64,000 nt of DNA from Fictibacillus phosphorivorans (GTDB taxonomy: Bacteria; Bacillota; Bacilli; Bacillales; Fictibacillaceae): contig NZ_CP015378.1 in the NCBI RefSeq assembly GCF_001629705.1, forward strand, positions 1,674,001-1,738,000. Direction: 5' to 3'. Below, piece by piece: positions 1 through 64,000 of this stretch. The position numbers were made by a program, and so were the translations under genes. The number at the start of each line of letters is the position of its first letter. Positions within the stretch are counted from its first letter, which is position 1. The notes beneath the pieces are model-generated. The model ran no database searches, was not told the origin of the DNA, and saw nothing but the letters and a program-made list of their open reading frames with translations.

Positions 1-103
1 GGAACTTTTAGGGCATGCTAACCTTTCCTCTACACAAGTTTATACACACGTTTCAAAAAGTCATTTGAAAAAAATCTATAATAATGCGCATCCTCGAGCA
101 TAA
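1..103 (+). CDS. xerC: Tyrosine recombinase XerC (CodV), C-terminal end, cut by window edge
   Basis: The reading frame beginning at base 2 encodes the last 33 residues of a tyrosine recombinase and stops at TAA 101-103. It contains the family's [10 protein letters not shown] block, whose His belongs to the catalytic pocket, and then VYTHVS, whose Tyr is the DNA-cleaving nucleophile. In Bacillus, xerC/codV lies directly upstream of hslV, as here, where the gap to hslV is 24 bases. XerC acts with XerD at the dif site to resolve chromosome dimers. The family assignment is secure. The choice of XerC over other tyrosine recombinases rests mainly on the neighbourhood. Confidence 0.9.
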
Positions 104-127
104 AAACAAAAAGGGAGGGATTTTTCA

Positions 128-667
128 ATGTCAACATTTCATGCTACTACAATTTTTGCGATTCAGCATAACGGTAAGGCCGCTATGACTGGAGATGGTC
201 AGGTAACGTTCGGCAACGCAGTTGTAATGAAACATACAGCCAAAAAGGTAAGAAAGCTTTTCGGAGGAAAAGTGCTTGCGGGATTTGCAGGCTCGGTTGC
301 AGACGCATTTACGCTTTATGAAAAGTTTGAGAGCAAATTAGAAGAATACAGTGGAAACCTCCAGCGTGCATCAGTTGAGATGGCTAAAGAATGGAGAACA
401 GATCAAGTTCTTAGAAAGCTTGAAGCTCTATTAATCGTAATGAACGAAGAGCATATGTTATTGATTTCAGGAACTGGTGAAGTAATCGAGCCTGATGATG
501 GGATTCTAGCGATCGGATCAGGTGGGAATTATGCTCTTGCCGCTGGTCGGGCACTGAAGAATCATGCACCTGAACTTTCTGCAAAAGAAATCGCTCTTGC
601 AGCTTTAAAGACAGCTGGCGAAATTTGTGTGTACACGAACACGGAGATTGTTTTAGAAGAATTGTAA
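128..667 (+). CDS. hslV: HslV/ClpQ peptidase subunit of the HslUV (ClpYQ) protease
   Basis: This 179-residue protein is the proteolytic core of the two-component cytoplasmic ATP-dependent protease HslUV. It starts [10 protein letters not shown] and carries the conserved GDGQVTFG segment near residues 22-29 and [14 protein letters not shown] near 130-143. As in B. subtilis ClpQ, a few residues precede the Thr-Thr-Ile that forms the mature N-terminus of E. coli HslV, so removal of Met would expose Ser2 as the likely nucleophile; that is inference from the family. Length matches B. subtilis ClpQ (181). The ATG follows an AGGGAGGG ribosome site, and hslU begins 20 bases downstream. Confidence 0.97.
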
Positions 668-687
668 AAAGTAAAGGAGCGGTTGCA

Positions 688-2082
688 ATGAACAGTCAAT
701 TAACTCCAAGACAGATTGTTGAGAAGTTAGATCAGTATATTATCGGTCAGAACGATGCAAAGAAAGCTGTTGCTGTTGCGCTTCGTAATCGTTATAGAAG
801 AAGTTTGCTCGACGACAAGCTTCGTGATGAAGTCTCACCTAAAAATATTCTGATGATCGGGCCGACCGGCGTAGGAAAGACAGAGATAGCGAGAAGGTTA
901 GCAAAACTAGCTCAAGCTCCCTTTATTAAACTTGAAGCAACTAAATTTACTGAAGTGGGTTATGTTGGTCGTGATGTTGATTCGATGGTTCGCGATCTGG
1001 TAGAAACTTCAGTAAGACTAGTTAAAGAGCTTAGGATGAACGATGTAAAAGACAAAGCTGAGCAAAATGCGAATAAGAGACTTGTAGAGCTTTTAGTTCC
1101 TGGTAAGAAAACAGAAACAAGTTTTAAAAATCCATTAGAGATGTTCTTTGGTGGAGGTAATCAAGAGCAAGAACAAAAGCCACAGCAAGATGACGCTGCA
1201 GATCTTAGACAGCGACGCAACCAAATGGCTCAAAAACTTGCGCTCGGTGAGATGGAAGATCATCTCGTTACGGTTGAAGTAGAAGAGCAGAATCCTTCGA
1301 TGCTAGACATGTTCCAAGGTTCAGGACTTGAACAAATGGGAATGAACATGCAGGACATGATCGGTGGACTTATGCCGAAGAAAAAGAAAAAACGGAAACT
1401 TACAGTTCGAGAAGCTCGTAAAGTGTTAACACAAGATGAAGCGGCAAAGCTCATCGATATGGACGATGTTACGAGTGAAGCTGTTTACAAGACCGAACAA
1501 ACAGGTATTATATTTATAGATGAGATCGATAAGATTGCTGGAAAGAACCAAAACTCTGCTGATGTGAGCCGTGAAGGTGTACAGCGAGACATTCTTCCAA
1601 TCGTAGAAGGTTCTACAGTAATGACGAAGTATGGCTCGATCAAGACAGATCATATCCTGTTTATCGCAGCTGGAGCTTTTCACATTTCAAAGCCTTCAGA
1701 TCTCATTCCTGAGTTACAAGGAAGATTTCCGATCAGAGTTGAACTAAATAGCTTGTCTGTTGAGGATTTTACACGTATATTAATAGAGCCTGATAATGCG
1801 ATCATAAAACAGTATAAAGCTCTATTGAGTACGGAAGGTATAAATGTTGAATTTTCTGACGATGCTATTGCTAAGATTGCAAGCATTGCCTATGAAGTGA
1901 ATCAAGACACCGATAATATCGGTGCACGTAGACTTCATACCATATTAGAACGCTTATTAGAAGATTTATCTTTTGAAGCGCCTGATATCAGCTTAGATCA
2001 AATTACCATTACACCCGAGTATGTAGAAGAAAAACTGGCTAACATCGCAAAGAACAAGGATCTGAGCCAATATATATTATAG
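688..2082 (+). CDS. hslU: HslU/ClpY ATPase subunit of the HslUV protease
   Basis: This 464-residue AAA+ unfoldase feeds substrates into HslV. Visible motifs are Walker [10 protein letters not shown] (about residues 58-66), the pore loop GYVGRD (about 91-96), Walker B with FIDEIDK (about 275-281), and the C-terminal tail ending LSQYIL, the type of tail that inserts between HslV subunits to activate them. The variable intermediate domain includes a Gln-rich segment and a basic KKKKKRK stretch. The start at 688 was chosen because AAAGGAG lies at 673-679 and [11 protein letters not shown] is the family N-terminus; an in-frame upstream ATG at 625 lies inside hslV and has no ribosome site. It sits between hslV and codY in one operon. 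Confidence 0.97.
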
Positions 2083-2106
2083 GATGCAGTAGGAGGAAGA
2101 AATACA

Positions 2107-2886
2107 ATGAATTTATTGAACAAAGCAAGAAGTATCAACTCGATGCTTCAACAAACAGGTGGTAAACAAGTAAACTTTAAAGAGATGGCTGAAACACTTA
2201 GTACGGTGATCGAAGCAAATATTTTTGTGGTAAGCCGTCGAGGTAAACTGTTAGGTCTCGCTCTTAAACAAGAAATTGAGAACGAGCGTATGAAGAAGAT
2301 GATCGAGGATCGTCAATTCCCTACAGATTACACTAAGAACCTTTTCAACATTACGGAGTCTCTTTCAAACATTGATATAGAGAGCGATTATACAGCATTT
2401 CCTGTTGAAAACAAAGATTTGTTCTCTACAGGATTAACAACGATCGTTCCGATCGTAGGTGGCGGTGAAAGATTAGGAACTCTTATTCTTTCAAGACTAT
2501 CTACATCATTTGAAGAAGACGATCTCGTTCTAGCAGAATACGGTGCTACAGTTGTTGGAATGGAAATCCTTCGTGAAAAAGCGGAAGAAATCGAAGAAGA
2601 AGCTCGTAACAAAGCGGTTGTTCAAATGGCGATCAGCTCGTTATCATATAGTGAGCTAGAAGCGATCGAACACATTTTTGAAGAATTAGAAGGAAACGAA
2701 GGATTGCTTGTAGCAAGTAAGATTGCAGACAGAGTGGGTATTACTCGTTCTGTAATCGTAAACGCTCTTCGTAAATTAGAGAGTGCTGGTGTAATTGAAT
2801 CACGTTCTCTAGGTATGAAGGGAACGTATATTAAAGTGTTGAACGATAAGTTCTTGCTTGAACTTGAGAAGCTTAAAACTTCATAA
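2107..2886 (+). CDS. codY: GTP-sensing global transcriptional repressor CodY
   Basis: This 259-residue protein is the same length as B. subtilis CodY. The N-terminal GAF domain (about residues 1-155) binds branched-chain amino acids in the family. The C-terminal winged helix-turn-helix, visible as [16 protein letters not shown] near residues 203-220, binds DNA. CodY represses nutrient-limitation genes and, in B. subtilis, also the fla/che operon that follows it here. The start has the AGGAGGAAG ribosome site. A strong terminator directly after the stop ends the xerC-hslV-hslU-codY unit. Confidence 0.97.
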
Positions 2887-2895
2887 TAACCAATA

Positions 2896-2936
2896 ATAAA
2901 AAAACCAGCTCTGTTAAAACAGAGCTGGTTTTTTGT
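2896..2936 (+). terminator. Rho-independent terminator after codY
   Basis: A near-perfect inverted repeat, AACCAGCTCTGT / ACAGAGCTGGTT around a TAAA loop, is flanked by an A-run on the left and a T-run on the right. It lies 10 bases after the codY stop and separates the codY unit from the flagellar operon. Confidence 0.95.
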
Positions 2937-3367
2937 TTTTAAAAATTGTATTTACAAATTATGAATGTCATTTTCTTTTGTTCATTTCGAGGATAGTTGA
3001 CTCCTTGGCTCTGTCAGTATTTATAAGATGCTTAAATACGTGGGCTCGTTAAAGGAACAGTTGTTGAAAAAAACATCTAATAATTGTCTAGTGTAGTACA
3101 GAAACATTAAAAAAGGATAAAATTGTAAATATTTGTCGATTGTATGCGAAAGTGGTATAGAGGTACCAAAAGCAGTATAAATATAGGGATTTTATTACTA
3201 GTTTTTAAATTAGGTCCAAAGTCACGGTCGAAATATAGTCCTTTCTATCGAAAAAAGTCAGTTTGGGAAAAAATACATAGACACTTTTTGGATATATCAC
3301 TTAAAATATGATAGTGAGGTAAGATTTAACAGAATATGAAACTTCTATAGTAAAAAAGAGGGAAGTG
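2937..3367 (+). promoter_or_regulatory. Non-coding region upstream of the fla/che operon with a likely sigma-A promoter
   Basis: These AT-rich 430 bases hold no convincing gene. The best promoter is TTTTTG at 3285-3290, a 16-base spacer and TATGAT at 3307-3312, about 55 bases before flgB, which fits a sigma-A promoter. A weak sigma-D-like candidate is TAAA at 3206-3209 with GTCGAAAT at 3227-3234 (spacer 17, rather long). A second is TAAA at 3118-3121 with GTCGATTG at 3135-3142 (spacer 13, rather short). In B. subtilis this region has both sigma-A and sigma-D promoters and binds CodY and other regulators. I could not identify a clear CodY box. Confidence 0.6.
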
Positions 3368-3754
3368 GTGAGTTTGTTCTCTGGCTCAGTCATGAAAAAC
3401 TTAGAAATGGCACTAGATGGATCAGCATTAAAACAAAAGACCATTTCAAATAACTTAGCTAATGTGGACACACCTGGATATAAAGCAAAAGAAACTGTTT
3501 TTAACCAGGAATTCAAAAAAAGCTTGCACGCCTATCGAACAGATCAACGGCATTTTTCATTCGGTACTGAATCATCCTCTTCTTTTAGTGTAAGAGAAAA
3601 AACAAATACAGTGATGAATCATAACGGAAACAATGTTGATGTAGATAAAGAGATGGCGGAATTAGCGAAAAATCAGCTTTATTATCAGACACTTGTACAG
3701 CGGATCAATGGAAAGTTTAATTCGATTAAGATGGTTGTTAAAGGTGGGAGATAA
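3368..3754 (+). CDS. flgB: Flagellar basal-body rod protein FlgB
   Basis: This proximal rod subunit (about 128 residues) crosses the cell wall between the MS ring and the hook. The N-terminal rod/hook signature ISNNLANVDTPGYKA is at about residues 28-42, and the C-terminal helix that co-assembles with other rod proteins ends the protein. Start choice is uncertain: GTG 3365, GTG 3368 and TTG 3374 are in frame behind AAGAGGGAAG. I prefer 3368 because it gives the usual MSLFSG beginning. It is the first gene of the fla/che operon, and flgC follows 2 bases after the stop. Confidence 0.95.
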   Translation: MSLFSGSVMKNLEMALDGSALKQKTISNNLANVDTPGYKAKETVFNQEFKKSLHAYRTDQRHFSFGTESSSSFSVREKTNTVMNHNGNNVDVDKEMAELAKNQLYYQTLVQRINGKFNSIKMVVKGGR

Positions 3755-3756
3755 AT

Positions 3757-4203
3757 ATGGGAGTTTTTGATGCAATGAATGTATCTGCATCCGGTTTAAC
3801 CGCTCAGCGGCTTAGAATGGATGTTGCTTCCTCTAATATGGCAAATGTCGATTCGACACGTGGGGAATTTAAGAATGGTGTGTGGGAACCGTATCGACGT
3901 AAAATGGTCGTTTTAGGTTCGGGTGAATCTAGTTTTAAAAATATGTTTAATAAGGCTGTTAATAATGGAAAAATGGCTGGCGTAAAGGTAAACGGAATCG
4001 TGAACGACGAAACGCCATTCAAAACAGTTTATCAGCCCGAACATCCTGATGCGAACGAAGAAGGATTTGTTCAGCTTCCGAATGTAGATCCATTAAAAGA
4101 GATGGTTGATTTAATGAGTGCTACTCGATCTTATGAAGCAAATGTTACTGCACTAAACGCAGCAAAAGGAATGTACTTAAAAGCATTAGAAATTGGCCGT
4201 TAG
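3757..4203 (+). CDS. flgC: Flagellar basal-body rod protein FlgC
   Basis: This 148-residue rod protein has the axial-family N-terminus MNVSASGLTAQRLRMDVASS followed by NMANVDSTRG. Its C-terminal helix, MVDLMSATRSYEANVTALNA, is the family's coiled-coil packing segment. It builds the proximal rod with FlgB and FliE. Ribosome site AAGGTGGGAG precedes ATG, and the gene is packed directly between flgB and fliE. Confidence 0.97.
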   Translation: MGVFDAMNVSASGLTAQRLRMDVASSNMANVDSTRGEFKNGVWEPYRRKMVVLGSGESSFKNMFNKAVNNGKMAGVKVNGIVNDETPFKTVYQPEHPDANEEGFVQLPNVDPLKEMVDLMSATRSYEANVTALNAAKGMYLKALEIGR

Positions 4204-4215
4204 GGGTGTTGAAAC

Positions 4216-4515
4216 ATGGACAAAATTTCAATCGGTTCACTTCAGAATATTAGTAACCCAACCTCGGTTGCAAAAGTGACACCATATGAAGCACAAGAAG
4301 ATTTTAAAAGTTATCTTAAAGGTGCGCTAGGTACGTTGAGTGAAACACAAGCACAATCGAATCAGGCCACTCAAGGTTTGATGAATGGAAATATGGATAA
4401 TCTCCATCAAGTGATGATTACTGCCGAAAAAGCAAGTGTAACGATGCAAACAACTCTTGAAATTCGTAATAAGGTTGTTGAGGCCTACCAAGAAATTATG
4501 AGGATGCAAGTATAG
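4216..4515 (+). CDS. fliE: Flagellar hook-basal body complex protein FliE
   Basis: This 99-residue protein joins the MS ring (FliF) to the rod and is the first axial substrate exported. The conserved C-terminal half, VMITAEKASVTMQTTLEIRN then VVEAYQEIMRMQV, is diagnostic. It ends in TAG, one of several ordinary uses of that stop in the window. The 81-base gap to fliF holds only a weak G-rich ribosome site. Confidence 0.97.
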   Translation: MDKISIGSLQNISNPTSVAKVTPYEAQEDFKSYLKGALGTLSETQAQSNQATQGLMNGNMDNLHQVMITAEKASVTMQTTLEIRNKVVEAYQEIMRMQV

Positions 4516-4596
4516 GCTCTATTACAGATTTCGATATTAGCATCCGATTTTGGGGGTAGCTGTTAAAAATTTTTATTGCGTTTATCGGGGGAAAAA

Positions 4597-6189
4597 ATGA
4601 AAGAAAAATGGAAAAACATCATCAAGCAAACGACAGAGCGATTTAAAACTCGTTCCAATGTACAAAAGGGAATGATCCTTGGAGTGATCTTTCTCATAAT
4701 CACAGCATTCATCTTTGTAACCATCATGATGTCATCACCTAACCTTGTTCCTTTGTATTCAAATCTTTCCCCTCAGGAAGCAGGTCAAATACAAGAGAAT
4801 TTAAATAGCAAAGGTGTGGCGAATGAAGTCCAAGATGGCGGCAAAACCATACTGGTTCCTGAAGAGCAGGTAAACAACCTGCAGGTGCAGCTTGCAGCAG
4901 AAGGATTGCCTGAAAGCGGAAATATCGATTTCTCCTATTTTGGTGAAAAATCAGGTTTTGGAATAACAGATAAAGAATTCGGTGTGTTAGAAAGAGAAGC
5001 CACACAAACAGAGATTGCTAGCTTAATAAAAAGCATTAACGGGGTTGAAGATGCGAGCGTAATGATCACCCTACCTGAAAGCAGTGTATGGGTGAATCAA
5101 GAAGAAGAGAAAGCCTCAGCTTCTGTTGTTCTTTCTTTAGGAGCGGGAGCGAAATTAAATGAAGACCAAGTGAAAGCTCTCTATCATCTAGTTTCAAAGA
5201 GTGTGAGTAACCTTCCTATGGAAAATATCGTCATCACAGATCAATACTTTAATTATTATGATTTAAATTCTGTTAACTCTACAGCTTCATCTTCAAAATA
5301 CGAAGAGCAGAGAAAGATTAAGCAGGATGTTGAAAGAGACTTACAACGACGAGTTCAACAGATGTTATCAACGATTATGGGACAAGGGAAAGTAGTCGCT
5401 ACAGTGACAACAGATATTGACTTTACGGAAGAAAAACGTGAAGAGAATATTGTAGAGCCTGTTGATAAAGAAAACATGAAAGGCATCGAAGTAAGCGTCG
5501 AGCGGATAAGAGAAACGTTTACTGGAGAAGGTGCAGGAGAAGGTGGAGTCGGGGGAACGGGTGATCAAGAAGTACCTACCTACCCAGGTTCAGCTGCTGG
5601 TTCAAACGGAGATTATGAAAAAGTAGAAGAACGTATCAATAACGAAGTGAACAAGATTCGTAAAGAAATTGTAGAAAGTCCTTATGAGATACGAGATCTA
5701 GGTATACAGGTCATGGTGGAGCCTCCAACTCCTAACAAACCAGAATCATTACCACAAGAAAGATTAGATGATATAGAACAAATTTTGAGTGCTATCGTGA
5801 GAACAAGTATCTCTAAAGATGTTAATGAAACATTATCAGAAGATGATATACAAGAAAAAATATTTGTATCTGCACAGCCGTTCAACGGAAAACAAGAAAC
5901 AACTGCCGTTTCTAAAGGTATTCCGTTATGGATCTACATAGTTGGCGGAATCTTAATAATCGTCATCATTCTATTAATCTTCTTGCTATCTCGAAAAAGA
6001 AAAACAGAGACTGAAAGCAAGATTGAAGAATTCGAAATGGATGAGCCACAAGAGTCTTACTACGTGCCTGATGTAAACCAAGAAAAAGGGTCTGAAGGAA
6101 CCGTTCGTAAGGAACAATTAGAAAGAATGGCAAAAGAAAAGCCAGAAGAATTCGCTAAATTAGTTAGAACATGGCTTTCAGAGGAGTAA
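4597..6189 (+). CDS. fliF: Flagellar MS-ring protein FliF
   Basis: This 530-residue membrane protein forms the MS ring, the base on which rod, C-ring and export gate assemble. Transmembrane segments are at about residues 26-46 (MILGVIFLIITAFIFVTIMM) and 443-465 (LWIYIVGGILIIVIILLIF). The extracytoplasmic region between them holds the ring-building modules, with a low-complexity Gly-rich loop near residues 310-330. The cytoplasmic C-terminus, with LERMAKEKPEEFAKLVRTWL, is the FliG-binding tail. Start at 4597 follows GGGGGAAA; an in-frame ATG at 4576 lacks a ribosome site. Confidence 0.97.
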   Translation: MKEKWKNIIKQTTERFKTRSNVQKGMILGVIFLIITAFIFVTIMMSSPNLVPLYSNLSPQEAGQIQENLNSKGVANEVQDGGKTILVPEEQVNNLQVQLAAEGLPESGNIDFSYFGEKSGFGITDKEFGVLEREATQTEIASLIKSINGVEDASVMITLPESSVWVNQEEEKASASVVLSLGAGAKLNEDQVKALYHLVSKSVSNLPMENIVITDQYFNYYDLNSVNSTASSSKYEEQRKIKQDVERDLQRRVQQMLSTIMGQGKVVATVTTDIDFTEEKREENIVEPVDKENMKGIEVSVERIRETFTGEGAGEGGVGGTGDQEVPTYPGSAAGSNGDYEKVEERINNEVNKIRKEIVESPYEIRDLGIQVMVEPPTPNKPESLPQERLDDIEQILSAIVRTSISKDVNETLSEDDIQEKIFVSAQPFNGKQETTAVSKGIPLWIYIVGGILIIVIILLIFLLSRKRKTETESKIEEFEMDEPQESYYVPDVNQEKGSEGTVRKEQLERMAKEKPEEFAKLVRTWLSEE

Positions 6190-6203
6190 GGAGGTAACGA
6201 ACG

Positions 6204-7217
6204 ATGGCAAAAGGCATGAAAGAACTATCTGGGAAAGAGAAAGCGGCAATCCTCGTTATCTCTTTAGGTCCTGATGTGGCAGCCCAAGTATATAAACATT
6301 TAAGTGAAGAAGAGATTGAGAGATTAACTCTTCAAATTTCACAAGTTAGAAAAGTAGACTCAACATTAAAAGATGAGATCATTACACAATTTCATCAGTT
6401 AGCTCTCGCGCAAGATTATATTACCCAAGGTGGAATAGGCTATGCGAAAACGGTACTTGAAAAAGCGGTTGGTAAAGACGAAGCGATGCAGATCATCAAT
6501 CGTTTAACATCTACTCTACAAGTGAGACCGTTTGACTTCGCTCGAAAAGCAGATCCGGGTCAGATATTAAACTTTATACAAAACGAGCACCCTCAAACGA
6601 TTGCTCTGATTCTGTCTTACTTGGATTCATCACAGGCTGGGCAGATCCTCTCTGAACTTCCACAAGAGATGCAAGCTGATATAGCGAAAAGGATCGCATT
6701 AATGGATCGAACATCTCCTGAAGTGATCAATGAAGTGGAACAAATCTTAGAAAGAAAGTTATCTGCTACCGTTACACAGGATTTCACACAAGCTGGTGGA
6801 GTAGAAGCCGTTGTCGAGGTGTTAAACGGTGTAGATCGCAGTACTGAACGAACGATCCTGGATGCGCTTGAAATCCAAGATCCTGAGTTAGCGGAAGAGA
6901 TCAAGAAAAGAATGTTTGTCTTTGAAGATATCGTCACTCTTGATAATCGTGCGATTCAAAGAGTTATTCGTGAAGTGCAGAACGAGGATCTACTCCTAGC
7001 TCTTCGTGCATCTAGCGAGGAAGTAAAAGAAGTGATGTTCAACAACATGTCACAGCGTATGGCTGAGAACTTTAAAGAAGAAATGGAGTTTATGGGTCCT
7101 GTTCGACTTCGTGATGTAGAGGAAGCTCAATCTAGAATCGTTGGAACCATCAGAAGACTTGAAGAAGCCGGAGAGCTCGTGATCGCTCGAGGCGGAGGAG
7201 ATGATGTGATTGTCTAA
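6204..7217 (+). CDS. fliG: Flagellar motor switch protein FliG
   Basis: This 337-residue C-ring protein generates torque with the MotA stator and reverses rotation with FliM/FliY. The N-terminal domain binds FliF. The middle domain carries the EHPQTIALIL motif at about residues 128-137, which contacts FliM. The C-terminal armadillo domain holds the charged torque helix (LRDVEEAQSRIVGTIRRLEE). The ribosome site is AAGGAGGT. Its 3' end overlaps the TTG start of fliH by 8 bases, so the two are probably translationally coupled. Confidence 0.97.
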   Translation: MAKGMKELSGKEKAAILVISLGPDVAAQVYKHLSEEEIERLTLQISQVRKVDSTLKDEIITQFHQLALAQDYITQGGIGYAKTVLEKAVGKDEAMQIINRLTSTLQVRPFDFARKADPGQILNFIQNEHPQTIALILSYLDSSQAGQILSELPQEMQADIAKRIALMDRTSPEVINEVEQILERKLSATVTQDFTQAGGVEAVVEVLNGVDRSTERTILDALEIQDPELAEEIKKRMFVFEDIVTLDNRAIQRVIREVQNEDLLLALRASSEEVKEVMFNNMSQRMAENFKEEMEFMGPVRLRDVEEAQSRIVGTIRRLEEAGELVIARGGGDDVIV

Positions 7218-8007
7218 AGTCATAAAATCTTTTCACGATCACAAAGAGAAGTCTGAAACAAGTGAAGTCATCATAGAAATTCAGTCACTTTCATTATTTA
7301 AAACGAAAAACCATGCAATTTTAGACGTAGAGGACGAAGAATCGAAGGTCATATCTATTAAAAATCAAGCGTATAACCTGCTTGAAGAAGCGAAAAGAGA
7401 GGCTGCTTCTATAACGAAGGAAGCAGAAGAATACAAAGAGGCACATATAAAAAGATTAGCTGAAGAAGAGACTCTCTGGAAAGAGAAGTTAGAAGCGGCT
7501 TATGAACAAGCGAAGCATGAAGGATATGACGCTGGCTTTCAAAATGGTCTAGAGCAAGGGCACGATAGCTGGGCTTCACAATTAAATGAAGTAAAGAGCT
7601 TTATGGATACATTAAGAAACGATTACCATAACATCTTAAGTGAAGCAGAGCCACAGATGACCATTCTTGCCATGGCAGCCGCTGAAAAAATCTTAGGACA
7701 AACGTTACGAGATGCTCCTGAAACGTGGATTTCTATCGTAAAGAAACTTGTTAAAGAAGCTCGAGAGTTTGAAGAGATTAAACTTTATGTTCCTCCACAT
7801 TGGTTTGAACTTACTCAAAACTATCGTGAAGAACTAAAGAACATACTTCAATCGACAGCGACTCTTTTCATCTATCCAGATGAGAACTTGACCGAGAATG
7901 GAGCAATAATCGAGTTTCCTTTTGGAAAGATCGATGCAACACTTGACGTTCAGCTTAAAGAGCTTCGTGAAAAATTGCTAGAACAACTTGAGGTGACAGA
8001 TCAATGA
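7210..8007 (+). CDS. fliH: Flagellar assembly protein FliH, export ATPase regulator
   Basis: This 265-residue protein binds the FliI ATPase, restrains it and docks it at the C-ring. A long charged coiled coil (about residues 50-140; KREAASITKEAEEYKEAH and following) leads into the C-terminal FliH domain (MTILAMAAAEKILGQTLRDA). The start is TTG at 7210, inside the end of fliG, with GGAGGAG at 7194-7200 nine bases upstream. The stop overlaps the fliI ATG (ATGA). Confidence 0.94.
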   Translation: MSKVIKSFHDHKEKSETSEVIIEIQSLSLFKTKNHAILDVEDEESKVISIKNQAYNLLEEAKREAASITKEAEEYKEAHIKRLAEEETLWKEKLEAAYEQAKHEGYDAGFQNGLEQGHDSWASQLNEVKSFMDTLRNDYHNILSEAEPQMTILAMAAAEKILGQTLRDAPETWISIVKKLVKEAREFEEIKLYVPPHWFELTQNYREELKNILQSTATLFIYPDENLTENGAIIEFPFGKIDATLDVQLKELREKLLEQLEVTDQ

Positions 8008-9320
8008 ACGTGGAACGCATGATCGATTCCCTTCAATCAATCGATTCCTATAAAAGATATGGAAAAGTGATTCGGGTTGTTGGGCTAATGATCGAATCTA
8101 AAGGACCAAAAACATCGATCGGTGAGGTCTGTTATATCCACATGGGGAACAATAAGCAAAAAATCAAAGCAGAAGTAGTCGGTTTTCAGGAAGAGAATGT
8201 TTTGTTGATGCCGTTTACGTATGTAAAGCATATTGCAGTTGGCAGTTTGGTAGAAGCGACACATCGTGCGCTAGAAATAAAGGTTGGGCCTTCTTTAATC
8301 GGAAAAGTACTTGATGGTATGGGTGTTCCATTGGATGGCTCTCCTCTCCCTCGCGGATTGTTTCGTTATCCGTCAGAGAACGAGCCACCGAATCCAATGG
8401 AAAGGCCAAGAATTCATGAAAGTATTCAGCTCGGTATACGGTCGATCGATAGTTTGCTAACGGTGGGAAAAGGCCAGCGGGTAGGTATTTTTGCTGGGAG
8501 TGGTGTAGGTAAGAGTACGCTGCTCGGTATGGTGGCACGTAATTCGACAGCTGATCTTAATGTGATCGCACTAATCGGTGAACGAGGACGCGAAGTTCTT
8601 GACTTTATTGAGCGAGATCTAGGTGAAGAAGGGTTGAAGCGATCTATTGTAATCGTTGCAACTTCCGATCAACCTGCATTAATGCGGATAAAAGGTGCTT
8701 TGACGGCAACGAGCATCGCTGAATATTTTCGAGATCAGGGTAAGAACGTCATGTTGATGATGGATTCTGTAACACGCGTGGCTATGGCACAACGTGAAAT
8801 CGGTCTAGCTGTTGGAGAGCCACCAACAACAAAGGGATACACCCCTAGCGTTTTTGCGGTTCTTCCAAAATTGTTAGAGCGTTCTGGAACGAATAAGAAC
8901 GGAACGATTACAGCCTTTTATACCGTTTTAGTCGATGGAGACGATTTTAACGAACCAATCTCAGATACAGTTCGAGGTATTCTGGATGGACATTTTATCT
9001 TAGATCGAAAATTAGCCAATAAAGGGCAGTTTCCTGCTGTTAATATTCTAAAGAGTATAAGCAGGGTGATGAATGATATCGTTCCGAAAGAGCATCGGCA
9101 AGCTGCTGAACGTCTTCGAGAACTTCTTTCATCTTATGTGGAAGCAGAGGACTTGATCAGCATTGGCGCATACAAAAGGGGTTCTTCTAAATCAGTGGAT
9201 GAAGCCATTCAGATGTACCCTAACATTCTGGCGTTTCTTAAACAGCAAGTAGATGAAGATGTTAGTTATGAAGAAGCTCTTCAGCGGCTGTTGATTGAAT
9301 TTGGGAAGGATGAACGTTGA
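8004..9320 (+). CDS. fliI: Flagellum-specific ATP synthase FliI (export ATPase)
   Basis: This 438-residue F1-beta-like ATPase energises flagellar type III export and has the same length as B. subtilis FliI. Walker A is FAGSGVGKST at about residues 163-172. GERGREVLDFIE and the Walker B region VMLMMDSVTR follow. The N-terminal beta-barrel and C-terminal helical domain are in the usual order. It overlaps fliH by 4 bases at its start and the fliJ start at its end. Confidence 0.97.
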   Translation: MNVERMIDSLQSIDSYKRYGKVIRVVGLMIESKGPKTSIGEVCYIHMGNNKQKIKAEVVGFQEENVLLMPFTYVKHIAVGSLVEATHRALEIKVGPSLIGKVLDGMGVPLDGSPLPRGLFRYPSENEPPNPMERPRIHESIQLGIRSIDSLLTVGKGQRVGIFAGSGVGKSTLLGMVARNSTADLNVIALIGERGREVLDFIERDLGEEGLKRSIVIVATSDQPALMRIKGALTATSIAEYFRDQGKNVMLMMDSVTRVAMAQREIGLAVGEPPTTKGYTPSVFAVLPKLLERSGTNKNGTITAFYTVLVDGDDFNEPISDTVRGILDGHFILDRKLANKGQFPAVNILKSISRVMNDIVPKEHRQAAERLRELLSSYVEAEDLISIGAYKRGSSKSVDEAIQMYPNILAFLKQQVDEDVSYEEALQRLLIEFGKDER

Positions 9321-9757
9321 TGTCATTTCATTTTTCTATGGAAAAGGTATTGTCTGTTAAACAAAAAGAAAAAGAATCGATTGAACAAGAATTAGGAGAA
9401 GCTGTACAAGCATTTGAGAGCATAGCAGAAGAGATATACAGCCTCCTAAAAAGGAAAGAAGACATCGAGAACCAATCGAACTATACCTATCAACAAAGAA
9501 TCGTAGTAAACGATCTACAGAATACACAGCGTTTTCTGTTATCGATGACGAACAAGATCAAAGAATTACAGCCGCTGTTGCAAAGAGCAAGATAGAGAAT
9601 GCAAGTTATTCAGCAAAGATTATTGCAGCAGACCATTGAAGTGAAAAAATACGAAAAGCTAAAAGAAAGACAGCTCACCGCATATAGAGTGGAAGTTGCT
9701 TCTTATGAAAGTAAGCAGAACGACGAATTTTCGGTATTGCGTTTTGCGAAGTCGTAA
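9320..9757 (+). pseudogene. fliJ: fliJ interrupted by an in-frame TAG (flagellar export chaperone)
   Basis: From ATG 9320 the frame reads MSFHFSMEKVLSVKQKEKES and stops at TAG 9593-9595 after 91 residues. Read through, the same frame continues without another stop to TAA 9755-9757, giving 145 codons before the stop against 147 residues in B. subtilis FliJ. The downstream part (MQVIQQ, then IEVKKYEKLKERQ) is recognisably FliJ and stays in frame, so a single substitution is the only visible defect. FliJ is a coiled-coil chaperone and FliI stalk of the export apparatus; the C-terminal half would be lost. ATG 9599, two codons after the TAG, could restart a 52-residue fragment. Sequencing error is the main alternative. 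Confidence 0.85.
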
Positions 9758-9773
9758 AAAATCAGGTGATCAG

Positions 9774-10340
9774 ATGAAACAGAACGAAAAATCTAGCAAA
9801 ATGGTTTGGTTTTTATTAGTAGTATTCGTACCTTTCGTTTTTGCACTGACTGTTTTCGGAATCGTCCTTTCTTTTATGGGAGTAAACGTATGGGAAGAAG
9901 CAAAAAGCACGGGTAAGAACATACCCATTATCAAAAATGTTTTAAGCGAGAAAACGGAAGTAGCTGTTACAAACAATGTTCAAGAGAAGCAATGGAAATC
10001 AAAGTTCGATGAGCAAGAAGATTACATTAAAGTACTATCCGCTGATCTTCAAAAGAAAGAAAAAGAAGTTACCGATCTTAAAAGCAATATTGCCCTCTTA
10101 GAAAAGCAAGTTGAAGATGCAGAAACAACTGTAAAAGAAGAAGAGAATGAACAAGTAAAAAAGATTTATGAAGCCATGTCAGCGAAAGATGCTGCAGCTG
10201 TTATGTCAGAAATGAACAATAATCAGATCATGGGCATCTTGATGCTTTTACAGTCTGAAACCCAAGCTGCGATCCTTGCCAAGCTAGATGCGAAACGCGC
10301 GGCAGAGCTTACCGTACTAATGGCAAACAAAACGCTATAA
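9774..10340 (+). CDS. ylxF: YlxF/MotE-like membrane protein of the flagellar operon
   Basis: This 188-residue protein has one N-terminal transmembrane segment (about residues 11-34, VWFLLVVFVPFVFALTVF). A long extracytoplasmic coiled coil follows (EDYIKVLSADLQKKEKEV and onward), then a C-terminal MgtE-N-like bundle (AMSAKDAAAVMSEMNNNQ, AAILAKLDAKRAAEL). Position between fliJ and fliK matches B. subtilis ylxF. The MotE family is linked to stator assembly, but the role in Bacillus is not settled. ATG 9774 follows AGGTGATC; a longer frame from 9696 overlaps fliJ and lacks a ribosome site. Confidence 0.85.
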   Translation: MKQNEKSSKMVWFLLVVFVPFVFALTVFGIVLSFMGVNVWEEAKSTGKNIPIIKNVLSEKTEVAVTNNVQEKQWKSKFDEQEDYIKVLSADLQKKEKEVTDLKSNIALLEKQVEDAETTVKEEENEQVKKIYEAMSAKDAAAVMSEMNNNQIMGILMLLQSETQAAILAKLDAKRAAELTVLMANKTL

Positions 10341-10357
10341 AAGGAGGTGTGAAAAAC

Positions 10358-11527
10358 GTGCAATTAATGATTTCGCAGCCAGTGGTTTCAGGTGTACAGT
10401 CTTCACCAGGATCAGGATCTTCTCAAAAAAGTAACAGCATGGATACTCTCTTTTCCCAACTGCTAGCATCTTCAGCTACTGAAAACGAGGGAGTAACAGA
10501 AGGTTTAGGAGAAATGATCGCAAGTATTCTAGGTAACATTGAGGGACTTGAATGGAGTTCAGAACTATTAGATAACGAAACTGTTCAATCATTATTAAAC
10601 GATCTACCGCCTGGAATGAAAGAAGTGGTTGAGAAACTTCTTGAAAGCGAGATTGATTTTTCAGATATTGCAATAAACCCTTCGCCTGAGATGAAGCTAG
10701 CTCTATTGTTACAGCTTGTTGTTAATGAAGAAGTTGAGCCATTCTCGCAAAAAGACCAGAAGCAGATCACAGAAATGATCAGCCGATGGTTTCCAGGAAT
10801 AAAGCTTGACCAAAAAGATTCTCTAACAAAACAAACAGAGCAGATTTTTGGAGAGATTAAAAAGCTTCTAAACGAGTCATCGAGTAATGATAAGAATACT
10901 TTCTTAAAAGTTTTTGAGACACTCTCGGCCGAAAAAAAGGTGAAGAGCTTTGCGGACCAAGCTTTTCAGCGATACGTACCGACAGCTAAGTCAGTCGAAA
11001 CTAATGTTTCAGCTTCTAAAGATCTTCAAACGGTACAGAGTCCACTTTCTCCTATAGAACAATGGACATTGAAAGTGCCTGTTACAGGAGGGGAAGGACA
11101 GAAGGAGCAGTTTGTTCGTGAGGTTCAACAAATTATATCAAGAGGAAAACTGTTCGTTACAGAATCTGGATTTACAAAGATGCAGATTCGATTAACACCT
11201 GAACATCTCGGCAATATAGAGATTCAACTGATCCAAAAACATGGTGAGATCACAGCAAAGATCATTGCATCCAGCCAAGGTGCGAAAGATGCCTTGGATA
11301 GTCAGCTCACACAATTAAAACAAGCTTTCACAAGTCAAGATATAGATTTTGAAAAGATCGATGTCTTTCTTAACGGAGACGAACAGACCTTTGATTTCCG
11401 TGATCAACATAATCAAGCACATGAAGATCAACAGCATGCAGAACAGAACATGTCTGAGGATGAGAATTCAGATCATCTATCATTCGATGAACAATTATCG
11501 CAGTTGGTATTAAATGAAAAGGTGTGA
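10358..11527 (+). CDS. fliK: Flagellar hook-length control protein FliK
   Basis: This 389-residue secreted ruler senses hook length and switches the export gate through FlhB. The N-terminal two thirds are variable, Ser/Glu-rich and weakly conserved. The C-terminal domain carries MQIRLTPEHLGNIEIQL (about residues 272-288), the family signature. The tail is acidic and Gln/His-rich. Start GTG 10358 was chosen because AAGGAGGTG at 10341-10349 is correctly spaced for it; the upstream GTG 10349 lies within that ribosome site. Confidence 0.92.
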   Translation: MQLMISQPVVSGVQSSPGSGSSQKSNSMDTLFSQLLASSATENEGVTEGLGEMIASILGNIEGLEWSSELLDNETVQSLLNDLPPGMKEVVEKLLESEIDFSDIAINPSPEMKLALLLQLVVNEEVEPFSQKDQKQITEMISRWFPGIKLDQKDSLTKQTEQIFGEIKKLLNESSSNDKNTFLKVFETLSAEKKVKSFADQAFQRYVPTAKSVETNVSASKDLQTVQSPLSPIEQWTLKVPVTGGEGQKEQFVREVQQIISRGKLFVTESGFTKMQIRLTPEHLGNIEIQLIQKHGEITAKIIASSQGAKDALDSQLTQLKQAFTSQDIDFEKIDVFLNGDEQTFDFRDQHNQAHEDQQHAEQNMSEDENSDHLSFDEQLSQLVLNEKV

Positions 11528-11533
11528 TGAGTG

Positions 11534-11986
11534 ATGACCAAGATTTCTGAAGATCTGATGCTTTCTAATCATCAAGCAAAAACAAAGCAGACAGGATCAA
11601 ACATTTTAGGAAAAGATGATTTTCTAAAGATATTAATCACGCAGCTTCAAAACCAAGACCCTACAAGTCCGATGCAAGACCGAGAGTTTATTGCACAGAT
11701 GGCAAGCTTTTCATCACTAGAACAGATGACAAACATGAACCAAACGATGCAGCAATTCCTATCGTTCCAAACAGAATCTTCACTATTACAACAAAGCCAG
11801 ATGATCGGTAAACAAGTAACCTACGAAACAGAAACCGTTGATGCAGAAGGTAACAAAAAGATAGAAGAAAAAGAAGCTGTAGTGAAATCTGTTTTATTTG
11901 AAAAAGGATCCGTCATGTTGGAAATGAGTGATGGGACAAAGATCACAAGTTACCAAGTGATCAAAATAACCGATCAGGCAAAGTAA
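11534..11986 (+). CDS. flgD: Flagellar hook assembly (cap) protein FlgD
   Basis: This protein of about 150 residues is the scaffold on which FlgE subunits polymerise. It shows the conserved N-terminal core [20 protein letters not shown] at about residues 26-45, followed by [17 protein letters not shown]. It is short compared with proteobacterial FlgD but normal for Bacillus. GTG 11531 and ATG 11534 are both possible starts behind AAAGGTG; ATG has the better spacing. Confidence 0.94.
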
Positions 11987-11998
11987 GGAGTGGGTGAC

Positions 11999-12370
11999 AT
12001 GAGCGAACGTATACACGCTCATCAACTGTACCAGCCGATGCTTTACCCGAAACATCAGCAGAAAAAAACAGATCAATCTTTTCAGGCCGTATTCCAGAAA
12101 GAGCTTGAAAACCAACTCACGGTTAGTAAACACGCTCAAAAAAGGCTGCAAGATAGAAATATTACGATATCAGAAACAAGCTGGAACAAGATAAGCGAAA
12201 AGGTGATCGAAGCGGGCCAAAAAGGGATCAAAGACTCATTAGTGATCATGAAGAATGTCACGCTTGTCGTGAATGCTCCAAATCAAACCGTGATTACAGC
12301 GTTAGATCGAAACGAAAGTACATCTCAGATCTTTACAAACATCAATGGTGCTATCGTCATAGACGAATAA
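11999..12370 (+). CDS. Uncharacterised flagellar operon protein (YlzH / TIGR02530-like)
   Basis: This 123-residue soluble, basic protein lies between flgD and flgE, the place of ylzH in B. subtilis. The conserved block SKHAQKRLQDRNITISETSW and the C-terminal TVITALDRNE match my memory of the small family called simply flagellar operon protein; its function is unknown. There is no signal peptide or membrane segment. ATG 11999 has AAGGAG at 11984-11989; the in-frame GTG 11990 directly abuts that ribosome site. Confidence 0.8.
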   Translation: MSERIHAHQLYQPMLYPKHQQKKTDQSFQAVFQKELENQLTVSKHAQKRLQDRNITISETSWNKISEKVIEAGQKGIKDSLVIMKNVTLVVNAPNQTVITALDRNESTSQIFTNINGAIVIDE

Positions 12371-12453
12371 ATGAGCTGGACCTTTACAGGAGGCTCACAA
12401 AACTGCCGATTGATAGACGCAGTTAATAAACCAAGTAAGGGAGATAAAAACAA

Positions 12454-13326
12454 ATGTTACGTTCTATGTATTCAGGAATCAGTGGTATGAAAAACTTTCA
12501 GGTGAAGCTAGATGTAATCGGTAATAACATCGCAAACGTAAATACGTATGGATTTAAGAAGGGCCGTACAACTTTTAAGGACCTTGTGAGTCAGCAGATC
12601 TCAGGGGCTAGTGCTCCAACTGCAGGAGCTGGTGGAAGAGGTGGGGTTAATCCTAAACAAGTCGGATTAGGATCTCAATTAGCTACTATCGATACTGTGC
12701 ATACACAAGGTAGTTTACAAACTACTGCACGACCATTAGATTTAGGTATTTCTGGTGATGGCTTTTTTGTTGTAAACGATGGAACGAATGATTATTTAAC
12801 GAGAGCAGGAAACTTCTATCTTGATAAATCAGGGAATTTAGTAAACTCTGATGGAATGTTTGTAAAAGGGTATGAACCCACTCCAACAAACAATGGGGTA
12901 AATACGGGCAATGCAAGTAATATTGTAATTCCATCTACTGCAAAAAGCTTTAGTATAGGACCGGATGGAACAGTAAATTACATTATTGAAGGAGCAAGTG
13001 AACCTAAAGTAGCTGGCCAAATTTTTATCGCAAAGTTTTCAAATGACGGAGCATTAGAAAAAGCGGGTGGTAACCTTTATAGAGAAAGTTCTAACTCAGG
13101 GTTACCATTAAAAAATAGTCCGACGACATACAATGGTGCTGTCGTTTCTGCACCAGGTAAAAATGGAGCAGGCACACTAGTAGCAGGTGCTCTCGAAATG
13201 TCCAACGTAGACTTATCTGAAGAGTTCACTGAGATGATTGTTGCACAGCGTGGTTTCCAAGCGAATACCAGAATCATTACAACATCAGATGAGATCCTTC
13301 AAGAACTTGTGAACTTAAAACGTTAA
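12454..13326 (+). CDS. flgE: Flagellar hook protein FlgE
   Basis: This 290-residue hook subunit (called FlgG in old Bacillus annotations) has the axial N-terminus MLRSMYSGISGMKNFQVKLD then VIGNNIANVNTYGFKKGRT. A central Gly/Ala-rich hook domain follows, and the C-terminal coiled coil is FTEMIVAQRGFQANTRIITT then DEILQELVNLKR. It is shorter than proteobacterial FlgE, as usual in Bacillus. The 83-base gap upstream ends in AAGGGAGAT before the ATG. It is exported and capped by FlgD until FliK stops growth. Confidence 0.95.
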   Translation: MLRSMYSGISGMKNFQVKLDVIGNNIANVNTYGFKKGRTTFKDLVSQQISGASAPTAGAGGRGGVNPKQVGLGSQLATIDTVHTQGSLQTTARPLDLGISGDGFFVVNDGTNDYLTRAGNFYLDKSGNLVNSDGMFVKGYEPTPTNNGVNTGNASNIVIPSTAKSFSIGPDGTVNYIIEGASEPKVAGQIFIAKFSNDGALEKAGGNLYRESSNSGLPLKNSPTTYNGAVVSAPGKNGAGTLVAGALEMSNVDLSEEFTEMIVAQRGFQANTRIITTSDEILQELVNLKR

Positions 13327-13374
13327 CGTGAAGGGAGGTAGGAGTGAGCCAGAAACGGCTTAACTCTGAAACTC

Positions 13375-13587
13375 ATGATTTCTTTAACACAACTAAACGG
13401 CAATACGTTTACGCTGAATGCGATCTACATCGAACAGATTCAATCGTTTCCTGATACCACGATCACTTTGACAACAGGCAAAAAGTTTGTGGTTAAAGAA
13501 AGTGAAGAAGAGGTTGCTCAATTGATAGCAGCTTTTTATAGAAATATTACGCTATTGCCAATAAGTCAGAAAAGGGAGGGTCTGTAG
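13375..13587 (+). CDS. swrD: SwrD (YlzI), FlbD-family motility protein
   Basis: This 70-residue protein begins [20 protein letters not shown] and carries [18 protein letters not shown], the FlbD-family core. In B. subtilis SwrD is needed for full stator power and swarming. Position between flgE and fliL is as expected. The ATG has no ribosome site of its own: the only strong one, GGGAGGTAGGAG at 13333-13344, sits some 30 bases upstream and directly before an out-of-frame GTG. Confidence 0.9.
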
Positions 13588-14016
13588 TTGGGAAAAAATA
13601 AAGTGGTAACGATCATGTTCTCCATGCTTGTAGCGATCGGTCTAATCGGTGCAGCAGGATATTACGGGTTTAAGCAGTTCTCACCTAAGACCGAAGCTTC
13701 TGAACCTACAGCAGAAGAGCTGGACAAGCTGATGGTCGAAACCAATGAAATGACAACCAATCTTGCAGATCAGTCTTATGTGAAGATTCAGTTCAAGATT
13801 CAAGCGGATAATGAAGATGCTAAACATGAACTTGAGAAAAGATTGTTTCAAGTGAACAACCTGATCATCTATGAGATCTCGAATAAAAAAACTGAAGAAC
13901 TATCGGGACAACAAGGACTGATTTCACTTGAGGACAAGTTGAAAACAGAGATTAATAAGGTTATGCAAGATGGGAAAGTAGTCAGAGTCTACACAACTCA
14001 AAAGATCATACAATAA
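13588..14016 (+). CDS. fliL: Flagellar basal body-associated protein FliL
   Basis: This 142-residue single-pass membrane protein supports stator function. The transmembrane segment is at about residues 10-29 (MFSMLVAIGLIGAAGYYGF), followed by an extracytoplasmic domain with YVKIQFKIQADNEDAKHELE and the SLEDKLKTEINKVM helix. The start is TTG 13588 behind AAAGGGAGGG at 13571-13580, directly after the swrD stop. Confidence 0.93.
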   Translation: MGKNKVVTIMFSMLVAIGLIGAAGYYGFKQFSPKTEASEPTAEELDKLMVETNEMTTNLADQSYVKIQFKIQADNEDAKHELEKRLFQVNNLIIYEISNKKTEELSGQQGLISLEDKLKTEINKVMQDGKVVRVYTTQKIIQ

Positions 14017-14050
14017 TTCATTAAAAACGGCATGAAAAGAGGTGAGACTC

Positions 14051-15043
14051 TTGGTTGATGTTTTGTCACAAAACGAAATAGATGCTCTTCTCTCCGCCCT
14101 TTCCACCGGAGAGATGGATGCAGAAGAGCTTAAAAAGGAAGAGTCAGAGAAAAAGGTTAAAGTATACGATTTTAAAAGAGCCCTACGTTTTTCGAAAGAG
14201 CAGATTCGCAGTTTAACGAGATTGCATGAGAACTTTGCAAGACTATTAACGACTTACTTCTCAGCTCAGCTGAGAACGTATGTCCAGATCGGTGTTGCAT
14301 CTGTTGACCAGCTGCCTTATGAAGAATTCATCCGTTCTGTTCCGAAGATGACGCTGTTGAATGTGTTCGAAGCCCATCCTTTTGAAGGGCGAATCTTAAT
14401 GGAAGTCAATCCGAATATCGCATATGCCATGCTTGATAGAGTGATGGGTGGTAGCGGCGCTGGAATGAATAAGATCGAGAATTTAACTGAGATCGAGACC
14501 AGAATCATGAATCAGTTATTTGAAAACACACTTGATAGTTTTAAAGAAGCATGGACAAGTGTGATTGAACTGGAGCCATTCATGCTCGATTTGGAAGTGA
14601 ATCCGCAATTTTTACAAATGGTTTCTCCAAACGAAACGGTAGTCGTGATCTCATTGAATACGACGATTGGTGAAACGAGCGGAATGATCAACATCTGTCT
14701 TCCACACGTTGTTATAGAGCCGATCATTCCTAAGCTCTCCGTTCATCATTGGATGCAGAATAAGAAGAAAACACCAATCCCAGGAGAGACCGAATTTATT
14801 GAACAAAAGATAAAGAACGCTTTCTTGCCTTTTAAAGTTGAATTAGGATCTTCAGACATGTCAATCGAAGAATTTCTAAACTTATCAATTGGTGATTGTA
14901 TTGAACTAGATCAACGGATCAACCAACCTCTCGTGATAAAAGTAGAAAACAATCCGAAGTTCTACGGACAACCCGGAAAGGTGAAGAAAAAGTTAGCCGT
15001 TCAAATTATCGAAACCATTAAGGAGGATGAGGATCAATGGTAA
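14051..15043 (+). CDS. fliM: Flagellar motor switch protein FliM
   Basis: This 330-residue C-ring protein receives CheY-P and passes the signal to FliG. The N-terminal LSQNEIDALLSAL (about residues 5-17) is the CheY-P-binding peptide. The CheC-like middle domain includes GGSGAGMNKIENLTEIE, and the C-terminal SpoA-like domain ends the protein. TTG 14051 is preferred as start because AGAGGTGA lies at 14038-14045; in-frame GTG 14042 lies inside that site. It overlaps fliY by 7 bases. Confidence 0.94.
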   Translation: MVDVLSQNEIDALLSALSTGEMDAEELKKEESEKKVKVYDFKRALRFSKEQIRSLTRLHENFARLLTTYFSAQLRTYVQIGVASVDQLPYEEFIRSVPKMTLLNVFEAHPFEGRILMEVNPNIAYAMLDRVMGGSGAGMNKIENLTEIETRIMNQLFENTLDSFKEAWTSVIELEPFMLDLEVNPQFLQMVSPNETVVVISLNTTIGETSGMINICLPHVVIEPIIPKLSVHHWMQNKKKTPIPGETEFIEQKIKNAFLPFKVELGSSDMSIEEFLNLSIGDCIELDQRINQPLVIKVENNPKFYGQPGKVKKKLAVQIIETIKEDEDQW

Positions 15044-16173
15044 GTGGAGATATGCTTTCACAAGACGAAATTGATGCTTTGTTGAATGGTGGAAGTCCTT
15101 CCTCGTCCGGAGAGACCGAAACCGAAGAATACCTATCATCGATCGAACGTGATGCTTTAGGTGAGATCGGAAACATCTCGTTTGGAAGTGCTGCAACAGC
15201 ACTATCCACCCTGTTAAATCAAAAAGTAGACATCACGACGCCGACGGTAACAGTTGTTAAACGCACCGAGTTAAAAGATGAGTTTCCGATTCCGCATGTT
15301 GCAGTCCAAGTTACGTATACAGAAGGGATCGAAGGAGCTAACTTGTTAGTGATCCGAAAGACAGATGCACAGATCATTGCAGACCTGATGCTTGGCGGTG
15401 AAGGTACAAATCCTTCTCCAGATTTTGGGGAATTGCAACTAAGTGCTGTTGGTGAAGCGATGAATCAGATGATGGGATCAGCTTCTACATCGATGTCTAC
15501 GATCTTTAATAAAAAAGTAGATATCTCTCCACCAAAAATTGATTTTCTGGATATTGAATCAAATACGAGTTTGATTCCTAATGAAGAGATACTAGTCAAA
15601 GTTTCATTCCGGCTTAAAGTGGGTGAACTGATTGATTCGAATATCATGCAGCTCATTGATGCTGAGTTTTCAAAAGACCTTGTACATAAGCTGATGAATC
15701 CTGAACCAGTTGTTGAAAAAGAGCCGGTTGCTGAATATGTACCACATGAAGAAGTCGCTCAACCATCTGCCCCTGTAGAGCATTATCAAGATCGAGTTCA
15801 TAGTGAGCCAAGAAATAATCCTCAGCCTGCTTATCAATCGCAGATGAGAGACGTTTCCATTCAGCCAGCAAGCTTTTCAGATTTTGGAGATTATGAGACG
15901 AATCAAAGAGATACGAAGAATTTAGACATGCTGTTAGACATTCCACTTCAAGTAACGGTTGAGCTTGGAAGAACCAAAAAAACGATTAAAGATATTTTAG
16001 AAATGTCTCAAGGTTCCATCGTAGAACTCGATAAACTAGCTGGTGAACCAGTTGATATCTTTGTAAACCAAAAGATGATCGCAAAAGGCGAGGTTGTCGT
16101 TATCGATGAGAACTTCGGAGTACGTGTAACTGAAATTTTAAGTCAGCGTGATCGCTTAGAAAAATTGAAATAA
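15037..16173 (+). CDS. fliY: FliY, CheY-P phosphatase and C-ring (FliN) protein
   Basis: This 378-residue protein is the Bacillus fusion of a CheC-type phosphatase and FliN. The N-terminus repeats the FliM-like MLSQDEIDALLNGG peptide. Two phosphatase motifs are visible: ERDALGEIGNISFGS (about residues 35-49) and LSAVGEAMNQMM (about 132-143). A Pro/Gln-rich linker leads to the C-terminal FliN/SpoA domain (DIPLQVTVELGRTKKTIKDI). It dephosphorylates CheY-P at the switch. The overlap with fliM suggests coupled translation. Confidence 0.96.
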   Translation: MVSGDMLSQDEIDALLNGGSPSSSGETETEEYLSSIERDALGEIGNISFGSAATALSTLLNQKVDITTPTVTVVKRTELKDEFPIPHVAVQVTYTEGIEGANLLVIRKTDAQIIADLMLGGEGTNPSPDFGELQLSAVGEAMNQMMGSASTSMSTIFNKKVDISPPKIDFLDIESNTSLIPNEEILVKVSFRLKVGELIDSNIMQLIDAEFSKDLVHKLMNPEPVVEKEPVAEYVPHEEVAQPSAPVEHYQDRVHSEPRNNPQPAYQSQMRDVSIQPASFSDFGDYETNQRDTKNLDMLLDIPLQVTVELGRTKKTIKDILEMSQGSIVELDKLAGEPVDIFVNQKMIAKGEVVVIDENFGVRVTEILSQRDRLEKLK

Positions 16174-16192
16174 TTATCGGAGGTAAAGTGAA

Positions 16193-16555
16193 ATGGGAGA
16201 ACGTATTTTAGTTGTTGATGATGCAGCATTTATGAGAATGATGATCAAAGATATCTTAGTAAAAAATGGATTTGATGTTGTAGGTGAAGCAGCAGATGGT
16301 GCGCAAGCGATCGAGAAATTCCAAGAGTTAAAACCAGATCTTGTTACGATGGATATCACGATGCCAGAGATGGACGGCATATCAGCTTTAAAAGAGATCA
16401 AGAAAACGAACCCTGAAGCAAAGATTATCATGTGTTCAGCGATGGGGCAGCAGGCTATGGTAATTGATGCGATCCAAGCTGGGGCAAAAGATTTTATCGT
16501 GAAGCCGTTTGCAGCTGACCGTGTAATCGAAGCGATCAAGAAAACTTTAGGATAA
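16193..16555 (+). CDS. cheY: Chemotaxis response regulator CheY
   Basis: This 120-residue single receiver domain has the acidic pair in VVDDAAF near the N-terminus, the phospho-acceptor Asp54 in TMDITMPEMDG, Ser in MCSAMG and the conserved Lys in FIVKPF. CheA phosphorylates it; CheY-P binds FliM and FliY and, in Bacillus, favours smooth swimming. Ribosome site GGAGG precedes the ATG. Confidence 0.97.
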   Translation: MGERILVVDDAAFMRMMIKDILVKNGFDVVGEAADGAQAIEKFQELKPDLVTMDITMPEMDGISALKEIKKTNPEAKIIMCSAMGQQAMVIDAIQAGAKDFIVKPFAADRVIEAIKKTLG

Positions 16556-16562
16556 GCCTTTC

Positions 16563-17225
16563 ATGTATCGATGGTTAATTAGTCTTTTTACAGCAGTTTG
16601 TCTCTCGCTTGTACCATATAGTGTACAAGCGGAAGGCAGCAGTTCAGGGAAAAGTGTTTATGACACCATAAATAAATCGGATCAAAAGGGTGATAAGGAA
16701 AAAGCACCAGCAACTAATAGCCCTGATAGTCCAGAGAGCGAAAGCACATTCATGATGCTTGTTAAGCTCGTGTTTATGCTTGGTATCGTTTTAGCGATCT
16801 TGTTTTTTGTTTTACGATTTATTCAAAGGAAATCTGTTAGTTTTCAAGATGGTAAAAACATTCAGTCCTTGGGAGGAATCGGAATCGGACAGAATCGTTC
16901 CGTACAGCTGATCAAAACAGGTAATTCTGTCTTGGTGGTAGGTGTTGGAGATTCGGTAACGCTCCTAAAAGAGATTACAGATGAAGATGAAGTTCAAATG
17001 ATGCTCGATCAACGTCCGTCTCAAAACGTTTCAACGATGACAAATCAATTGAAATTAAAATGGCTTAAAAATAGAAACGAAGAGTCTAGTAACACTTCGG
17101 CCGAAAAAGGGACAAAAGATCAGACTCAAAGCTTTAAGAACATGCTTCAATCGATCGTTCAAGATAAGAAGAATCAGCAAAAAGAACTGCAGAGAGTGCT
17201 TGAGAAAGGGAAACATCATGAATGA
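16563..17225 (+). CDS. fliO: Flagellar export protein FliO (FliZ in B. subtilis)
   Basis: This 220-residue protein has an N-terminal signal-like segment (LISLFTAVCLSLVPYSVQAE), a low-complexity Ser/Pro linker and a transmembrane helix near residues 61-82 (MLVKLVFMLGIVLAILFFVL). A cytoplasmic FliO domain follows (IGIGQNRSVQLIKTGNSVLV), then a charged coiled-coil tail. FliO helps assemble the FliP ring of the export gate. B. subtilis literature calls it fliZ, which is not the enteric regulator FliZ. It overlaps fliP by 8 bases. Confidence 0.9.
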   Translation: MYRWLISLFTAVCLSLVPYSVQAEGSSSGKSVYDTINKSDQKGDKEKAPATNSPDSPESESTFMMLVKLVFMLGIVLAILFFVLRFIQRKSVSFQDGKNIQSLGGIGIGQNRSVQLIKTGNSVLVVGVGDSVTLLKEITDEDEVQMMLDQRPSQNVSTMTNQLKLKWLKNRNEESSNTSAEKGTKDQTQSFKNMLQSIVQDKKNQQKELQRVLEKGKHHE

Positions 17226-17898
17226 ATTTATTCCTGGATTAGACTTGGATTTTATTAATAATAGCGATCCAGCGAACATGGAAACTACGATTCAGCTGTT
17301 GCTGCTCTTAACAGTCCTTTCGCTTGCTCCAAGTATCTTAATTCTTATGACTTGTTTTACGAGGATAATTATTGTCTTATCTTTTGTTCGAACTTCATTA
17401 GCGACGCAGCAGATGCCGCCTAACCAAGTTTTGGTTGGTATCGCACTGTTCTTAACTTTTTTTATCATGGCGCCAGTGATGCATGAGGTAAATAAAGAGG
17501 CGGTCCAGCCGTTAGTAAAAGGTGAGATCTCTCAAGAAGAAGCGTTTGATAAAGGAAGTCTTCCGATCAAAGAATTCATGGCAAAACATACACGTCAGAA
17601 AGATCTGATGCTGTTTATGGAATATGCGGGTGCGAAGAAGCCAGAAAGTATTAAAGATATTCCTTTAACGACACTTGTTCCTGCGTTTGCGATCAGTGAA
17701 TTAAAGACAGCTTTTCAGATTGGGTTCATGATATTTGTACCGTTCTTGATCATTGATATGGTCGTTGCGTCTATTTTAATGGCTATGGGGATGATGATGC
17801 TACCGCCCGTTATGATATCACTGCCATTTAAAATCTTGTTATTCGTACTGGTTGATGGCTGGTACCTCATCGTTAAATCATTGCTATTAAGCTATTAG
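17218..17898 (+). CDS. fliP: Flagellar export gate protein FliP
   Basis: This 226-residue polytopic membrane protein is the main ring subunit of the FliPQR gate. It shows MTCFTRIIIVLSFVRTSLAT then QQMPPNQVLVGIALFLTFF, and the C-terminal FMIFVPFLIIDMVVASILMA, all family hallmarks. Four hydrophobic segments are visible. ATG 17218 lies inside the end of fliO behind GAAAGGG; the in-frame ATG 17200 lacks a ribosome site and would add only MRKGNI. Confidence 0.96.
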   Translation: MNEFIPGLDLDFINNSDPANMETTIQLLLLLTVLSLAPSILILMTCFTRIIIVLSFVRTSLATQQMPPNQVLVGIALFLTFFIMAPVMHEVNKEAVQPLVKGEISQEEAFDKGSLPIKEFMAKHTRQKDLMLFMEYAGAKKPESIKDIPLTTLVPAFAISELKTAFQIGFMIFVPFLIIDMVVASILMAMGMMMLPPVMISLPFKILLFVLVDGWYLIVKSLLLSY

Positions 17899-17911
17899 GG
17901 CAGGTGGAAAC

Positions 17912-18181
17912 ATGGATTCTCAATTTGTCATTTCTTTAGCAGAAAAAGGGGTATACATGACCTTGCTTTTGTGCGGTCCGCTCATGTTACTAGCGCTGAT
18001 CGTAGGTTTGATCGTCAGTATATTTCAAGCAACAACACAGATTCAAGAACAAACACTAGCGTTTATACCAAAGATTGTTGCCGTGTTAGTAGGCCTTGTA
18101 TTTTTCGGACCTTGGATGCTTTCTCAAATACTAGGTTTTACATCAAATATATTTCAAAATTTACACACTTATATAGGATGA
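17912..18181 (+). CDS. fliQ: Flagellar export gate protein FliQ
   Basis: This 89-residue protein has two transmembrane helices (LLLCGPLMLLALIVGLIVSI and VAVLVGLVFFGPWMLSQI) with the conserved FQATTQIQEQTLAFIPK between them. It packs around FliP and FliR in the export gate. Ribosome site GGCAGGTGG precedes the start, and fliR begins 4 bases after the stop. Confidence 0.97.
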   Translation: MDSQFVISLAEKGVYMTLLLCGPLMLLALIVGLIVSIFQATTQIQEQTLAFIPKIVAVLVGLVFFGPWMLSQILGFTSNIFQNLHTYIG

Positions 18182-18185
18182 TGAA

Positions 18186-18956
18186 ATGGTAGATTTAGTT
18201 GCTTTCCCTGCTTTTTTATTAATCCTAACTAGAGTATCGGCATTTTTTTTAACAATTCCTGTGTTTTCCAATAAAAATTTACCTGTGATGCACAAAATAG
18301 GATTATCCCTATTTTTATCATGGATCATGTTGTACGCTGTTGACCCAAAACCAATACCGTTAGATGGTACATTTTTTCTGTTAATCATTAAAGAAGCGAT
18401 GGTAGGACTTACGATCGGATTTATTGCAGCAATCATCTTCTACGCGATTCAAGTTGCTGGTGGATTTATTGATCTTCAGATGGGTTTTGCGATCGCGAAC
18501 GTTTTTGATCCGCAAACAGGCATTCAGACTCCATTGATGGGTAGGTATCTGTATACGTTTGCTATTCTATTCTTGTTAGCAACAGATGCTCATCACATGT
18601 TACTCGACGGTATCTTTTATAGTTATCAATTCTTACCCATTGATTCAGCCATATCTAACTTTGGAGATGGTGGGATCATGAGATTTGTACTAAGTGTGTT
18701 CTCAGGAATGTTCTTAGTTGCTCTGCAGATGGCGATTCCTATCGTTGGCACGTTGTTTTTAGCCGACCTTGCACTTGGGATCGTAGCCAGAACGGTACCT
18801 CAGATGAACATCTTTGTTATCGGTCTGCCGGTGAAGATCTTGATTGCTCTTGTGTTGTTCTTAGTCGTAATGCCCGCATTCTTTGTATCTGTTCAGATGC
18901 TGGTCGATCAGATGCGTGACAGCATGATTAACTTAATGGAATTGTTGGGAGCGTAA
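18186..18956 (+). CDS. fliR: Flagellar export gate protein FliR
   Basis: This 256-residue membrane protein has about six hydrophobic segments. It has the family N-terminus ending in RVSAFFLTIPVFSNKNLP and the conserved QVAGGFIDLQMGFAIANVFD. It completes the FliPQR gate and contacts FlhB. It is of normal length (B. subtilis 259) and is separated from flhB by 4 bases. Confidence 0.96.
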   Translation: MVDLVAFPAFLLILTRVSAFFLTIPVFSNKNLPVMHKIGLSLFLSWIMLYAVDPKPIPLDGTFFLLIIKEAMVGLTIGFIAAIIFYAIQVAGGFIDLQMGFAIANVFDPQTGIQTPLMGRYLYTFAILFLLATDAHHMLLDGIFYSYQFLPIDSAISNFGDGGIMRFVLSVFSGMFLVALQMAIPIVGTLFLADLALGIVARTVPQMNIFVIGLPVKILIALVLFLVVMPAFFVSVQMLVDQMRDSMINLMELLGA

Positions 18957-18960
18957 GTCA

Positions 18961-20040
18961 ATGAGATATCCAATGCAACTACAATACTTTTCAGGAGAAA
19001 AAACGGAAAAAGCAACACCGAAAAAAAGGCAGGAGAGTAGAAAAAAAGGTCAAGTAGCCAAAAGCGCTGACATCAATGCTGCACTTGTGCTGTTTGCATC
19101 CGTCATGTTTCTGTCCTTTATGGGAAGTTGGATGGGTCAACGATTACTTCACCTTTTCACATACAGTTTAGATAAGAAACTACTATACAACGTAACGGAG
19201 TCTAGTATTCCTAAACTGTTTTGGGAGCTGTCTCTTGAAGTAGCGATCATCATAGCACCTGTTATGATTGCGGCTATGGTCGCGGGTGTTTTAGGAAACT
19301 ATTTGCAAGTTGGCTTTTTATTATCAACAGAGGCGATTCAGATGAAGCTTGAACGGATCAATCCGTTATCTGGATTTAAAAGAATATACTCGGTGCGAGC
19401 TCTCGTTGAACTATCTAAATCATTGCTTAAGATTCTATTAATCGGTGGTGTAACTTTTTTTATCCTGTGGAGTGAACGAGATATCTATTTAAGAATGAGC
19501 TTAGTGAGTATTGAATCCTCACTTCCTGTATTCGGAGGACTTGCGGTCAAGATGGGCTTTGCAGCTTCACTCGTTTTACTTTTTCTTGCGTTTCTTGATT
19601 ATATGTACCAAAAATACGATTTTGAAAAAAATATTAGGATGTCTAAACAAGATATCAAAGACGAATATAAAAAATCTGAAGGTGATCCTAAGATAAAAGG
19701 GAAGATCAAGGAAAAACAAAGACAGATGGCTATGAGGCGAATGATGCAAGAAGTGCCAAAAGCAGATGTTATCATCACAAATCCTACACATTATGCGATC
19801 TGCTTAAAGTATGACGATAACAGCATGGATGCTCCAGTAGTAGTGGCAAAGGGAGTAGATCTGATCGCTCAACGCATAAAAGAGATCGCAAAAGAGCATA
19901 ACGTAGCGGTTGTAGAAAACAAACCTCTAGCAAGAACGCTGTACGCCCGTGTCGAGATCGGGCATGTGATTCCGGAAGATCTGTTTAAAGCAGTAGCTGA
20001 AATTTTAGCCTTTGTATACCGTGTAAAGAAAAAAGCGTAA
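18961..20040 (+). CDS. flhB: Flagellar export switch protein FlhB
   Basis: This 359-residue protein has four N-terminal membrane helices and a cytoplasmic domain that cleaves itself at NPTH, here Asn274-Pro-Thr-His277 in IITNPTHYAICLKY. Cleavage lets FliK switch export from hook to filament substrates. The N-terminus includes the typical EKTEKATPKKRQESRKKGQ. All catalytic context residues are present. Confidence 0.97.
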   Translation: MRYPMQLQYFSGEKTEKATPKKRQESRKKGQVAKSADINAALVLFASVMFLSFMGSWMGQRLLHLFTYSLDKKLLYNVTESSIPKLFWELSLEVAIIIAPVMIAAMVAGVLGNYLQVGFLLSTEAIQMKLERINPLSGFKRIYSVRALVELSKSLLKILLIGGVTFFILWSERDIYLRMSLVSIESSLPVFGGLAVKMGFAASLVLLFLAFLDYMYQKYDFEKNIRMSKQDIKDEYKKSEGDPKIKGKIKEKQRQMAMRRMMQEVPKADVIITNPTHYAICLKYDDNSMDAPVVVAKGVDLIAQRIKEIAKEHNVAVVENKPLARTLYARVEIGHVIPEDLFKAVAEILAFVYRVKKKA

Positions 20041-20063
20041 GGAATGAATAGGAGAGTTTACAG

Positions 20064-22097
20064 ATGAAAGCTAGAGACATGAGTGTTTTAGCAGGCGTTA
20101 TTCTTATTATCGCCATGCTCGTCATACCAATGCCAACGTTTATGTTGGACTTCTTAATCATAACGAATATATCTCTGGCACTTTTAATCATATTGATTGC
20201 CATGAACACAACACAGCCTCTCCAATTTTCTATATTTCCGTCATTGTTATTATTAGTGACGCTTTTTAGACTAGGGCTAAACGTTTCGACAACGAGAAGC
20301 ATCCTTTCAACAGGAGATGCCGGAAACGTTGTACATACTTTCGGTGAATTTGTTGTAGGTGGGAATATACTTGTTGGTATCGTAGTATTTTTCATTCTAA
20401 TTATTATTCAATTTATCGTAATTACGAAAGGATCTGAACGTGTATCGGAAGTTGCTGCAAGGTTTACACTTGATGCGATGCCTGGTAAGCAGATGAGCAT
20501 CGATGCAGATTTAAATGCTGGTATGATTTCAGATCGGGAAGCGAAAGAAAGACGTGAAACGATTGAACGCGAAGCAGATTTTTACGGAGCGATGGATGGA
20601 GCGAGTAAATTTGTTAAAGGTGATGCTATAGCTGGTATTATCATCGTCTTGATCAATATGTTGTTCGGAATCATCATCGGAATGCTTCAGATGGGCCTCA
20701 GTTTTGGTGAGAGTGCAGAATTGTTTACAAGAATGACCGTTGGTGATGGATTGGTGTCGCAGATTCCAGCACTCATCATTTCTACAGCGACAGGAATTAT
20801 TGTGACACGTGCGGCTTCAGAAGGAAACTTAGGGTTTGATATCAGCAAACAATTGCTTGCGTATCCTGTCATGCTTTTTGTAGCTGGAGGAACGATCATC
20901 ATGCTTGGGTTGTTCACACCGATCAATGACTTTTTTACGATTACGATCGGAGGAATTTTAGCAATCGGCGGCTATCTTCTATTAAAAGCAGAACGTGAAC
21001 AAAAAGTAAAAGAAGAAGTGGTGGAAGAAGATATACAGACAGAACAGCTGAAAAGCCCTGAATCTGTTGTGAACCTTCTGCAGATCGATCCGATTGAATT
21101 TGAATTTGGCTACAGTCTAATACCATTAGCAGACACTTCGCAAGGCGGTGACCTGTTGGATAGGATCGTTATGATCAGAAGACAGCTTGCATTAGAACTT
21201 GGAATGATCGTACCCGTCGTTCGGATACGAGACAACATCCAGCTTCAGCCGAATGAGTACAGAATAAAAATAAAAGGCAGTCAAGTCGCAAAAGGTGAGT
21301 TGCTGTTGGATCATTATTTAGCGATGAGTCCAGGAATTGATGATGAAGAGGTACAAGGTATAGAAACGATGGAACCAGCATTTGGTCTGCCGGCCATCTG
21401 GATCGGTGAAGAGATGAAAGAACGAGCTGAATACTCAGGATACACGGTTGTGGATCCGCCTTCAGTCGTCTCAACACATTTGACAGAAGTAATAAAGAAA
21501 CACGCACACGAACTGATTGGAAGACAAGAAACAAAGCAACTTGTAGACCACTTAAAAGAATCGTATCCAGCTATTGTAGAGGAAGTAACGCCAGATGCGC
21601 TTACGATCGGAGAAGTTCAAAAAGTTTTATCTAAACTTTTACGTGAGCGTATATCGATTCGTAACTTAGCGGTAATTTTTGAAACGTTGGCTGATTTCGC
21701 AAAGATGACAAAAGATACAGATCTTTTGACAGAGTATGTTAGACAAGGCTTATCCAGACAGATATCAAAAAGCTATGCGAATGAAAATGAACCTCTGCAT
21801 GTCATCACACTTGGAGGGTCAGTAGAAAAGAAGATAGCGGATGCTGTTCAGCAGACGGAACATGGCAACTACCTGTCTTTAGATCCACAAGATTCTCAAT
21901 CGATCTTTGACAGCATCACATCTGAACTGGAATCGGGGCGAAGTTTTGACCAATCGGTAGTTCTCTTATGTTCACCAGCAGTAAGGATGTACGTGAGACA
22001 ACTGATTGAGCGCTATCTTCCGGACGTAGCGGTTTTATCATACAACGAGTTAGAACCTGAGCTAGAAGTGAAAAGTGTAGGGGTGGTGAACATCTGA
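20064..22097 (+). CDS. flhA: Flagellar export gate protein FlhA
   Basis: This 677-residue export protein forms the nonameric platform of the type III apparatus. About eight transmembrane helices fill the first 300 residues. The signature block RFTLDAMPGKQMSIDADLNA lies between them (about residues 133-152) and is followed by DREAKERRETIEREADFYG. The cytoplasmic C-domain docks substrates and chaperones. The stop overlaps the ATG of flhF by one base. Confidence 0.97.
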   Translation: MKARDMSVLAGVILIIAMLVIPMPTFMLDFLIITNISLALLIILIAMNTTQPLQFSIFPSLLLLVTLFRLGLNVSTTRSILSTGDAGNVVHTFGEFVVGGNILVGIVVFFILIIIQFIVITKGSERVSEVAARFTLDAMPGKQMSIDADLNAGMISDREAKERRETIEREADFYGAMDGASKFVKGDAIAGIIIVLINMLFGIIIGMLQMGLSFGESAELFTRMTVGDGLVSQIPALIISTATGIIVTRAASEGNLGFDISKQLLAYPVMLFVAGGTIIMLGLFTPINDFFTITIGGILAIGGYLLLKAEREQKVKEEVVEEDIQTEQLKSPESVVNLLQIDPIEFEFGYSLIPLADTSQGGDLLDRIVMIRRQLALELGMIVPVVRIRDNIQLQPNEYRIKIKGSQVAKGELLLDHYLAMSPGIDDEEVQGIETMEPAFGLPAIWIGEEMKERAEYSGYTVVDPPSVVSTHLTEVIKKHAHELIGRQETKQLVDHLKESYPAIVEEVTPDALTIGEVQKVLSKLLRERISIRNLAVIFETLADFAKMTKDTDLLTEYVRQGLSRQISKSYANENEPLHVITLGGSVEKKIADAVQQTEHGNYLSLDPQDSQSIFDSITSELESGRSFDQSVVLLCSPAVRMYVRQLIERYLPDVAVLSYNELEPELEVKSVGVVNI

Positions 22098-23218
22098 TGA
22101 AGGTAAAGAAGTATACAGCACAGAACTTGCCAGAAGCTATGAAATTAGTAAGAGCAGATCTGGGCAGCGGTGCGGTCATATTAAATACAAGAGAGGTTCA
22201 AGTTGGCGGATTCTTTGGATTCTTTACTAAGAAAAATGTCGAGATTTTCGCTGGATTGGATCAAGACGTAGATTATCAGCAAACAAAGAATCAAAACAAG
22301 AATAGTGTGAGGAATCAGCAACCTGAGTTTAAAGAAGAGGATCTAACAATGGAGATTCGTCAACTAAAGAAGATGGTTCACACATTGACTGTACAATCAA
22401 AAACTCCAGAAGATACAGCGCCATTTATTAAAGAGTGGGAAGCTTTTCTTGTAAACCAAGAAGTAGACTCAACGATTCTTGAAGAACTCATTCCTTCTTT
22501 ATCTACTAAATATGAAAGTCTTGATGAAATAGAAAGAGACAGCTATGACTGGAATACGTGGATCAGCAGCTATCTAAGTGCAAGAATGGCTAAAAGTGAG
22601 TTTGGTGGCTTTCATTACGAATCAAAATTCTTAAACTTGATCGGACCGACGGGTGTTGGTAAAACAACAACGATAGCTAAGATTGGAGCAAAAGCGGTTT
22701 TAAAGGATGGTAAGAAAGTGGCGTTTATTACAACTGATACTTATCGGATCGCAGCTATCGATCAACTTAAAACATACGCTGAAATATTAAACATTCCATG
22801 TGAGGTTGCTTATACCGCAGATGATTTTAAGAAAGCTAAAGAGAAGTTCGAAGATTATGACCTAGTTCTTGTAGATTCTGCAGGAAGAAATTTCTTAAAC
22901 CGTTTTTATATTGAAGAACTACAAAGAATCATCCATTTTGATAAAGATATGAAAAACTATCTCGTCCTTTCATTAACTTCCAAATATCGAGATATGGAAA
23001 CCATCTATAGTCAGTTTAAGAGTTTACCTGTTCATAAGGTGATATTTACGAAGAAAGATGAAACGAAGACTTACGGTTCTTTATTGAATCTTGCAATCTT
23101 AAACAGTGTACCTGTCGGCTATGTTACAAATGGCCAGAATGTCCCTGATGATATGTTTGAGGCTGACGCGGATGAACTTATTCAGACGTTATTAAAGGAA
23201 AAGACTCATCATGCTTGA
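22097..23218 (+). CDS. flhF: SRP-type GTPase FlhF
   Basis: This 373-residue protein has a basic N-terminal B domain, a linker and an NG GTPase domain with P-loop [10 protein letters not shown] at about residues 183-192, DTYRIAAIDQLK, and DSAGRN. FlhF sets the number and position of flagella with its activator FlhG, encoded next door. It overlaps flhG by 8 bases. Confidence 0.95.
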   Translation: MKVKKYTAQNLPEAMKLVRADLGSGAVILNTREVQVGGFFGFFTKKNVEIFAGLDQDVDYQQTKNQNKNSVRNQQPEFKEEDLTMEIRQLKKMVHTLTVQSKTPEDTAPFIKEWEAFLVNQEVDSTILEELIPSLSTKYESLDEIERDSYDWNTWISSYLSARMAKSEFGGFHYESKFLNLIGPTGVGKTTTIAKIGAKAVLKDGKKVAFITTDTYRIAAIDQLKTYAEILNIPCEVAYTADDFKKAKEKFEDYDLVLVDSAGRNFLNRFYIEELQRIIHFDKDMKNYLVLSLTSKYRDMETIYSQFKSLPVHKVIFTKKDETKTYGSLLNLAILNSVPVGYVTNGQNVPDDMFEADADELIQTLLKEKTHHA

Positions 23219-24068
23219 TCAAGCGATAAGCCTTCGAAAACAATTGGTCTCTGCCTCTTCAAACAGTGCGCGAGTCATCTCTGTAGTCAGTGGGAAAGGT
23301 GGCGTCGGTAAAACGAATGTTACGGTGAATCTTGCCCTATCGTTAGTAACGATGGGAAAGCGCGTATTAGTATTAGATCTTGATATAGGTATGGGCAATG
23401 TAGATTTAATTCTTGGTAGAAGATCTCACAAGCATATGATGGATATGCTACAGAATCAATTATCCGTTTGGGAGATTATCGAAGAGGGTAAAGACGGCCT
23501 TCATACGATTGCAGGCGGGAGGAATTTAGGTTCTCTTACAAGTATAACGGATCAAATGTTGGTCCACTTTATGAAACAACTAGAAGAACTAGAAAGGTTT
23601 TATGATTTTATATTTTTAGACATGGGTGCAGGCGCAACGGAAACCGCTTTAAAGTTTGTGCTCTCAAGCCATGAAGTATTGGTGATCGCTACACCTGAGA
23701 TCACCTCACTAACCGATGCCTATTCTATGATGAAATTCATCTATATAAAAGATAAGGACCTTCCCTTCTATTTAGTTATCAACCGTTATGAAAATTCAAG
23801 AGAAGGAAGAGATACGGTTGAAAAATTAAGGCATGTTTGTAAACAGTTCTTACAAAAAGATTTGATCTGTTTAGGTAAGATACCGATGGATCAGGATGTA
23901 TTACATGCTGTGAAAAAACAGATTCCCTTTTCTATACACAAACCATCATCACAAGCTTCCAAAGCTGTCTATCAGTTAGCGGAATCGTATGTTGGTACGG
24001 TGAAACAGCAAGAAGTATCTTATAAGTCTTTCATCAGCAAGTTAAAGTCATTTTTCAAAGAAAGGTAG
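23211..24068 (+). CDS. flhG: MinD-like ATPase FlhG (YlxH)
   Basis: This 285-residue deviant Walker-A ATPase has SGKGGVGKTN at about residues 27-36, LDLDIGMGNVDL near 60-71 and the switch FLDMGAGAT near 139-147. An N-terminal helix with Gln and basic residues resembles the FlhF-activating segment of this family. It controls flagellar number and C-ring loading. It ends in TAG, and cheB follows after 7 bases. Confidence 0.94.
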   Translation: MLDQAISLRKQLVSASSNSARVISVVSGKGGVGKTNVTVNLALSLVTMGKRVLVLDLDIGMGNVDLILGRRSHKHMMDMLQNQLSVWEIIEEGKDGLHTIAGGRNLGSLTSITDQMLVHFMKQLEELERFYDFIFLDMGAGATETALKFVLSSHEVLVIATPEITSLTDAYSMMKFIYIKDKDLPFYLVINRYENSREGRDTVEKLRHVCKQFLQKDLICLGKIPMDQDVLHAVKKQIPFSIHKPSSQASKAVYQLAESYVGTVKQQEVSYKSFISKLKSFFKER

Positions 24069-24075
24069 ATGCTGC

Positions 24076-25122
24076 ATGAAACAGATCAGAGTGCTAATTG
24101 TGGATGATTCTGCCTTTATGAGGAAACTGATCAAAGAGTTCTTAAGTGAAGATCCTAGGATTAAGGTGATTGATTCAGCCAGAAACGGACAGGAAGCAAT
24201 TGATAAAACACTAAAATTAAAACCAGATGTTGTCACGATGGATGTTGAAATGCCAATCTTAAATGGCATTGAAGCTGCAAGAACGATCATGGAGAACTGC
24301 CCAGTTCCAATCATCATGCTATCGAGTACAACAAAAGTGGGTGCAGAAAATACGATCCTAGCTATGGAAGCAGGAGCTATTGATTTTATCGCTAAGCCAT
24401 CGGGTGCGATATCCTTAGATTTACATAAAGTAAGGAATAGTTTAGTAGAAAAAGTGATCACGTCTTCAAAAGCAAATATCGCAACAAAAGTGGCTAGAGC
24501 GCCATATCATCATGAAAACAAAATACAGAAGAGCGTTTCAAAGACAGAGCATAAAAACAAGCTTGTCTTAATCGGTACATCTACAGGCGGTCCTAGAGCG
24601 TTACAGCAAGTGATAACAAAGCTACCCTTGGATTTAGACGCACCCGTAGTTGTCGTACAGCATATGCCTGCAGGGTTTACAAGATCGTTAGCAGATCGAT
24701 TGAATTCACTATCAAACGTTGCTGTAAAAGAGGCGGAAGATCATGAGTTGTTACAAAAAGGTTATGTATACATCGCACCAGGTGGTTTTCATGTACGACT
24801 ATACGAAAAAATGGGGCGATTGTACGTCTCGTTACATAAAGATGATCCCGTAGGCGGACATCGACCAGCAGTTAACGTACTGTTCAGGTCTGCAAGTAAA
24901 CTTAAAGACTACCAAAAAGTTGCTGTTATCATGACGGGTATGGGCTCAGATGGCACAGAGGGTATCATCGATTTAAAAGAAGCGGGTTCAACGGTAGTTA
25001 TTGCAGAAGCAGAAGAATCCTGCATTGTTTATGGAATGCCAAAGGCCGCGGTTCTTTCAAAAAAGGTAGATGAAGTCGTTCATTTAGAGTCAATCGGATC
25101 AGCTATTCAAAACCATTTGTAA
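24076..25122 (+). CDS. cheB: Chemotaxis response regulator protein-glutamate methylesterase CheB
   Basis: This 348-residue protein has a receiver domain with phospho-acceptor Asp56 (TMDVEMPILNG) and a C-terminal methylesterase domain. The likely catalytic triad lies in IGTSTGGPRAL (Ser), VVQHMPAGFT (His) and MTGMGSDGTEG (Asp). It removes methyl groups from chemoreceptors for adaptation. A linker of about 30 residues separates the domains. Confidence 0.97.
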   Translation: MKQIRVLIVDDSAFMRKLIKEFLSEDPRIKVIDSARNGQEAIDKTLKLKPDVVTMDVEMPILNGIEAARTIMENCPVPIIMLSSTTKVGAENTILAMEAGAIDFIAKPSGAISLDLHKVRNSLVEKVITSSKANIATKVARAPYHHENKIQKSVSKTEHKNKLVLIGTSTGGPRALQQVITKLPLDLDAPVVVVQHMPAGFTRSLADRLNSLSNVAVKEAEDHELLQKGYVYIAPGGFHVRLYEKMGRLYVSLHKDDPVGGHRPAVNVLFRSASKLKDYQKVAVIMTGMGSDGTEGIIDLKEAGSTVVIAEAEESCIVYGMPKAAVLSKKVDEVVHLESIGSAIQNHL

Positions 25123-25140
25123 AATAGGGGGAAGTATACG

Positions 25141-27150
25141 ATGGAAATGACACAATATCTCGACATATTCATTGAAGAAAGCAAAGAACATTTACAGTCT
25201 ATTAATCAACAAGCACTCCTGCTAGAAAAATCACCTGGAGAACTTTCAATTGTAAATGAGATTTTCCGTTCTGCTCATACGTTAAAAGGAATGTCAGCTA
25301 CGATGGGTTATGAAGACCTTGCTAACCTAACTCATTGTATGGAAAATGTTCTTGATGCAATTCGTAATAACAAGTTAGAAGTTTCTTCTTCGGTTTTAGA
25401 TGTACTCTTCGCTTCACTTGATCACTTAGAAGCGATGGTGGTGGAAATTTCAGAAGGCGGTAGCGGTAAACGAGATGTCACTGACACAGTGAAAGAGTTA
25501 GAGGCGCTGGAAAAGGGAGAAATTTCACAGACGATTCAAGCCGAATCAAAAAATGCAGCAGGTTCATTACAAGATTATGATCAATATGAAAAACAGATCA
25601 TTATTCAATCAAAAGAACAAGGATTTCATGCATACGAGCTATCGATCTCATTAAGAGAAGACTGTATTTTAAAAGCTGCTAGAGTGTATATGGTGTTTGA
25701 AGTGATCGAACAGATCGGGGAGATCATTAAAACGTTACCAGCGGTAGATATGCTAGAAACAGAACAATTTGGAACACATTTTACGCTTTCCATCCTTACG
25801 AAAGAGTCTGCGGAAAACGTTAAAGAACGTATCTTAAAAGTTTCTGAGATTGATGCAGTAGAAGTGATTGATATAAAGGCGGATCAACTCAACATATCTT
25901 CAAATTCCGAGAATGAAGAGAATAACAAATTAGTGCATCAAGAAGTGTCACCACAACCAGTTAAAAACGGTGAAGCCCAGCAAGCTTCAAATACGAGTAG
26001 CAGCGGAAAAACCATTCGCGTCAATATCGAGAGGCTTGATCAGCTCATGAACTTATTTGAAGAACTTGTCATTGACCGTGGTCGACTTGAAGAGATTTCG
26101 AAATCATTGAAGAGCCTGGAGCTAAATGAGACTGTTGAACGAATGTCTCGTGTGTCAGGAGATCTGCAAAATATTATCTTGACGATGAGAATGGTTCCAG
26201 TAGAACAAGTATTCAATCGCTTCCCAAGAATGATCAGAGGTCTAGCTAAAGATCTTGGTAAAAAAGTTAACCTCGAGATCGTAGGAGCAGAAACTGAACT
26301 TGATCGAACCGTAATCGATGAGATCGGTGATCCGCTTGTTCACTTGCTTCGAAACTCGATTGATCATGGCATCGAAAACCCTGAGGTCCGTTCTTCGAAA
26401 GGTAAAAATGAAACAGGTACCATCTATTTAAGAGCTTTTCATAGCGGCAATCATGTGTTTATCGAGATACAAGATGATGGAGCGGGTATTAATAAACAAA
26501 AAGTATTAAGTAAAGCAATCGAAAATGGAATCCTCACGAAAGAGATATCTGAAAATTTGACCGATAAACAGTGTTTTGAATTATTGTTCGCTTCAGGCTT
26601 CTCTACAGCTGATGTTGTTTCTGACATCTCGGGACGTGGAGTAGGATTAGATGTGGTAAAAAATAAAATCGAGTCGTTAGGTGGTTCTATCGCTGTCGAT
26701 TCAACGGAAGGGTCAGGAACGATCTTTTCCATACAGCTTCCTCTGACTCTATCGATCATGTCTGTCATGCTCGTTGAAATCAGTCGTGAGAAATACGCGA
26801 TTCCTTTATCATCAATCATTGAAACAGCCATCATTAGACAAGAAGAAATTCTTTCTGCCCACAATCAAAAAGTGATTGATTTTAGAGGTAAAGTGGTACC
26901 TCTTGTTAACATGAAAGACATTTTTGAAGTTCCTGGTTCAACGGAATCGAATCTGCACGTTCCTGTAGTCGTAGTTAGAAAAGGAGATAAGATGGCAGCG
27001 TTAGTTGTTGATTCATTTATAGGACAGCAAGAGATCGTCTTGAAATCACTAGGTCAGTATTTAACTTCGGTATTTGCTATCTCTGGTGCAACGATTCTAG
27101 GAGATGGACAAGTGGCGTTAATTCTCGATTGCAATGCACTCATAAAATAA
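25141..27150 (+). CDS. cheA: Chemotaxis histidine kinase CheA
   Basis: This 669-residue kinase has the usual five domains. P1 has phospho-accepting His46 in RSAHTLKGMSATMGY. P2 (about 155-250) docks CheY and CheB. P3 is the dimerisation helix pair. P4 is the ATPase with LLRNSIDHGIENPE, GAGINKQKV and GRGVGLDVVKNKI. P5 is CheW-like (about 535-669). It phosphorylates CheY and CheB in response to receptor arrays through CheW, which follows directly. Confidence 0.97.
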   Translation: MEMTQYLDIFIEESKEHLQSINQQALLLEKSPGELSIVNEIFRSAHTLKGMSATMGYEDLANLTHCMENVLDAIRNNKLEVSSSVLDVLFASLDHLEAMVVEISEGGSGKRDVTDTVKELEALEKGEISQTIQAESKNAAGSLQDYDQYEKQIIIQSKEQGFHAYELSISLREDCILKAARVYMVFEVIEQIGEIIKTLPAVDMLETEQFGTHFTLSILTKESAENVKERILKVSEIDAVEVIDIKADQLNISSNSENEENNKLVHQEVSPQPVKNGEAQQASNTSSSGKTIRVNIERLDQLMNLFEELVIDRGRLEEISKSLKSLELNETVERMSRVSGDLQNIILTMRMVPVEQVFNRFPRMIRGLAKDLGKKVNLEIVGAETELDRTVIDEIGDPLVHLLRNSIDHGIENPEVRSSKGKNETGTIYLRAFHSGNHVFIEIQDDGAGINKQKVLSKAIENGILTKEISENLTDKQCFELLFASGFSTADVVSDISGRGVGLDVVKNKIESLGGSIAVDSTEGSGTIFSIQLPLTLSIMSVMLVEISREKYAIPLSSIIETAIIRQEEILSAHNQKVIDFRGKVVPLVNMKDIFEVPGSTESNLHVPVVVVRKGDKMAALVVDSFIGQQEIVLKSLGQYLTSVFAISGATILGDGQVALILDCNALIK

Positions 27151-27161
27151 GGTGGTTAATC

Positions 27162-27626
27162 ATGATGAATGAAGAAAAAGTAATCATATTTCAATTGAAA
27201 GATGAAGAGTATGCAGTACCTGTTCAGCACGTGAAATCGATCGAAAGAATGCAACCGATCACTAGAATTCCAAGAACGGCTTCTTTTGTAAAAGGAGTTA
27301 TAAATTTAAGAGGTGTCGTTACTCCAATTATCGACCTGCGTTCTCGATTCGAAATTGAAGAAGTAAGCCACACGGATACGACACGGATCATTATTGTATC
27401 AGTAGGGACGATCGAAGCTGGGCTAATTGTAGATGCAGCGAACGATGTAATCGATCTTGATAAAGAATCGATCGAGCCTCCACCTGAAGTGGTAGGTGGT
27501 GTTGATGCTGAGTATATTCGTGGAGTAGCAAAGATTGAGAAACGACTATTGATCTTGCTTGACCTTGTTAAGGTTTTGAATCCAGAAAAACTAGACGTAC
27601 AACCCGTTAAGGAGAGTATCCAATAA
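27162..27626 (+). CDS. cheW: Chemotaxis coupling protein CheW
   Basis: This 154-residue SH3-like adaptor links receptors to CheA. It has the family landmarks IFQLKDEEYAVPVQHVKSIE and VKGVINLRGVVTPIIDLRSR. ATG 27162 (or the adjacent ATG 27165) lies behind AAGGTGG; an in-frame ATG at 27129 lies within cheA and lacks a ribosome site. Confidence 0.96.
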   Translation: MMNEEKVIIFQLKDEEYAVPVQHVKSIERMQPITRIPRTASFVKGVINLRGVVTPIIDLRSRFEIEEVSHTDTTRIIIVSVGTIEAGLIVDAANDVIDLDKESIEPPPEVVGGVDAEYIRGVAKIEKRLLILLDLVKVLNPEKLDVQPVKESIQ

Positions 27627-27627
27627 G

Positions 27628-28260
27628 ATGGATTTTCTCAAAATTCAGCCTATCCATCTGGATGTCTTACGTGAGATCGGAAACATTGGAGCAGGACATG
27701 CAGCTACAGCTTTGTCGACGATGCTGAACAAAGCTGTTGATATGAAGGTCCCTTCCGTGAATGTCATCTCTTTTGAAGAAATATCTGAGATGGTCGGCGG
27801 AGCAGAGAACGTTGTGGCTTCTGTTTTCTTGAGAATCGTAGGGGATGCTCCCGGATGTATGTTCTTCATGCTTCCCGTTGAGCAAGCTGAGCAGCTGTTA
27901 GAAGATTTATTAGTCGGTCAAACCGTGAATCTAACGAGCGGAGATGATTCTGACATCTCATTATCTGCTCTTCAGGAAGTAGGTAACATTCTATCAGGAT
28001 CATATCTAACTTCGTTCTCTGATTTTACGGGGCTGAATTTACAGCCGTCTGTACCTGCAACAAGCATTGACATGGCTGGAGCGATCTTAAGTTTTGGACT
28101 TTTGGAAATATCTACTGTAAGTGATTATGCCATTGTTATCGATACAGCTTTTACAGATATAGAAAGACAAGACGAAGTAAAAGGTCACTTTTTTCTGTTG
28201 CCTGACCCTCTATCCTTCTCGAAAATTTTTCATGCATTAGGAGTTCCGTTGGATGAGTGA
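27628..28260 (+). CDS. cheC: CheY-P phosphatase CheC
   Basis: This 210-residue protein carries two phosphatase motifs, LREIGNIGAGHAATAL (about residues 13-28) and LQEVGNILSGSYL (about 114-126), each with the key Glu and Asn. It dephosphorylates CheY-P weakly on its own and strongly when bound to CheD, whose gene overlaps it by 8 bases. Confidence 0.96.
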   Translation: MDFLKIQPIHLDVLREIGNIGAGHAATALSTMLNKAVDMKVPSVNVISFEEISEMVGGAENVVASVFLRIVGDAPGCMFFMLPVEQAEQLLEDLLVGQTVNLTSGDDSDISLSALQEVGNILSGSYLTSFSDFTGLNLQPSVPATSIDMAGAILSFGLLEISTVSDYAIVIDTAFTDIERQDEVKGHFFLLPDPLSFSKIFHALGVPLDE

Positions 28261-28741
28261 AATCATAAAGGTGGGAATCGCAGATATTAACCTCGTTTCT
28301 CCTCCAAACATAATTAGAACAACAGGTCTTGGTTCATGTGTAGGCGTCATACTTTATGATCAAGTTGAAAAAATTGCAGGGATGGCGCATATCATGCTTC
28401 CGGATTCGTCACTTTCAAAAACTCCTACGTTGAATGAGGGTAAGTATGCGGATACCGCAATTAAGAGTCTTTATGACATGCTGATCAAGAGTGGTGCTAA
28501 TGGAAAAGGCTTAAAAGCAAAGATTGCTGGGGGCGCACAGATGTTTAAGTTCACCTCCGGAAGTGAAATGATGCGAATTGGTCCAAGAAACGTTGAACGT
28601 GTTAAAGAAGAGCTATCAGCTCTAAAGATTCCTTTGTTAGCAAGTGATGTAGGAGGTTCTAGCGGAAGGACGATCGAGTTCAACCCTGAGAACACGTTAT
28701 TAACGATAAAAACGGTTAATGCAGGAACAAAGGTCATATAA
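28253..28741 (+). CDS. cheD: Chemoreceptor glutamine deamidase CheD
   Basis: This 162-residue protein has the catalytic Cys in TTGLGSCVGVILYD and the His in AGMAHIMLPDS. It converts receptor glutamines to glutamates and activates CheC. Translation is probably coupled to cheC through the overlap. Confidence 0.96.
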   Translation: MSEIIKVGIADINLVSPPNIIRTTGLGSCVGVILYDQVEKIAGMAHIMLPDSSLSKTPTLNEGKYADTAIKSLYDMLIKSGANGKGLKAKIAGGAQMFKFTSGSEMMRIGPRNVERVKEELSALKIPLLASDVGGSSGRTIEFNPENTLLTIKTVNAGTKVI

Positions 28742-28768
28742 AAACCAAAAAAAACGAGGAGGATTACC

Positions 28769-29533
28769 ATGACGGAGCCATCTTTATTAGAAGAACAATC
28801 TTGCTGGGAAAAGTGGAACACGAGTCGTGATCGAGAAGCAGGTGACGAACTGATGCGTGCTTACTTACCACTTGTCAATTATCACGTACAACGTATATCG
28901 GTTGGTTTGCCTAAAAGTGTTAACAAAGATGAACTCCGATCCCTCGGTATGCTAGGGTTGTACGATGCTCTAAAAAAGTTTGAGCCTGAAAGAGACCTGA
29001 AGTTTGATACTTACGCTTCATTTCGGATACGTGGCGCTATTTTAGACGGTTTACGAAGAGAAGATTGGCTTCCGAGAAGTTTAAGAGAAAAAACAAAAAA
29101 AGTGGAAGCGGCCATTGAAAGATTGGAACAAGAAAATCTTCGTTCCGTCAGCGCAAGAGAAGTTGCTGATGAATTAGGGTACTCAGAAAATGAAGTAACA
29201 ACCGTTATGTCTGAAAGTTTTCTTGCTAACGTTTTATCCATTGACGAAGAGAACAAAGAAACAGAAAGTCGTGAAAAAGTTAGTTACACGATTGAAGATA
29301 AAAAAGCAATCACACCCGAAAATAGTTTACTTCAAGAAGAACTTCACGGTGAGCTTGCATTAGTAATCAAAGAATTGTCTGAGAAAGAACAGCTTGTAGT
29401 AAGTTTGTTCTACTTCGAGGAATTAACATTAACTGAAATCGGACAAGTACTTGGTCTATCTACATCCAGAATATCTCAAATACACTCAAAAGCACTCTTT
29501 AGAATTCGACAGGTTCTACAACGATATATGTAA
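28769..29533 (+). CDS. sigD: Flagellar and motility RNA polymerase sigma factor SigD
   Basis: This 254-residue sigma-28 family protein has regions 2 (KFDTYASFRIRGAILDGLR), 3 (REVADELGYSENEVTTVM) and 4 (LTEIGQVLGLSTSRISQIHS) in order. It directs late flagellar, chemotaxis and autolysin genes such as hag. As in B. subtilis it is far downstream in the operon, so its level depends on read-through of about 25 kb. Ribosome site GAGGAGG precedes ATG. Confidence 0.97.
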   Translation: MTEPSLLEEQSCWEKWNTSRDREAGDELMRAYLPLVNYHVQRISVGLPKSVNKDELRSLGMLGLYDALKKFEPERDLKFDTYASFRIRGAILDGLRREDWLPRSLREKTKKVEAAIERLEQENLRSVSAREVADELGYSENEVTTVMSESFLANVLSIDEENKETESREKVSYTIEDKKAITPENSLLQEELHGELALVIKELSEKEQLVVSLFYFEELTLTEIGQVLGLSTSRISQIHSKALFRIRQVLQRYM

Positions 29534-29544
29534 GGAGTAGGGAT

Positions 29545-30885
29545 ATGGATCAATGGTTTCATATAAAATTTGAGAATCGTGAAACAGTAGCACTCTTACA
29601 AAAAAACGGAGTTGAAATCCCATCTGGTGAAGTCACGTATTCTAAACTGCTAGCTTGGATCGAATCTAAAGGAATACGACATGGAATTCGAAATGAAGTA
29701 TTGAGTTTAGTGGTTGAAAATCTAAATCGTTTTGTTTTCCCTGGTGAGATCGCAAAAGGGAAACTCCCGAAAGATGGAGAGTCTGCAAGACTTATTCCAT
29801 CTTTCACAAATGAGAAGAAGCTAGATACAAACGAGAATGAGAAGCTAGATTTTAAACGACTTTTTACAATTCCTACAGCTGAGTTCGGAGAGATCTTAGC
29901 AAGGAAACAAAACGCGACAGAAGGCATAGCAGGAATAAGTGTTTTTGGAAAAGTGATACCTGCAAAAAAAGGTAAAGATTTAGTAGTAAAAAATGGTGAG
30001 AATACCGTTTATAACGAAAGTGAGAAATGTGTCTATGCATCAGCAAGTGGAGAGGTTACGTTCCAAAATAATTGTGTAAACATTTATCCTGTTTATCGAG
30101 TAGATGGTGATGTTTCCTTAAAGACCGGTCATATTGATTTTGTTGGAAATGTTCACATAACCGGTGATGTACCTTCAGGGTTTAAAATAAATGCAAAAGG
30201 TGATGTTCGAGTCGAAGGCGTCGTTGAAGCAGCTGATATTATTTCTGACGGAAGCGTTGTGATCGGTGGCGGTGTTTTAGGTCAAGGTAAAGGTTCGGTT
30301 CGTTGTGGTGGGGATTTCACTTCCCTTTATATTAGTCAAGGAAATGTATACGCGAGAGGAAACATAATGGTAGCACAAACGATCCTTCACAGCCATTGTG
30401 AGGCGGAATCTTACATTACATGTACGAGTGGAAAAGGAAATATATCGGGTGGCACCTGTATTGCAGGAAACGGAATCTCAGCAAATAACATAGGAAACGA
30501 AACAAACTCCAAAACGTTATTATACATAAAAACAAATGATAGAATGGATAAAGAAATCATACATCATGAACAAAAAATTCTTGAATTAGAAAAAAATTTA
30601 GAAAAATTAACTCATTTAAAAAGCGTTTTGATTCAAAAAAATACAGAGCAACAAACGATTAATAGAATTATAAATACGATTTCTCAATCGAAACTGGAGA
30701 TGACTAACCATCGAGCGGAAATCGAAAAAAGTAAAAATACTTTAAAATCTTCTATTCATATTAACAGCACCCTTCATCCTAATGTAGAGATCGCGATCGG
30801 AAAGTATAAACGAAAGATTCAATCTCCATACACGGCTGCAAAAGTATTTTTAGAAGAAAAGGAAATTGTTGTTCACACGCTATAA
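29545..30885 (+). CDS. fapA: FapA family (DUF342) protein
   Basis: This 446-residue soluble protein has an N-terminal region (about 1-90) and a central Gly/Val-rich repeating segment (about 150-310; GDVSLKTGHIDFVGNVHITG, GSVVIGGGVLGQGKGSVRCG) typical of the DUF342/FapA beta-solenoid. A C-terminal coiled coil follows (EQKILELEKNLEKLTHLKSV). FapA proteins are named flagellar assembly protein A, but the mechanism is unclear. It lies 11 bases after sigD. B. subtilis has swrB directly after sigD, so this is extra content here. Confidence 0.85.
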   Translation: MDQWFHIKFENRETVALLQKNGVEIPSGEVTYSKLLAWIESKGIRHGIRNEVLSLVVENLNRFVFPGEIAKGKLPKDGESARLIPSFTNEKKLDTNENEKLDFKRLFTIPTAEFGEILARKQNATEGIAGISVFGKVIPAKKGKDLVVKNGENTVYNESEKCVYASASGEVTFQNNCVNIYPVYRVDGDVSLKTGHIDFVGNVHITGDVPSGFKINAKGDVRVEGVVEAADIISDGSVVIGGGVLGQGKGSVRCGGDFTSLYISQGNVYARGNIMVAQTILHSHCEAESYITCTSGKGNISGGTCIAGNGISANNIGNETNSKTLLYIKTNDRMDKEIIHHEQKILELEKNLEKLTHLKSVLIQKNTEQQTINRIINTISQSKLEMTNHRAEIEKSKNTLKSSIHINSTLHPNVEIAIGKYKRKIQSPYTAAKVFLEEKEIVVHTL

Positions 30886-30903
30886 GAATAGGATGTGGAT
30901 GCT

Positions 30904-31179
30904 GTGAGTCTTAAATTAATCGAGCTCCAAGTGGCAATTCCAAGAACTCTTGATGCTTCAAAAGAAAGCGTTGATCTCATGAACAGAGGACTTCTTCAAC
31001 AACAACATACTTCAGAAGAAATACGAAAAAAAGACAAGAAAGAAGCAGAACGGGTCAATCAAAAAGAAGCGACTGAATCTGGTTTATTTCAAACAAATGA
31101 TCAGCATCAGCAAGAAAAGACGAGTTCTAAGAGTTCGAATCATCCTTATAAAGGAAGTAAAATTGATTATTCAGGTTAG
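30904..31179 (+). CDS. Small uncharacterised protein of the flagellar operon
   Basis: This 91-residue, highly charged protein begins MSLKLIELQVAIPRT, continues with a Gln/Lys/Glu-rich helical middle and ends HPYKGSKIDYSG. It has no signal peptide or membrane helix. From memory, similar small proteins with a VAIPRT start and an HPYKG-x-x-ID ending occur next to fapA/swrB in other endospore formers; none has a function I know. GTG 30904 has AGGATG upstream; GTG 30895 is an in-frame alternative too close to that site. It sits between fapA and swrB in the same operon. Confidence 0.7.
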   Translation: MSLKLIELQVAIPRTLDASKESVDLMNRGLLQQQHTSEEIRKKDKKEAERVNQKEATESGLFQTNDQHQQEKTSSKSSNHPYKGSKIDYSG

Positions 31180-31180
31180 G

Positions 31181-31618
31181 ATGGATGCGATGTACGCTTT
31201 AGTTTTTCTAAGTGTGATGTTAAACATAGTATGTTTATATTTAATTTTTAATCTAAACAAGAAATTACAACAACAAAATAACTCACATGAATCAAAAATA
31301 AGTGAAGAAGTAGAAGAGCTTCTTGAGCTTTTTTCAGAAGAAATGAAGATGGAAAATGAACGCTTGCATGATATGATCATAGAATTCACTCAGAAAAATC
31401 ATCAACAACTGGTTCTGGATGAGAAAACTGATGAGATCTCTAATATAGGAACAGAAGAAACAGATATAGGCCAGAAAGATTCAGACGATAAACATTTCTC
31501 TAAAGAGACAAATGAAGTATTAATATTAGCTCAAAAAGGATATAATGCTGAAGAAATTGCAAAAATCCTACACCGAGGAAAAGGTGAAGTTGAGTTGCTT
31601 TTAAAATTTTATCGATAA
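31181..31618 (+). CDS. swrB: SwrB (YlxL), flagellar assembly activator
   Basis: This 145-residue protein has an N-terminal membrane anchor (YALVFLSVMLNIVCLYLIFN), an acidic coiled coil and a C-terminal helix-turn-helix-like end (AQKGYNAEEIAKILHRGKGE). This architecture and the place just before rpsB match B. subtilis SwrB, which promotes export-apparatus maturation and sigma-D activity. ATG 31181 or ATG 31190 may be the start; TTAGGATGG overlaps the first. It is the last gene of the fla/che operon. No strong terminator follows. Confidence 0.85.
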   Translation: MDAMYALVFLSVMLNIVCLYLIFNLNKKLQQQNNSHESKISEEVEELLELFSEEMKMENERLHDMIIEFTQKNHQQLVLDEKTDEISNIGTEETDIGQKDSDDKHFSKETNEVLILAQKGYNAEEIAKILHRGKGEVELLLKFYR

Positions 31619-31631
31619 CAAGTAAAAAGAC

Positions 31632-31661
31632 TTGCAGAAAATGCACGAAACATGTTATATT
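31632..31661 (+). promoter_or_regulatory. Sigma-A promoter of rpsB-tsf
   Basis: TTGCAG at 31632-31637 and TATATT at 31656-31661 are separated by 18 bases, with an extended -10 (TGTTATATT). It lies directly behind swrB and about 115 bases before rpsB. Confidence 0.85.
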
Positions 31662-31683
31662 ATTTCTCGGTGTTAATCACACA

Positions 31684-31747
31684 CGTTTGCGGATTTGAGT
31701 AATGTGGTGCTGACTAAGTCAGTTATTGCTCAAAGGTGAAACAAACG
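31684..31747 (+). promoter_or_regulatory. Structured 5' leader of rpsB
   Basis: Three nested pairings are visible in the untranslated leader: CGTTTG 31684-31689 with CAAACG 31742-31747, TTGAG 31695-31699 with CTCAA 31729-31733, and CTGAC 31710-31714 with GTCAG 31718-31722. The structure ends about 20 bases before the AGGAGGTG ribosome site. This fits a ribosomal-protein autoregulatory leader (binding of S2 is inference), but no assay or alignment is available here. Confidence 0.6.
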
Positions 31748-31775
31748 GAGGTAAACAAACCTAGGAGGTGCCATT

Positions 31776-32501
31776 ATGGCAGTAATTTCAATGAAACAAT
31801 TGTTAGAAGCTGGTGTACACTTTGGTCATCAGACTCGCCGTTGGAATCCGAAAATGTCTCGTTACATTTTCACAGAAAGAAACGGTATCTACATTATCGA
31901 TCTTCAAAAGACGGTAAAGAAAGTTGAAGAATGCTACAATGTTATGCGTAACATCGCAGCAGACGGCGGAAAAATCCTTTTCGTTGGAACTAAGAAACAA
32001 GCTCAAGATTCAGTTAAGGAAGAAGCTCAACGTTCTGACATGTACTACATCAACCAACGTTGGTTAGGTGGAACTTTAACAAACTTCGGAACAATCCGCA
32101 AGCGTATCAACCGCTTGAAAGATCTTGAAAAAATGCAAGAAGACGGTACTTTTGAAGTACTTCCTAAAAAAGAAGTTATTCTTCTTAAAAAGGAAATGGA
32201 GCGTCTTGAAAAGTTCCTAGGCGGAATCAAAGACATGAACAAGCTTCCTGACGCATTATTCGTAGTTGACCCTCGTAAAGAGCGCATCGCGATTGCTGAA
32301 GCTCGTAAATTAAACATCCCGATCATCGCTATCGTTGATACGAACTGTGATCCGGACGAAGTTGATCACGTTATCCCTGGTAACGATGATGCAATTCGTG
32401 CAGTTAAACTTCTTACTGGTAAGATGGCAGATGCTATCATCGAAGCTAACCAAGGCGGAGAAGAAGTAGCAGAAGCAGCTGAAGAAGAAACTACTGCTTA
32501 A
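31776..32501 (+). CDS. rpsB: 30S ribosomal protein S2
   Basis: This 241-residue protein has the S2 signatures [20 protein letters not shown] near the N-terminus and [19 protein letters not shown] near residues 62-80. The acidic C-terminal tail is usual. Codon use is strongly biased, as for highly expressed genes. Ribosome site is AGGAGGTG. It is co-transcribed with tsf, with a hairpin between them. Confidence 0.98.
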
Positions 32502-32516
32502 TTAAATGGAATGCTC

Positions 32517-32554
32517 AAGGGTGGTAGAGGGGATGACCCTTTATCACCCTTTTT
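32517..32554 (+). terminator. Terminator-like hairpin between rpsB and tsf
   Basis: AAGGGTG 32517-32523 pairs with CACCCTT 32545-32551, with a further GGG/CCC pairing inside, followed by a short T-run. It probably attenuates rather than stops transcription, since tsf has no obvious promoter of its own. Confidence 0.65.
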
Positions 32555-32603
32555 ATGTAAAGTCACAACTAGCACTACATATCCCATAAGGAGGCAAAAA
32601 CAC

Positions 32604-33482
32604 ATGGCTATTACAGCACAAATGGTTAAAGAATTGCGTGAGAAAACTGGCGCAGGAATGATGGATTGTAAGAAAGCATTAACTGAAACAGATGGTAACA
32701 TGGAGGCGGCAATCGACTACCTTCGTGAAAAAGGGATCGCGAAAGCTGCTAAGAAAGCTGACCGTATCGCTGCAGAAGGTCTAACATCTGTAATCGTTGA
32801 CGGAAACAAAGCAGTTATCCTTGAAGTGAACTCAGAAACAGATTTCGTTGCGAAGAACGAAAACTTCAAAAACTTAATCGCTGAGTTAGGTAACCACTTG
32901 TTGGCTACAGAGCCTGCATCAGTAGAAGATGCACTAGCTTCTGACTTTAACGGAACTTCAGTAAATGATTACATCAACGCAGCAATCGCTAAAATCGGAG
33001 AAAAGCTTACACTTCGTCGTTTTGAAATCTTGAAAAAAGACGAGAATGCAGCATTCGGCGCTTACCTTCACATGGGTGGACGCATTGGAGTTCTTTCAGT
33101 TCTTGAAGGAACTACAGAAGAAGAAGTTGCAAAAGACGTTTCTATGCACGTTGCAGCAGTAAACCCTAAATACATCTCTCGTGACGAAGTTAGTGAAGAA
33201 GAAGTATCACGCGAGCGTAAAGTGTTAACAGAGCAAGCACTTAACGAAGGAAAGCCTGAAAACATCGTAGCTAAAATGGTAGAAGGACGTCTTGGTAAAT
33301 ACTTCGAAGATATTTGCTTAAACGACCAATCTTTCATTAAAGATCCAGACCAAAAAGTTGGTAAATATGTAGCTTCTAAAGGTGCTACTGTTAAAGCCTT
33401 CATTCGCTTTGAAGTTGGAGAAGGTCTTGAGAAGCGTGAAGACAACTTCGCTGAAGAAGTAATGTCTCAAGTTAAAAAGTAA
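32604..33482 (+). CDS. tsf: Elongation factor Ts
   Basis: This 292-residue nucleotide-exchange factor for EF-Tu has the signatures [19 protein letters not shown] and [15 protein letters not shown]. Start ATG 32604 has AAGGAGG upstream and gives the normal length (293 in B. subtilis); the same frame is open upstream to 32511 but without a family match. Codon use is that of a highly expressed gene. Confidence 0.98.
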
Positions 33483-33491
33483 GCACAGTTT

Positions 33492-33527
33492 AAAAAAGAG
33501 GGGAGCACGTTGTGTTCCTCTTTTTTT
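33492..33527 (+). terminator. Rho-independent terminator after tsf
   Basis: AAAAAAGAGG...GAGCAC and GTGTTCCTCTTTTTTT form a long A/U-flanked stem with a small bulge and a GTT loop, 10 bases after the tsf stop. Confidence 0.9.
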
Positions 33528-33607
33528 ACAGAAATAACCTTGGTTTTTTAATGCTCTACATTAAAAGCTTGTTGCTTTAGCTTGTTTTTTAAAGACATCA
33601 CTGATTA

Positions 33608-33736
33608 GTTGATTGTAGTGCAAGGTGCGAGACTCCTGGGGGACAAGCGGGACAGGTGAGACACCTAAGGGCGCAAAGCGCCGAGGTGGCTCACCGCACG
33701 CCCCCCGGAAAGCGAGCACCTGAAACGGAAATCAAC
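33608..33736. repeat. GC-rich folded intergenic repeat element before pyrH
   Basis: The element is bounded by GTTGATT 33608-33614 and AATCAAC 33730-33736, with AGGTGC and GCACCT just inside. A nested hairpin holds GGTGAG, CACCT, GGCGC, an AAA loop, GCGCC, AGGTG and CTCACC (33655-33695). A G-run and a C-run flank it. It stands out from the AT-rich surroundings. From memory, near-identical elements (GAGACTCCTG...AGCGGGACAGGTGAGAC) are dispersed in many Bacillaceae genomes; only one copy is in this window. It is not coding: a 60-residue frame crossing it has no ribosome site. The rest of the 335-base tsf-pyrH gap holds the tsf terminator and no clear promoter. Confidence 0.75.
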
Positions 33737-33818
33737 CTCTATCAAGCAACGAAGCTTATCAATAACATCCTTTATAAAAGACCAGGTAAATACATTTTTT
33801 TAGGTGATGGAGGGACAA

Positions 33819-34544
33819 ATGACTACTTCAAAATATAAACGAGTCGTCTTGAAATTAAGTGGAGAAGCACTAGCAGGTGAACAAACATCTGGAATCGATC
33901 CAAAAATCGTTCAGTCAATTGCAGAACAAGTAAAAGAAATCGTTGAACTCGACGTAGAAGTTGCTGTAGTAGTAGGCGGCGGAAACCTATGGCGTGGTAA
34001 GACGGGCAGTGAGATGGGAATGGACCGTGCTTCAGCAGACTATATGGGCATGCTTGCTACTGTGATGAATTCATTAGCCCTTCAAGACAGTCTTGAGAAC
34101 ATCGGGGTTCAAACAAGAGTACAAACATCAATAGAAATGCGTCAGGTTGCAGAACCTTATATCAGAAGAAAAGCCATTCGTCACCTTGAAAAAAAACGCG
34201 TTGTCATTTTTGCAGCAGGAACTGGTAACCCGTATTTCTCAACAGATACGACTGCCGCACTAAGAGCAGCGGAAATTGAAGCAGAAGTCATCTTGATGGC
34301 TAAGAATAACGTGGACGGCGTATATTCAGCAGATCCTAAATTGGATGAGAACGCTGTTAAGTATACGACATTATCATATCTTGATCTTTTAAAAGATGGA
34401 CTAGCAGTTATGGATACAACAGCATCATCACTATGTATGGATAATGATATCCCGTTAGTTGTTTTCTCGATCATGGAAGAAGGAAACATCAAACGAGCAG
34501 TGGCTGGAGAAAAAATTGGAACCGTTATAAGGGGGAGAAACTAA
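33819..34544 (+). CDS. pyrH: UMP kinase PyrH
   Basis: This 241-residue hexameric kinase converts UMP to UDP. It has [12 protein letters not shown] at the N-terminus, [11 protein letters not shown] near residue 54 and [16 protein letters not shown] near 138-153. ATG 33819 follows GGAGGG; ATG 33804 in frame has none. frr starts at the last base of the stop codon region, so the two are coupled. Confidence 0.97.
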
Positions 34545-35101
34545 TGGCAAAAGAAGTTTTAACTCAAGCAGAAGAAAAGATGCAAAAAGCGATCGGAGCT
34601 CTAAGACGCGAATATTCAACACTTCGTGCAGGTAGAGCAAACCCTTCTCTATTAGACAGAGTACAGGTTGATTACTACGGAACTCAAACGCCGATCAATC
34701 AACTAGCTGGTGTAACAACTCCAGAAGCTAGACTTTTGGTGATTCAGCCTTACGACAAATCTGCAATGGCAGATATTGAAAAGGCGATTCTAAAGTCTGA
34801 TCTTGGTCTAACACCTTCTAACGATGGACAAGTGATTCGTATTGCGATTCCAGCTCTAACAGAAGAACGCAGAAAAGAACTAGTTAAACTTGTTAAGAAG
34901 TTTGCTGAAGAAGCAAAAGTAGCTCTAAGAAACGTTCGTCGTGATGCGAATGATGACTTAAAGAAACTTGAAAAAGAGGCTGAGATCACAGAAGACGAAC
35001 TACGTCGCTATAATGATGAAGTTCAAAAGCTTACTGATAAATACACAGCTGAAGCTGATTCTGTAAGTTCTGCTAAAGAAAAAGAAATCATGGAAGTATA
35101 A
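34544..35101 (+). CDS. frr: Ribosome recycling factor
   Basis: This 185-residue factor, with EF-G, splits post-termination ribosomes. It has the family core [19 protein letters not shown] (about residues 21-39) and [20 protein letters not shown] (about 117-136). Length is standard. A terminator follows. Confidence 0.98.
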
Positions 35102-35126
35102 CGCTTTTCCATGTACAATTAAATAT

Positions 35127-35157
35127 AAAAAGCCCTCTATAAAAGGGGGCTTTTTTA
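35127..35157 (+). terminator. Rho-independent terminator after frr
   Basis: AAAAAGCCC(T)C and GGGGGCTTTTTT form an A/T-flanked stem about 25 bases after the stop. Confidence 0.9.
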
Positions 35158-35215
35158 TTAGACAATATCACCATTTTGCTAGACTTTAAATGATAAGGTG
35201 ATTGGCATATGGAGA

Positions 35216-35234
35216 CCACCTCCCTATGAGGTGG
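35216..35234 (+). promoter_or_regulatory. Hairpin in the uppS leader
   Basis: CCACCTC 35216-35222 and GAGGTGG 35228-35234 form a perfect 7-bp stem with a CCTAT loop, 35 bases before uppS. The 3' arm is itself a good ribosome site, correctly spaced for ATG 35240 of a short out-of-frame reading frame that runs into uppS. No T-run follows, so it is not a terminator. Confidence 0.5.
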
Positions 35235-35268
35235 ATTCTATGAAGTCTAAGAAGATGGAGGCTTATAC

Positions 35269-36024
35269 ATGCTTGACAAGCTTTTCTTTAAGAAAAAAAG
35301 TCCAGAGAACCATACATTCAGTGAGGAAAACATCCCTAAACATGTAGCCATTATTATGGATGGAAATGGACGGTGGGCACGAAAACGAGCTATGCCGCGA
35401 ATTGCCGGTCATCATGAAGGGATGAAGACCGTTCGTAAAATCGTTAAAGAAGCGAATAAAATTGGGATAGAAGTTTTAACCCTCTATGCTTTTTCAACTG
35501 AAAACTGGAAACGTCCACGCGAAGAAGTCGACTTTTTAATGAAACTTCCTGGAGAATTTTTAAATACTTTTCTTCCAGATTTGATTAAAGAGAATGTACA
35601 AGTGCGAATAATGGGTAAAAAAGAGTTATTACCACTTCACACAGTAAAAGCTGTAGATGAAGCGATCAACAAGACGAAGAACAACACTGGATTAATCTTA
35701 AACTTTGCTCTTAATTATGGCAGTCGTGATGAGATTACTGCTGCGGTTAAAGCTTTAGCTTCTGAAGTGAAACAAGGAAGATTAGAACCGTCACAAATTG
35801 ATGATTCCATGATTGAACAGCATTTGATGACGCATGATCTAAACGATCCGGATCTTTTGATTCGCACAAGTGGTGAAGTACGATTAAGTAACTTTATGCT
35901 CTGGCAGCTTGCGTATTCTGAATTTTGGTTTACTGAAGTGTTATGGCCAGATTTTTCTGAAGAGCATCTACGAGAAGCTGTATCACAATTTGCCGGACGA
36001 GGCAGGCGGTATGGCGGTGTTTAA
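35269..36024 (+). CDS. uppS: Undecaprenyl diphosphate synthase (isoprenyl transferase)
   Basis: This 251-residue cis-prenyltransferase makes the C55 lipid carrier for cell-wall synthesis. It has the signatures AIIMDGNGRWARKR (catalytic Asp) near residue 29, LTLYAFSTENWKRP near 73-86, and RTSGEVRLSNFMLWQ near 202-216. ATG 35269 has a GGAGG site at 35257-35261. First gene of the uppS-cdsA-dxr-rseP-proS cluster. Confidence 0.97.
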   Translation: MLDKLFFKKKSPENHTFSEENIPKHVAIIMDGNGRWARKRAMPRIAGHHEGMKTVRKIVKEANKIGIEVLTLYAFSTENWKRPREEVDFLMKLPGEFLNTFLPDLIKENVQVRIMGKKELLPLHTVKAVDEAINKTKNNTGLILNFALNYGSRDEITAAVKALASEVKQGRLEPSQIDDSMIEQHLMTHDLNDPDLLIRTSGEVRLSNFMLWQLAYSEFWFTEVLWPDFSEEHLREAVSQFAGRGRRYGGV

Positions 36025-36037
36025 TTAAGGAGGACTT

Positions 36038-36826
36038 ATGAAACAACGGATTATAACAGGTGTAATCGCAGCCGTTTTATTTATAGGGATTACCCTTTAT
36101 GGAAGCTGGCCGTTCTCACTATTAATACTATTGCTGACGGGGATTGGCATGTTTGAGTTATTGCGCATGAAAAGGATGGAGCTAAGTTTCGTGGGAGGGA
36201 TCGGATTTTTATTAGCAGTCTTGATTGCATTACCACAAGACTGGATGAGTTCTTTAGAACCTTTTACTAAAACGGATGCCATTATACTTGCAGTTCTTCT
36301 ATTACTAGTCGTAACTGTTGTACAAAAGAACAATACAGATTACAATCATATTTCGTTTGTGCTATTTAGTTCTATATATGTTGGTTTTGGGTTTTTCTAT
36401 TTACTAGAAACTAGAATATTAGAAGGTGGGGTCCAACTTTTATTCTTAATCCTATTCATGATATGGGCAACAGACTCTGGGGCGTACTTTGTTGGAAAAT
36501 CGATCGGAAAACGAAAACTTTGGCCGGTTATCTCTCCAAACAAAACGATTGAAGGGGCAGTCGGGGGAATCTTCTTTAGTCTTGTTGTGGGTGTGATCAG
36601 CTATTTGACTCACTTTGTGGATATGTCATTATCTAATATTCTACTGATTTCCATGATCGTAGGTATATTTGGTCAGATAGGTGATTTGGCAGAATCGGCA
36701 TATAAACGAATATACGATGTAAAAGATTCTGGTACTTTGCTTCCTGGACATGGTGGGATTTTAGATAGATTAGATAGTGCGTTATTCGTATTCCCATTGC
36801 TCCACGTGCTTCATTTGATAGGATAA
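36038..36826 (+). CDS. cdsA: Phosphatidate cytidylyltransferase CdsA
   Basis: This 262-residue polytopic membrane enzyme makes CDP-diacylglycerol for phospholipid synthesis. The C-terminal signature [20 protein letters not shown] followed by ILDRLDS is complete, and [13 protein letters not shown] precedes it. About seven hydrophobic segments are visible. Ribosome site AAGGAGG. Confidence 0.97.
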
Positions 36827-36842
36827 CGCTAGGAGGTATAAG

Positions 36843-38000
36843 ATGAAATCAGTAAGTTTACTTGGTGCAACAGGCTCGATCGGCGTGCAGACCTTAGATG
36901 TGATCGCCTCTCATCCAGAACAGTTCAAATTAAGTTCGATGTCTGTAGGTAAGAATATTGAGGCTGCTGAAAAAATTATATCTAAATTTCAACCTGAAAT
37001 TTGTGCTGTTCAAAACGAAGAAGATGCAAAAATCCTTCGTTCGAAGGTAAGAACATCTACACGTGTTGTCTCAGGAATGGAAGGATTGATCGAAGCTGCG
37101 GTTTCTACAGATTCAACGGTTGTTGTGAATGCAGTAATCGGTAGTGTGGGGTTACTTCCTACATTAAAAGCGATCGAAGCAAAAAAGACGATCGCTCTGG
37201 CTAATAAAGAAACACTTGTAACAGCAGGTCATCTTGTTATGGAACAAGCGAAGCAACATAACGTCGCCATTCTTCCGGTGGATTCAGAACATTCAGCGAT
37301 CTATCAGTGTTTGAACGGTGAAGACCCAAAACGTGTGGAGAAGTTGATATTGACTGCTTCTGGTGGAAGCTTTAGAGACCGTACTCGTGAAGAATTAAAA
37401 AACGTTACAGTGAAGGAAGCTTTGAACCATCCAAACTGGTCAATGGGTGCAAAAATCACGATCGATTCTGCAACAATGATGAACAAAGGTTTGGAAGTGA
37501 TTGAAGCTCATTGGTTATTTTCCTTTGATTATTCGAAAATAGACGTCATTTTACATAAGGAAAGTATCATACACTCTATGGTAGAGTTTGTTGATACAAG
37601 CATTATCGCTCATTTGGGACAACCAGATATGAGAGTGCCGATACAATACGCTCTTACCTATCCCGATCGACTTGAATTAATAAACGGGAAAAGGTTAAAC
37701 TTATGGGAAGTTGGAAAGTTGCATTTTCAAGAAATGGATTACGACCGTTTCAGATGTTTAAAACTAGCTTTTCAGGCAGGAACTGCTGGGGGCTTGATGC
37801 CGACCATCTTAAATGCTGCGAATGAAAAAGCGGTTGAACTTTTCTTGAATGGTCATATCTCGTTTCTTGAGATTGAAGAGTTGATTGAACGAGCTATGCA
37901 GAAGTTGTCAAACGTCAGTAAGCCAGACCTTGAGACAATACAAGAAACAGATAATAGGACTCGTCAATATGTGGAGTCACTACTTAGTAAAGGCAGGTAA
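36843..38000 (+). CDS. dxr: 1-deoxy-D-xylulose 5-phosphate reductoisomerase
   Basis: This 385-residue enzyme of the MEP isoprenoid pathway has the NADPH-binding [13 protein letters not shown] at the N-terminus, the active-site region [13 protein letters not shown] near residues 144-156, and the flexible loop [20 protein letters not shown] near 195-214. It supplies precursors used by UppS. Confidence 0.97.
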
Positions 38001-38005
38001 TGGAA

Positions 38006-39268
38006 ATGAACACTGTGATAGCCATTATCATCATTTTAGGTGCTTTAATTTTCTTTCATGAACTCGGACATCTATTGCTGGCAAAACGTGCAGGCATTTT
38101 GTGTCGTGAGTTTGCTATTGGATTCGGCCCGAAAGTGTTTGCCTTCAAGAAAGGGGAAACGGTCTATACGATCCGTCTCTTACCACTTGGAGGGTTCGTA
38201 CGTATGGCTGGAGAAGATCCGGAGGGTATTGAACTTAAGGCAGGTCACAGAGTTGGTTTGATCTTCAACCAAGCAAATGAAGTCGAGAAAATCGTTGTTA
38301 ATCACCGTGACAAATATCCGGTTCAAAAAACGATTACCATTGAAAATGCTGATCTAGAACGTGAACTATATTTGACGGGTTTTGAAAACGAAGACTCTGG
38401 AACATCGACTTATAAAGTAAAAGAAGATGCACTATTTGTAGCTGATCATCAAGAGATGCAGATCGCTCCTTATAATAGACAGTTTGGATCGAAGACGATC
38501 ATGCAAAGAACACTTGCGATCTTTGCTGGTCCTGCAATGAATTTCTTACTAGCTTTCGTGATCCTGGTCGTATTTTCACTCATGCAAGGAATTCCTACTA
38601 ACGAATCGAGATTGGGTACCCTCCAAGAAGGAGCGGGAGCAGAAAAAGCTGGTTTGGTTAAAGGGGACAAAATTATTGCAGTTCAGGGCGAAAAGATGGA
38701 CGATTGGAAAGAGTTAGTGTCTGTCATTCAAGAAAACCCTGGTGAGAAGCTAATGTTTACGATCAACCGCAATGGAGAAGAGAAAGTGGTCCCTGTTACG
38801 CTAGGTTCTCGTAAAGGTGCTGATGATAAGAACGAAGGGTTTATCGGAGCTCACCCATATACGGAATCCTCTTTTGTTGGTTCATTAGAATATGGTGCTA
38901 AACAAACATGGTTTATGACAACGGCTATTTTTACAGGGCTCGGACAACTGATCACGGGTCAGCATGGGATCGACCAGCTTTCTGGACCTCTTGGAATCTA
39001 TGAGTATACAGATCAAGCTGCAAAAGCTGGTGTTTATATGTTATTGCAATGGGCAGCAATATTGAGTGTAAACTTAGGAATCTTTAACTTGTTGCCATTA
39101 CCAGCTCTTGACGGAGGACGACTTCTCTTCTTAGGAGTTGAAGCATTGAGAGGGAAACCGATCGATCCGCAAAAAGAAGGAATGGTTCATTTTATCGGAT
39201 TTGCTTTTCTAATGTTATTGATGCTTGTTGTTACATGGAATGATATACAGAAAATTTTTCTTGGTTAA
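38006..39268 (+). CDS. rseP: Site-2 intramembrane zinc metalloprotease RseP (RasP)
   Basis: This 420-residue membrane protease has zinc motif H18-E-L-G-H22 in the first transmembrane helix, a central PDZ domain (about residues 195-280, GAEKAGLVKGDKIIAVQGEK) and the C-terminal LLPLPALDGGRLLF with the third ligand Asp. In B. subtilis RasP cleaves anti-sigma factors and signal-peptide remnants. ATG 38006 is preferred to ATG 38000, which overlaps the dxr stop, because AGGCAGGT is 7 bases away. Confidence 0.95.
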   Translation: MNTVIAIIIILGALIFFHELGHLLLAKRAGILCREFAIGFGPKVFAFKKGETVYTIRLLPLGGFVRMAGEDPEGIELKAGHRVGLIFNQANEVEKIVVNHRDKYPVQKTITIENADLERELYLTGFENEDSGTSTYKVKEDALFVADHQEMQIAPYNRQFGSKTIMQRTLAIFAGPAMNFLLAFVILVVFSLMQGIPTNESRLGTLQEGAGAEKAGLVKGDKIIAVQGEKMDDWKELVSVIQENPGEKLMFTINRNGEEKVVPVTLGSRKGADDKNEGFIGAHPYTESSFVGSLEYGAKQTWFMTTAIFTGLGQLITGQHGIDQLSGPLGIYEYTDQAAKAGVYMLLQWAAILSVNLGIFNLLPLPALDGGRLLFLGVEALRGKPIDPQKEGMVHFIGFAFLMLLMLVVTWNDIQKIFLG

Positions 39269-39295
39269 TTTGGGATGATTTGAGGAGTAGAGATT

Positions 39296-41008
39296 ATGAG
39301 ACAAAGTCAGTTGTTTATGCCAACTTTAAGAGAAGTTCCTTCAGATGCAGATGTTAAAAGCCACCAGCTCTTATTAAGAGCTGGCTTTATCCGTCAGAAT
39401 GCCGCTGGAATTTATTCTTTTCTTCCTTTGGGGAAAAAGGTTCTTCATAAAATAGAAAATATTGTACGAGAAGAAATGAATCGTGCTGGTTCACAAGAGA
39501 TGATGATGCCAGCACTACAGCTTGCTGAACTATGGCAAGAAAGTGGACGATGGTATAGCTATGGACCTGAACTAATGAGATTAAAAGACAGACACGAGCG
39601 TGATTTTGCTCTTGGAGCTACACATGAAGAAGTGATCACGAGTATCGTTCGAGATGAAGTGAAATCATATAAGAAGCTTCCTCTTAATCTATATCAAATT
39701 CAAACGAAGTTTAGAGACGAAAAGCGTCCACGTTTCGGCTTGCTTCGTGGAAGAGAGTTCATCATGAAAGATGCCTATTCTTTCCATGATAAGCAAGAAA
39801 GTCTAGATGATACGTATGAAGCAATGAAAGATGCCTACTCGGCTATCTTTAGTCGTTGTGGACTGAACTTCCGTGCGGTCTTAGCGGACTCAGGTGCGAT
39901 CGGTGGTAAAGATAATCATGAGTTCATGGTTTTATCAGAGATTGGTGAAGATTTGATCGCGTATTCGACGGATTCAGATTTTGCAGCGAACATTGAGATG
40001 GCTCCTGTTGTTCTTAGTGAAGACCGCTCATCTGAAGCTCTTATGGAACTTGAGAAAGTAGAAACGAAACACGCGAAAAGCATTGAAGAGGTTTCGGAGT
40101 TCTTACAAGTCGCACCATCAAAAGTAATTAAATCATTGCTATATATCGCTGATGAGCAACCTGTTTTAGTTTTAGTCAGAGGCGATCATGAAGTTAACGA
40201 GATTAAGCTTAAAAATGTGCTCTCAGCTAAAGAAGTAGAATTAGCAACGGCAGAAGAAACAAAAAAATGGCTGGATGCTGAACATGGATCTCTCGGTCCG
40301 ATTCAGGTCTCAAAAGAAGTTAAAGTAATCGCGGACCAAGCAGTGCCATATATGGTAAATGCAGTTTGTGGAGCAAATGAAACGGGATACCATTATACAA
40401 ATGTTAACCACAATAGAGATTTTGAGGTTGACGAAACGGCTGATCTTCGTTTTGTTGTCGAAGGTGATCTGTCACCAGATGGTAAAGGAACGATCGTTTT
40501 TGCTAAAGGAATCGAAGTAGGGCATGTGTTCAAACTTGGTAAAGTTTACAGCGAACCGATGAAAGCTTCTTACTTAGATGAGAACGGTAAGAATCAAATC
40601 ATGTCTATGGGTTGTTATGGAATAGGTGTTTCTCGTACATTAGCGGCAGTAGCTGAAGAAAACAATGATGATAAAGGGTTGATCTGGCCGTTATCACTCA
40701 CACCGTTTGACGTTCATCTAATCGCTGTTAACAGTAAGAACGCAGAACAAGCAGCACTTTCAGATGAAATTTACACACAAATCAAGAATGATGGTTTTGA
40801 TTGCTTATATGATGATCGCCCTGAACGAGCAGGTGTGAAATTTACAGATAGCGATCTTATCGGACTGCCGATTCGTGTTATGGTTGGAAAACGCGCATCA
40901 GATGGCATCGTAGAAGTGAAGATTCGTAAAAGCGGAGAATCTTTCGAAGTGCCAGTTTCTGAACTAAGCAGCTTTATTAAGAATGAGTGGGACAAGCTTA
41001 AGAATTAG
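39296..41008 (+). CDS. proS: Prolyl-tRNA synthetase
   Basis: This 570-residue bacterial-type class II synthetase has motif 2 region [32 protein letters not shown] near residue 106, an inserted YbaK-like editing domain (about 240-385) and motif 3 [20 protein letters not shown]. The C-terminal anticodon domain ends the protein. I see no T-box leader in the 27 bases upstream, so expression probably follows the uppS-rseP transcript. Confidence 0.97.
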
Positions 41009-41043
41009 TTAGAGCGTCATGAAATGGAAGATGTCCATAGAGG

Positions 41044-41078
41044 AGGTACCTCTTTTATATGAGAGGTGCCTTTCTCTT
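41044..41078 (+). terminator. Probable terminator after proS
   Basis: AGGTACCTCT 41044-41053 pairs with AGAGGTGCCT 41062-41071 (one G-T pair), followed by TTCTCTTT. The T-run is imperfect. Confidence 0.7.
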
Positions 41079-41121
41079 TGTACTTTACGAATGGAGATCT
41101 AATCTTTATGATGATATTCGA

Positions 41122-41149
41122 GGCTCACTACTTTAAGCTATAGTATAAT
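41122..41149 (+). promoter_or_regulatory. Possible polC promoter
   Basis: A perfect TATAAT at 41144-41149 lies 77 bases before polC, after the proS terminator. No good -35 is found at the proper distance (GGCTCA-like at best), so the assignment rests mainly on the -10 and position. Confidence 0.45.
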
Positions 41150-41226
41150 TAAGTGAAAAAACGTTTAAGATTTGCGTTGGTTAGTCATGTGAAAACATAA
41201 TTAAACCCCTTTAAGAGGAGGTTCCT

Positions 41227-44200
41227 ATGAGCGGAAATGATCAACAGATCAGACAAGAGAGGCTTTCGCTTCTTTTAGAACAATTAGGTATGCCTGATGA
41301 GATGAAAACTGGTTTTTCGGAGGGAACGATCGAAAAACTTACGATAGATAAGAATAATAGAAGCTGGCATTTTATTATTGGACTCCTTCGTCCACTAACC
41401 CCTGATAGTTATGCATGGTTTAGTGCCAGCCTTCGTCAAACTTTTCAGCACATTGCTGCTGTGTCTTTTTCTCTTCAAACGAAAGAGGGATTTCAAGCAG
41501 ATGAGCTTCTTGGCTTTTGGCCGTTGTGCAAAGAAAAGTTAGTTGAAACCGCAGCACCAAGTCTAGGAAGTATGCTGTCTACACAAGATCCTATTGCAGA
41601 AGGTAACTTTTTGTGTCTGACCGTTAGAAATGATGCGGAAGAAGCGCTTGTACAAAGAAAACTTTCTCCTGTTATTAAGGAGATGTACAGTCAGTTTGGG
41701 TTTCATTCTGTAATGGTCAAAACAGAGGTTAAACACTCTGAAGAAGATTTTCAAAAGTTTATCGAACAGAGAAAACAAGAAGATCAGAATAAAGTAATGG
41801 AAGCATTGGTTGAAAAAGAAAAAGCTGCTAATCGATCAGATGGTCCTGCAGCAAGAACTGATATTATGATCGGCTATTCAATCAAAGATGATCCTGTTCC
41901 GATCCAAACGATTCAAGATGAAGAAAGACGCATAACGATCCAAGGATACGTCTTTCATTCCGAAACGAGAGAGCTTAGAAGCGGACGTACACTTTTAACA
42001 TTTAAGATTACCGATTATACGGATTCTCTATTAATCAAAATTTTCTCTCGTGACAAAGAAGATATTCCTATCCTTCAAGGCATTCAAAAGGGAATGTGGC
42101 TAAAAGTTCGAGGCGGAATTCAAAATGATACATTTGTTAGAGATCTAGTCATGATCGCGAACGATATTAATGAGATCAAGCCTGATTTTAGAAAAGATCT
42201 AGCGGATGAAGACAATAAACGTGTTGAGCTTCACCTTCACACCCCGATGAGTCAGATGGACGCGATTTCCTCCGTTTCTTCCTTAGTGGGACAAGCAAAG
42301 AAGTGGGGACATCCTGCTATCGCGATTACTGATCATGCTGGTGTTCAGTCCTTTCCGGAAGCGTATAGCGCAGGAAAGAAAAACGGGATCAAAATTCTGT
42401 ACGGACTTGAAGCCAATCTTGTAGATGATGGTGTACCGATCGCTTACAACGAAGCGCCCAGAAAATTAACAGATGAAACATATATCGTCTTTGACGTTGA
42501 GACGACAGGTTTATCGGCCGTTTATAATAAAATCATTGAACTCGCAGCAGTAAAGATACGTGGTGGGGAGATCATCGACCGTTTTGAAAGGTTCGCGAAT
42601 CCTCATGAATCGCTCTCTCAGACTACGATCGAATTAACTGGAATTACAGATGATATGGTTGAGAACGCACCAGAGATCGAAGAAGTGCTAAGAGATTTTC
42701 ACGCGTTTATGGGTGATGATATCTTAGTAGCGCATAACGCTAGCTTTGATATGGGGTTCTTGAACGAAGGTTTACGCAAGATAGGATTAGGCGAAGCAAA
42801 GAATCCTGTTATTGATACGCTTGAATTGGCAAGATTTCTACTTCCTCAATTAAAGAATCATAGATTGAACACACTTTGTAAAAGATTTGACATTGAACTC
42901 ACTCAGCATCACCGTGCTATCTATGATGCTGAAGCAACGGGCTATCTTTTATGGAAGCTTTTAAAAGAGACGTTTGAAAAGGATATCTTTTATCACGACC
43001 GTTTGAACGATAACATGGGGCAAGGTGGATTTCAAAGATCAAGGCCGTTTCACTGCACACTTTTAGCCGCTACACAAGAAGGTCTGAAGAATTTATACAA
43101 ACTCGTTTCTGAATCACATCTATCTTATTTTTATCGAACACCACGTATTCCCAGATCACGATTAAGTAAGCTACGAGAAGGTATTCTTGTCGGTTCAGCT
43201 TGTGATAAAGGTGAAGTGTTTGAAGGTATGATGCAAAAGCCGATCGAAGAAGTTGAAAAGATCGCGGAGTTCTATGATTACTTAGAGGTTCAGCCACCAA
43301 GTAACTATTATCATCTCATCGAAAGAGAATTAGTTGCAGATGAGATGAATTTAAGAGAGATCCTATCTAACATCGTTCAGCTTGGAGAGAAATTGAACAA
43401 ACCAGTTGTCGCGACAGGGAACGTTCATTATTTAAACCCTGAAGATGCGATCTATCGAAAAATCTTGATCTCTTCACAAGGGGGAGCGAATCCGCTTAAC
43501 AGACAGACACTTCCAGAAGTGCATTTTAGAACAACAGATGAGATGCTGGACCTTTTCTCGTTCTTGGGTGAGGAAAGAGCTCAAAAAGTAGTTTGTGAAA
43601 ATACGAGACAGATCGCCGACATGATTCAAGAGATCAAACCGATCCCTGATGATCTGTATACACCGAAGATCGAGGGAGCAGATGACGAAGTACGTTCGAT
43701 GAGTTATAACCGAGCTAGAAGCATCTATGGTGAAAATCTTCCTGAACTTGTTGAGAAGAGATTGGAAAAAGAATTAAAAAGTATTATCGGACACGGATTT
43801 GCGGTTATTTATTTGATCTCGCATAAACTTGTAAAGAAATCGTTGATCGATGGTTATCTTGTAGGGTCACGTGGATCAGTTGGTTCGTCGTTTGTTGCGA
43901 CAATGACTGAGATTACCGAAGTGAATCCGCTGCCTCCTCATTATGTTTGTCCGAAATGTAAAGAATCCCATTTCTTTAATGATGGTTCCGTTGGTTCTGG
44001 TTATGACCTTCCAGATAAAGAATGTCCAACTTGCGAAGTGCTTTATATAAAAGATGGACAAGACATTCCGTTTGAAACGTTCCTTGGTTTCAAAGGGGAT
44101 AAGGTACCTGATATCGACTTGAACTTCTCTGGTGAATATCAGCCTAGAGCACATAACTACACGAAGGAACTATTCGGTGAAGATTATGTGTATCGTGCAG

Positions 44201-45528
44201 GTACGATAGGCACGGTAGCTGAAAAAACGGCTTACGGCTATGTAAAAGGTTATGCAGGAGACAATAACTTAACGATTCGATCAGCAGAGGTGGACCGCCT
44301 CGTAGCTGGTTGTACAGGAGTAAAGAGAACAACAGGGCAGCATCCGGGTGGGATAATTGTTGTTCCTGATTATATGGACATCTATGATTTTTGTCCGGTT
44401 CAGTTCCCAGCCGATGATAGCGGATCAGAATGGAAGACGACTCATTTTGATTTCCACTCGATTCACGATAACTTATTAAAACTCGATATACTCGGACACG
44501 ATGATCCGACTGTTATACGTATGCTTCAAGATCTAAGCGGTATTGATCCGAAGACGATCCCTGCTTCTGATCCAGAAGTGATGAAAATCTTCTCAGGCCC
44601 GGAAGTTTTAGGTGTATCCGAAGATCAGATCATGTGTAAGACAGGTACGTTAGGGATTCCAGAGTTCGGAACAAAGTTTGTACGACAGATGCTTGAAGAA
44701 ACAAAACCGAGTACTTTCTCTGAACTTGTACAGATTTCAGGACTATCTCATGGTACGGATGTGTGGCTGAATAATGCCAACGAACTGATAGCTAATGGGA
44801 CTTGTGTGTTAAAAGACGTTATCGGATGCCGTGATGATATTATGGTCTATCTGATCTATAAAGGCTTAGAGCCGTCGCTTGCTTTTAAAATCATGGAGAG
44901 CGTGCGTAAAGGTAAGGGTCTGCCGGATGAGTGGATCGATGAGATGAAAAAGAACGATGTTCCTGATTGGTATATTGGTTCTTGTTTGAAGATCAAATAC
45001 ATGTTCCCTAAAGCCCATGCGGCAGCTTATGTATTAATGGCCGTTCGTATCGCATATTTTAAAGTTCATTATCCAATTTGGTTCTATGCTGCATATTTCA
45101 CGGTAAGAGCAGATGATTTTGATGTGGAATCAATGATCAGAGGATCTAAAGCATTACGGACAAAAATCGAAGAGATCTCAGCTAAAGGGCTTGATGCTTC
45201 TACAAAAGAGAAGAATTTACAGACAGTACTAGAGTTAGCTCTCGAGATGTGTGAAAGAGGGTTATCGTTCCAGAAGATCGATCTTTATCGCTCCAGTGCA
45301 ACGGACTTCTTGGTTGAAGGTGACACACTGATACCGCCGTTCAATTCGATCGCAGGGTTAGGGACAAATGCAGCACTAAACATCGTAAAAGCAAGAGAAC
45401 AAGGTGAATTTCTTTCTAAAGAAGATCTTCAGCAACGTGCGAAGCTATCGAAGACCATTATTGAGTACTTAGATGATCAAGGATGTTTGGAAGGAATGCC
45501 TGATGCAAACCAGCTTTCGCTCTTTTAA
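41227..45528 (+). CDS. polC: DNA polymerase III PolC-type alpha subunit
   Basis: This 1433-residue replicative polymerase (1437 in B. subtilis) has an N-terminal region, an OB fold (about 230-310), a PHP domain starting [12 protein letters not shown] (about 334) and split around the 3'-5' exonuclease (FDVETTGLS at about 422). The palm carries [11 protein letters not shown] near 880, a zinc module [10 protein letters not shown]...CPTC (about 907-938) and [13 protein letters not shown] (about 961-973). A helix-hairpin-helix and C-terminal region ending NQLSLF follow. Presence of PolC is typical of low-GC Gram-positives. Ribosome site AGAGGAGGT. Confidence 0.98.
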
Positions 45529-45554
45529 GAGGGGCTTTCTGAAGGCTTGATCAG

Positions 45555-45583
45555 TTGCAGTATTTTATTGGTTATGGTATAGT
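45555..45583 (+). promoter_or_regulatory. Sigma-A promoter of the rimP-nusA-infB operon
   Basis: TTGCAG 45555-45560, a 17-base spacer and TATAGT 45578-45583 with an extended TGG make a strong promoter about 100 bases before rimP. Confidence 0.85.
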
Positions 45584-45618
45584 ATTTTTGGAAATACTGT
45601 TGAATGAATAACTGTCGG

Positions 45619-45646
45619 CGAAAGAGTGGGGCTCCCCACTCTTTCG
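45619..45646 (+). promoter_or_regulatory. Long perfect hairpin in the rimP leader
   Basis: CGAAAGAGTGGGG 45619-45631 and CCCCACTCTTTCG 45634-45646 are perfect 13-base complements with two bases between them. The trailing sequence (TTACGTTTTG) is a poor T-run, so it resembles an attenuator or RNA-stability structure more than a plain terminator. A smaller AGTATTT/AAATACT repeat lies at the expected transcript start (45581-45598). Confidence 0.75.
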
Positions 45647-45684
45647 TTACGTTTTGAGGTCATTCAGTAAGAAGGAGGGCAGCA

Positions 45685-46155
45685 ATGAGTCAGAAGATTA
45701 CAGAGCTCACAACAGAGCTTGTAACCCCAATCGTTGAAAAACTAGGACTTGAACTTGTTGACGTTGAATTTGTTAAAGAGGGTAAAAACTGGTTTCTCCG
45801 TGTATATATCGATTCCCCAGGTGGGATTGATATTGAGGAATGCGGGACTGTCAGTGAACAATTAAGTGAAAAACTAGATGAACTTGATCCGATCGAACAG
45901 CCCTACTTTTTAGAAGTATCTTCTCCAGGTGTTGAAAGACCATTAAAGAAACCTGAAGATGTAAAAAATGCTATCGGCAAAAATGTAAACATTAAACTTT
46001 ATGAGCCATTAAACGGCGAAAAAGTATATGAAGGACTTTTAAAAGACTTTGACGGTGAAACGCTGTTCATGGAGATTAGAGTGAAAACGCAAGTGAAAAA
46101 GGTAGAGTTACCTTATGCTAAAGTGGCCAACGCCCGTCTTGCGGTTGTTTTTTAA
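45685..46155 (+). CDS. rimP: Ribosome maturation factor RimP
   Basis: This 156-residue protein is needed for 30S subunit assembly. It has [38 protein letters not shown] and [19 protein letters not shown], the family core, and a C-terminal SH3-like domain. Ribosome site AAGGAGGG. First gene of the rimP-nusA-ylxR-ylxQ-infB-ylxP-rbfA operon. Confidence 0.97.
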
Positions 46156-46174
46156 TGAAGAGGGGAGAAGAAAA

Positions 46175-47278
46175 ATGAGTACCGAGCTTTTGGATGCACT
46201 TACATTGTTAGAAAAGGAAAAAGGGATTAGTAAGGAAGTAATTATTGAAGCGATTGAAGCTGCCCTTATTTCTGCGTACAAGCGCAATTTTCATCAAGCG
46301 CAAAATGTTCGTGTTGATTTTAACAGAGACACAGGAAGTATCCGTGTTTTTTCAAGAAAAAACGTGGTTGAAGAAGTTGAGGACGATCGTCAAGAGATCT
46401 CAGTGGCAGAAGCTCAAGCGATCAACCCTGGCTATGAATTAGAAGATATTGTTGAAGAAGAAGTTACACCAAAAGATTTTGGACGTATTGCCGCTCAAAC
46501 AGCAAAGCAAGTTGTTACACAGCGTGTACGTGAAGCAGAGCGCGGGATCATCTTCTCAGAATTTATCGATCGTGAAGAAGATATCATCACGGGAATAGTT
46601 CAACGACAAGATCACCGTTATATGTATGTTAGCCTTGGCAGAGTGGAAGCTCTTCTTCCTGCTGCTGAACAGATGCCCGGTGAATCACATACCACGAACG
46701 ACCGCATCAAAGTATATATCACGAAAGTTGAAAAGACGACAAAAGGTCCTCAAATTCTAGTATCAAGAACTCACCCAGGTCTTTTGAAACGCTTATTCGA
46801 GCTTGAAGTACCAGAGATCTATGATGGAACGGTTGAGATAAAATCGATCGCTCGTGAAGCAGGCGATCGTTCAAAGATTGCTGTTCATGCTGCTGATCCT
46901 GAAGTAGATCCGGTTGGATCTTGTGTTGGACAAAAAGGTGCACGTGTTCAAACGATCGTAAACGAATTGAACGGTGAGAAGATCGATATCGTTCGATGGA
47001 GTGAAGATCCAGTTGTCTATGTTGCAAATTCACTTAGCCCAGCTAAAGTACTAGAAGTACAAGTGAATGAAGAGGAAAAGATGACAACGGTTATCGTTCC
47101 AGACTATCAACTTTCATTAGCGATTGGTAAAAGAGGTCAAAATGCTCGTTTGGCTGCAAAGTTAACAGGTTGGAAGATTGATATTAAAAGTGAAACAGAA
47201 GCAATAGAATCAGGTGTGTACGATCCATCAAACGCTCGCAGTGATTTTTTCGAAGATACTGATGAGGATGAAGAGTAA
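46175..47278 (+). CDS. nusA: Transcription termination/antitermination factor NusA
   Basis: This 367-residue protein has an N-terminal polymerase-binding domain, an S1 domain (about 135-200), and two KH domains marked by VGQKGARVQTIVNEL (about 249-263) and AIGKRGQNARLAAKL (about 315-329). The C-terminus is acidic, and the extra repeats of E. coli NusA are absent, as usual in Bacillus. ATG 46175 follows GAGGGGAG; upstream in-frame ATG 46115 lies inside rimP. Confidence 0.97.
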   Translation: MSTELLDALTLLEKEKGISKEVIIEAIEAALISAYKRNFHQAQNVRVDFNRDTGSIRVFSRKNVVEEVEDDRQEISVAEAQAINPGYELEDIVEEEVTPKDFGRIAAQTAKQVVTQRVREAERGIIFSEFIDREEDIITGIVQRQDHRYMYVSLGRVEALLPAAEQMPGESHTTNDRIKVYITKVEKTTKGPQILVSRTHPGLLKRLFELEVPEIYDGTVEIKSIAREAGDRSKIAVHAADPEVDPVGSCVGQKGARVQTIVNELNGEKIDIVRWSEDPVVYVANSLSPAKVLEVQVNEEEKMTTVIVPDYQLSLAIGKRGQNARLAAKLTGWKIDIKSETEAIESGVYDPSNARSDFFEDTDEDEE

Positions 47279-47298
47279 GAAAAGACGAGGTGGAGACA

Positions 47299-47565
47299 AT
47301 GAAAACACGTAAAATTCCGATGAGAAAATGCGTAGCCTGTCAAGAGATGAAGGCTAAAAAAGAATTAACACGTATTGTCCGCTCACCAGAAGGAGAAGTC
47401 TCTGTCGACACGTCAGGGAAAAAATCCGGAAGAGGAGCCTACCTTTGTCATGAACCAGCTTGTATCGAACAAGCAAAAAAGAAAAAGGTTCTTGAGTCAC
47501 ATCTCAAAACAAAGATTCCAGCTGATCTGTATGAACAGCTTGAAAAAGGAAGTCATACATCTTGA
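47299..47565 (+). CDS. ylxR: YlxR family RNA-binding protein (RnpM-like)
   Basis: This 88-residue basic protein has the DUF448 landmarks [17 protein letters not shown] and [20 protein letters not shown]. Proteins of this family are reported to bind RNase P RNA in B. subtilis (RnpM); I recall this and cannot test it here. ATG 47299 has GAGGTGG seven bases upstream; in-frame GTG 47290 lies at that site. Overlaps ylxQ by 4 bases. Confidence 0.9.
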
Positions 47566-47867
47566 AACCAACTCCTTGGGAAAACTTTCTTGGAATAGCA
47601 GCTCGAGCCGGTAAAATCATTTCCGGTGAAGAACTAGTTGTGAAAAGCATCCAAAAACAAAACGCGAAAATTGTTTTGCTTTCAAAAGATGCTTCAGATA
47701 ATACAAAGAAAAAAGTTACAGATAAATGTGCCTTCTACAAAATTGATCTTGCTTGGGTAGAAGATCGTAACGTTTTAGGCAGGGCTATCGGTAAGGAGCA
47801 ACGAGTTGTAGTTGCTGTAAATGATCAAGGATTTTCTAAGAGATTGAAGGAACTTCTTGATCACTAA
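47562..47867 (+). CDS. ylxQ: L7Ae-family ribosomal protein YlxQ
   Basis: This 101-residue protein of the L7Ae/L30e/S12e fold has [16 protein letters not shown] and [16 protein letters not shown]. Family members bind kink-turn RNAs; the target of YlxQ is not firmly known. The start is TTG at 47562, overlapping the ylxR stop, with AAAAGGAAG upstream. It lies between ylxR and infB, as in B. subtilis. Confidence 0.9.
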
Positions 47868-47882
47868 CTCGGGGGTGAACAT

Positions 47883-50204
47883 ATGAGTAAAATCCGCGTA
47901 TACGAATATGCGAAACAGAAAAATGTTCAAAGTAAAGACATTATTGAAAAGCTTAAAACGATGGATGTCCACGTTGCGAATCATATGTCTATGATTGATC
48001 AGGCAGCTCTTAAAAAGCTGGATGAGGCTTATCGTCCAAAGACCAACAAAGATCAACCAAAATCAACGAATCAAAATCAACTCCCTAAATCAGATGTGAA
48101 AAATAGCAACCCTGGTAATGACACCAAATCTAATAAAAAGGAAGTTCAAAAAGAGAGTAATATGAAAATAAAAAAAGAGAACAATAACTCGTCACAAGCT
48201 AAAGGACCAAAGTCCACGAATACTAACAACCAAAGTAATCAGAACAAGACTAGCAACAACACTCAAAACAAAAATAGCAACAATAATCAAAACAAGAGCA
48301 ATAGCAATCATTCAAACAACAAGAATAATAACAACAGAAACCAAAACAACAATAGAAACAATAACAACAAGAACAATAACAATCGCAACAAACAAAACAG
48401 AGGCGGCGGAAACCAGCAACAACAAGCTCCGCAGAAGAAAGTGCTTGAAACGCCAAGTAAAATCACTTTCACTGATTCACTTCAAGTTGGTGAACTAGCT
48501 AAAAAGTTAAACAAAGAGACGTCTGAGATCATTAAAAAGTTAATGGGTCTTGGAATCATGGCAACGATCAATCAAGAGCTCGATAAAGAAGCGATCGAAT
48601 TGATCGCAGCAGACTACGATGTAGAAGTAGAAGAAGAGATCATCGTTGATGAGACTGAATTTGAAAACTACGAAATTGTAGATGAAGAAAAAGATTTACA
48701 AGTTCGTCCGCCAGTTGTTACGATCATGGGTCACGTTGACCATGGTAAAACAACGCTTCTTGATGCGATTCGTAACACAAAGGTAACTGCAGGCGAAGCT
48801 GGTGGAATTACTCAGCATATCGGTGCTTATCAAATTACGAACAACGGAAAACAGATTACGTTCCTAGATACTCCTGGACATGCTGCGTTTACAACAATGC
48901 GTGCTCGTGGAGCTCAAGTAACAGATATCACGATTCTTGTTGTAGCTGCTGATGACGGTGTTATGCCTCAAACAGTAGAAGCGATCAATCATGCTAAAGC
49001 AGCGGAAGTTCCGATCATCGTTGCTGTAAACAAGATGGATAAAGAATCTGCTAACCCAGATCGCGTTATGCAAGAACTTACTGAGCACGGACTTGTATCT
49101 GAAGCTTGGGGTGGAGATACGATCTTCGTAAACGTTTCTGCGATTAAAGGTGACGGAATTGATGATCTGCTTGAAATGATCAACCTTGTTTCAGAAGTTG
49201 AAGAATTAAAAGCTAATCCAAACCGTACGGCAGTTGGGACTGTAATTGAAGCACAGCTTGATAAAGGCCGTGGATCTGTAGCAACACTTCTCGTTCAATC
49301 AGGAACGTTAAACGTTGGTGATCCAATTGTTGTAGGACACACTTTTGGTCGTGTTCGTGCGATGGTAAATGATCTTGGCCGCAGAGTTAAGACGGTAGGA
49401 CCTTCAACACCAGTTGAGATCACTGGATTGAACGATGTTCCACAAGCTGGAGATCAGTTCATGGTCTTCGCTGATGAGAAAAAAGCGCGTCAAGTCGGTG
49501 AGTCTCGCTTCAAAAAACAGCAGGATGCACAACGTAAAGAATCTTCTAAACTAAACCTCGATGACCTCTTTAATCAGATTAAAGAAGGTGACATCAAAGA
49601 AATTAATGTCATCATCAAAGGTGATGTTCAAGGTTCTGTTGAGGCACTTGCAGGATCGTTGCAAAAGATCGATGTGGAAGGCGTTAAAGTTAAGATCATC
49701 CACTCAGGTGTTGGAGCGATCAACGAGTATGATATCATGCTTGCTTCAGCTTCAAACGCAATCGTGATCGGTTTCAACGTTCGCCCGGATAATGGTGCAA
49801 AACGTACGGCTGACGCTGAAAAAGTTGACGTTCGTCTGCATAGAATTATCTATAACGTGATCGAAGAGATCGAGTCAGCGATGAAAGGGATGCTTGACCC
49901 AGAATTTGAAGAAAAAGTGATCGGGCAAGTGGAAGTTCGTACGACTTTCAAAGTTTCTAAAGTGGGTACGATAGCTGGATGTTACGTTACTGAAGGTAAG
50001 ATCACAAGAGATTCTACAGTTCGCTTGATCCGTGATGGAGTTGTATCTTACGAAGGTAAGATCGATGCACTTAAACGTTTTAAAGACGACGCTAAAGAAG
50101 TATCAGCGGGATACGAATGTGGAATCACGCTTGAAAAGTTCAATGATATTAAAGAAGGCGACATCATTGAAGCTTACATCATGGAAGAAATTAAAGTAAA
50201 ATGA
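47883..50204 (+). CDS. infB: Translation initiation factor IF-2
   Basis: This 773-residue GTPase delivers initiator tRNA. N-terminal IF2N domain (about 1-55), an unusually Asn-rich linker (about 60-185), a second IF2N domain (about 195-245), then the G domain with [14 protein letters not shown] (about 283-296), DTPGHAAF and NKMD, followed by domains II, III and the C-terminal tRNA-binding domain. Start ATG follows GGGGGTG. The linker is encoded by AAC/AAT/AAG-rich triplet tracts. Confidence 0.97.
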
Positions 50205-50479
50205 TCGGGTTCTTAACGGTTGAGTTTTTCATCTATGAGGCACAGTCGTTAAAAGATAAACGTTCAGTTGTTCAAAAAGCGGTAAACAGAATTCGTCAGC
50301 GATTAAATGTTGCTGTATCCGAAACAGATCATCAAGATTTGTGGCAGCGTGCAGAGATAAGTATGGTTACCGTTTCTTCGGACAAAATAATAGCAGAAAA
50401 AGAATTGCATAGAGCACTTGCGATCATTACATCTATTACTGAGTTGGAAGTTACACGTTCAAACATCGAGTGGCTGTAA
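50201..50479 (+). CDS. ylxP: YlxP, DUF503 family protein
   Basis: This 92-residue protein has the DUF503 hallmarks [20 protein letters not shown] and [15 protein letters not shown]. It overlaps the infB stop by 4 bases and lies before rbfA. Function uncertain; its place among ribosome-assembly genes suggests a role there. Confidence 0.92.
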
Positions 50480-50510
50480 GGCAAGTGGCAAGAAACGGGG
50501 TGTAGTAAAA

Positions 50511-50894
50511 ATGGGCACAATCCGTTCCAATCGTATTGGGGAACAGATGAAAAAAGAGCTTAGTGACATTATAGGCCGAAAAATCAAAGACCCCCGCGTA
50601 GGTTTTGTGACCGTTACGGCGGTAGATGTAACTGGTGACTTACAGCAGGCAACTGTTTATGTTTCTGTGTTTGGTGATGCCGATCAAAAGGAACAAACGT
50701 TGCGAAGCTTAGCAAAAGCTACAGGTTTTATTCGTACGGAAATCGGAAAACGAATTCGCATGCGTAAAACACCAGACATCTTTTTTAAATTTGATGAATC
50801 TCTAAATTATGGAAGCAAGATCGAAAGTCTTTTGTCTGATATCAAACGTGAGGATGAAGAAGACGAAGAAAACGAAGAGCATCCGAAACCATAA
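50511..50894 (+). CDS. rbfA: 30S ribosome-binding factor RbfA
   Basis: This 127-residue KH-like protein matures the 16S rRNA 5' end. It has [20 protein letters not shown] and [20 protein letters not shown]. The tail ([14 protein letters not shown]) is strongly acidic and makes it about ten residues longer than B. subtilis RbfA. ATG 50511 matches the family start. A terminator follows. Confidence 0.96.
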
Positions 50895-50895
50895 T

Positions 50896-50936
50896 AGCAA
50901 ATGGATAGGCAATTAATTTTGTCTATCCATTTTTTG
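50896..50936 (+). terminator. Rho-independent terminator after rbfA
   Basis: AAATGGATAG 50899-50908 pairs with CTATCCATTT (starting 50923), followed by a T-run. It closes the rimP-rbfA operon. Confidence 0.9.
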
Positions 50937-50976
50937 CTTGTAAAAAAGTGACAATGCGATCAAAGGAGAAGCTTTT

Positions 50977-51888
50977 ATGAGTGCAAGACAAGGAATTTTG
51001 GCATTAAAAAAACCTGCTGGTATGACATCACATGATTGTGTGGCAAAGATAAGAAGAATTTTTTCAACAAAAAAAGTCGGTCACACAGGGACATTAGATC
51101 CTGAGGTGACGGGAGTTCTTCCAATATGTATCGGAAGAGCGACGAAGATCGCAGAGTACATGTCTGACTATGGCAAAGAATATATAGGTGAAGTCACTTT
51201 AGGGTTCTCTACAGAAACCGAAGATGCTCACGGTGAAAAAGTAGAAGAAAAACAAGTAGAAAAGGATATCCCTTTTTCGGCTATTAAAGATATTCTACAG
51301 TCGTTACAAGGAGAGATCGAACAGGTTCCACCCATGTACTCGGCAGTTAAAGTGAATGGGAAAAAACTTTATGAATATGCAAGGCAAGGGCTGACCATTG
51401 AACGCCCGAAACGAAATGTTACCATTCATGAACTCGAGCTAATGACCGACGGTAACTTATTGAGTAAAGAACAACCCGTCTTTTCATTCCGCGTACGATG
51501 TTCCAAAGGTACATACGTTAGGACGCTTGCTGTTGAGATCGGTGCGAAACTTGGGTATCCAGCGCATATGTCATCTTTGATCAGAACAGCATCAGGACCT
51601 TTTTCTATTGAGGACTGTGTGACGTTTGAGGAGCTTGAAAGCGGTGAGACGCCTTTAGAAGAATACTTGTTTCCTCTTGAAAAAGGAATCTCTCACTTTC
51701 CAAAATGGACAGTTACAGAGGATCTGTTGTTCAAGATAAGAAATGGTTCTGTACTTGAAGCACCAAATGATTTGGTAGAAAGTCCGTTTGGTGTTTATAA
51801 TGAAGAAGGAAAATGTCTAGCCATCTATGAGAACCATCCTTCAAAACCAGGTTTAATAAAACCGGTAAAAGTGTTAGCCATTGATTAA
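50977..51888 (+). CDS. truB: tRNA pseudouridine(55) synthase TruB
   Basis: This 303-residue enzyme makes pseudouridine 55 in tRNA. It has GILALKKPAGMTSHDCV at the N-terminus, catalytic Asp41 in GHTGTLDPEVTGVLPI, YSAVKVNGKKLYEYAR and RCSKGTYVRTLAVEIG. Ribosome site AAAGGAG. No clear promoter is seen in the 40 bases after the rbfA terminator, so read-through or a weak promoter is likely. Confidence 0.97.
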   Translation: MSARQGILALKKPAGMTSHDCVAKIRRIFSTKKVGHTGTLDPEVTGVLPICIGRATKIAEYMSDYGKEYIGEVTLGFSTETEDAHGEKVEEKQVEKDIPFSAIKDILQSLQGEIEQVPPMYSAVKVNGKKLYEYARQGLTIERPKRNVTIHELELMTDGNLLSKEQPVFSFRVRCSKGTYVRTLAVEIGAKLGYPAHMSSLIRTASGPFSIEDCVTFEELESGETPLEEYLFPLEKGISHFPKWTVTEDLLFKIRNGSVLEAPNDLVESPFGVYNEEGKCLAIYENHPSKPGLIKPVKVLAID

Positions 51889-51912
51889 CGAAAGAAGTTA
51901 GTAGGTGAGTTT

Positions 51913-52851
51913 TTGGAAACGATTGTTATAAGTCATCCGCATCATTTTCAACCAGATAACCTTCCACCAACTATTTTGGCTCTAGGTTATTTTGACGGAA
52001 TCCATGTAGGACACCAACGTGTGATCAACACGGCAGTAGAGCTTGCTAAGAAGAACAACGCCGTTCCTGCTGTTATGAGCTTTCACCCACATCCGTCTGT
52101 CGTATTAGGTAAGAGTGATCAAAATTGGACCTATATCACACCTTTAGAAGAAAAAAAGAAGATTCTTGAGGAAATGGGTGTAGAGCGATTCTATCTTGTG
52201 AAATTTGATCATGTTTTTGCAGGTCTAGATACTCAGGAGTTTGTTGATCAGTATGTGATCGGACTCCATGTCGTACATGTTGTTACCGGTTTTGATTTTT
52301 CATACGGAAAGTATGGAAAAGGAAACGTTGAAACTTTAGTAAAAGAATCAAACGGACAATTTGGACAGACAGTTATTGAAAAAATCGAAAAAGATGGTCA
52401 AAAGATTAGTTCAACATTGATTCGAAACTATCTAAAAGAAGGTTTAGTCGATGAGATTGAGCCATACTTGGGTAGGAGATATAAACTCAACGGAACGGTG
52501 ATTCATGGGGATAAGCGAGGTCGTACGATTGGATTCCCAACTGCTAACCTTGACACCGACCAATATTCACTGCCAAAAGTCGGTGTTTACGCAGTGGAGG
52601 TTTCTATCGATGAAAAAAGCTTTCTAGCGATGGCGAATGTAGGGTACAAACCTACATTTAAAGATGATCAAAAAAAACCATCCCTTGAAGTGCATATCTT
52701 TGACTTCAACCAAGAGATTTATGGTGAAGATGTTCGGATCACGTGGTTGAAGAGAATTCGTGATGAAAAGAAATTTAATGGAATAGACGAACTTATTGCC
52801 CAGCTTCACGCCGATAAAAGCAAAACGTATGAAATCATACGTTCACTGTAA
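51913..52851 (+). CDS. ribF: Bifunctional riboflavin kinase / FAD synthetase
   Basis: This 312-residue enzyme (RibC in B. subtilis) makes FMN and FAD. N-terminal adenylyltransferase motif LALGYFDGIHVGHQRV (HxGH-type) near residues 23-38 and STLIRNYLKEG near 168-178; C-terminal kinase motif KRGRTIGFPTANL near 202-214. The start is TTG 51913 behind GTAGGTGAG. Confidence 0.96.
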   Translation: METIVISHPHHFQPDNLPPTILALGYFDGIHVGHQRVINTAVELAKKNNAVPAVMSFHPHPSVVLGKSDQNWTYITPLEEKKKILEEMGVERFYLVKFDHVFAGLDTQEFVDQYVIGLHVVHVVTGFDFSYGKYGKGNVETLVKESNGQFGQTVIEKIEKDGQKISSTLIRNYLKEGLVDEIEPYLGRRYKLNGTVIHGDKRGRTIGFPTANLDTDQYSLPKVGVYAVEVSIDEKSFLAMANVGYKPTFKDDQKKPSLEVHIFDFNQEIYGEDVRITWLKRIRDEKKFNGIDELIAQLHADKSKTYEIIRSL

Positions 52852-52859
52852 TAAAAAAC

Positions 52860-52888
52860 TTGCATTTATTCTATAAAAAGTCTATGAT
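52860..52888 (+). promoter_or_regulatory. Sigma-A promoter of rpsO
   Basis: TTGCAT 52860-52865 and TATGAT 52883-52888 are separated by 17 bases, immediately after ribF. Confidence 0.85.
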
Positions 52889-52896
52889 AATAACTG

Positions 52897-52978
52897 TACA
52901 TTTTAATGTGCATATAACCATTGCTTGGCAAATCGAGTCACCGACGTTTGCTCGGTAATTGGTGTTTCTATTATTAAG
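52897..52978 (+). promoter_or_regulatory. Structured 5' leader of rpsO (S15-leader-like)
   Basis: In the leader, ACCGA 52940-52944 pairs with TCGGT 52952-52956, enclosed by ACCA 52917-52920 with TGGT 52960-52963. It ends just before the AAGGAGGTG ribosome site. Autoregulation by S15 through leader RNA is known in Bacillus-type bacteria; that this is that element is inference from position and folding. Confidence 0.55.
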
Positions 52979-52990
52979 GAGGTGAAAAGG

Positions 52991-53260
52991 ATGGCTATTA
53001 CTCAAGAGCGTAAGAACGAACTAATCAGCGAGTATAAGGTACATGATACGGACACTGGATCTCCAGAAGTTCAGATCGCTATCCTTACTGAACAAATCAA
53101 TGAGTTGAATGATCACTTGCGTACACACAAGAAAGATCACCACTCACGTCGTGGTCTATTGAAAATGGTTGGTAAGCGTCGTAACTTGTTAACGTACCTA
53201 CGTAACAAGGACATCACGCGTTACCGCGAATTGATCGGAAGACTTGGATTACGTCGTTAA
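52991..53260 (+). CDS. rpsO: 30S ribosomal protein S15
   Basis: This 89-residue protein is of exact family length and has [39 protein letters not shown] and [15 protein letters not shown] 52991 follows AAGGAGGTG. Terminated directly downstream. Confidence 0.98.
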
Positions 53261-53266
53261 TCCAGC

Positions 53267-53296
53267 AAAGCGGGATATATTTCCCGCTTTTTTTAT
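53267..53296 (+). terminator. Rho-independent terminator after rpsO
   Basis: AAAGCGGGA and TCCCGCTTT form a stem with a TATAT-type loop and a following T-run. Confidence 0.93.
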
Positions 53297-53371
53297 TGCA
53301 AGCATTCATCCATAAACGGCACTAAACATGTTATTCTTGGTATGTATGAGTAAATTCTTTCGAGTTTTTCT

Positions 53372-53400
53372 TTTTAGGAAGGACTACGTTAGGATATAAT
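53372..53400 (+). promoter_or_regulatory. Possible pnp promoter
   Basis: TATAAT at 53395-53400 lies 54 bases before pnp; the -35 at 17 bases (TTTTAG, 53372-53377) is poor. Position after the rpsO terminator supports it. Confidence 0.45.
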
Positions 53401-53453
53401 AGAACCATAATATGATAGGATTTTTCTAAGTGTTGAGAGGAGTACCAAGTAAA

Positions 53454-55568
53454 ATGGATCAACAAAAAAGAACTTTTACAATGGACTGGGCGGGTAGAAC
53501 GCTTACGTTCGAAATTGGAGAATTAGCAAAACAAGCAAATGGTGCTGTAATGGTCAGATATGGCGATACTGCAGTGCTTTCAACAGCTGTTGCATCAAAA
53601 CAGCCTAAAAACCTTAGTTTCTTTCCGCTGACAGTAAACTACGAAGAGCGTTTATATGCAGTTGGTAAAATTCCAGGTGGATTTATTAAACGTGAAGGAC
53701 GTCCAAGCGAAAAAGCTGTATTGGCGAGTCGTTTGATCGACCGTCCTATTCGTCCTCTATTCGCAGATGGTTTCCGTAACGAAGTACAAGTTGTCAGCAC
53801 TGTAATGAGTGTAGATCAAAACTGTTCTTCAGAAATGGCTGCGATGATCGGATCATCACTTGCGTTGTCTATTTCAGATATTCCTTTTGAAGGACCGATC
53901 GCTGGAGTTACCGTTGGTCGAATCGAAGGCGAATTTGTGATCAATCCAACGGTTGAGCAAAATGAAAAAAGTGATATTCAATTAATTGTTGCGGGTACTA
54001 AACATGCCATCAACATGGTTGAAGCTGGTGCAGAAGAAGTTTCTGAAGAAGTGATGCTTGAAGCGATCATGTTCGGTCATGAAGAGATCAAGCGCTTAAT
54101 CGCTTTCCAAGAAGAGATTGTTTCTGAAATCGGTAAAGAAAAGATGGAGATTGTTCTTCATGAGCTAGATAAAGATGTTGAACAAGAAGTTCGTGAATTT
54201 GTTGGAAACGATGTGAAAGAAGCAGTTAAGGTTGTTGAAAAGCATGCTCGTCAAGAAGCTTTAGACGCTGTAAGTGCCAACGTCGCTTCTCGTTACGAAG
54301 AAGATGAAGATAAAGCCAGCGAAGCAAAAGAGGTTTTACATAAACTCATCAAAGAAGAAGTACGACGCTTGATCCTGAAGGAAAAAGTTCGTCCGGATGG
54401 AAGGAAAACAGATGAAATCCGTCAACTTTCTTCAAAAGTAGGCATTTTAGCAAGAACGCATGGTTCAGGTCTATTTACACGTGGGCAAACACAAGCGCTC
54501 AGCATCTGTACATTAGGTGCTCTTGGCGACGTTCAAGTTCTAGATGGCCTTGGAGTGGAAGAGTCAAAACGTTTCATGCATCAATATAATTTCCCTCCAT
54601 TCAGTGTAGGTGAAACTGGGTTTATGCGTGGACCAGGTAGACGTGAAATCGGACATGGTGCACTCGGTGAACGTGCTTTAGAGCAAGTGATTCCGAACGA
54701 AGAAGAGTTCCCATACACGATTCGTCTCGTTTCAGAAGTATTAGAATCCAACGGTTCTACATCACAAGCTAGTATTTGTGCAAGTACGCTTGCATTGATG
54801 GATGCTGGTGTACCGATCAAAGCTCCTGTTGCAGGTATTGCGATGGGTCTGATCTCTGACGGTGAAGATGTAACGGTGTTAACGGATATTCAAGGCATGG
54901 AAGATCATCTTGGCGATATGGACTTTAAAGTGGCAGGAACTCCTAACGGGATCACTGCTCTTCAGATGGACATTAAAATTTCAGGAATTAATCGTGAAAT
55001 TCTTCAAGAAGCTTTAACACAAGCAAAAGAAGGACGTATGATCATCCTAAAGTCTATGCTTGCTACACTTTCAGAATCTCGTACTCAACTTTCTCAATAT
55101 GCTCCTAAGATCTTAACAATGAAGATCAATCCGGATAAGATCCGTGATGTAATCGGGCCGAGCGGCAAGATCATCAACAAGATCATTGAAGAAACGGGTG
55201 TTAAGATTGATATCGAGCAAGATGGTACAGTCTTCATCGCTTCAACTGACGAACCTATGAACAAAAAAGCGAAGAAAATCATTGAAGATATTGTTCGTGA
55301 AGTTCAAGCAGGTGAGTACTACATGGGCAAAGTTAAACGTATCGAAAAGTTTGGTGCGTTTGTAGAACTATTCAGTGGTAAAGATGGACTCGTTCATATC
55401 TCTGAACTTGCTGAAGAACGTGTAGGAAAAGTTGAAGATGTACTAAAGCTTGGTGACGAGATCATGGTTAAAGTAATGGAGATCGACAATCAAGGTCGTG
55501 TTAACTTATCTCGTAAAGTTGTACTAAAAGAAGAAAAAGCAAAGAATGAACAGCAACAAAATGCATAA
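53454..55568 (+). CDS. pnp: Polyribonucleotide nucleotidyltransferase (PNPase)
   Basis: This 704-residue phosphorolytic 3'-5' exoribonuclease (705 in B. subtilis) has two RNase PH domains (about 1-215 and 310-540), the first with [20 protein letters not shown] and the second with [20 protein letters not shown] domain ([20 protein letters not shown], about 562-581) and S1 domain (about 622-690) follow. ATG 53454 follows GAGAGGAG at 53435-53442. Confidence 0.98.
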
Positions 55569-55580
55569 AAAGTAATTAGT

Positions 55581-55636
55581 AAAAAGACTGTACCAAATAA
55601 AGATACATCGTATCGTATTTGGTCAGTCTTTTTTTG
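55581..55636 (+). terminator. Rho-independent terminator after pnp
   Basis: A long stem, AAAAAGACTG and CAGTCTTTTT outside, CCAAATA and TATTTGG in the middle, and GATAC and GTATC inside, ends in a T-run. Confidence 0.93.
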
Positions 55637-55784
55637 TGTGTAATAGTAGCCCATCTCTTAAGGAATGGAGCTATACCGTCTATAGAAGTGGATCAAATAT
55701 ATTTACGTACTCACTCAAGCGGTTTTTATAAACGTTCTAACCTGTCCAAACCGTACATACCTTGGTTACAGGGAGGGAGTTCAC

Positions 55785-56759
55785 GTGAAAAATAAAATTC
55801 TTCAATGGTCATTAGTTGTTCTGGTTATCACTTCAATAGCATTTTCGTTGCATAATCCATTTACAAGCACCTATATTGAGAGTTTGAAGGCTCAGAGCAT
55901 AGCCGTTTCGCAAATGGAGTCTAATTCAATCTATCAACAGATAAAAGAACAAGCAAAGGAGTTAAATCGTCCTCCTAAAAATGCAGAGATTGATCCGGTC
56001 TGGAAAGCAACTCCTGGCTATAATGGCATTGTTGTTGATATGGAAGCATCCTTTAAAGCGATGAAGAAAGCGAATAAATTCGATCATAATAAACTTTTTA
56101 TTAAGCAAATAAATCCAAGTGTTCATCTTGAAGACCTTCCTGCGTCACCTATCTATAGAGGGAACCCCGAAAAACCTATGGTTACACTTTTAGTTAACGT
56201 AGCGTGGGGAAATGAGTACCTTCCTGGCATGCTTCAGACGATGAAAAAGAATAATGTGAAATCCACCTATTTTTTAGATGGATCATGGGTTAAGAAGAAT
56301 CCGTCACTGGCTAAAATGATCGCAGAAGAAAAACATGAGATCGGTAATCACGCTTACTCACATCCAGATCTCAAGAAGATGACCAATTCAAGAATTACCG
56401 AGGAACTCAAACAAACGAATGAAGTGATACATGCTACCCTGGATATACAGCCAAAATGGTTTGCTCCCCCAAGTGGCAGCTTTCGGAACGATGTTGTACA
56501 AATCGCTTCGGAGATGGATATGAAAACGATCCTTTGGACGGTTGATACGATCGATTGGAGAAAACCTAATCCTGATGAAATGGTAAACAGAGTTCTCAGT
56601 AAAGTACATCCTGGAGCGATGATCTTAATGCATCCAACAGAATCATCTTCTGCAGGTCTTGATAAACTAATTAAAGGAATTAAAGAAAAAGGATATAGCA
56701 TCGGAACGGTATCTGACTTGATGGATGAAACGAGATTAGTGCCTAAAACCATCAAGTAA
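55785..56759 (+). CDS. ylxY: YlxY, sporulation-associated polysaccharide deacetylase-like protein
   Basis: This 324-residue exported or membrane-anchored protein has an N-terminal hydrophobic segment (LQWSLVVLVITSIAFSL), a stem, and a NodB-like domain (about 125-310). Motif 2 is intact (EIGNHAYSHPD). Motif 1, normally TFDDG, reads LVNVAWGN here, so the catalytic and metal-binding Asp pair is missing; the ylxY family is known for this, and it may not be an active deacetylase. Start is GTG 55785 behind GGGAGGGAG. Located between pnp and mlpA as in B. subtilis. A possible sigma-E-like CATACCTT upstream is too weak to call. Confidence 0.9.
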   Translation: MKNKILQWSLVVLVITSIAFSLHNPFTSTYIESLKAQSIAVSQMESNSIYQQIKEQAKELNRPPKNAEIDPVWKATPGYNGIVVDMEASFKAMKKANKFDHNKLFIKQINPSVHLEDLPASPIYRGNPEKPMVTLLVNVAWGNEYLPGMLQTMKKNNVKSTYFLDGSWVKKNPSLAKMIAEEKHEIGNHAYSHPDLKKMTNSRITEELKQTNEVIHATLDIQPKWFAPPSGSFRNDVVQIASEMDMKTILWTVDTIDWRKPNPDEMVNRVLSKVHPGAMILMHPTESSSAGLDKLIKGIKEKGYSIGTVSDLMDETRLVPKTIK

Positions 56760-56761
56760 AG

Positions 56762-56790
56762 TTGTGTACCTGTTATGATAATGGTATATT
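56762..56790 (+). promoter_or_regulatory. Sigma-A promoter of mlpA
   Basis: TTGTGT 56762-56767, 17-base spacer and TATATT 56785-56790 with extended TGG. It starts at the very end of ylxY. Confidence 0.8.
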
Positions 56791-56814
56791 GTTCCTATGA
56801 TTATTGTGGAACAA
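56789..56814 (+). promoter_or_regulatory. Inverted repeat at the mlpA transcription start
   Basis: TTGTTCC 56789-56795 and GGAACAA 56808-56814 are perfect 7-base complements 12 bases apart. They overlap the end of the -10 box and the expected start site, so the repeat could be an operator or a 5' RNA hairpin. Confidence 0.5.
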
Positions 56815-56837
56815 CTGACAGCTAGGGGGAAACAAGT

Positions 56838-58079
56838 TTGATTAAAAGATATACATGCTCAAACGGCGTGAGAATCGTTTTGGAAAACATTCCGACAGTG
56901 CGCTCTGTAGCGATCGGAGTATGGATCGGCACAGGCTCAAGATTTGAAAACACAAAAAACAACGGAATTTCGCATTTTCTAGAGCACATGTTCTTTAAAG
57001 GAACGAAGACGAGAACCGCACGAGAAATTGCCGAATCTTTTGATAGCATAGGTGGACAAGTGAATGCTTTCACTTCTAAAGAATACACGTGTTATTATGC
57101 AAAAGTACTAGATACCCATTCACCATATGCACTAGAAGTACTAGCGGATATGTTTTTTAACTCTACCTTCGATGAAGGAGAGTTATCAAAAGAAAAGAAT
57201 GTTGTCTTAGAAGAAATTAAAATGTACGAAGATACACCTGATGATATCGTACATGATATGTTAAGTCGTGCTAGTTTCAAAAATCACGAACTCGGCTTTC
57301 CGATTTTAGGTACAGAAGAAACGTTGAATACATTTACGGGTCATACACTTCGAGATTATATGGATACTCATTATGTGCCCGAAGAAGTAGTCATTTCTGT
57401 CGCAGGAAACGTTGATGAATCGTTTATCAAGGAAGTTGAGAAATGGTTCGGTGACTATAAAACAAGTGGAGTTATCAAGCCGGAAGTTCAAACTCCCGTA
57501 TTCTATCCTGAAAAGCTTTCCCGTAAAAAGGAAACAGAACAAGCACATCTTTGCCTCGGTTTTCCTGGACTCTCTTTAAAAGATAAACGCAGCTACAGTT
57601 TGATCATTCTAAATAATATTTTCGGATCAAGCATGTCTAGCCGTATGTTTCAAGAAGTAAGAGAGCAAAAAGGATTAGCTTATTCTGTTTTCTCTTATCA
57701 TTCAGCGTTTCAGGATAATGGAATCTTTACGATTTATGGAGGAACGGCTCCCCATCAATTAGATGAATTGTACAATACGATTTTAAATATTGTAGATGAT
57801 TTAAAAGAGAACGGAATCACAGACAAAGAATTAAAGAACTCTAAAGAACAGATAAAAGGAAACTTGATGCTGAGTCTTGAAAGCACGAACAGCAGGATGA
57901 GCCGCAACGGAAAACACGAGCTAATCTTAGGCTACCACCGTACTCTTGATGATATGGTGGAATCGATCGATAACGTTTCAAAAGACGATGTAGACACGTT
58001 GGTTCAGTCTATCTTTAGTGAAGGATGTTCAGCTTCTCTAGTGAGTCCGTCCGGAGATCTTCCAAAAGGACTTCAATAG
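56838..58079 (+). CDS. mlpA: M16-family zinc peptidase MlpA (YmxG)
   Basis: This 413-residue insulinase-family peptidase has the inverted zinc motif H46-F-L-E-H50 and the downstream Glu region VLEEIKMYEDTPDD near residues 116-129. The C-terminal half has the R/Y-containing segment EQKGLAYSVFSYHS. Cytoplasmic by lack of a signal peptide. Start TTG 56838 follows AGGGGGA. A terminator follows. Confidence 0.94.
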   Translation: MIKRYTCSNGVRIVLENIPTVRSVAIGVWIGTGSRFENTKNNGISHFLEHMFFKGTKTRTAREIAESFDSIGGQVNAFTSKEYTCYYAKVLDTHSPYALEVLADMFFNSTFDEGELSKEKNVVLEEIKMYEDTPDDIVHDMLSRASFKNHELGFPILGTEETLNTFTGHTLRDYMDTHYVPEEVVISVAGNVDESFIKEVEKWFGDYKTSGVIKPEVQTPVFYPEKLSRKKETEQAHLCLGFPGLSLKDKRSYSLIILNNIFGSSMSSRMFQEVREQKGLAYSVFSYHSAFQDNGIFTIYGGTAPHQLDELYNTILNIVDDLKENGITDKELKNSKEQIKGNLMLSLESTNSRMSRNGKHELILGYHRTLDDMVESIDNVSKDDVDTLVQSIFSEGCSASLVSPSGDLPKGLQ

Positions 58080-58094
58080 CATATCTACTATACA

Positions 58095-58126
58095 AAGAAA
58101 CCCGGAGTGGATCCGGGTTTCTTTTC
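58095..58126 (+). terminator. Rho-independent terminator after mlpA
   Basis: AAACCCGGA and TCCGGGTTT with loop GTGGA, preceded by AAG and followed by CTTTTCG. Confidence 0.9.
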
Positions 58127-58379
58127 GTTTTTAGGTATCTTTTTCAAAAATGGGCTTAGCGTTTTCAGAATGCCCCAAACATAGGAGTTGCTCATGAATA
58201 TAATGGTGTTGATTGAAAGCTTATGATCGTGTTTATTAACGTATAGCGTTTTAAAAATAGGAGTTATACCGTTGTGCAGAATGTCTTTCTGTAACCAGAT
58301 AGGCGGGGTGTTCATATGATGGTGAACGTGGATAGCAATCCCCTGCAAGAAAAGGAACAACGGAGAAAGGGGAGAAAGA
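58127..58379. other. Gene-poor gap before spoVFA
   Basis: No supported gene is seen on the + strand. In B. subtilis ymxH lies here, and I cannot find it. A minus-strand frame of up to 90 codons spans 58360 to 58088, running through the mlpA terminator, but has no ribosome site. Two AGGAGTT segments (58183 and 58259) precede only trivially short frames. CATATGATG at 58314-58322 weakly recalls the sigma-K -10, which would suit spoVFA, but no matching -35 is clear. Confidence 0.6.
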
Positions 58380-59270
58380 ATGTTAACGGATTTGCATATC
58401 GCGGTTTTTGGCGGCGATGCGAGACAGTTAGAAGTTATTCGGAAACTAACAGAACTGGATGCGATACTTACTCTTATTGGTTATGACCAACTTGATCATG
58501 GATTCACAGGAGCTTCAAAGATGGATATAGATGAAGTAGACTTTTCAAAGTTAGACAGCATCATTCTGCCTGTAAGTGGAACTGGACTGCAGGGGGAGAT
58601 CGATACGATTTTCTCTAATAAAAAAATGATTCTTACAGAAGACCATCTTAAAAAGACAAAAAACCACTGCCAAGTATTTTCAGGTATAAGCAATTCTTAT
58701 TTAGATGCTATCACAAAAAACAGCAATAGAAAGCTAACGAAATTATTTGAAAGAGATGACGTTGCGATCTATAACAGCATCCCTACTGTGGAAGGAACGA
58801 TCATGATGGTCATCCAGCACACAGATATCACCATCCATCAATCCAATACAGTTGTTCTAGGGTTCGGGCGTGTAGGAATGAGTGTAGCAAGAACATTCCA
58901 ATCTTTAGGAGCGCGTGTGAAAGTGGGAGCGAGAAAATCTGAGCATATGGCAAGAATCTCTGAGATGGGCATGATTCCTTTTCATTTAGATGATTTAAAG
59001 AATGAAGTCTATGAAACAGATGTTTGCATTAATACGATTCCCACACAGATTGTTAATGCTGATGTGATCTCAAAGTTTCCTTCACATACATTAGTTGTTG
59101 ATCTTGCTTCAAAACCTGGAGGAACTGATTTTAGGTATGCAGAAAAACGCGGGATCAAAGCTCTTCTTGCACCAGGCTTGCCAGGAATTGTTGCTCCTAA
59201 AACAGCGGGTAAGATTGTTGCAAATGTACTTTCGCAGCTCTTAATCAATGAATTTAAGCGGAAGGGGTAA
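58380..59270 (+). CDS. spoVFA: Dipicolinate synthase subunit A (SpoVFA, DpaA)
   Basis: This 296-residue protein has an N-terminal domain and a NAD(P)-binding Rossmann domain with VLGFGRVGMSVARTF near residues 159-173 and VVDLASKPGG near 240-249. With SpoVFB it oxidises dihydrodipicolinate to dipicolinic acid in the mother cell, for loading into the spore. Start follows AAAGGGGAG. It overlaps or abuts spoVFB. The asd-dapG-dapA genes downstream supply its substrate. Confidence 0.95.
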   Translation: MLTDLHIAVFGGDARQLEVIRKLTELDAILTLIGYDQLDHGFTGASKMDIDEVDFSKLDSIILPVSGTGLQGEIDTIFSNKKMILTEDHLKKTKNHCQVFSGISNSYLDAITKNSNRKLTKLFERDDVAIYNSIPTVEGTIMMVIQHTDITIHQSNTVVLGFGRVGMSVARTFQSLGARVKVGARKSEHMARISEMGMIPFHLDDLKNEVYETDVCINTIPTQIVNADVISKFPSHTLVVDLASKPGGTDFRYAEKRGIKALLAPGLPGIVAPKTAGKIVANVLSQLLINEFKRKG

Positions 59271-59275
59271 TGAAG

Positions 59276-59869
59276 ATGGATTTTAAAGGTAAACATATCG
59301 GGTTTGGCTTAACAGGATCTCATTGTACGTACGATGCCGTGTTTCCACAGATTCAAAAGCTCGTTGAGTTAGGAGCGAACGTTTCTCCATTTTTTACACA
59401 TACCGTAGGACACACGACTACTCGTTTTGGAGTAGAAGGGGAATGGGTGGAAAAGATTAAAGAGATTACTGGAAACGAACCAGTAGATTCCATCGTAAAG
59501 GCTGAGCCATTCGGACCGAAAACACCACTTGATTGTATGGTCATTGCACCATTGACAGGAAATTCAATAAGCAAATTCGCTAATGCGATGACAGATTCTC
59601 CTGTATTAATGGGTGCAAAAGCAACACTTCGCAATCAAAAACCAGTCGTTCTCGGTATATCTACGAACGATGGTCTAGGATTGAACGGTGTAAACATCAT
59701 GAGATTGATGGCAACTAAGAATATCTATTTCATACCATTCAGCCAAGACGATCCAGTCAAAAAGCAAAATTCATTAGTCGCTCATATGGATACTCTCATT
59801 GAAACGATCGAGCTCGCGATTCAAGGGATACAGCTCCAGCCTGTTCTTAGGGTAAGAGATTTAGGATAA
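59276..59869 (+). CDS. spoVFB: Dipicolinate synthase subunit B (SpoVFB, DpaB)
   Basis: This 197-residue flavoprotein-like subunit has FKGKHIGFGLTGSHCTYD at the N-terminus and CMVIAPLTGNSISKFANAMT near residues 82-101, as in the flavoprotein fold. ATG 59276 is preferred because GGAAGGGG is 8 bases upstream; ATG 59270 overlaps the spoVFA stop and is an alternative. Confidence 0.95.
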   Translation: MDFKGKHIGFGLTGSHCTYDAVFPQIQKLVELGANVSPFFTHTVGHTTTRFGVEGEWVEKIKEITGNEPVDSIVKAEPFGPKTPLDCMVIAPLTGNSISKFANAMTDSPVLMGAKATLRNQKPVVLGISTNDGLGLNGVNIMRLMATKNIYFIPFSQDDPVKKQNSLVAHMDTLIETIELAIQGIQLQPVLRVRDLG

Positions 59870-59946
59870 TCGATGAAACAACAGAAGAAAATCCGTTCAT
59901 AACACCAAAGTTTATGATAAAATATGATAAATTATATGGATTAACT

Positions 59947-59975
59947 AGGAGAAACTAAATCTTTGAGTTTCTCCT
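59947..59975 (+). promoter_or_regulatory. Hairpin in the asd leader
   Basis: AGGAGAAACT 59947-59956 and AGTTTCTCCT 59966-59975 are perfect 10-base complements with a 9-base loop, followed by a T-rich but interrupted stretch. It could end the spoVF transcript or act in the asd leader. Several TATGAT-like boxes just upstream (59913 and 59923) lack clear -35 partners. It does not resemble a lysine riboswitch in length. Confidence 0.6.
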
Positions 59976-60021
59976 TCTGTTGTAGATTGCTTACCTTAAA
60001 CAATAAAGGAGTTAATAAAGT

Positions 60022-61065
60022 ATGAGTCAAAAATCATTTCATGTAGCTGTAGTAGGAGCGACTGGCGCGGTAGGCCAGCAGATGTTAAATACGTTAAGTG
60101 AAAAAAACTTTCCAATAAAAAAGTTATCTCTTCTTGCAAGTAAAAGATCAGCAGGACAGGTCATCACATTTAATGGAGAACCTCATACGATTCAAGAAGC
60201 AACTCCTGAAGCTTTTGAAGGTGTTGATCTAGCATTGTTCTCTGCTGGTGGTTCTGTATCCAAAGCTCTTGCACACGAAGCGGTGAAGAGAGGTGCGATC
60301 GTTGTAGACAACACGAGCGCATTCAGAATGGATCCGAACGTACCACTCGTTGTACCTGAAGTAAATGAAGAAGACCTATTAAAACATAATGGGATCATCG
60401 CGAATCCGAACTGTTCAACGATTCAGATGGTCGTTGCTCTTCAGCCTCTTCATGAAAAGTTCGGCCTCAAAAAAGTAATCGTATCTACTTATCAGGCTGT
60501 ATCAGGTGCTGGAGCTAAAGCTGTTGAAGAACTAAAAGAACAATCAAGAGCAATTTTGAACGATGAACCTTTTGAAGCTTCTATCATGCCTTGTGCCTCA
60601 GACAAGAAACACTATCAGATCGCTTTTAACGCAGTTCCACAAATTGATAAATTTGAAGAGAACGGATATACGTTTGAAGAGCTTAAGATGATGAACGAAA
60701 CAAAGAAAATCATGCATTTAGAGAATTTGGAGATTGCTGCAACTTGCGTGCGCTTACCGGTTGAGACTGGACATTCAGAATCTTTATATGCAGAGTTTGA
60801 GAATGGTAACCCTTCCGTTCAAGAAATAAGAGAACTACTTAAAACAGCCCCTGGCATCACACTTCAGGATCAACCTGAAGAACAGATCTATCCTATGCCA
60901 GCAATAGCTGCAGGACTGCCTGACGTATTTGTTGGTAGAATACGTAAAGACTTAGACCGCGATAACGCATATCACATGTGGGTCGTGTCAGATAACTTAC
61001 TTAAAGGTGCTGCATATAACTCCGTACAAATCGCAGAGAGCTTAATTAAATTAAATCTGCTTTAA
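60022..61065 (+). CDS. asd: Aspartate-semialdehyde dehydrogenase
   Basis: This 347-residue enzyme reduces aspartyl phosphate to the semialdehyde, a branch point to lysine/diaminopimelate, threonine and methionine. It has VVGATGAVGQQML (NADP-binding) and catalytic Cys131 in ANPNCSTIQM; GHSESLYAEF includes the substrate region. Ribosome site AAAGGAG. First gene of asd-dapG-dapA. Confidence 0.97.
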   Translation: MSQKSFHVAVVGATGAVGQQMLNTLSEKNFPIKKLSLLASKRSAGQVITFNGEPHTIQEATPEAFEGVDLALFSAGGSVSKALAHEAVKRGAIVVDNTSAFRMDPNVPLVVPEVNEEDLLKHNGIIANPNCSTIQMVVALQPLHEKFGLKKVIVSTYQAVSGAGAKAVEELKEQSRAILNDEPFEASIMPCASDKKHYQIAFNAVPQIDKFEENGYTFEELKMMNETKKIMHLENLEIAATCVRLPVETGHSESLYAEFENGNPSVQEIRELLKTAPGITLQDQPEEQIYPMPAIAAGLPDVFVGRIRKDLDRDNAYHMWVVSDNLLKGAAYNSVQIAESLIKLNLL

Positions 61066-61086
61066 ATATATAAAGAAGGTGCATTC

Positions 61087-62352
61087 ATGAAGATAATCGT
61101 TCAAAAATTTGGGGGAACTTCTTTAAAAGATGATACAGGCCGCATTGAGGCGATTCGTCATATAAAAAACGCGGTAGAAGAAGGTTATAAAGTCGTTTGT
61201 GTCGTTTCAGCGATGGGACGTTTGGGTGATCCGTATGCGACAGACACTTTATTAAGCCTTTTAGGAGATAAAAACAAGATTTCGAATCGAGAACAAGATC
61301 TTTTGTTGTCTTGCGGCGAAATTATTTCATCGGTCGTATTTTCTGGGTTGTTAAATGAAAATGGTCTTTCATCTGTAGCTTTAACAGGACCTCAAGCAGG
61401 ATTCAGAACTAATGATGACTTTTCGAACGCGCGAATTATCGATATGAAAGTCGATCGCATCAAGTCGGAACTTGAAAACAATCAAGTAGTAGTCGTTGCA
61501 GGTTATCAAGGACAATCAAAATCTGGGGATATCGCAACACTCGGAAGAGGCGGAAGTGATACGAGTGCTTCAGCCTTAGGTGCTGCTTTAGAAGCTGAAT
61601 TTATTGATATCTTTACAGATGTAGAAGGAGTCATGACTGCTGACCCTAGACTTGTTAAAGATGCAAGACCTTTATCTGTCGTAACCTATGCAGAGATCTG
61701 CAACATGGCGTATCAAGGTGCCAAGGTCATTCATCCACGTGCTGTAGAGATCGCTATGCAAGCGAAGATTCCGTTACGCATCCGTTCAACGTATTCTGAT
61801 CTTCCAGGAACGCTTGTTACATCAGCTGTAAAAGGTCCTCTTGGTAAAGATGTTCAAGAATCAATCATTACGGGTATTGCACATGTTTCTAACATTACCC
61901 AAATTAAAGTGTATGCGAACGATGGTCAGTATGATCTTCACACAAAAGTGTTCAAAGCGATGGCACAAGAACAAATATCAGTAGACTTTATTAACATTAG
62001 TCCAAAAGGTGTCGTCTATACGATCATGGAAGATAAGACAGATTTGGCATTAGCAAAATTAAAGGATCTAGGATACGAACCTGAAGTGAACCGAGATTGT
62101 GCCAAAGTATCAGCAGTTGGAGCTGGTATCGCAGGAACGCCGGGAGTTACAGCAGCTATCGTAGAATCTCTGTCCAGCAGAAACATACAAATCTTACAAT
62201 CTGCAGACTCGCATACTACGATTTGGGTTCTTGTAAAGAAAGCAGATCTTATTGAATCAGTAAATGCTCTTCATTCCGCTTTTCGTTTGAATGAGGAAGG
62301 AATATCTGCAAACTTACAAGAAATCGTACAGCAGCAGTTTAATGAGTATTGA
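61087..62352 (+). CDS. dapG: Aspartate kinase I (diaminopimelate-sensitive type)
   Basis: This 421-residue aspartokinase has VQKFGGTSLKDDTGR at the N-terminus, TLGRGGSDTSASALG near residues 155-169 and two C-terminal ACT domains (about 270-340 and 345-410; VSAVGAGIAGTPGVTAAIVE). The context with asd and dapA matches B. subtilis dapG, the isozyme inhibited by meso-diaminopimelate; that regulation is inferred from context. Ribosome site GAAGGTG. Confidence 0.95.
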   Translation: MKIIVQKFGGTSLKDDTGRIEAIRHIKNAVEEGYKVVCVVSAMGRLGDPYATDTLLSLLGDKNKISNREQDLLLSCGEIISSVVFSGLLNENGLSSVALTGPQAGFRTNDDFSNARIIDMKVDRIKSELENNQVVVVAGYQGQSKSGDIATLGRGGSDTSASALGAALEAEFIDIFTDVEGVMTADPRLVKDARPLSVVTYAEICNMAYQGAKVIHPRAVEIAMQAKIPLRIRSTYSDLPGTLVTSAVKGPLGKDVQESIITGIAHVSNITQIKVYANDGQYDLHTKVFKAMAQEQISVDFINISPKGVVYTIMEDKTDLALAKLKDLGYEPEVNRDCAKVSAVGAGIAGTPGVTAAIVESLSSRNIQILQSADSHTTIWVLVKKADLIESVNALHSAFRLNEEGISANLQEIVQQQFNEY

Positions 62353-62364
62353 GGAGTGAAGGAA

Positions 62365-63234
62365 ATGGATTTCGGAAGTATTAGCACCGCGATGGTAACA
62401 CCTTTTGACAGCAAAGGAAACATTGACTTTGGCAGAACGACAAAATTGGTTAACCATCTGATCAATAATGGAACAGATAGTCTAGTCGTAGCAGGGACTA
62501 CAGGAGAATCTGCCACATTAACGACAGAAGAAAAAGTAGCCCTTTTTAAACACGTTGTAAAAGTGGTAGATAAAAGAGTTCCTGTGATCGCTGGAACGGG
62601 AAGCAACAATACGAAAGCTTCCATCGATCTTTCAAAAAAGGCTGAAGAAATCGGTGTGGATGCGATTATGATCGTAGCGCCCTATTATAATAAACCGAGT
62701 CAAGAAGGGATCATCGCCCATTATAAAGCGATCGCAAGTGCTGTAAGCCTTCCGATCATGGCTTATAATATCCCGGGAAGATCAGTGATCTCATTCTCTG
62801 TTGATACAGTGCTTCGACTAGCTGAAGTGCCAAACATCGTGGCGTTGAAAGATGCTGGTGGGAATTTAGATACGATGAGTGAAGTGATTGAAAATACACC
62901 TGAGGATTTTGTTGTTTACAGCGGAGACGACGGATTAACCCTTCCATCTCTAGCGATAGGAAGTGCAGGAATCGTTTCAGTGGCTTCACATGTGATCGGA
63001 AACGAGATGCAAGAGATGATCAAGGCGTTTAGAGACGGTGAGAATAGAGAAGCTGCGCGTATTCATCGAAAGTTGCTTCCGGTTATGCAAGAGCTTTTTA
63101 AAGCGCCGAGTCCCGCTCCGGTTAAGACAGCCCTACAAGTAAAAGGACTGGATGTTGGCGGCGTTAGATTGCCGTTACTGCCTTTAAATCAATCTGAAAG
63201 AGAAGCTCTCTCTAACAGATTAAATAGCTTATAA
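62365..63234 (+). CDS. dapA: 4-hydroxy-tetrahydrodipicolinate synthase
   Basis: This 289-residue TIM-barrel aldolase condenses aspartate semialdehyde with pyruvate. It has VVAGTTGESATLT, PIMAYNIPGR (catalytic Tyr) and Schiff-base Lys162 in NIVALKDAGGN. ATG 62365 is preferred as start because GAGGAG at 62351-62356 is 8 bases away; GTG 62356 overlaps that site. Its product feeds both peptidoglycan and the dipicolinate made by SpoVFAB. Confidence 0.97.
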   Translation: MDFGSISTAMVTPFDSKGNIDFGRTTKLVNHLINNGTDSLVVAGTTGESATLTTEEKVALFKHVVKVVDKRVPVIAGTGSNNTKASIDLSKKAEEIGVDAIMIVAPYYNKPSQEGIIAHYKAIASAVSLPIMAYNIPGRSVISFSVDTVLRLAEVPNIVALKDAGGNLDTMSEVIENTPEDFVVYSGDDGLTLPSLAIGSAGIVSVASHVIGNEMQEMIKAFRDGENREAARIHRKLLPVMQELFKAPSPAPVKTALQVKGLDVGGVRLPLLPLNQSEREALSNRLNSL

Positions 63235-63245
63235 AAAGTAGTAAA

Positions 63246-63275
63246 GAAGGGCTTCGCATGCGAAGCTCTTTTTTC
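63246..63275 (+). terminator. Rho-independent terminator after dapA
   Basis: AAGGGCTTCGC and GCGAAGCTCTT pair closely with an AT centre, followed by TTTTTTC. Confidence 0.9.
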
Positions 63276-63302
63276 TTATGTACTCATCAGCGATCAATAT
63301 AA

Positions 63303-63338
63303 ACAAGCCCCCGTCGTACATAGACAGGAGCTTTTTTA
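63303..63338 (+). terminator. Possible second terminator downstream of dapA
   Basis: AAGCCCCCGTC and GACAGGAGCTT form an 11-position stem with two mismatches and a GTACATA loop, followed by TTTTTT. It may back up the first terminator. Confidence 0.6.
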
Positions 63339-63393
63339 ATAGGTGAGCGTATTAGTGTTGTCGCGTTTTGTCGAAGATTGTTTAATAAATTTT

Positions 63394-63477
63394 ATCCGTG
63401 AAATTATTGACTCTATACGTGAATATATTTTGATTTACCGTGAAAATAAAATGGATTACCGTGAAATTATTAAACGT
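63394..63477. repeat. Four-unit tandem repeat with exact 21-bp period
   Basis: CGTGAA occurs at 63397, 63418, 63439 and 63460, exactly 21 bases apart, each in a degenerate unit of the form TACCGTGAAAATAAAATGGAT. Because 21 is a multiple of three, the + frame gives a seven-residue pattern (IREIIDS, IREYILI, YRENKMD, YREIIKR). Confidence 0.8.
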
Positions 63478-63551
63478 TGCGATTTCTACAAACAAAAACT
63501 TTCACTTAAACTAGATCGAATTGAAGTCGCATCATCTTTTTATAAACAAAA

Positions 63552-63589
63552 AGGCTTTGATTCAATCAAGAAACATTGAATCAAAGCCT
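63552..63589. terminator. Perfect 15-bp hairpin, probably a bidirectional terminator
   Basis: AGGCTTTGATTCAAT 63552-63566 and ATTGAATCAAAGCCT 63575-63589 are exact complements with loop CAAGAAAC. On the minus strand the stem is followed by five T; on the plus strand by CAATTTT. The minus-strand signal is the better terminator. Confidence 0.75.
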
Positions 63590-63854
63590 CAATTTTATTC
63601 AATTATGATATTTCCGACTCAGTTTTATGTCTCTTCCTATCCTCATATTGGGGCAGTCCAGACTCAGTCAACAGTCAAGAAAGTGTTCTCTGCCTTCAAT
63701 CATCTTACTTTTGACTTCGACACTCCCATTGTAGCAAAAAAGGTGAGACTACGAAGGCGCTTTGCAAAGGGGGGGATGTAAATAGACTAAGACCAGAGTT
63801 CAAAAACAATTAGGAAACACTTTAACCTTATTTTTATTTGTACTTTGCTCAGTC

Positions 63855-63884
63855 TTGTTTTGTATTCCTCTCATAGAGTATAAT
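63855..63884 (+). promoter_or_regulatory. Sigma-A promoter of rnjB
   Basis: TTGTTT 63855-63860 and a perfect TATAAT 63879-63884, spacer 18, about 60 bases before the rnjB start. Confidence 0.75.
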
Positions 63885-63946
63885 GTTTTTAAGTGACGTG
63901 ATCGGGATTCATTTTTTTTACATACAACATAGGAGGAATATACACA

Positions 63947-64000
63947 TTGTCAAAACAAAATAGAGATAAAATTAAAGTTTTTGCCCTGGGCGGAGTCGGT
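63947..64000 (+). CDS. rnjB: Ribonuclease J (RnjB), N-terminal 18 codons, cut by window edge
   Basis: TTG 63947 behind AGGAGGA begins MSKQNRDKIKVFALGGVG, the start of the RNase J metallo-beta-lactamase fold (the family continues EIGKN). Position after dapA matches B. subtilis rnjB (ymfA). RNase J2 pairs with J1 in RNA decay. Only 18 residues are visible, so J2 versus J1 rests on gene order. Confidence 0.85.
   Translation, partial: MSKQNRDKIKVFALGGVG

Follow-up and report, generated by a model that had tools for sequence, protein, structure and literature searches.

The fliJ gene of this Fictibacillus genome is interrupted by an in-frame TAG, which is most probably a very recent, strain-private nonsense mutation of a single base that would leave a FliJ of 91 residues and impair flagellar export. 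The window (the whole stretch of DNA analysed, 64,000 nucleotides) covers positions 1674001-1738000 of a single-contig genome of 4,230,665 bases, a Fictibacillus whose nearest named relatives belong to that genus. The case looks like an ordinary loss of function, or else a base error, and not like a new mechanism. No paper describing an amber fliJ in Fictibacillus was present among the literature matches listed. If real, the mutation would make the strain a natural fliJ mutant, intact in other respects, in a Gram-positive that is not a Bacillus, and the degree to which its flagellar export depends on FliJ could be studied with it. It would also serve as a warning for annotation that a near-complete set of flagellar genes does not prove a strain to be motile.

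The interrupted fliJ frame

The fliJ reading frame extends from the ATG at 9320-9322, where fliI ends (9320), to the TAA at 9755-9757, and is open throughout save for the TAG at 9593-9595, as the initial annotation had described; the TAG was reproduced here as codon 92. The 145 codons quoted there hold as the length of the frame, a figure that includes the TAG itself, the sense codons being 144 in number. For comparison with chance, these 144 codons allow 1296 single-base changes, 88 of which create a stop. The gene order (fliH 7210, fliI 8004, fliJ 9320) places fliJ directly behind fliI in the flagellar operon, with the following features:

7210..8007, + strand: fliH, FliI partner, open (Pfam FliH, 49.0 bits; unflagged in the comparison with the sister genome)
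8004..9320, + strand: fliI, flagellar export ATPase, open (Pfam; 98% identical to the sister copy)
9320..9595, + strand: fliJ front piece, 91 codons followed by TAG; predicted helix 1 plus the initial third of helix 2
9593..9595, + strand: in-frame TAG, codon 92 of fliJ; present in the window genome only, among those examined
9599..9757, + strand: fliJ rear piece, 52 amino acids; contains both invariant residues; ribosome-binding site no stronger than background
9774..10340, + strand: next gene of the operon, coiled-coil (Pfam MgtE_N, 27.1 bits against a cut-off of 25.9)

The last of these genes has an SD of its own (-9.1 kcal/mol at ATG 9774) and shares 94.7% identity with its sister counterpart over 188 residues.

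Both pieces of the window fliJ match the FliJ family (PF02050) over its profile, the front piece alone scoring 31.0 bits over profile positions 1-72 and the rear piece alone 38.6 bits over positions 76-123, each against a cut-off of 28.4, while the whole locus reaches 74.6 bits when the stop is read through; FliJ sequence thus persists behind the TAG, as had been noted at the outset. The likeness to the family extends to the position behind fliI and to the two long helices predicted for an intact homologue, P0004. The difference is that FliJ is one continuous two-helix chain, whereas the window frame terminates at codon 92, partway through helix 2. A profile search of the genome returned a single FliJ locus above the Pfam cut-off, leaving no second copy over that cut-off that could compensate.

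Distribution and age of the stop

The closest relative is F. nanhaiensis DSM 23009 (the sister genome hereafter), with 94.5% identity across the 64 kb. A genus set of 34 loci was assembled, 33 of which carry fliJ (L100 is the exception); one is the window itself, and the remaining 32 derive from 20 distinct genomes, 12 of them occurring twice. In all 32 the fliJ frame is open over 144-145 codons. The comparison with relatives that the initial annotation had called for therefore gave a clear outcome, codon 92 being a sense codon and fliJ full-length in 20/20 other Fictibacillus genomes examined. When the front piece was used as the query against proteins, 78 homologues were recovered, among which the only short one was the window's own product (91 amino acids, one contig); the other 77 measure 136-151 residues and without exception carry the identical residue at the position of codon 92. 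Across the order, 376 of the 397 genomes searched gave a match, and among the matches listed (the best 150, counted by hand) an internal stop in fliJ was present in that of the window alone. A stop at the same place in relatives, which would be a mark of recoding, was thus found in 0/20 genomes of the genus and 0/77 homologues.

The nearest homologue is P0004, available as a protein sequence only, which agrees with the window at 90/91 residues before the stop and at 53/53 behind it. It is encoded on a contig of 2.23 Mb and the window product on one of 4.23 Mb. The two have Y57 in common, where the six nearest genomes have F; on the strength of this shared residue, P0004 and the window probably belong to the same species, with the stop being younger than their split. 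When the window fliJ is compared with that of the sister genome, the stop aside, 12 codons differ, four of them nonsynonymously. One of these four, Y57, arose in the window lineage and, since P0004 has it too, predates the stop; another belongs to the sister lineage, and two in the rear half have no clear lineage. The half of fliJ behind the stop displays no decay.

The genes around fliJ were examined for relaxed selection in 36 ORFs at 3365-33482, which were picked mechanically and include a few that overlap. This region is identified as the flagellar and chemotaxis operon by names given earlier and by gene order, with Pfam applied at 7210-10340. With codons left out where fewer than three outgroups were available or more than one outgroup dissented, the window lineage was found to have accumulated 58 nonsynonymous and 323 synonymous changes, and the sister lineage 59 and 296, over 7587 codons. 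These 36 ORFs give no sign of relaxed selection, so that motility was probably kept until very recently; a long-standing loss of motility is disfavoured by the same counts. No other ORF of the flagellar operon is split in the window relative to the sister genome, and two flagellin-family genes elsewhere in the genome are open over 294 and 298 codons, in agreement with the earlier remark that the remaining flagellar genes look intact.

The marks of a recent nonsense mutant are accordingly present, namely a private stop, intact copies in close relatives, and an undecayed rear half, and the recent origin suggested by the initial annotation is upheld. In-frame stops have been reported by Belinky et al. 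(2021, PMC7918605) to be widespread and short-lived in bacteria. The window resembles the cases described there in that a conserved gene is affected and few changes surround the stop, as would be the case for a polymorphism on the population scale; it differs in that the cases trusted in that report are common to at least two species, while the stop in the window occurs in a single genome. Okada et al. (2023, PMC10654082) described how long-term cultures yield motility-defective variants through single hits in flagella-related genes. Their variants likewise have one flagella-related gene hit and the rest intact, but they come from another organism, and fliJ is outside the list of genes in the abstract of that study.

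Expected effect on FliJ and flagellar export

A model of the intact P0004, built from a 40-sequence alignment, contains helices at residues 8-58 and 63-144 (mean pLDDT 90, pTM 0.60) and would place residue 92 some 30 residues into helix 2, away from the turn at 59-62. Both invariant columns of the alignment (P0004 130 and 135) and four of the seven nearly invariant ones are situated behind the stop. In Salmonella, FliJ is described as an antiparallel coiled coil forming the central stalk in the FliI ring, with an FlhA-binding tip that involves residues 38-83 (PMC9114704), and in cells without FliJ the export gate is reported to remain inactive (PMC13233425). Mapped by position onto Salmonella FliJ, the front piece would keep the tip and lose the part that completes the stalk; this mapping is approximate because P0004 aligns weakly in sequence with Salmonella FliJ (3AJW; E 0.09).

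The proposed course of events is that a single-base change created the TAG in the sole fliJ gene of the genome, and that translation would end at codon 92, yielding a fragment of 91 residues with helix 1 and the beginning of helix 2. The 53 residues lost would be the portion of helix 2 that is expected to fold against helix 1 and make up the stalk inside the ring of FliI. Without it, the fragment would probably leave FliI uncoupled from the export gate; few flagellar subunits would be exported, and swimming would be poor or absent. Loss of FliJ function and of motility is thus expected by analogy with Salmonella, while the TAG base itself is presumed to be real. The possibility of changed export proteins bypassing FliJ was also considered and nothing pointing to one was found in the eight export genes compared (named by position), in which changes private to the window at sites where relatives agree are few, with none in FlhA and one in FlhB, at residue 67.

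Alternative explanations

The foremost alternative is that the TAG is an error in the published assembly and that fliJ is intact in the strain itself. The restriction of the stop to one genome is what such an error would produce, and the ORFs around fliJ do look fully selected; all the same, we consider this explanation improbable. The codon 92 site is outside any homopolymer run, the difference is a substitution, and no further mid-gene stop relative to the nearest sister was detected among 235 ORFs in 264 kb. Nine of the 235 ORFs were flagged in that comparison, in which the sister stretches overlap by approximately 16 kb and a few ORFs are counted twice, and fliJ alone had a stop in mid-gene. 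The other eight can be put down to ordinary causes or to small hypothetical frames: four contain stops in over-extended N-termini, one is an antisense ORF with a stop close to its end, one is at the edge of a stretch, one lies over a tRNA-SeC gene, and one is a small hypothetical ORF. Alignment breaks occur in two of the nine, the ORF over the tRNA-SeC gene and the small hypothetical ORF, and the latter may hold a frameshift near its end. A single mid-gene stop in 264 kb argues for a fairly clean assembly.

The remaining two alternatives, restart and read-through, had been listed as options in the initial annotation, and neither gained positive support. According to the first, translation restarts at ATG 9599, and pieces of 91 and 52 residues form a working two-chain FliJ. 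Were it true, the window would encode a natural split stalk in a rotary export ATPase, made by termination-reinitiation. The ATG lies just three bases past the stop (TAG-AGA-ATG) and heads an open frame of 52 amino acids up to the TAA at 9757, the rear piece by itself is recognised by the Pfam profile, as given above, and the two-helix fold, modelled for P0004 and described as a coiled coil in Salmonella (PMC9114704), could in principle be rebuilt from two chains. Some restart is therefore conceivable, owing to the closeness of the ATG, but a functional two-chain protein is very improbable. The SD at ATG 9599 amounts to -2.9 kcal/mol, against -10.4 at the start of fliJ itself; of the 989 internal ATGs that the window contains, 56.9% have an SD at least as good, and every one of the 58 gene starts compared has a stronger one, although the gene starts are flattered by taking the best start within 120 bases. 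All these energies were computed against an assumed anti-SD sequence. Moreover, ATG 9599 is the usual internal methionine of intact relatives, the cut is predicted to fall inside helix 2 and not in the 59-62 turn, and a split fliJ was seen neither in any other genome examined nor among the order-wide matches listed (best 150).

The second supposes that a suppressor tRNA, pyrrolysine insertion, or programmed read-through that keeps FliJ low lets translation pass the TAG, and is likewise very improbable. Both halves of fliJ do look conserved, and the report cited above (PMC7918605) argued for read-through of many in-frame stops where the bacterial gene is under purifying selection. Against this stands the absence of the stop from every relative examined. 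No CTA anticodon was present among the 62 tRNA genes read (150 of 289 tRNA candidates were scored), and no PylS exceeded the cut-off, three weak matches being far below it. Behind the stop, neither an RNA structure (z 0.52; 138 of 200 shuffled sequences gave an equally good or better fold) nor an Rfam match up to E 1 was found. The TAG is also an ordinary terminator in this genome, ending 30 of the 221 ORFs of 100 amino acids or more that were picked in 264 kb, so that a general reading as sense would be costly; the six genes cited earlier as ending in it (flgC, fliE, fliP, flhG, swrD, and mlpA, by the names then given) all do. Reassignment, a suppressor tRNA, and pyrrolysine are consequently disfavoured within the share of tRNA candidates scored, as the initial annotation had anticipated for general reassignment.

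A separate observation concerns TGA. The tRNA-SeC gene mentioned above, one of the 62 tRNA genes read, with anticodon tca (which reads TGA), is located 59 kb downstream of the window, at L165:19454-19550 (minus strand), and is absent from the 61 matches to the Rfam tRNA family. With this gene in the chromosome, the genome may make selenoproteins. An ORF approximately 5 kb before the window was considered as a selenoprotein candidate and rejected, its TGA being residue 7, within a stretch that resembles an SD ahead of the true start.

fliJ starts and locations in other genomes

An apparently unusual fliJ start was encountered in the genus of Pseudalkalibacillus spartinae, where FliJ is present in 13/14 genomes and all 13 lack an ATG, GTG, or TTG either upstream of the expected start or at that position. 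The loci concerned are L183, L184, and L186-L196, together with L026, L027, L029, L030, L032, L033, and L043. The codon roughly in line with the GTG and TTG starts of fliJ in Planococcaceae is ATC in 12 genomes and ATT in one, the ATT-type gene being two codons shorter. The SD before the ATC in the 12 ranges from -10.5 to -10.7, and that of the ATT case was measured two codons off. Judged from these alignments, AUC or AUU appears to be the genus-wide start codon of fliJ in Pseudalkalibacillus, and perhaps limits the dose of FliJ. The stoichiometry described for FliJ is one per six FliI (PMC9114704), and so low a demand would be in keeping with a weak start. The phrase AUC or AUU start codon was absent among the literature matches listed, and this start may be worth more than the stop in the window.

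Three loci of Planococcus/Planomicrobium (L042, L046, and L049) have CTG at the start position of fliJ, where close relatives have TTG or GTG; an upstream in-frame TTG is an alternative start for these genes. Lastly, a sequence of 628,214 bases entered as a Rossellomorea sp. AcN35-11 plasmid (L020) carries a fliI of 70% identity, directly followed by an ORF of 153 amino acids that is a candidate for fliJ by its place, which would put flagellar export genes on a plasmid.
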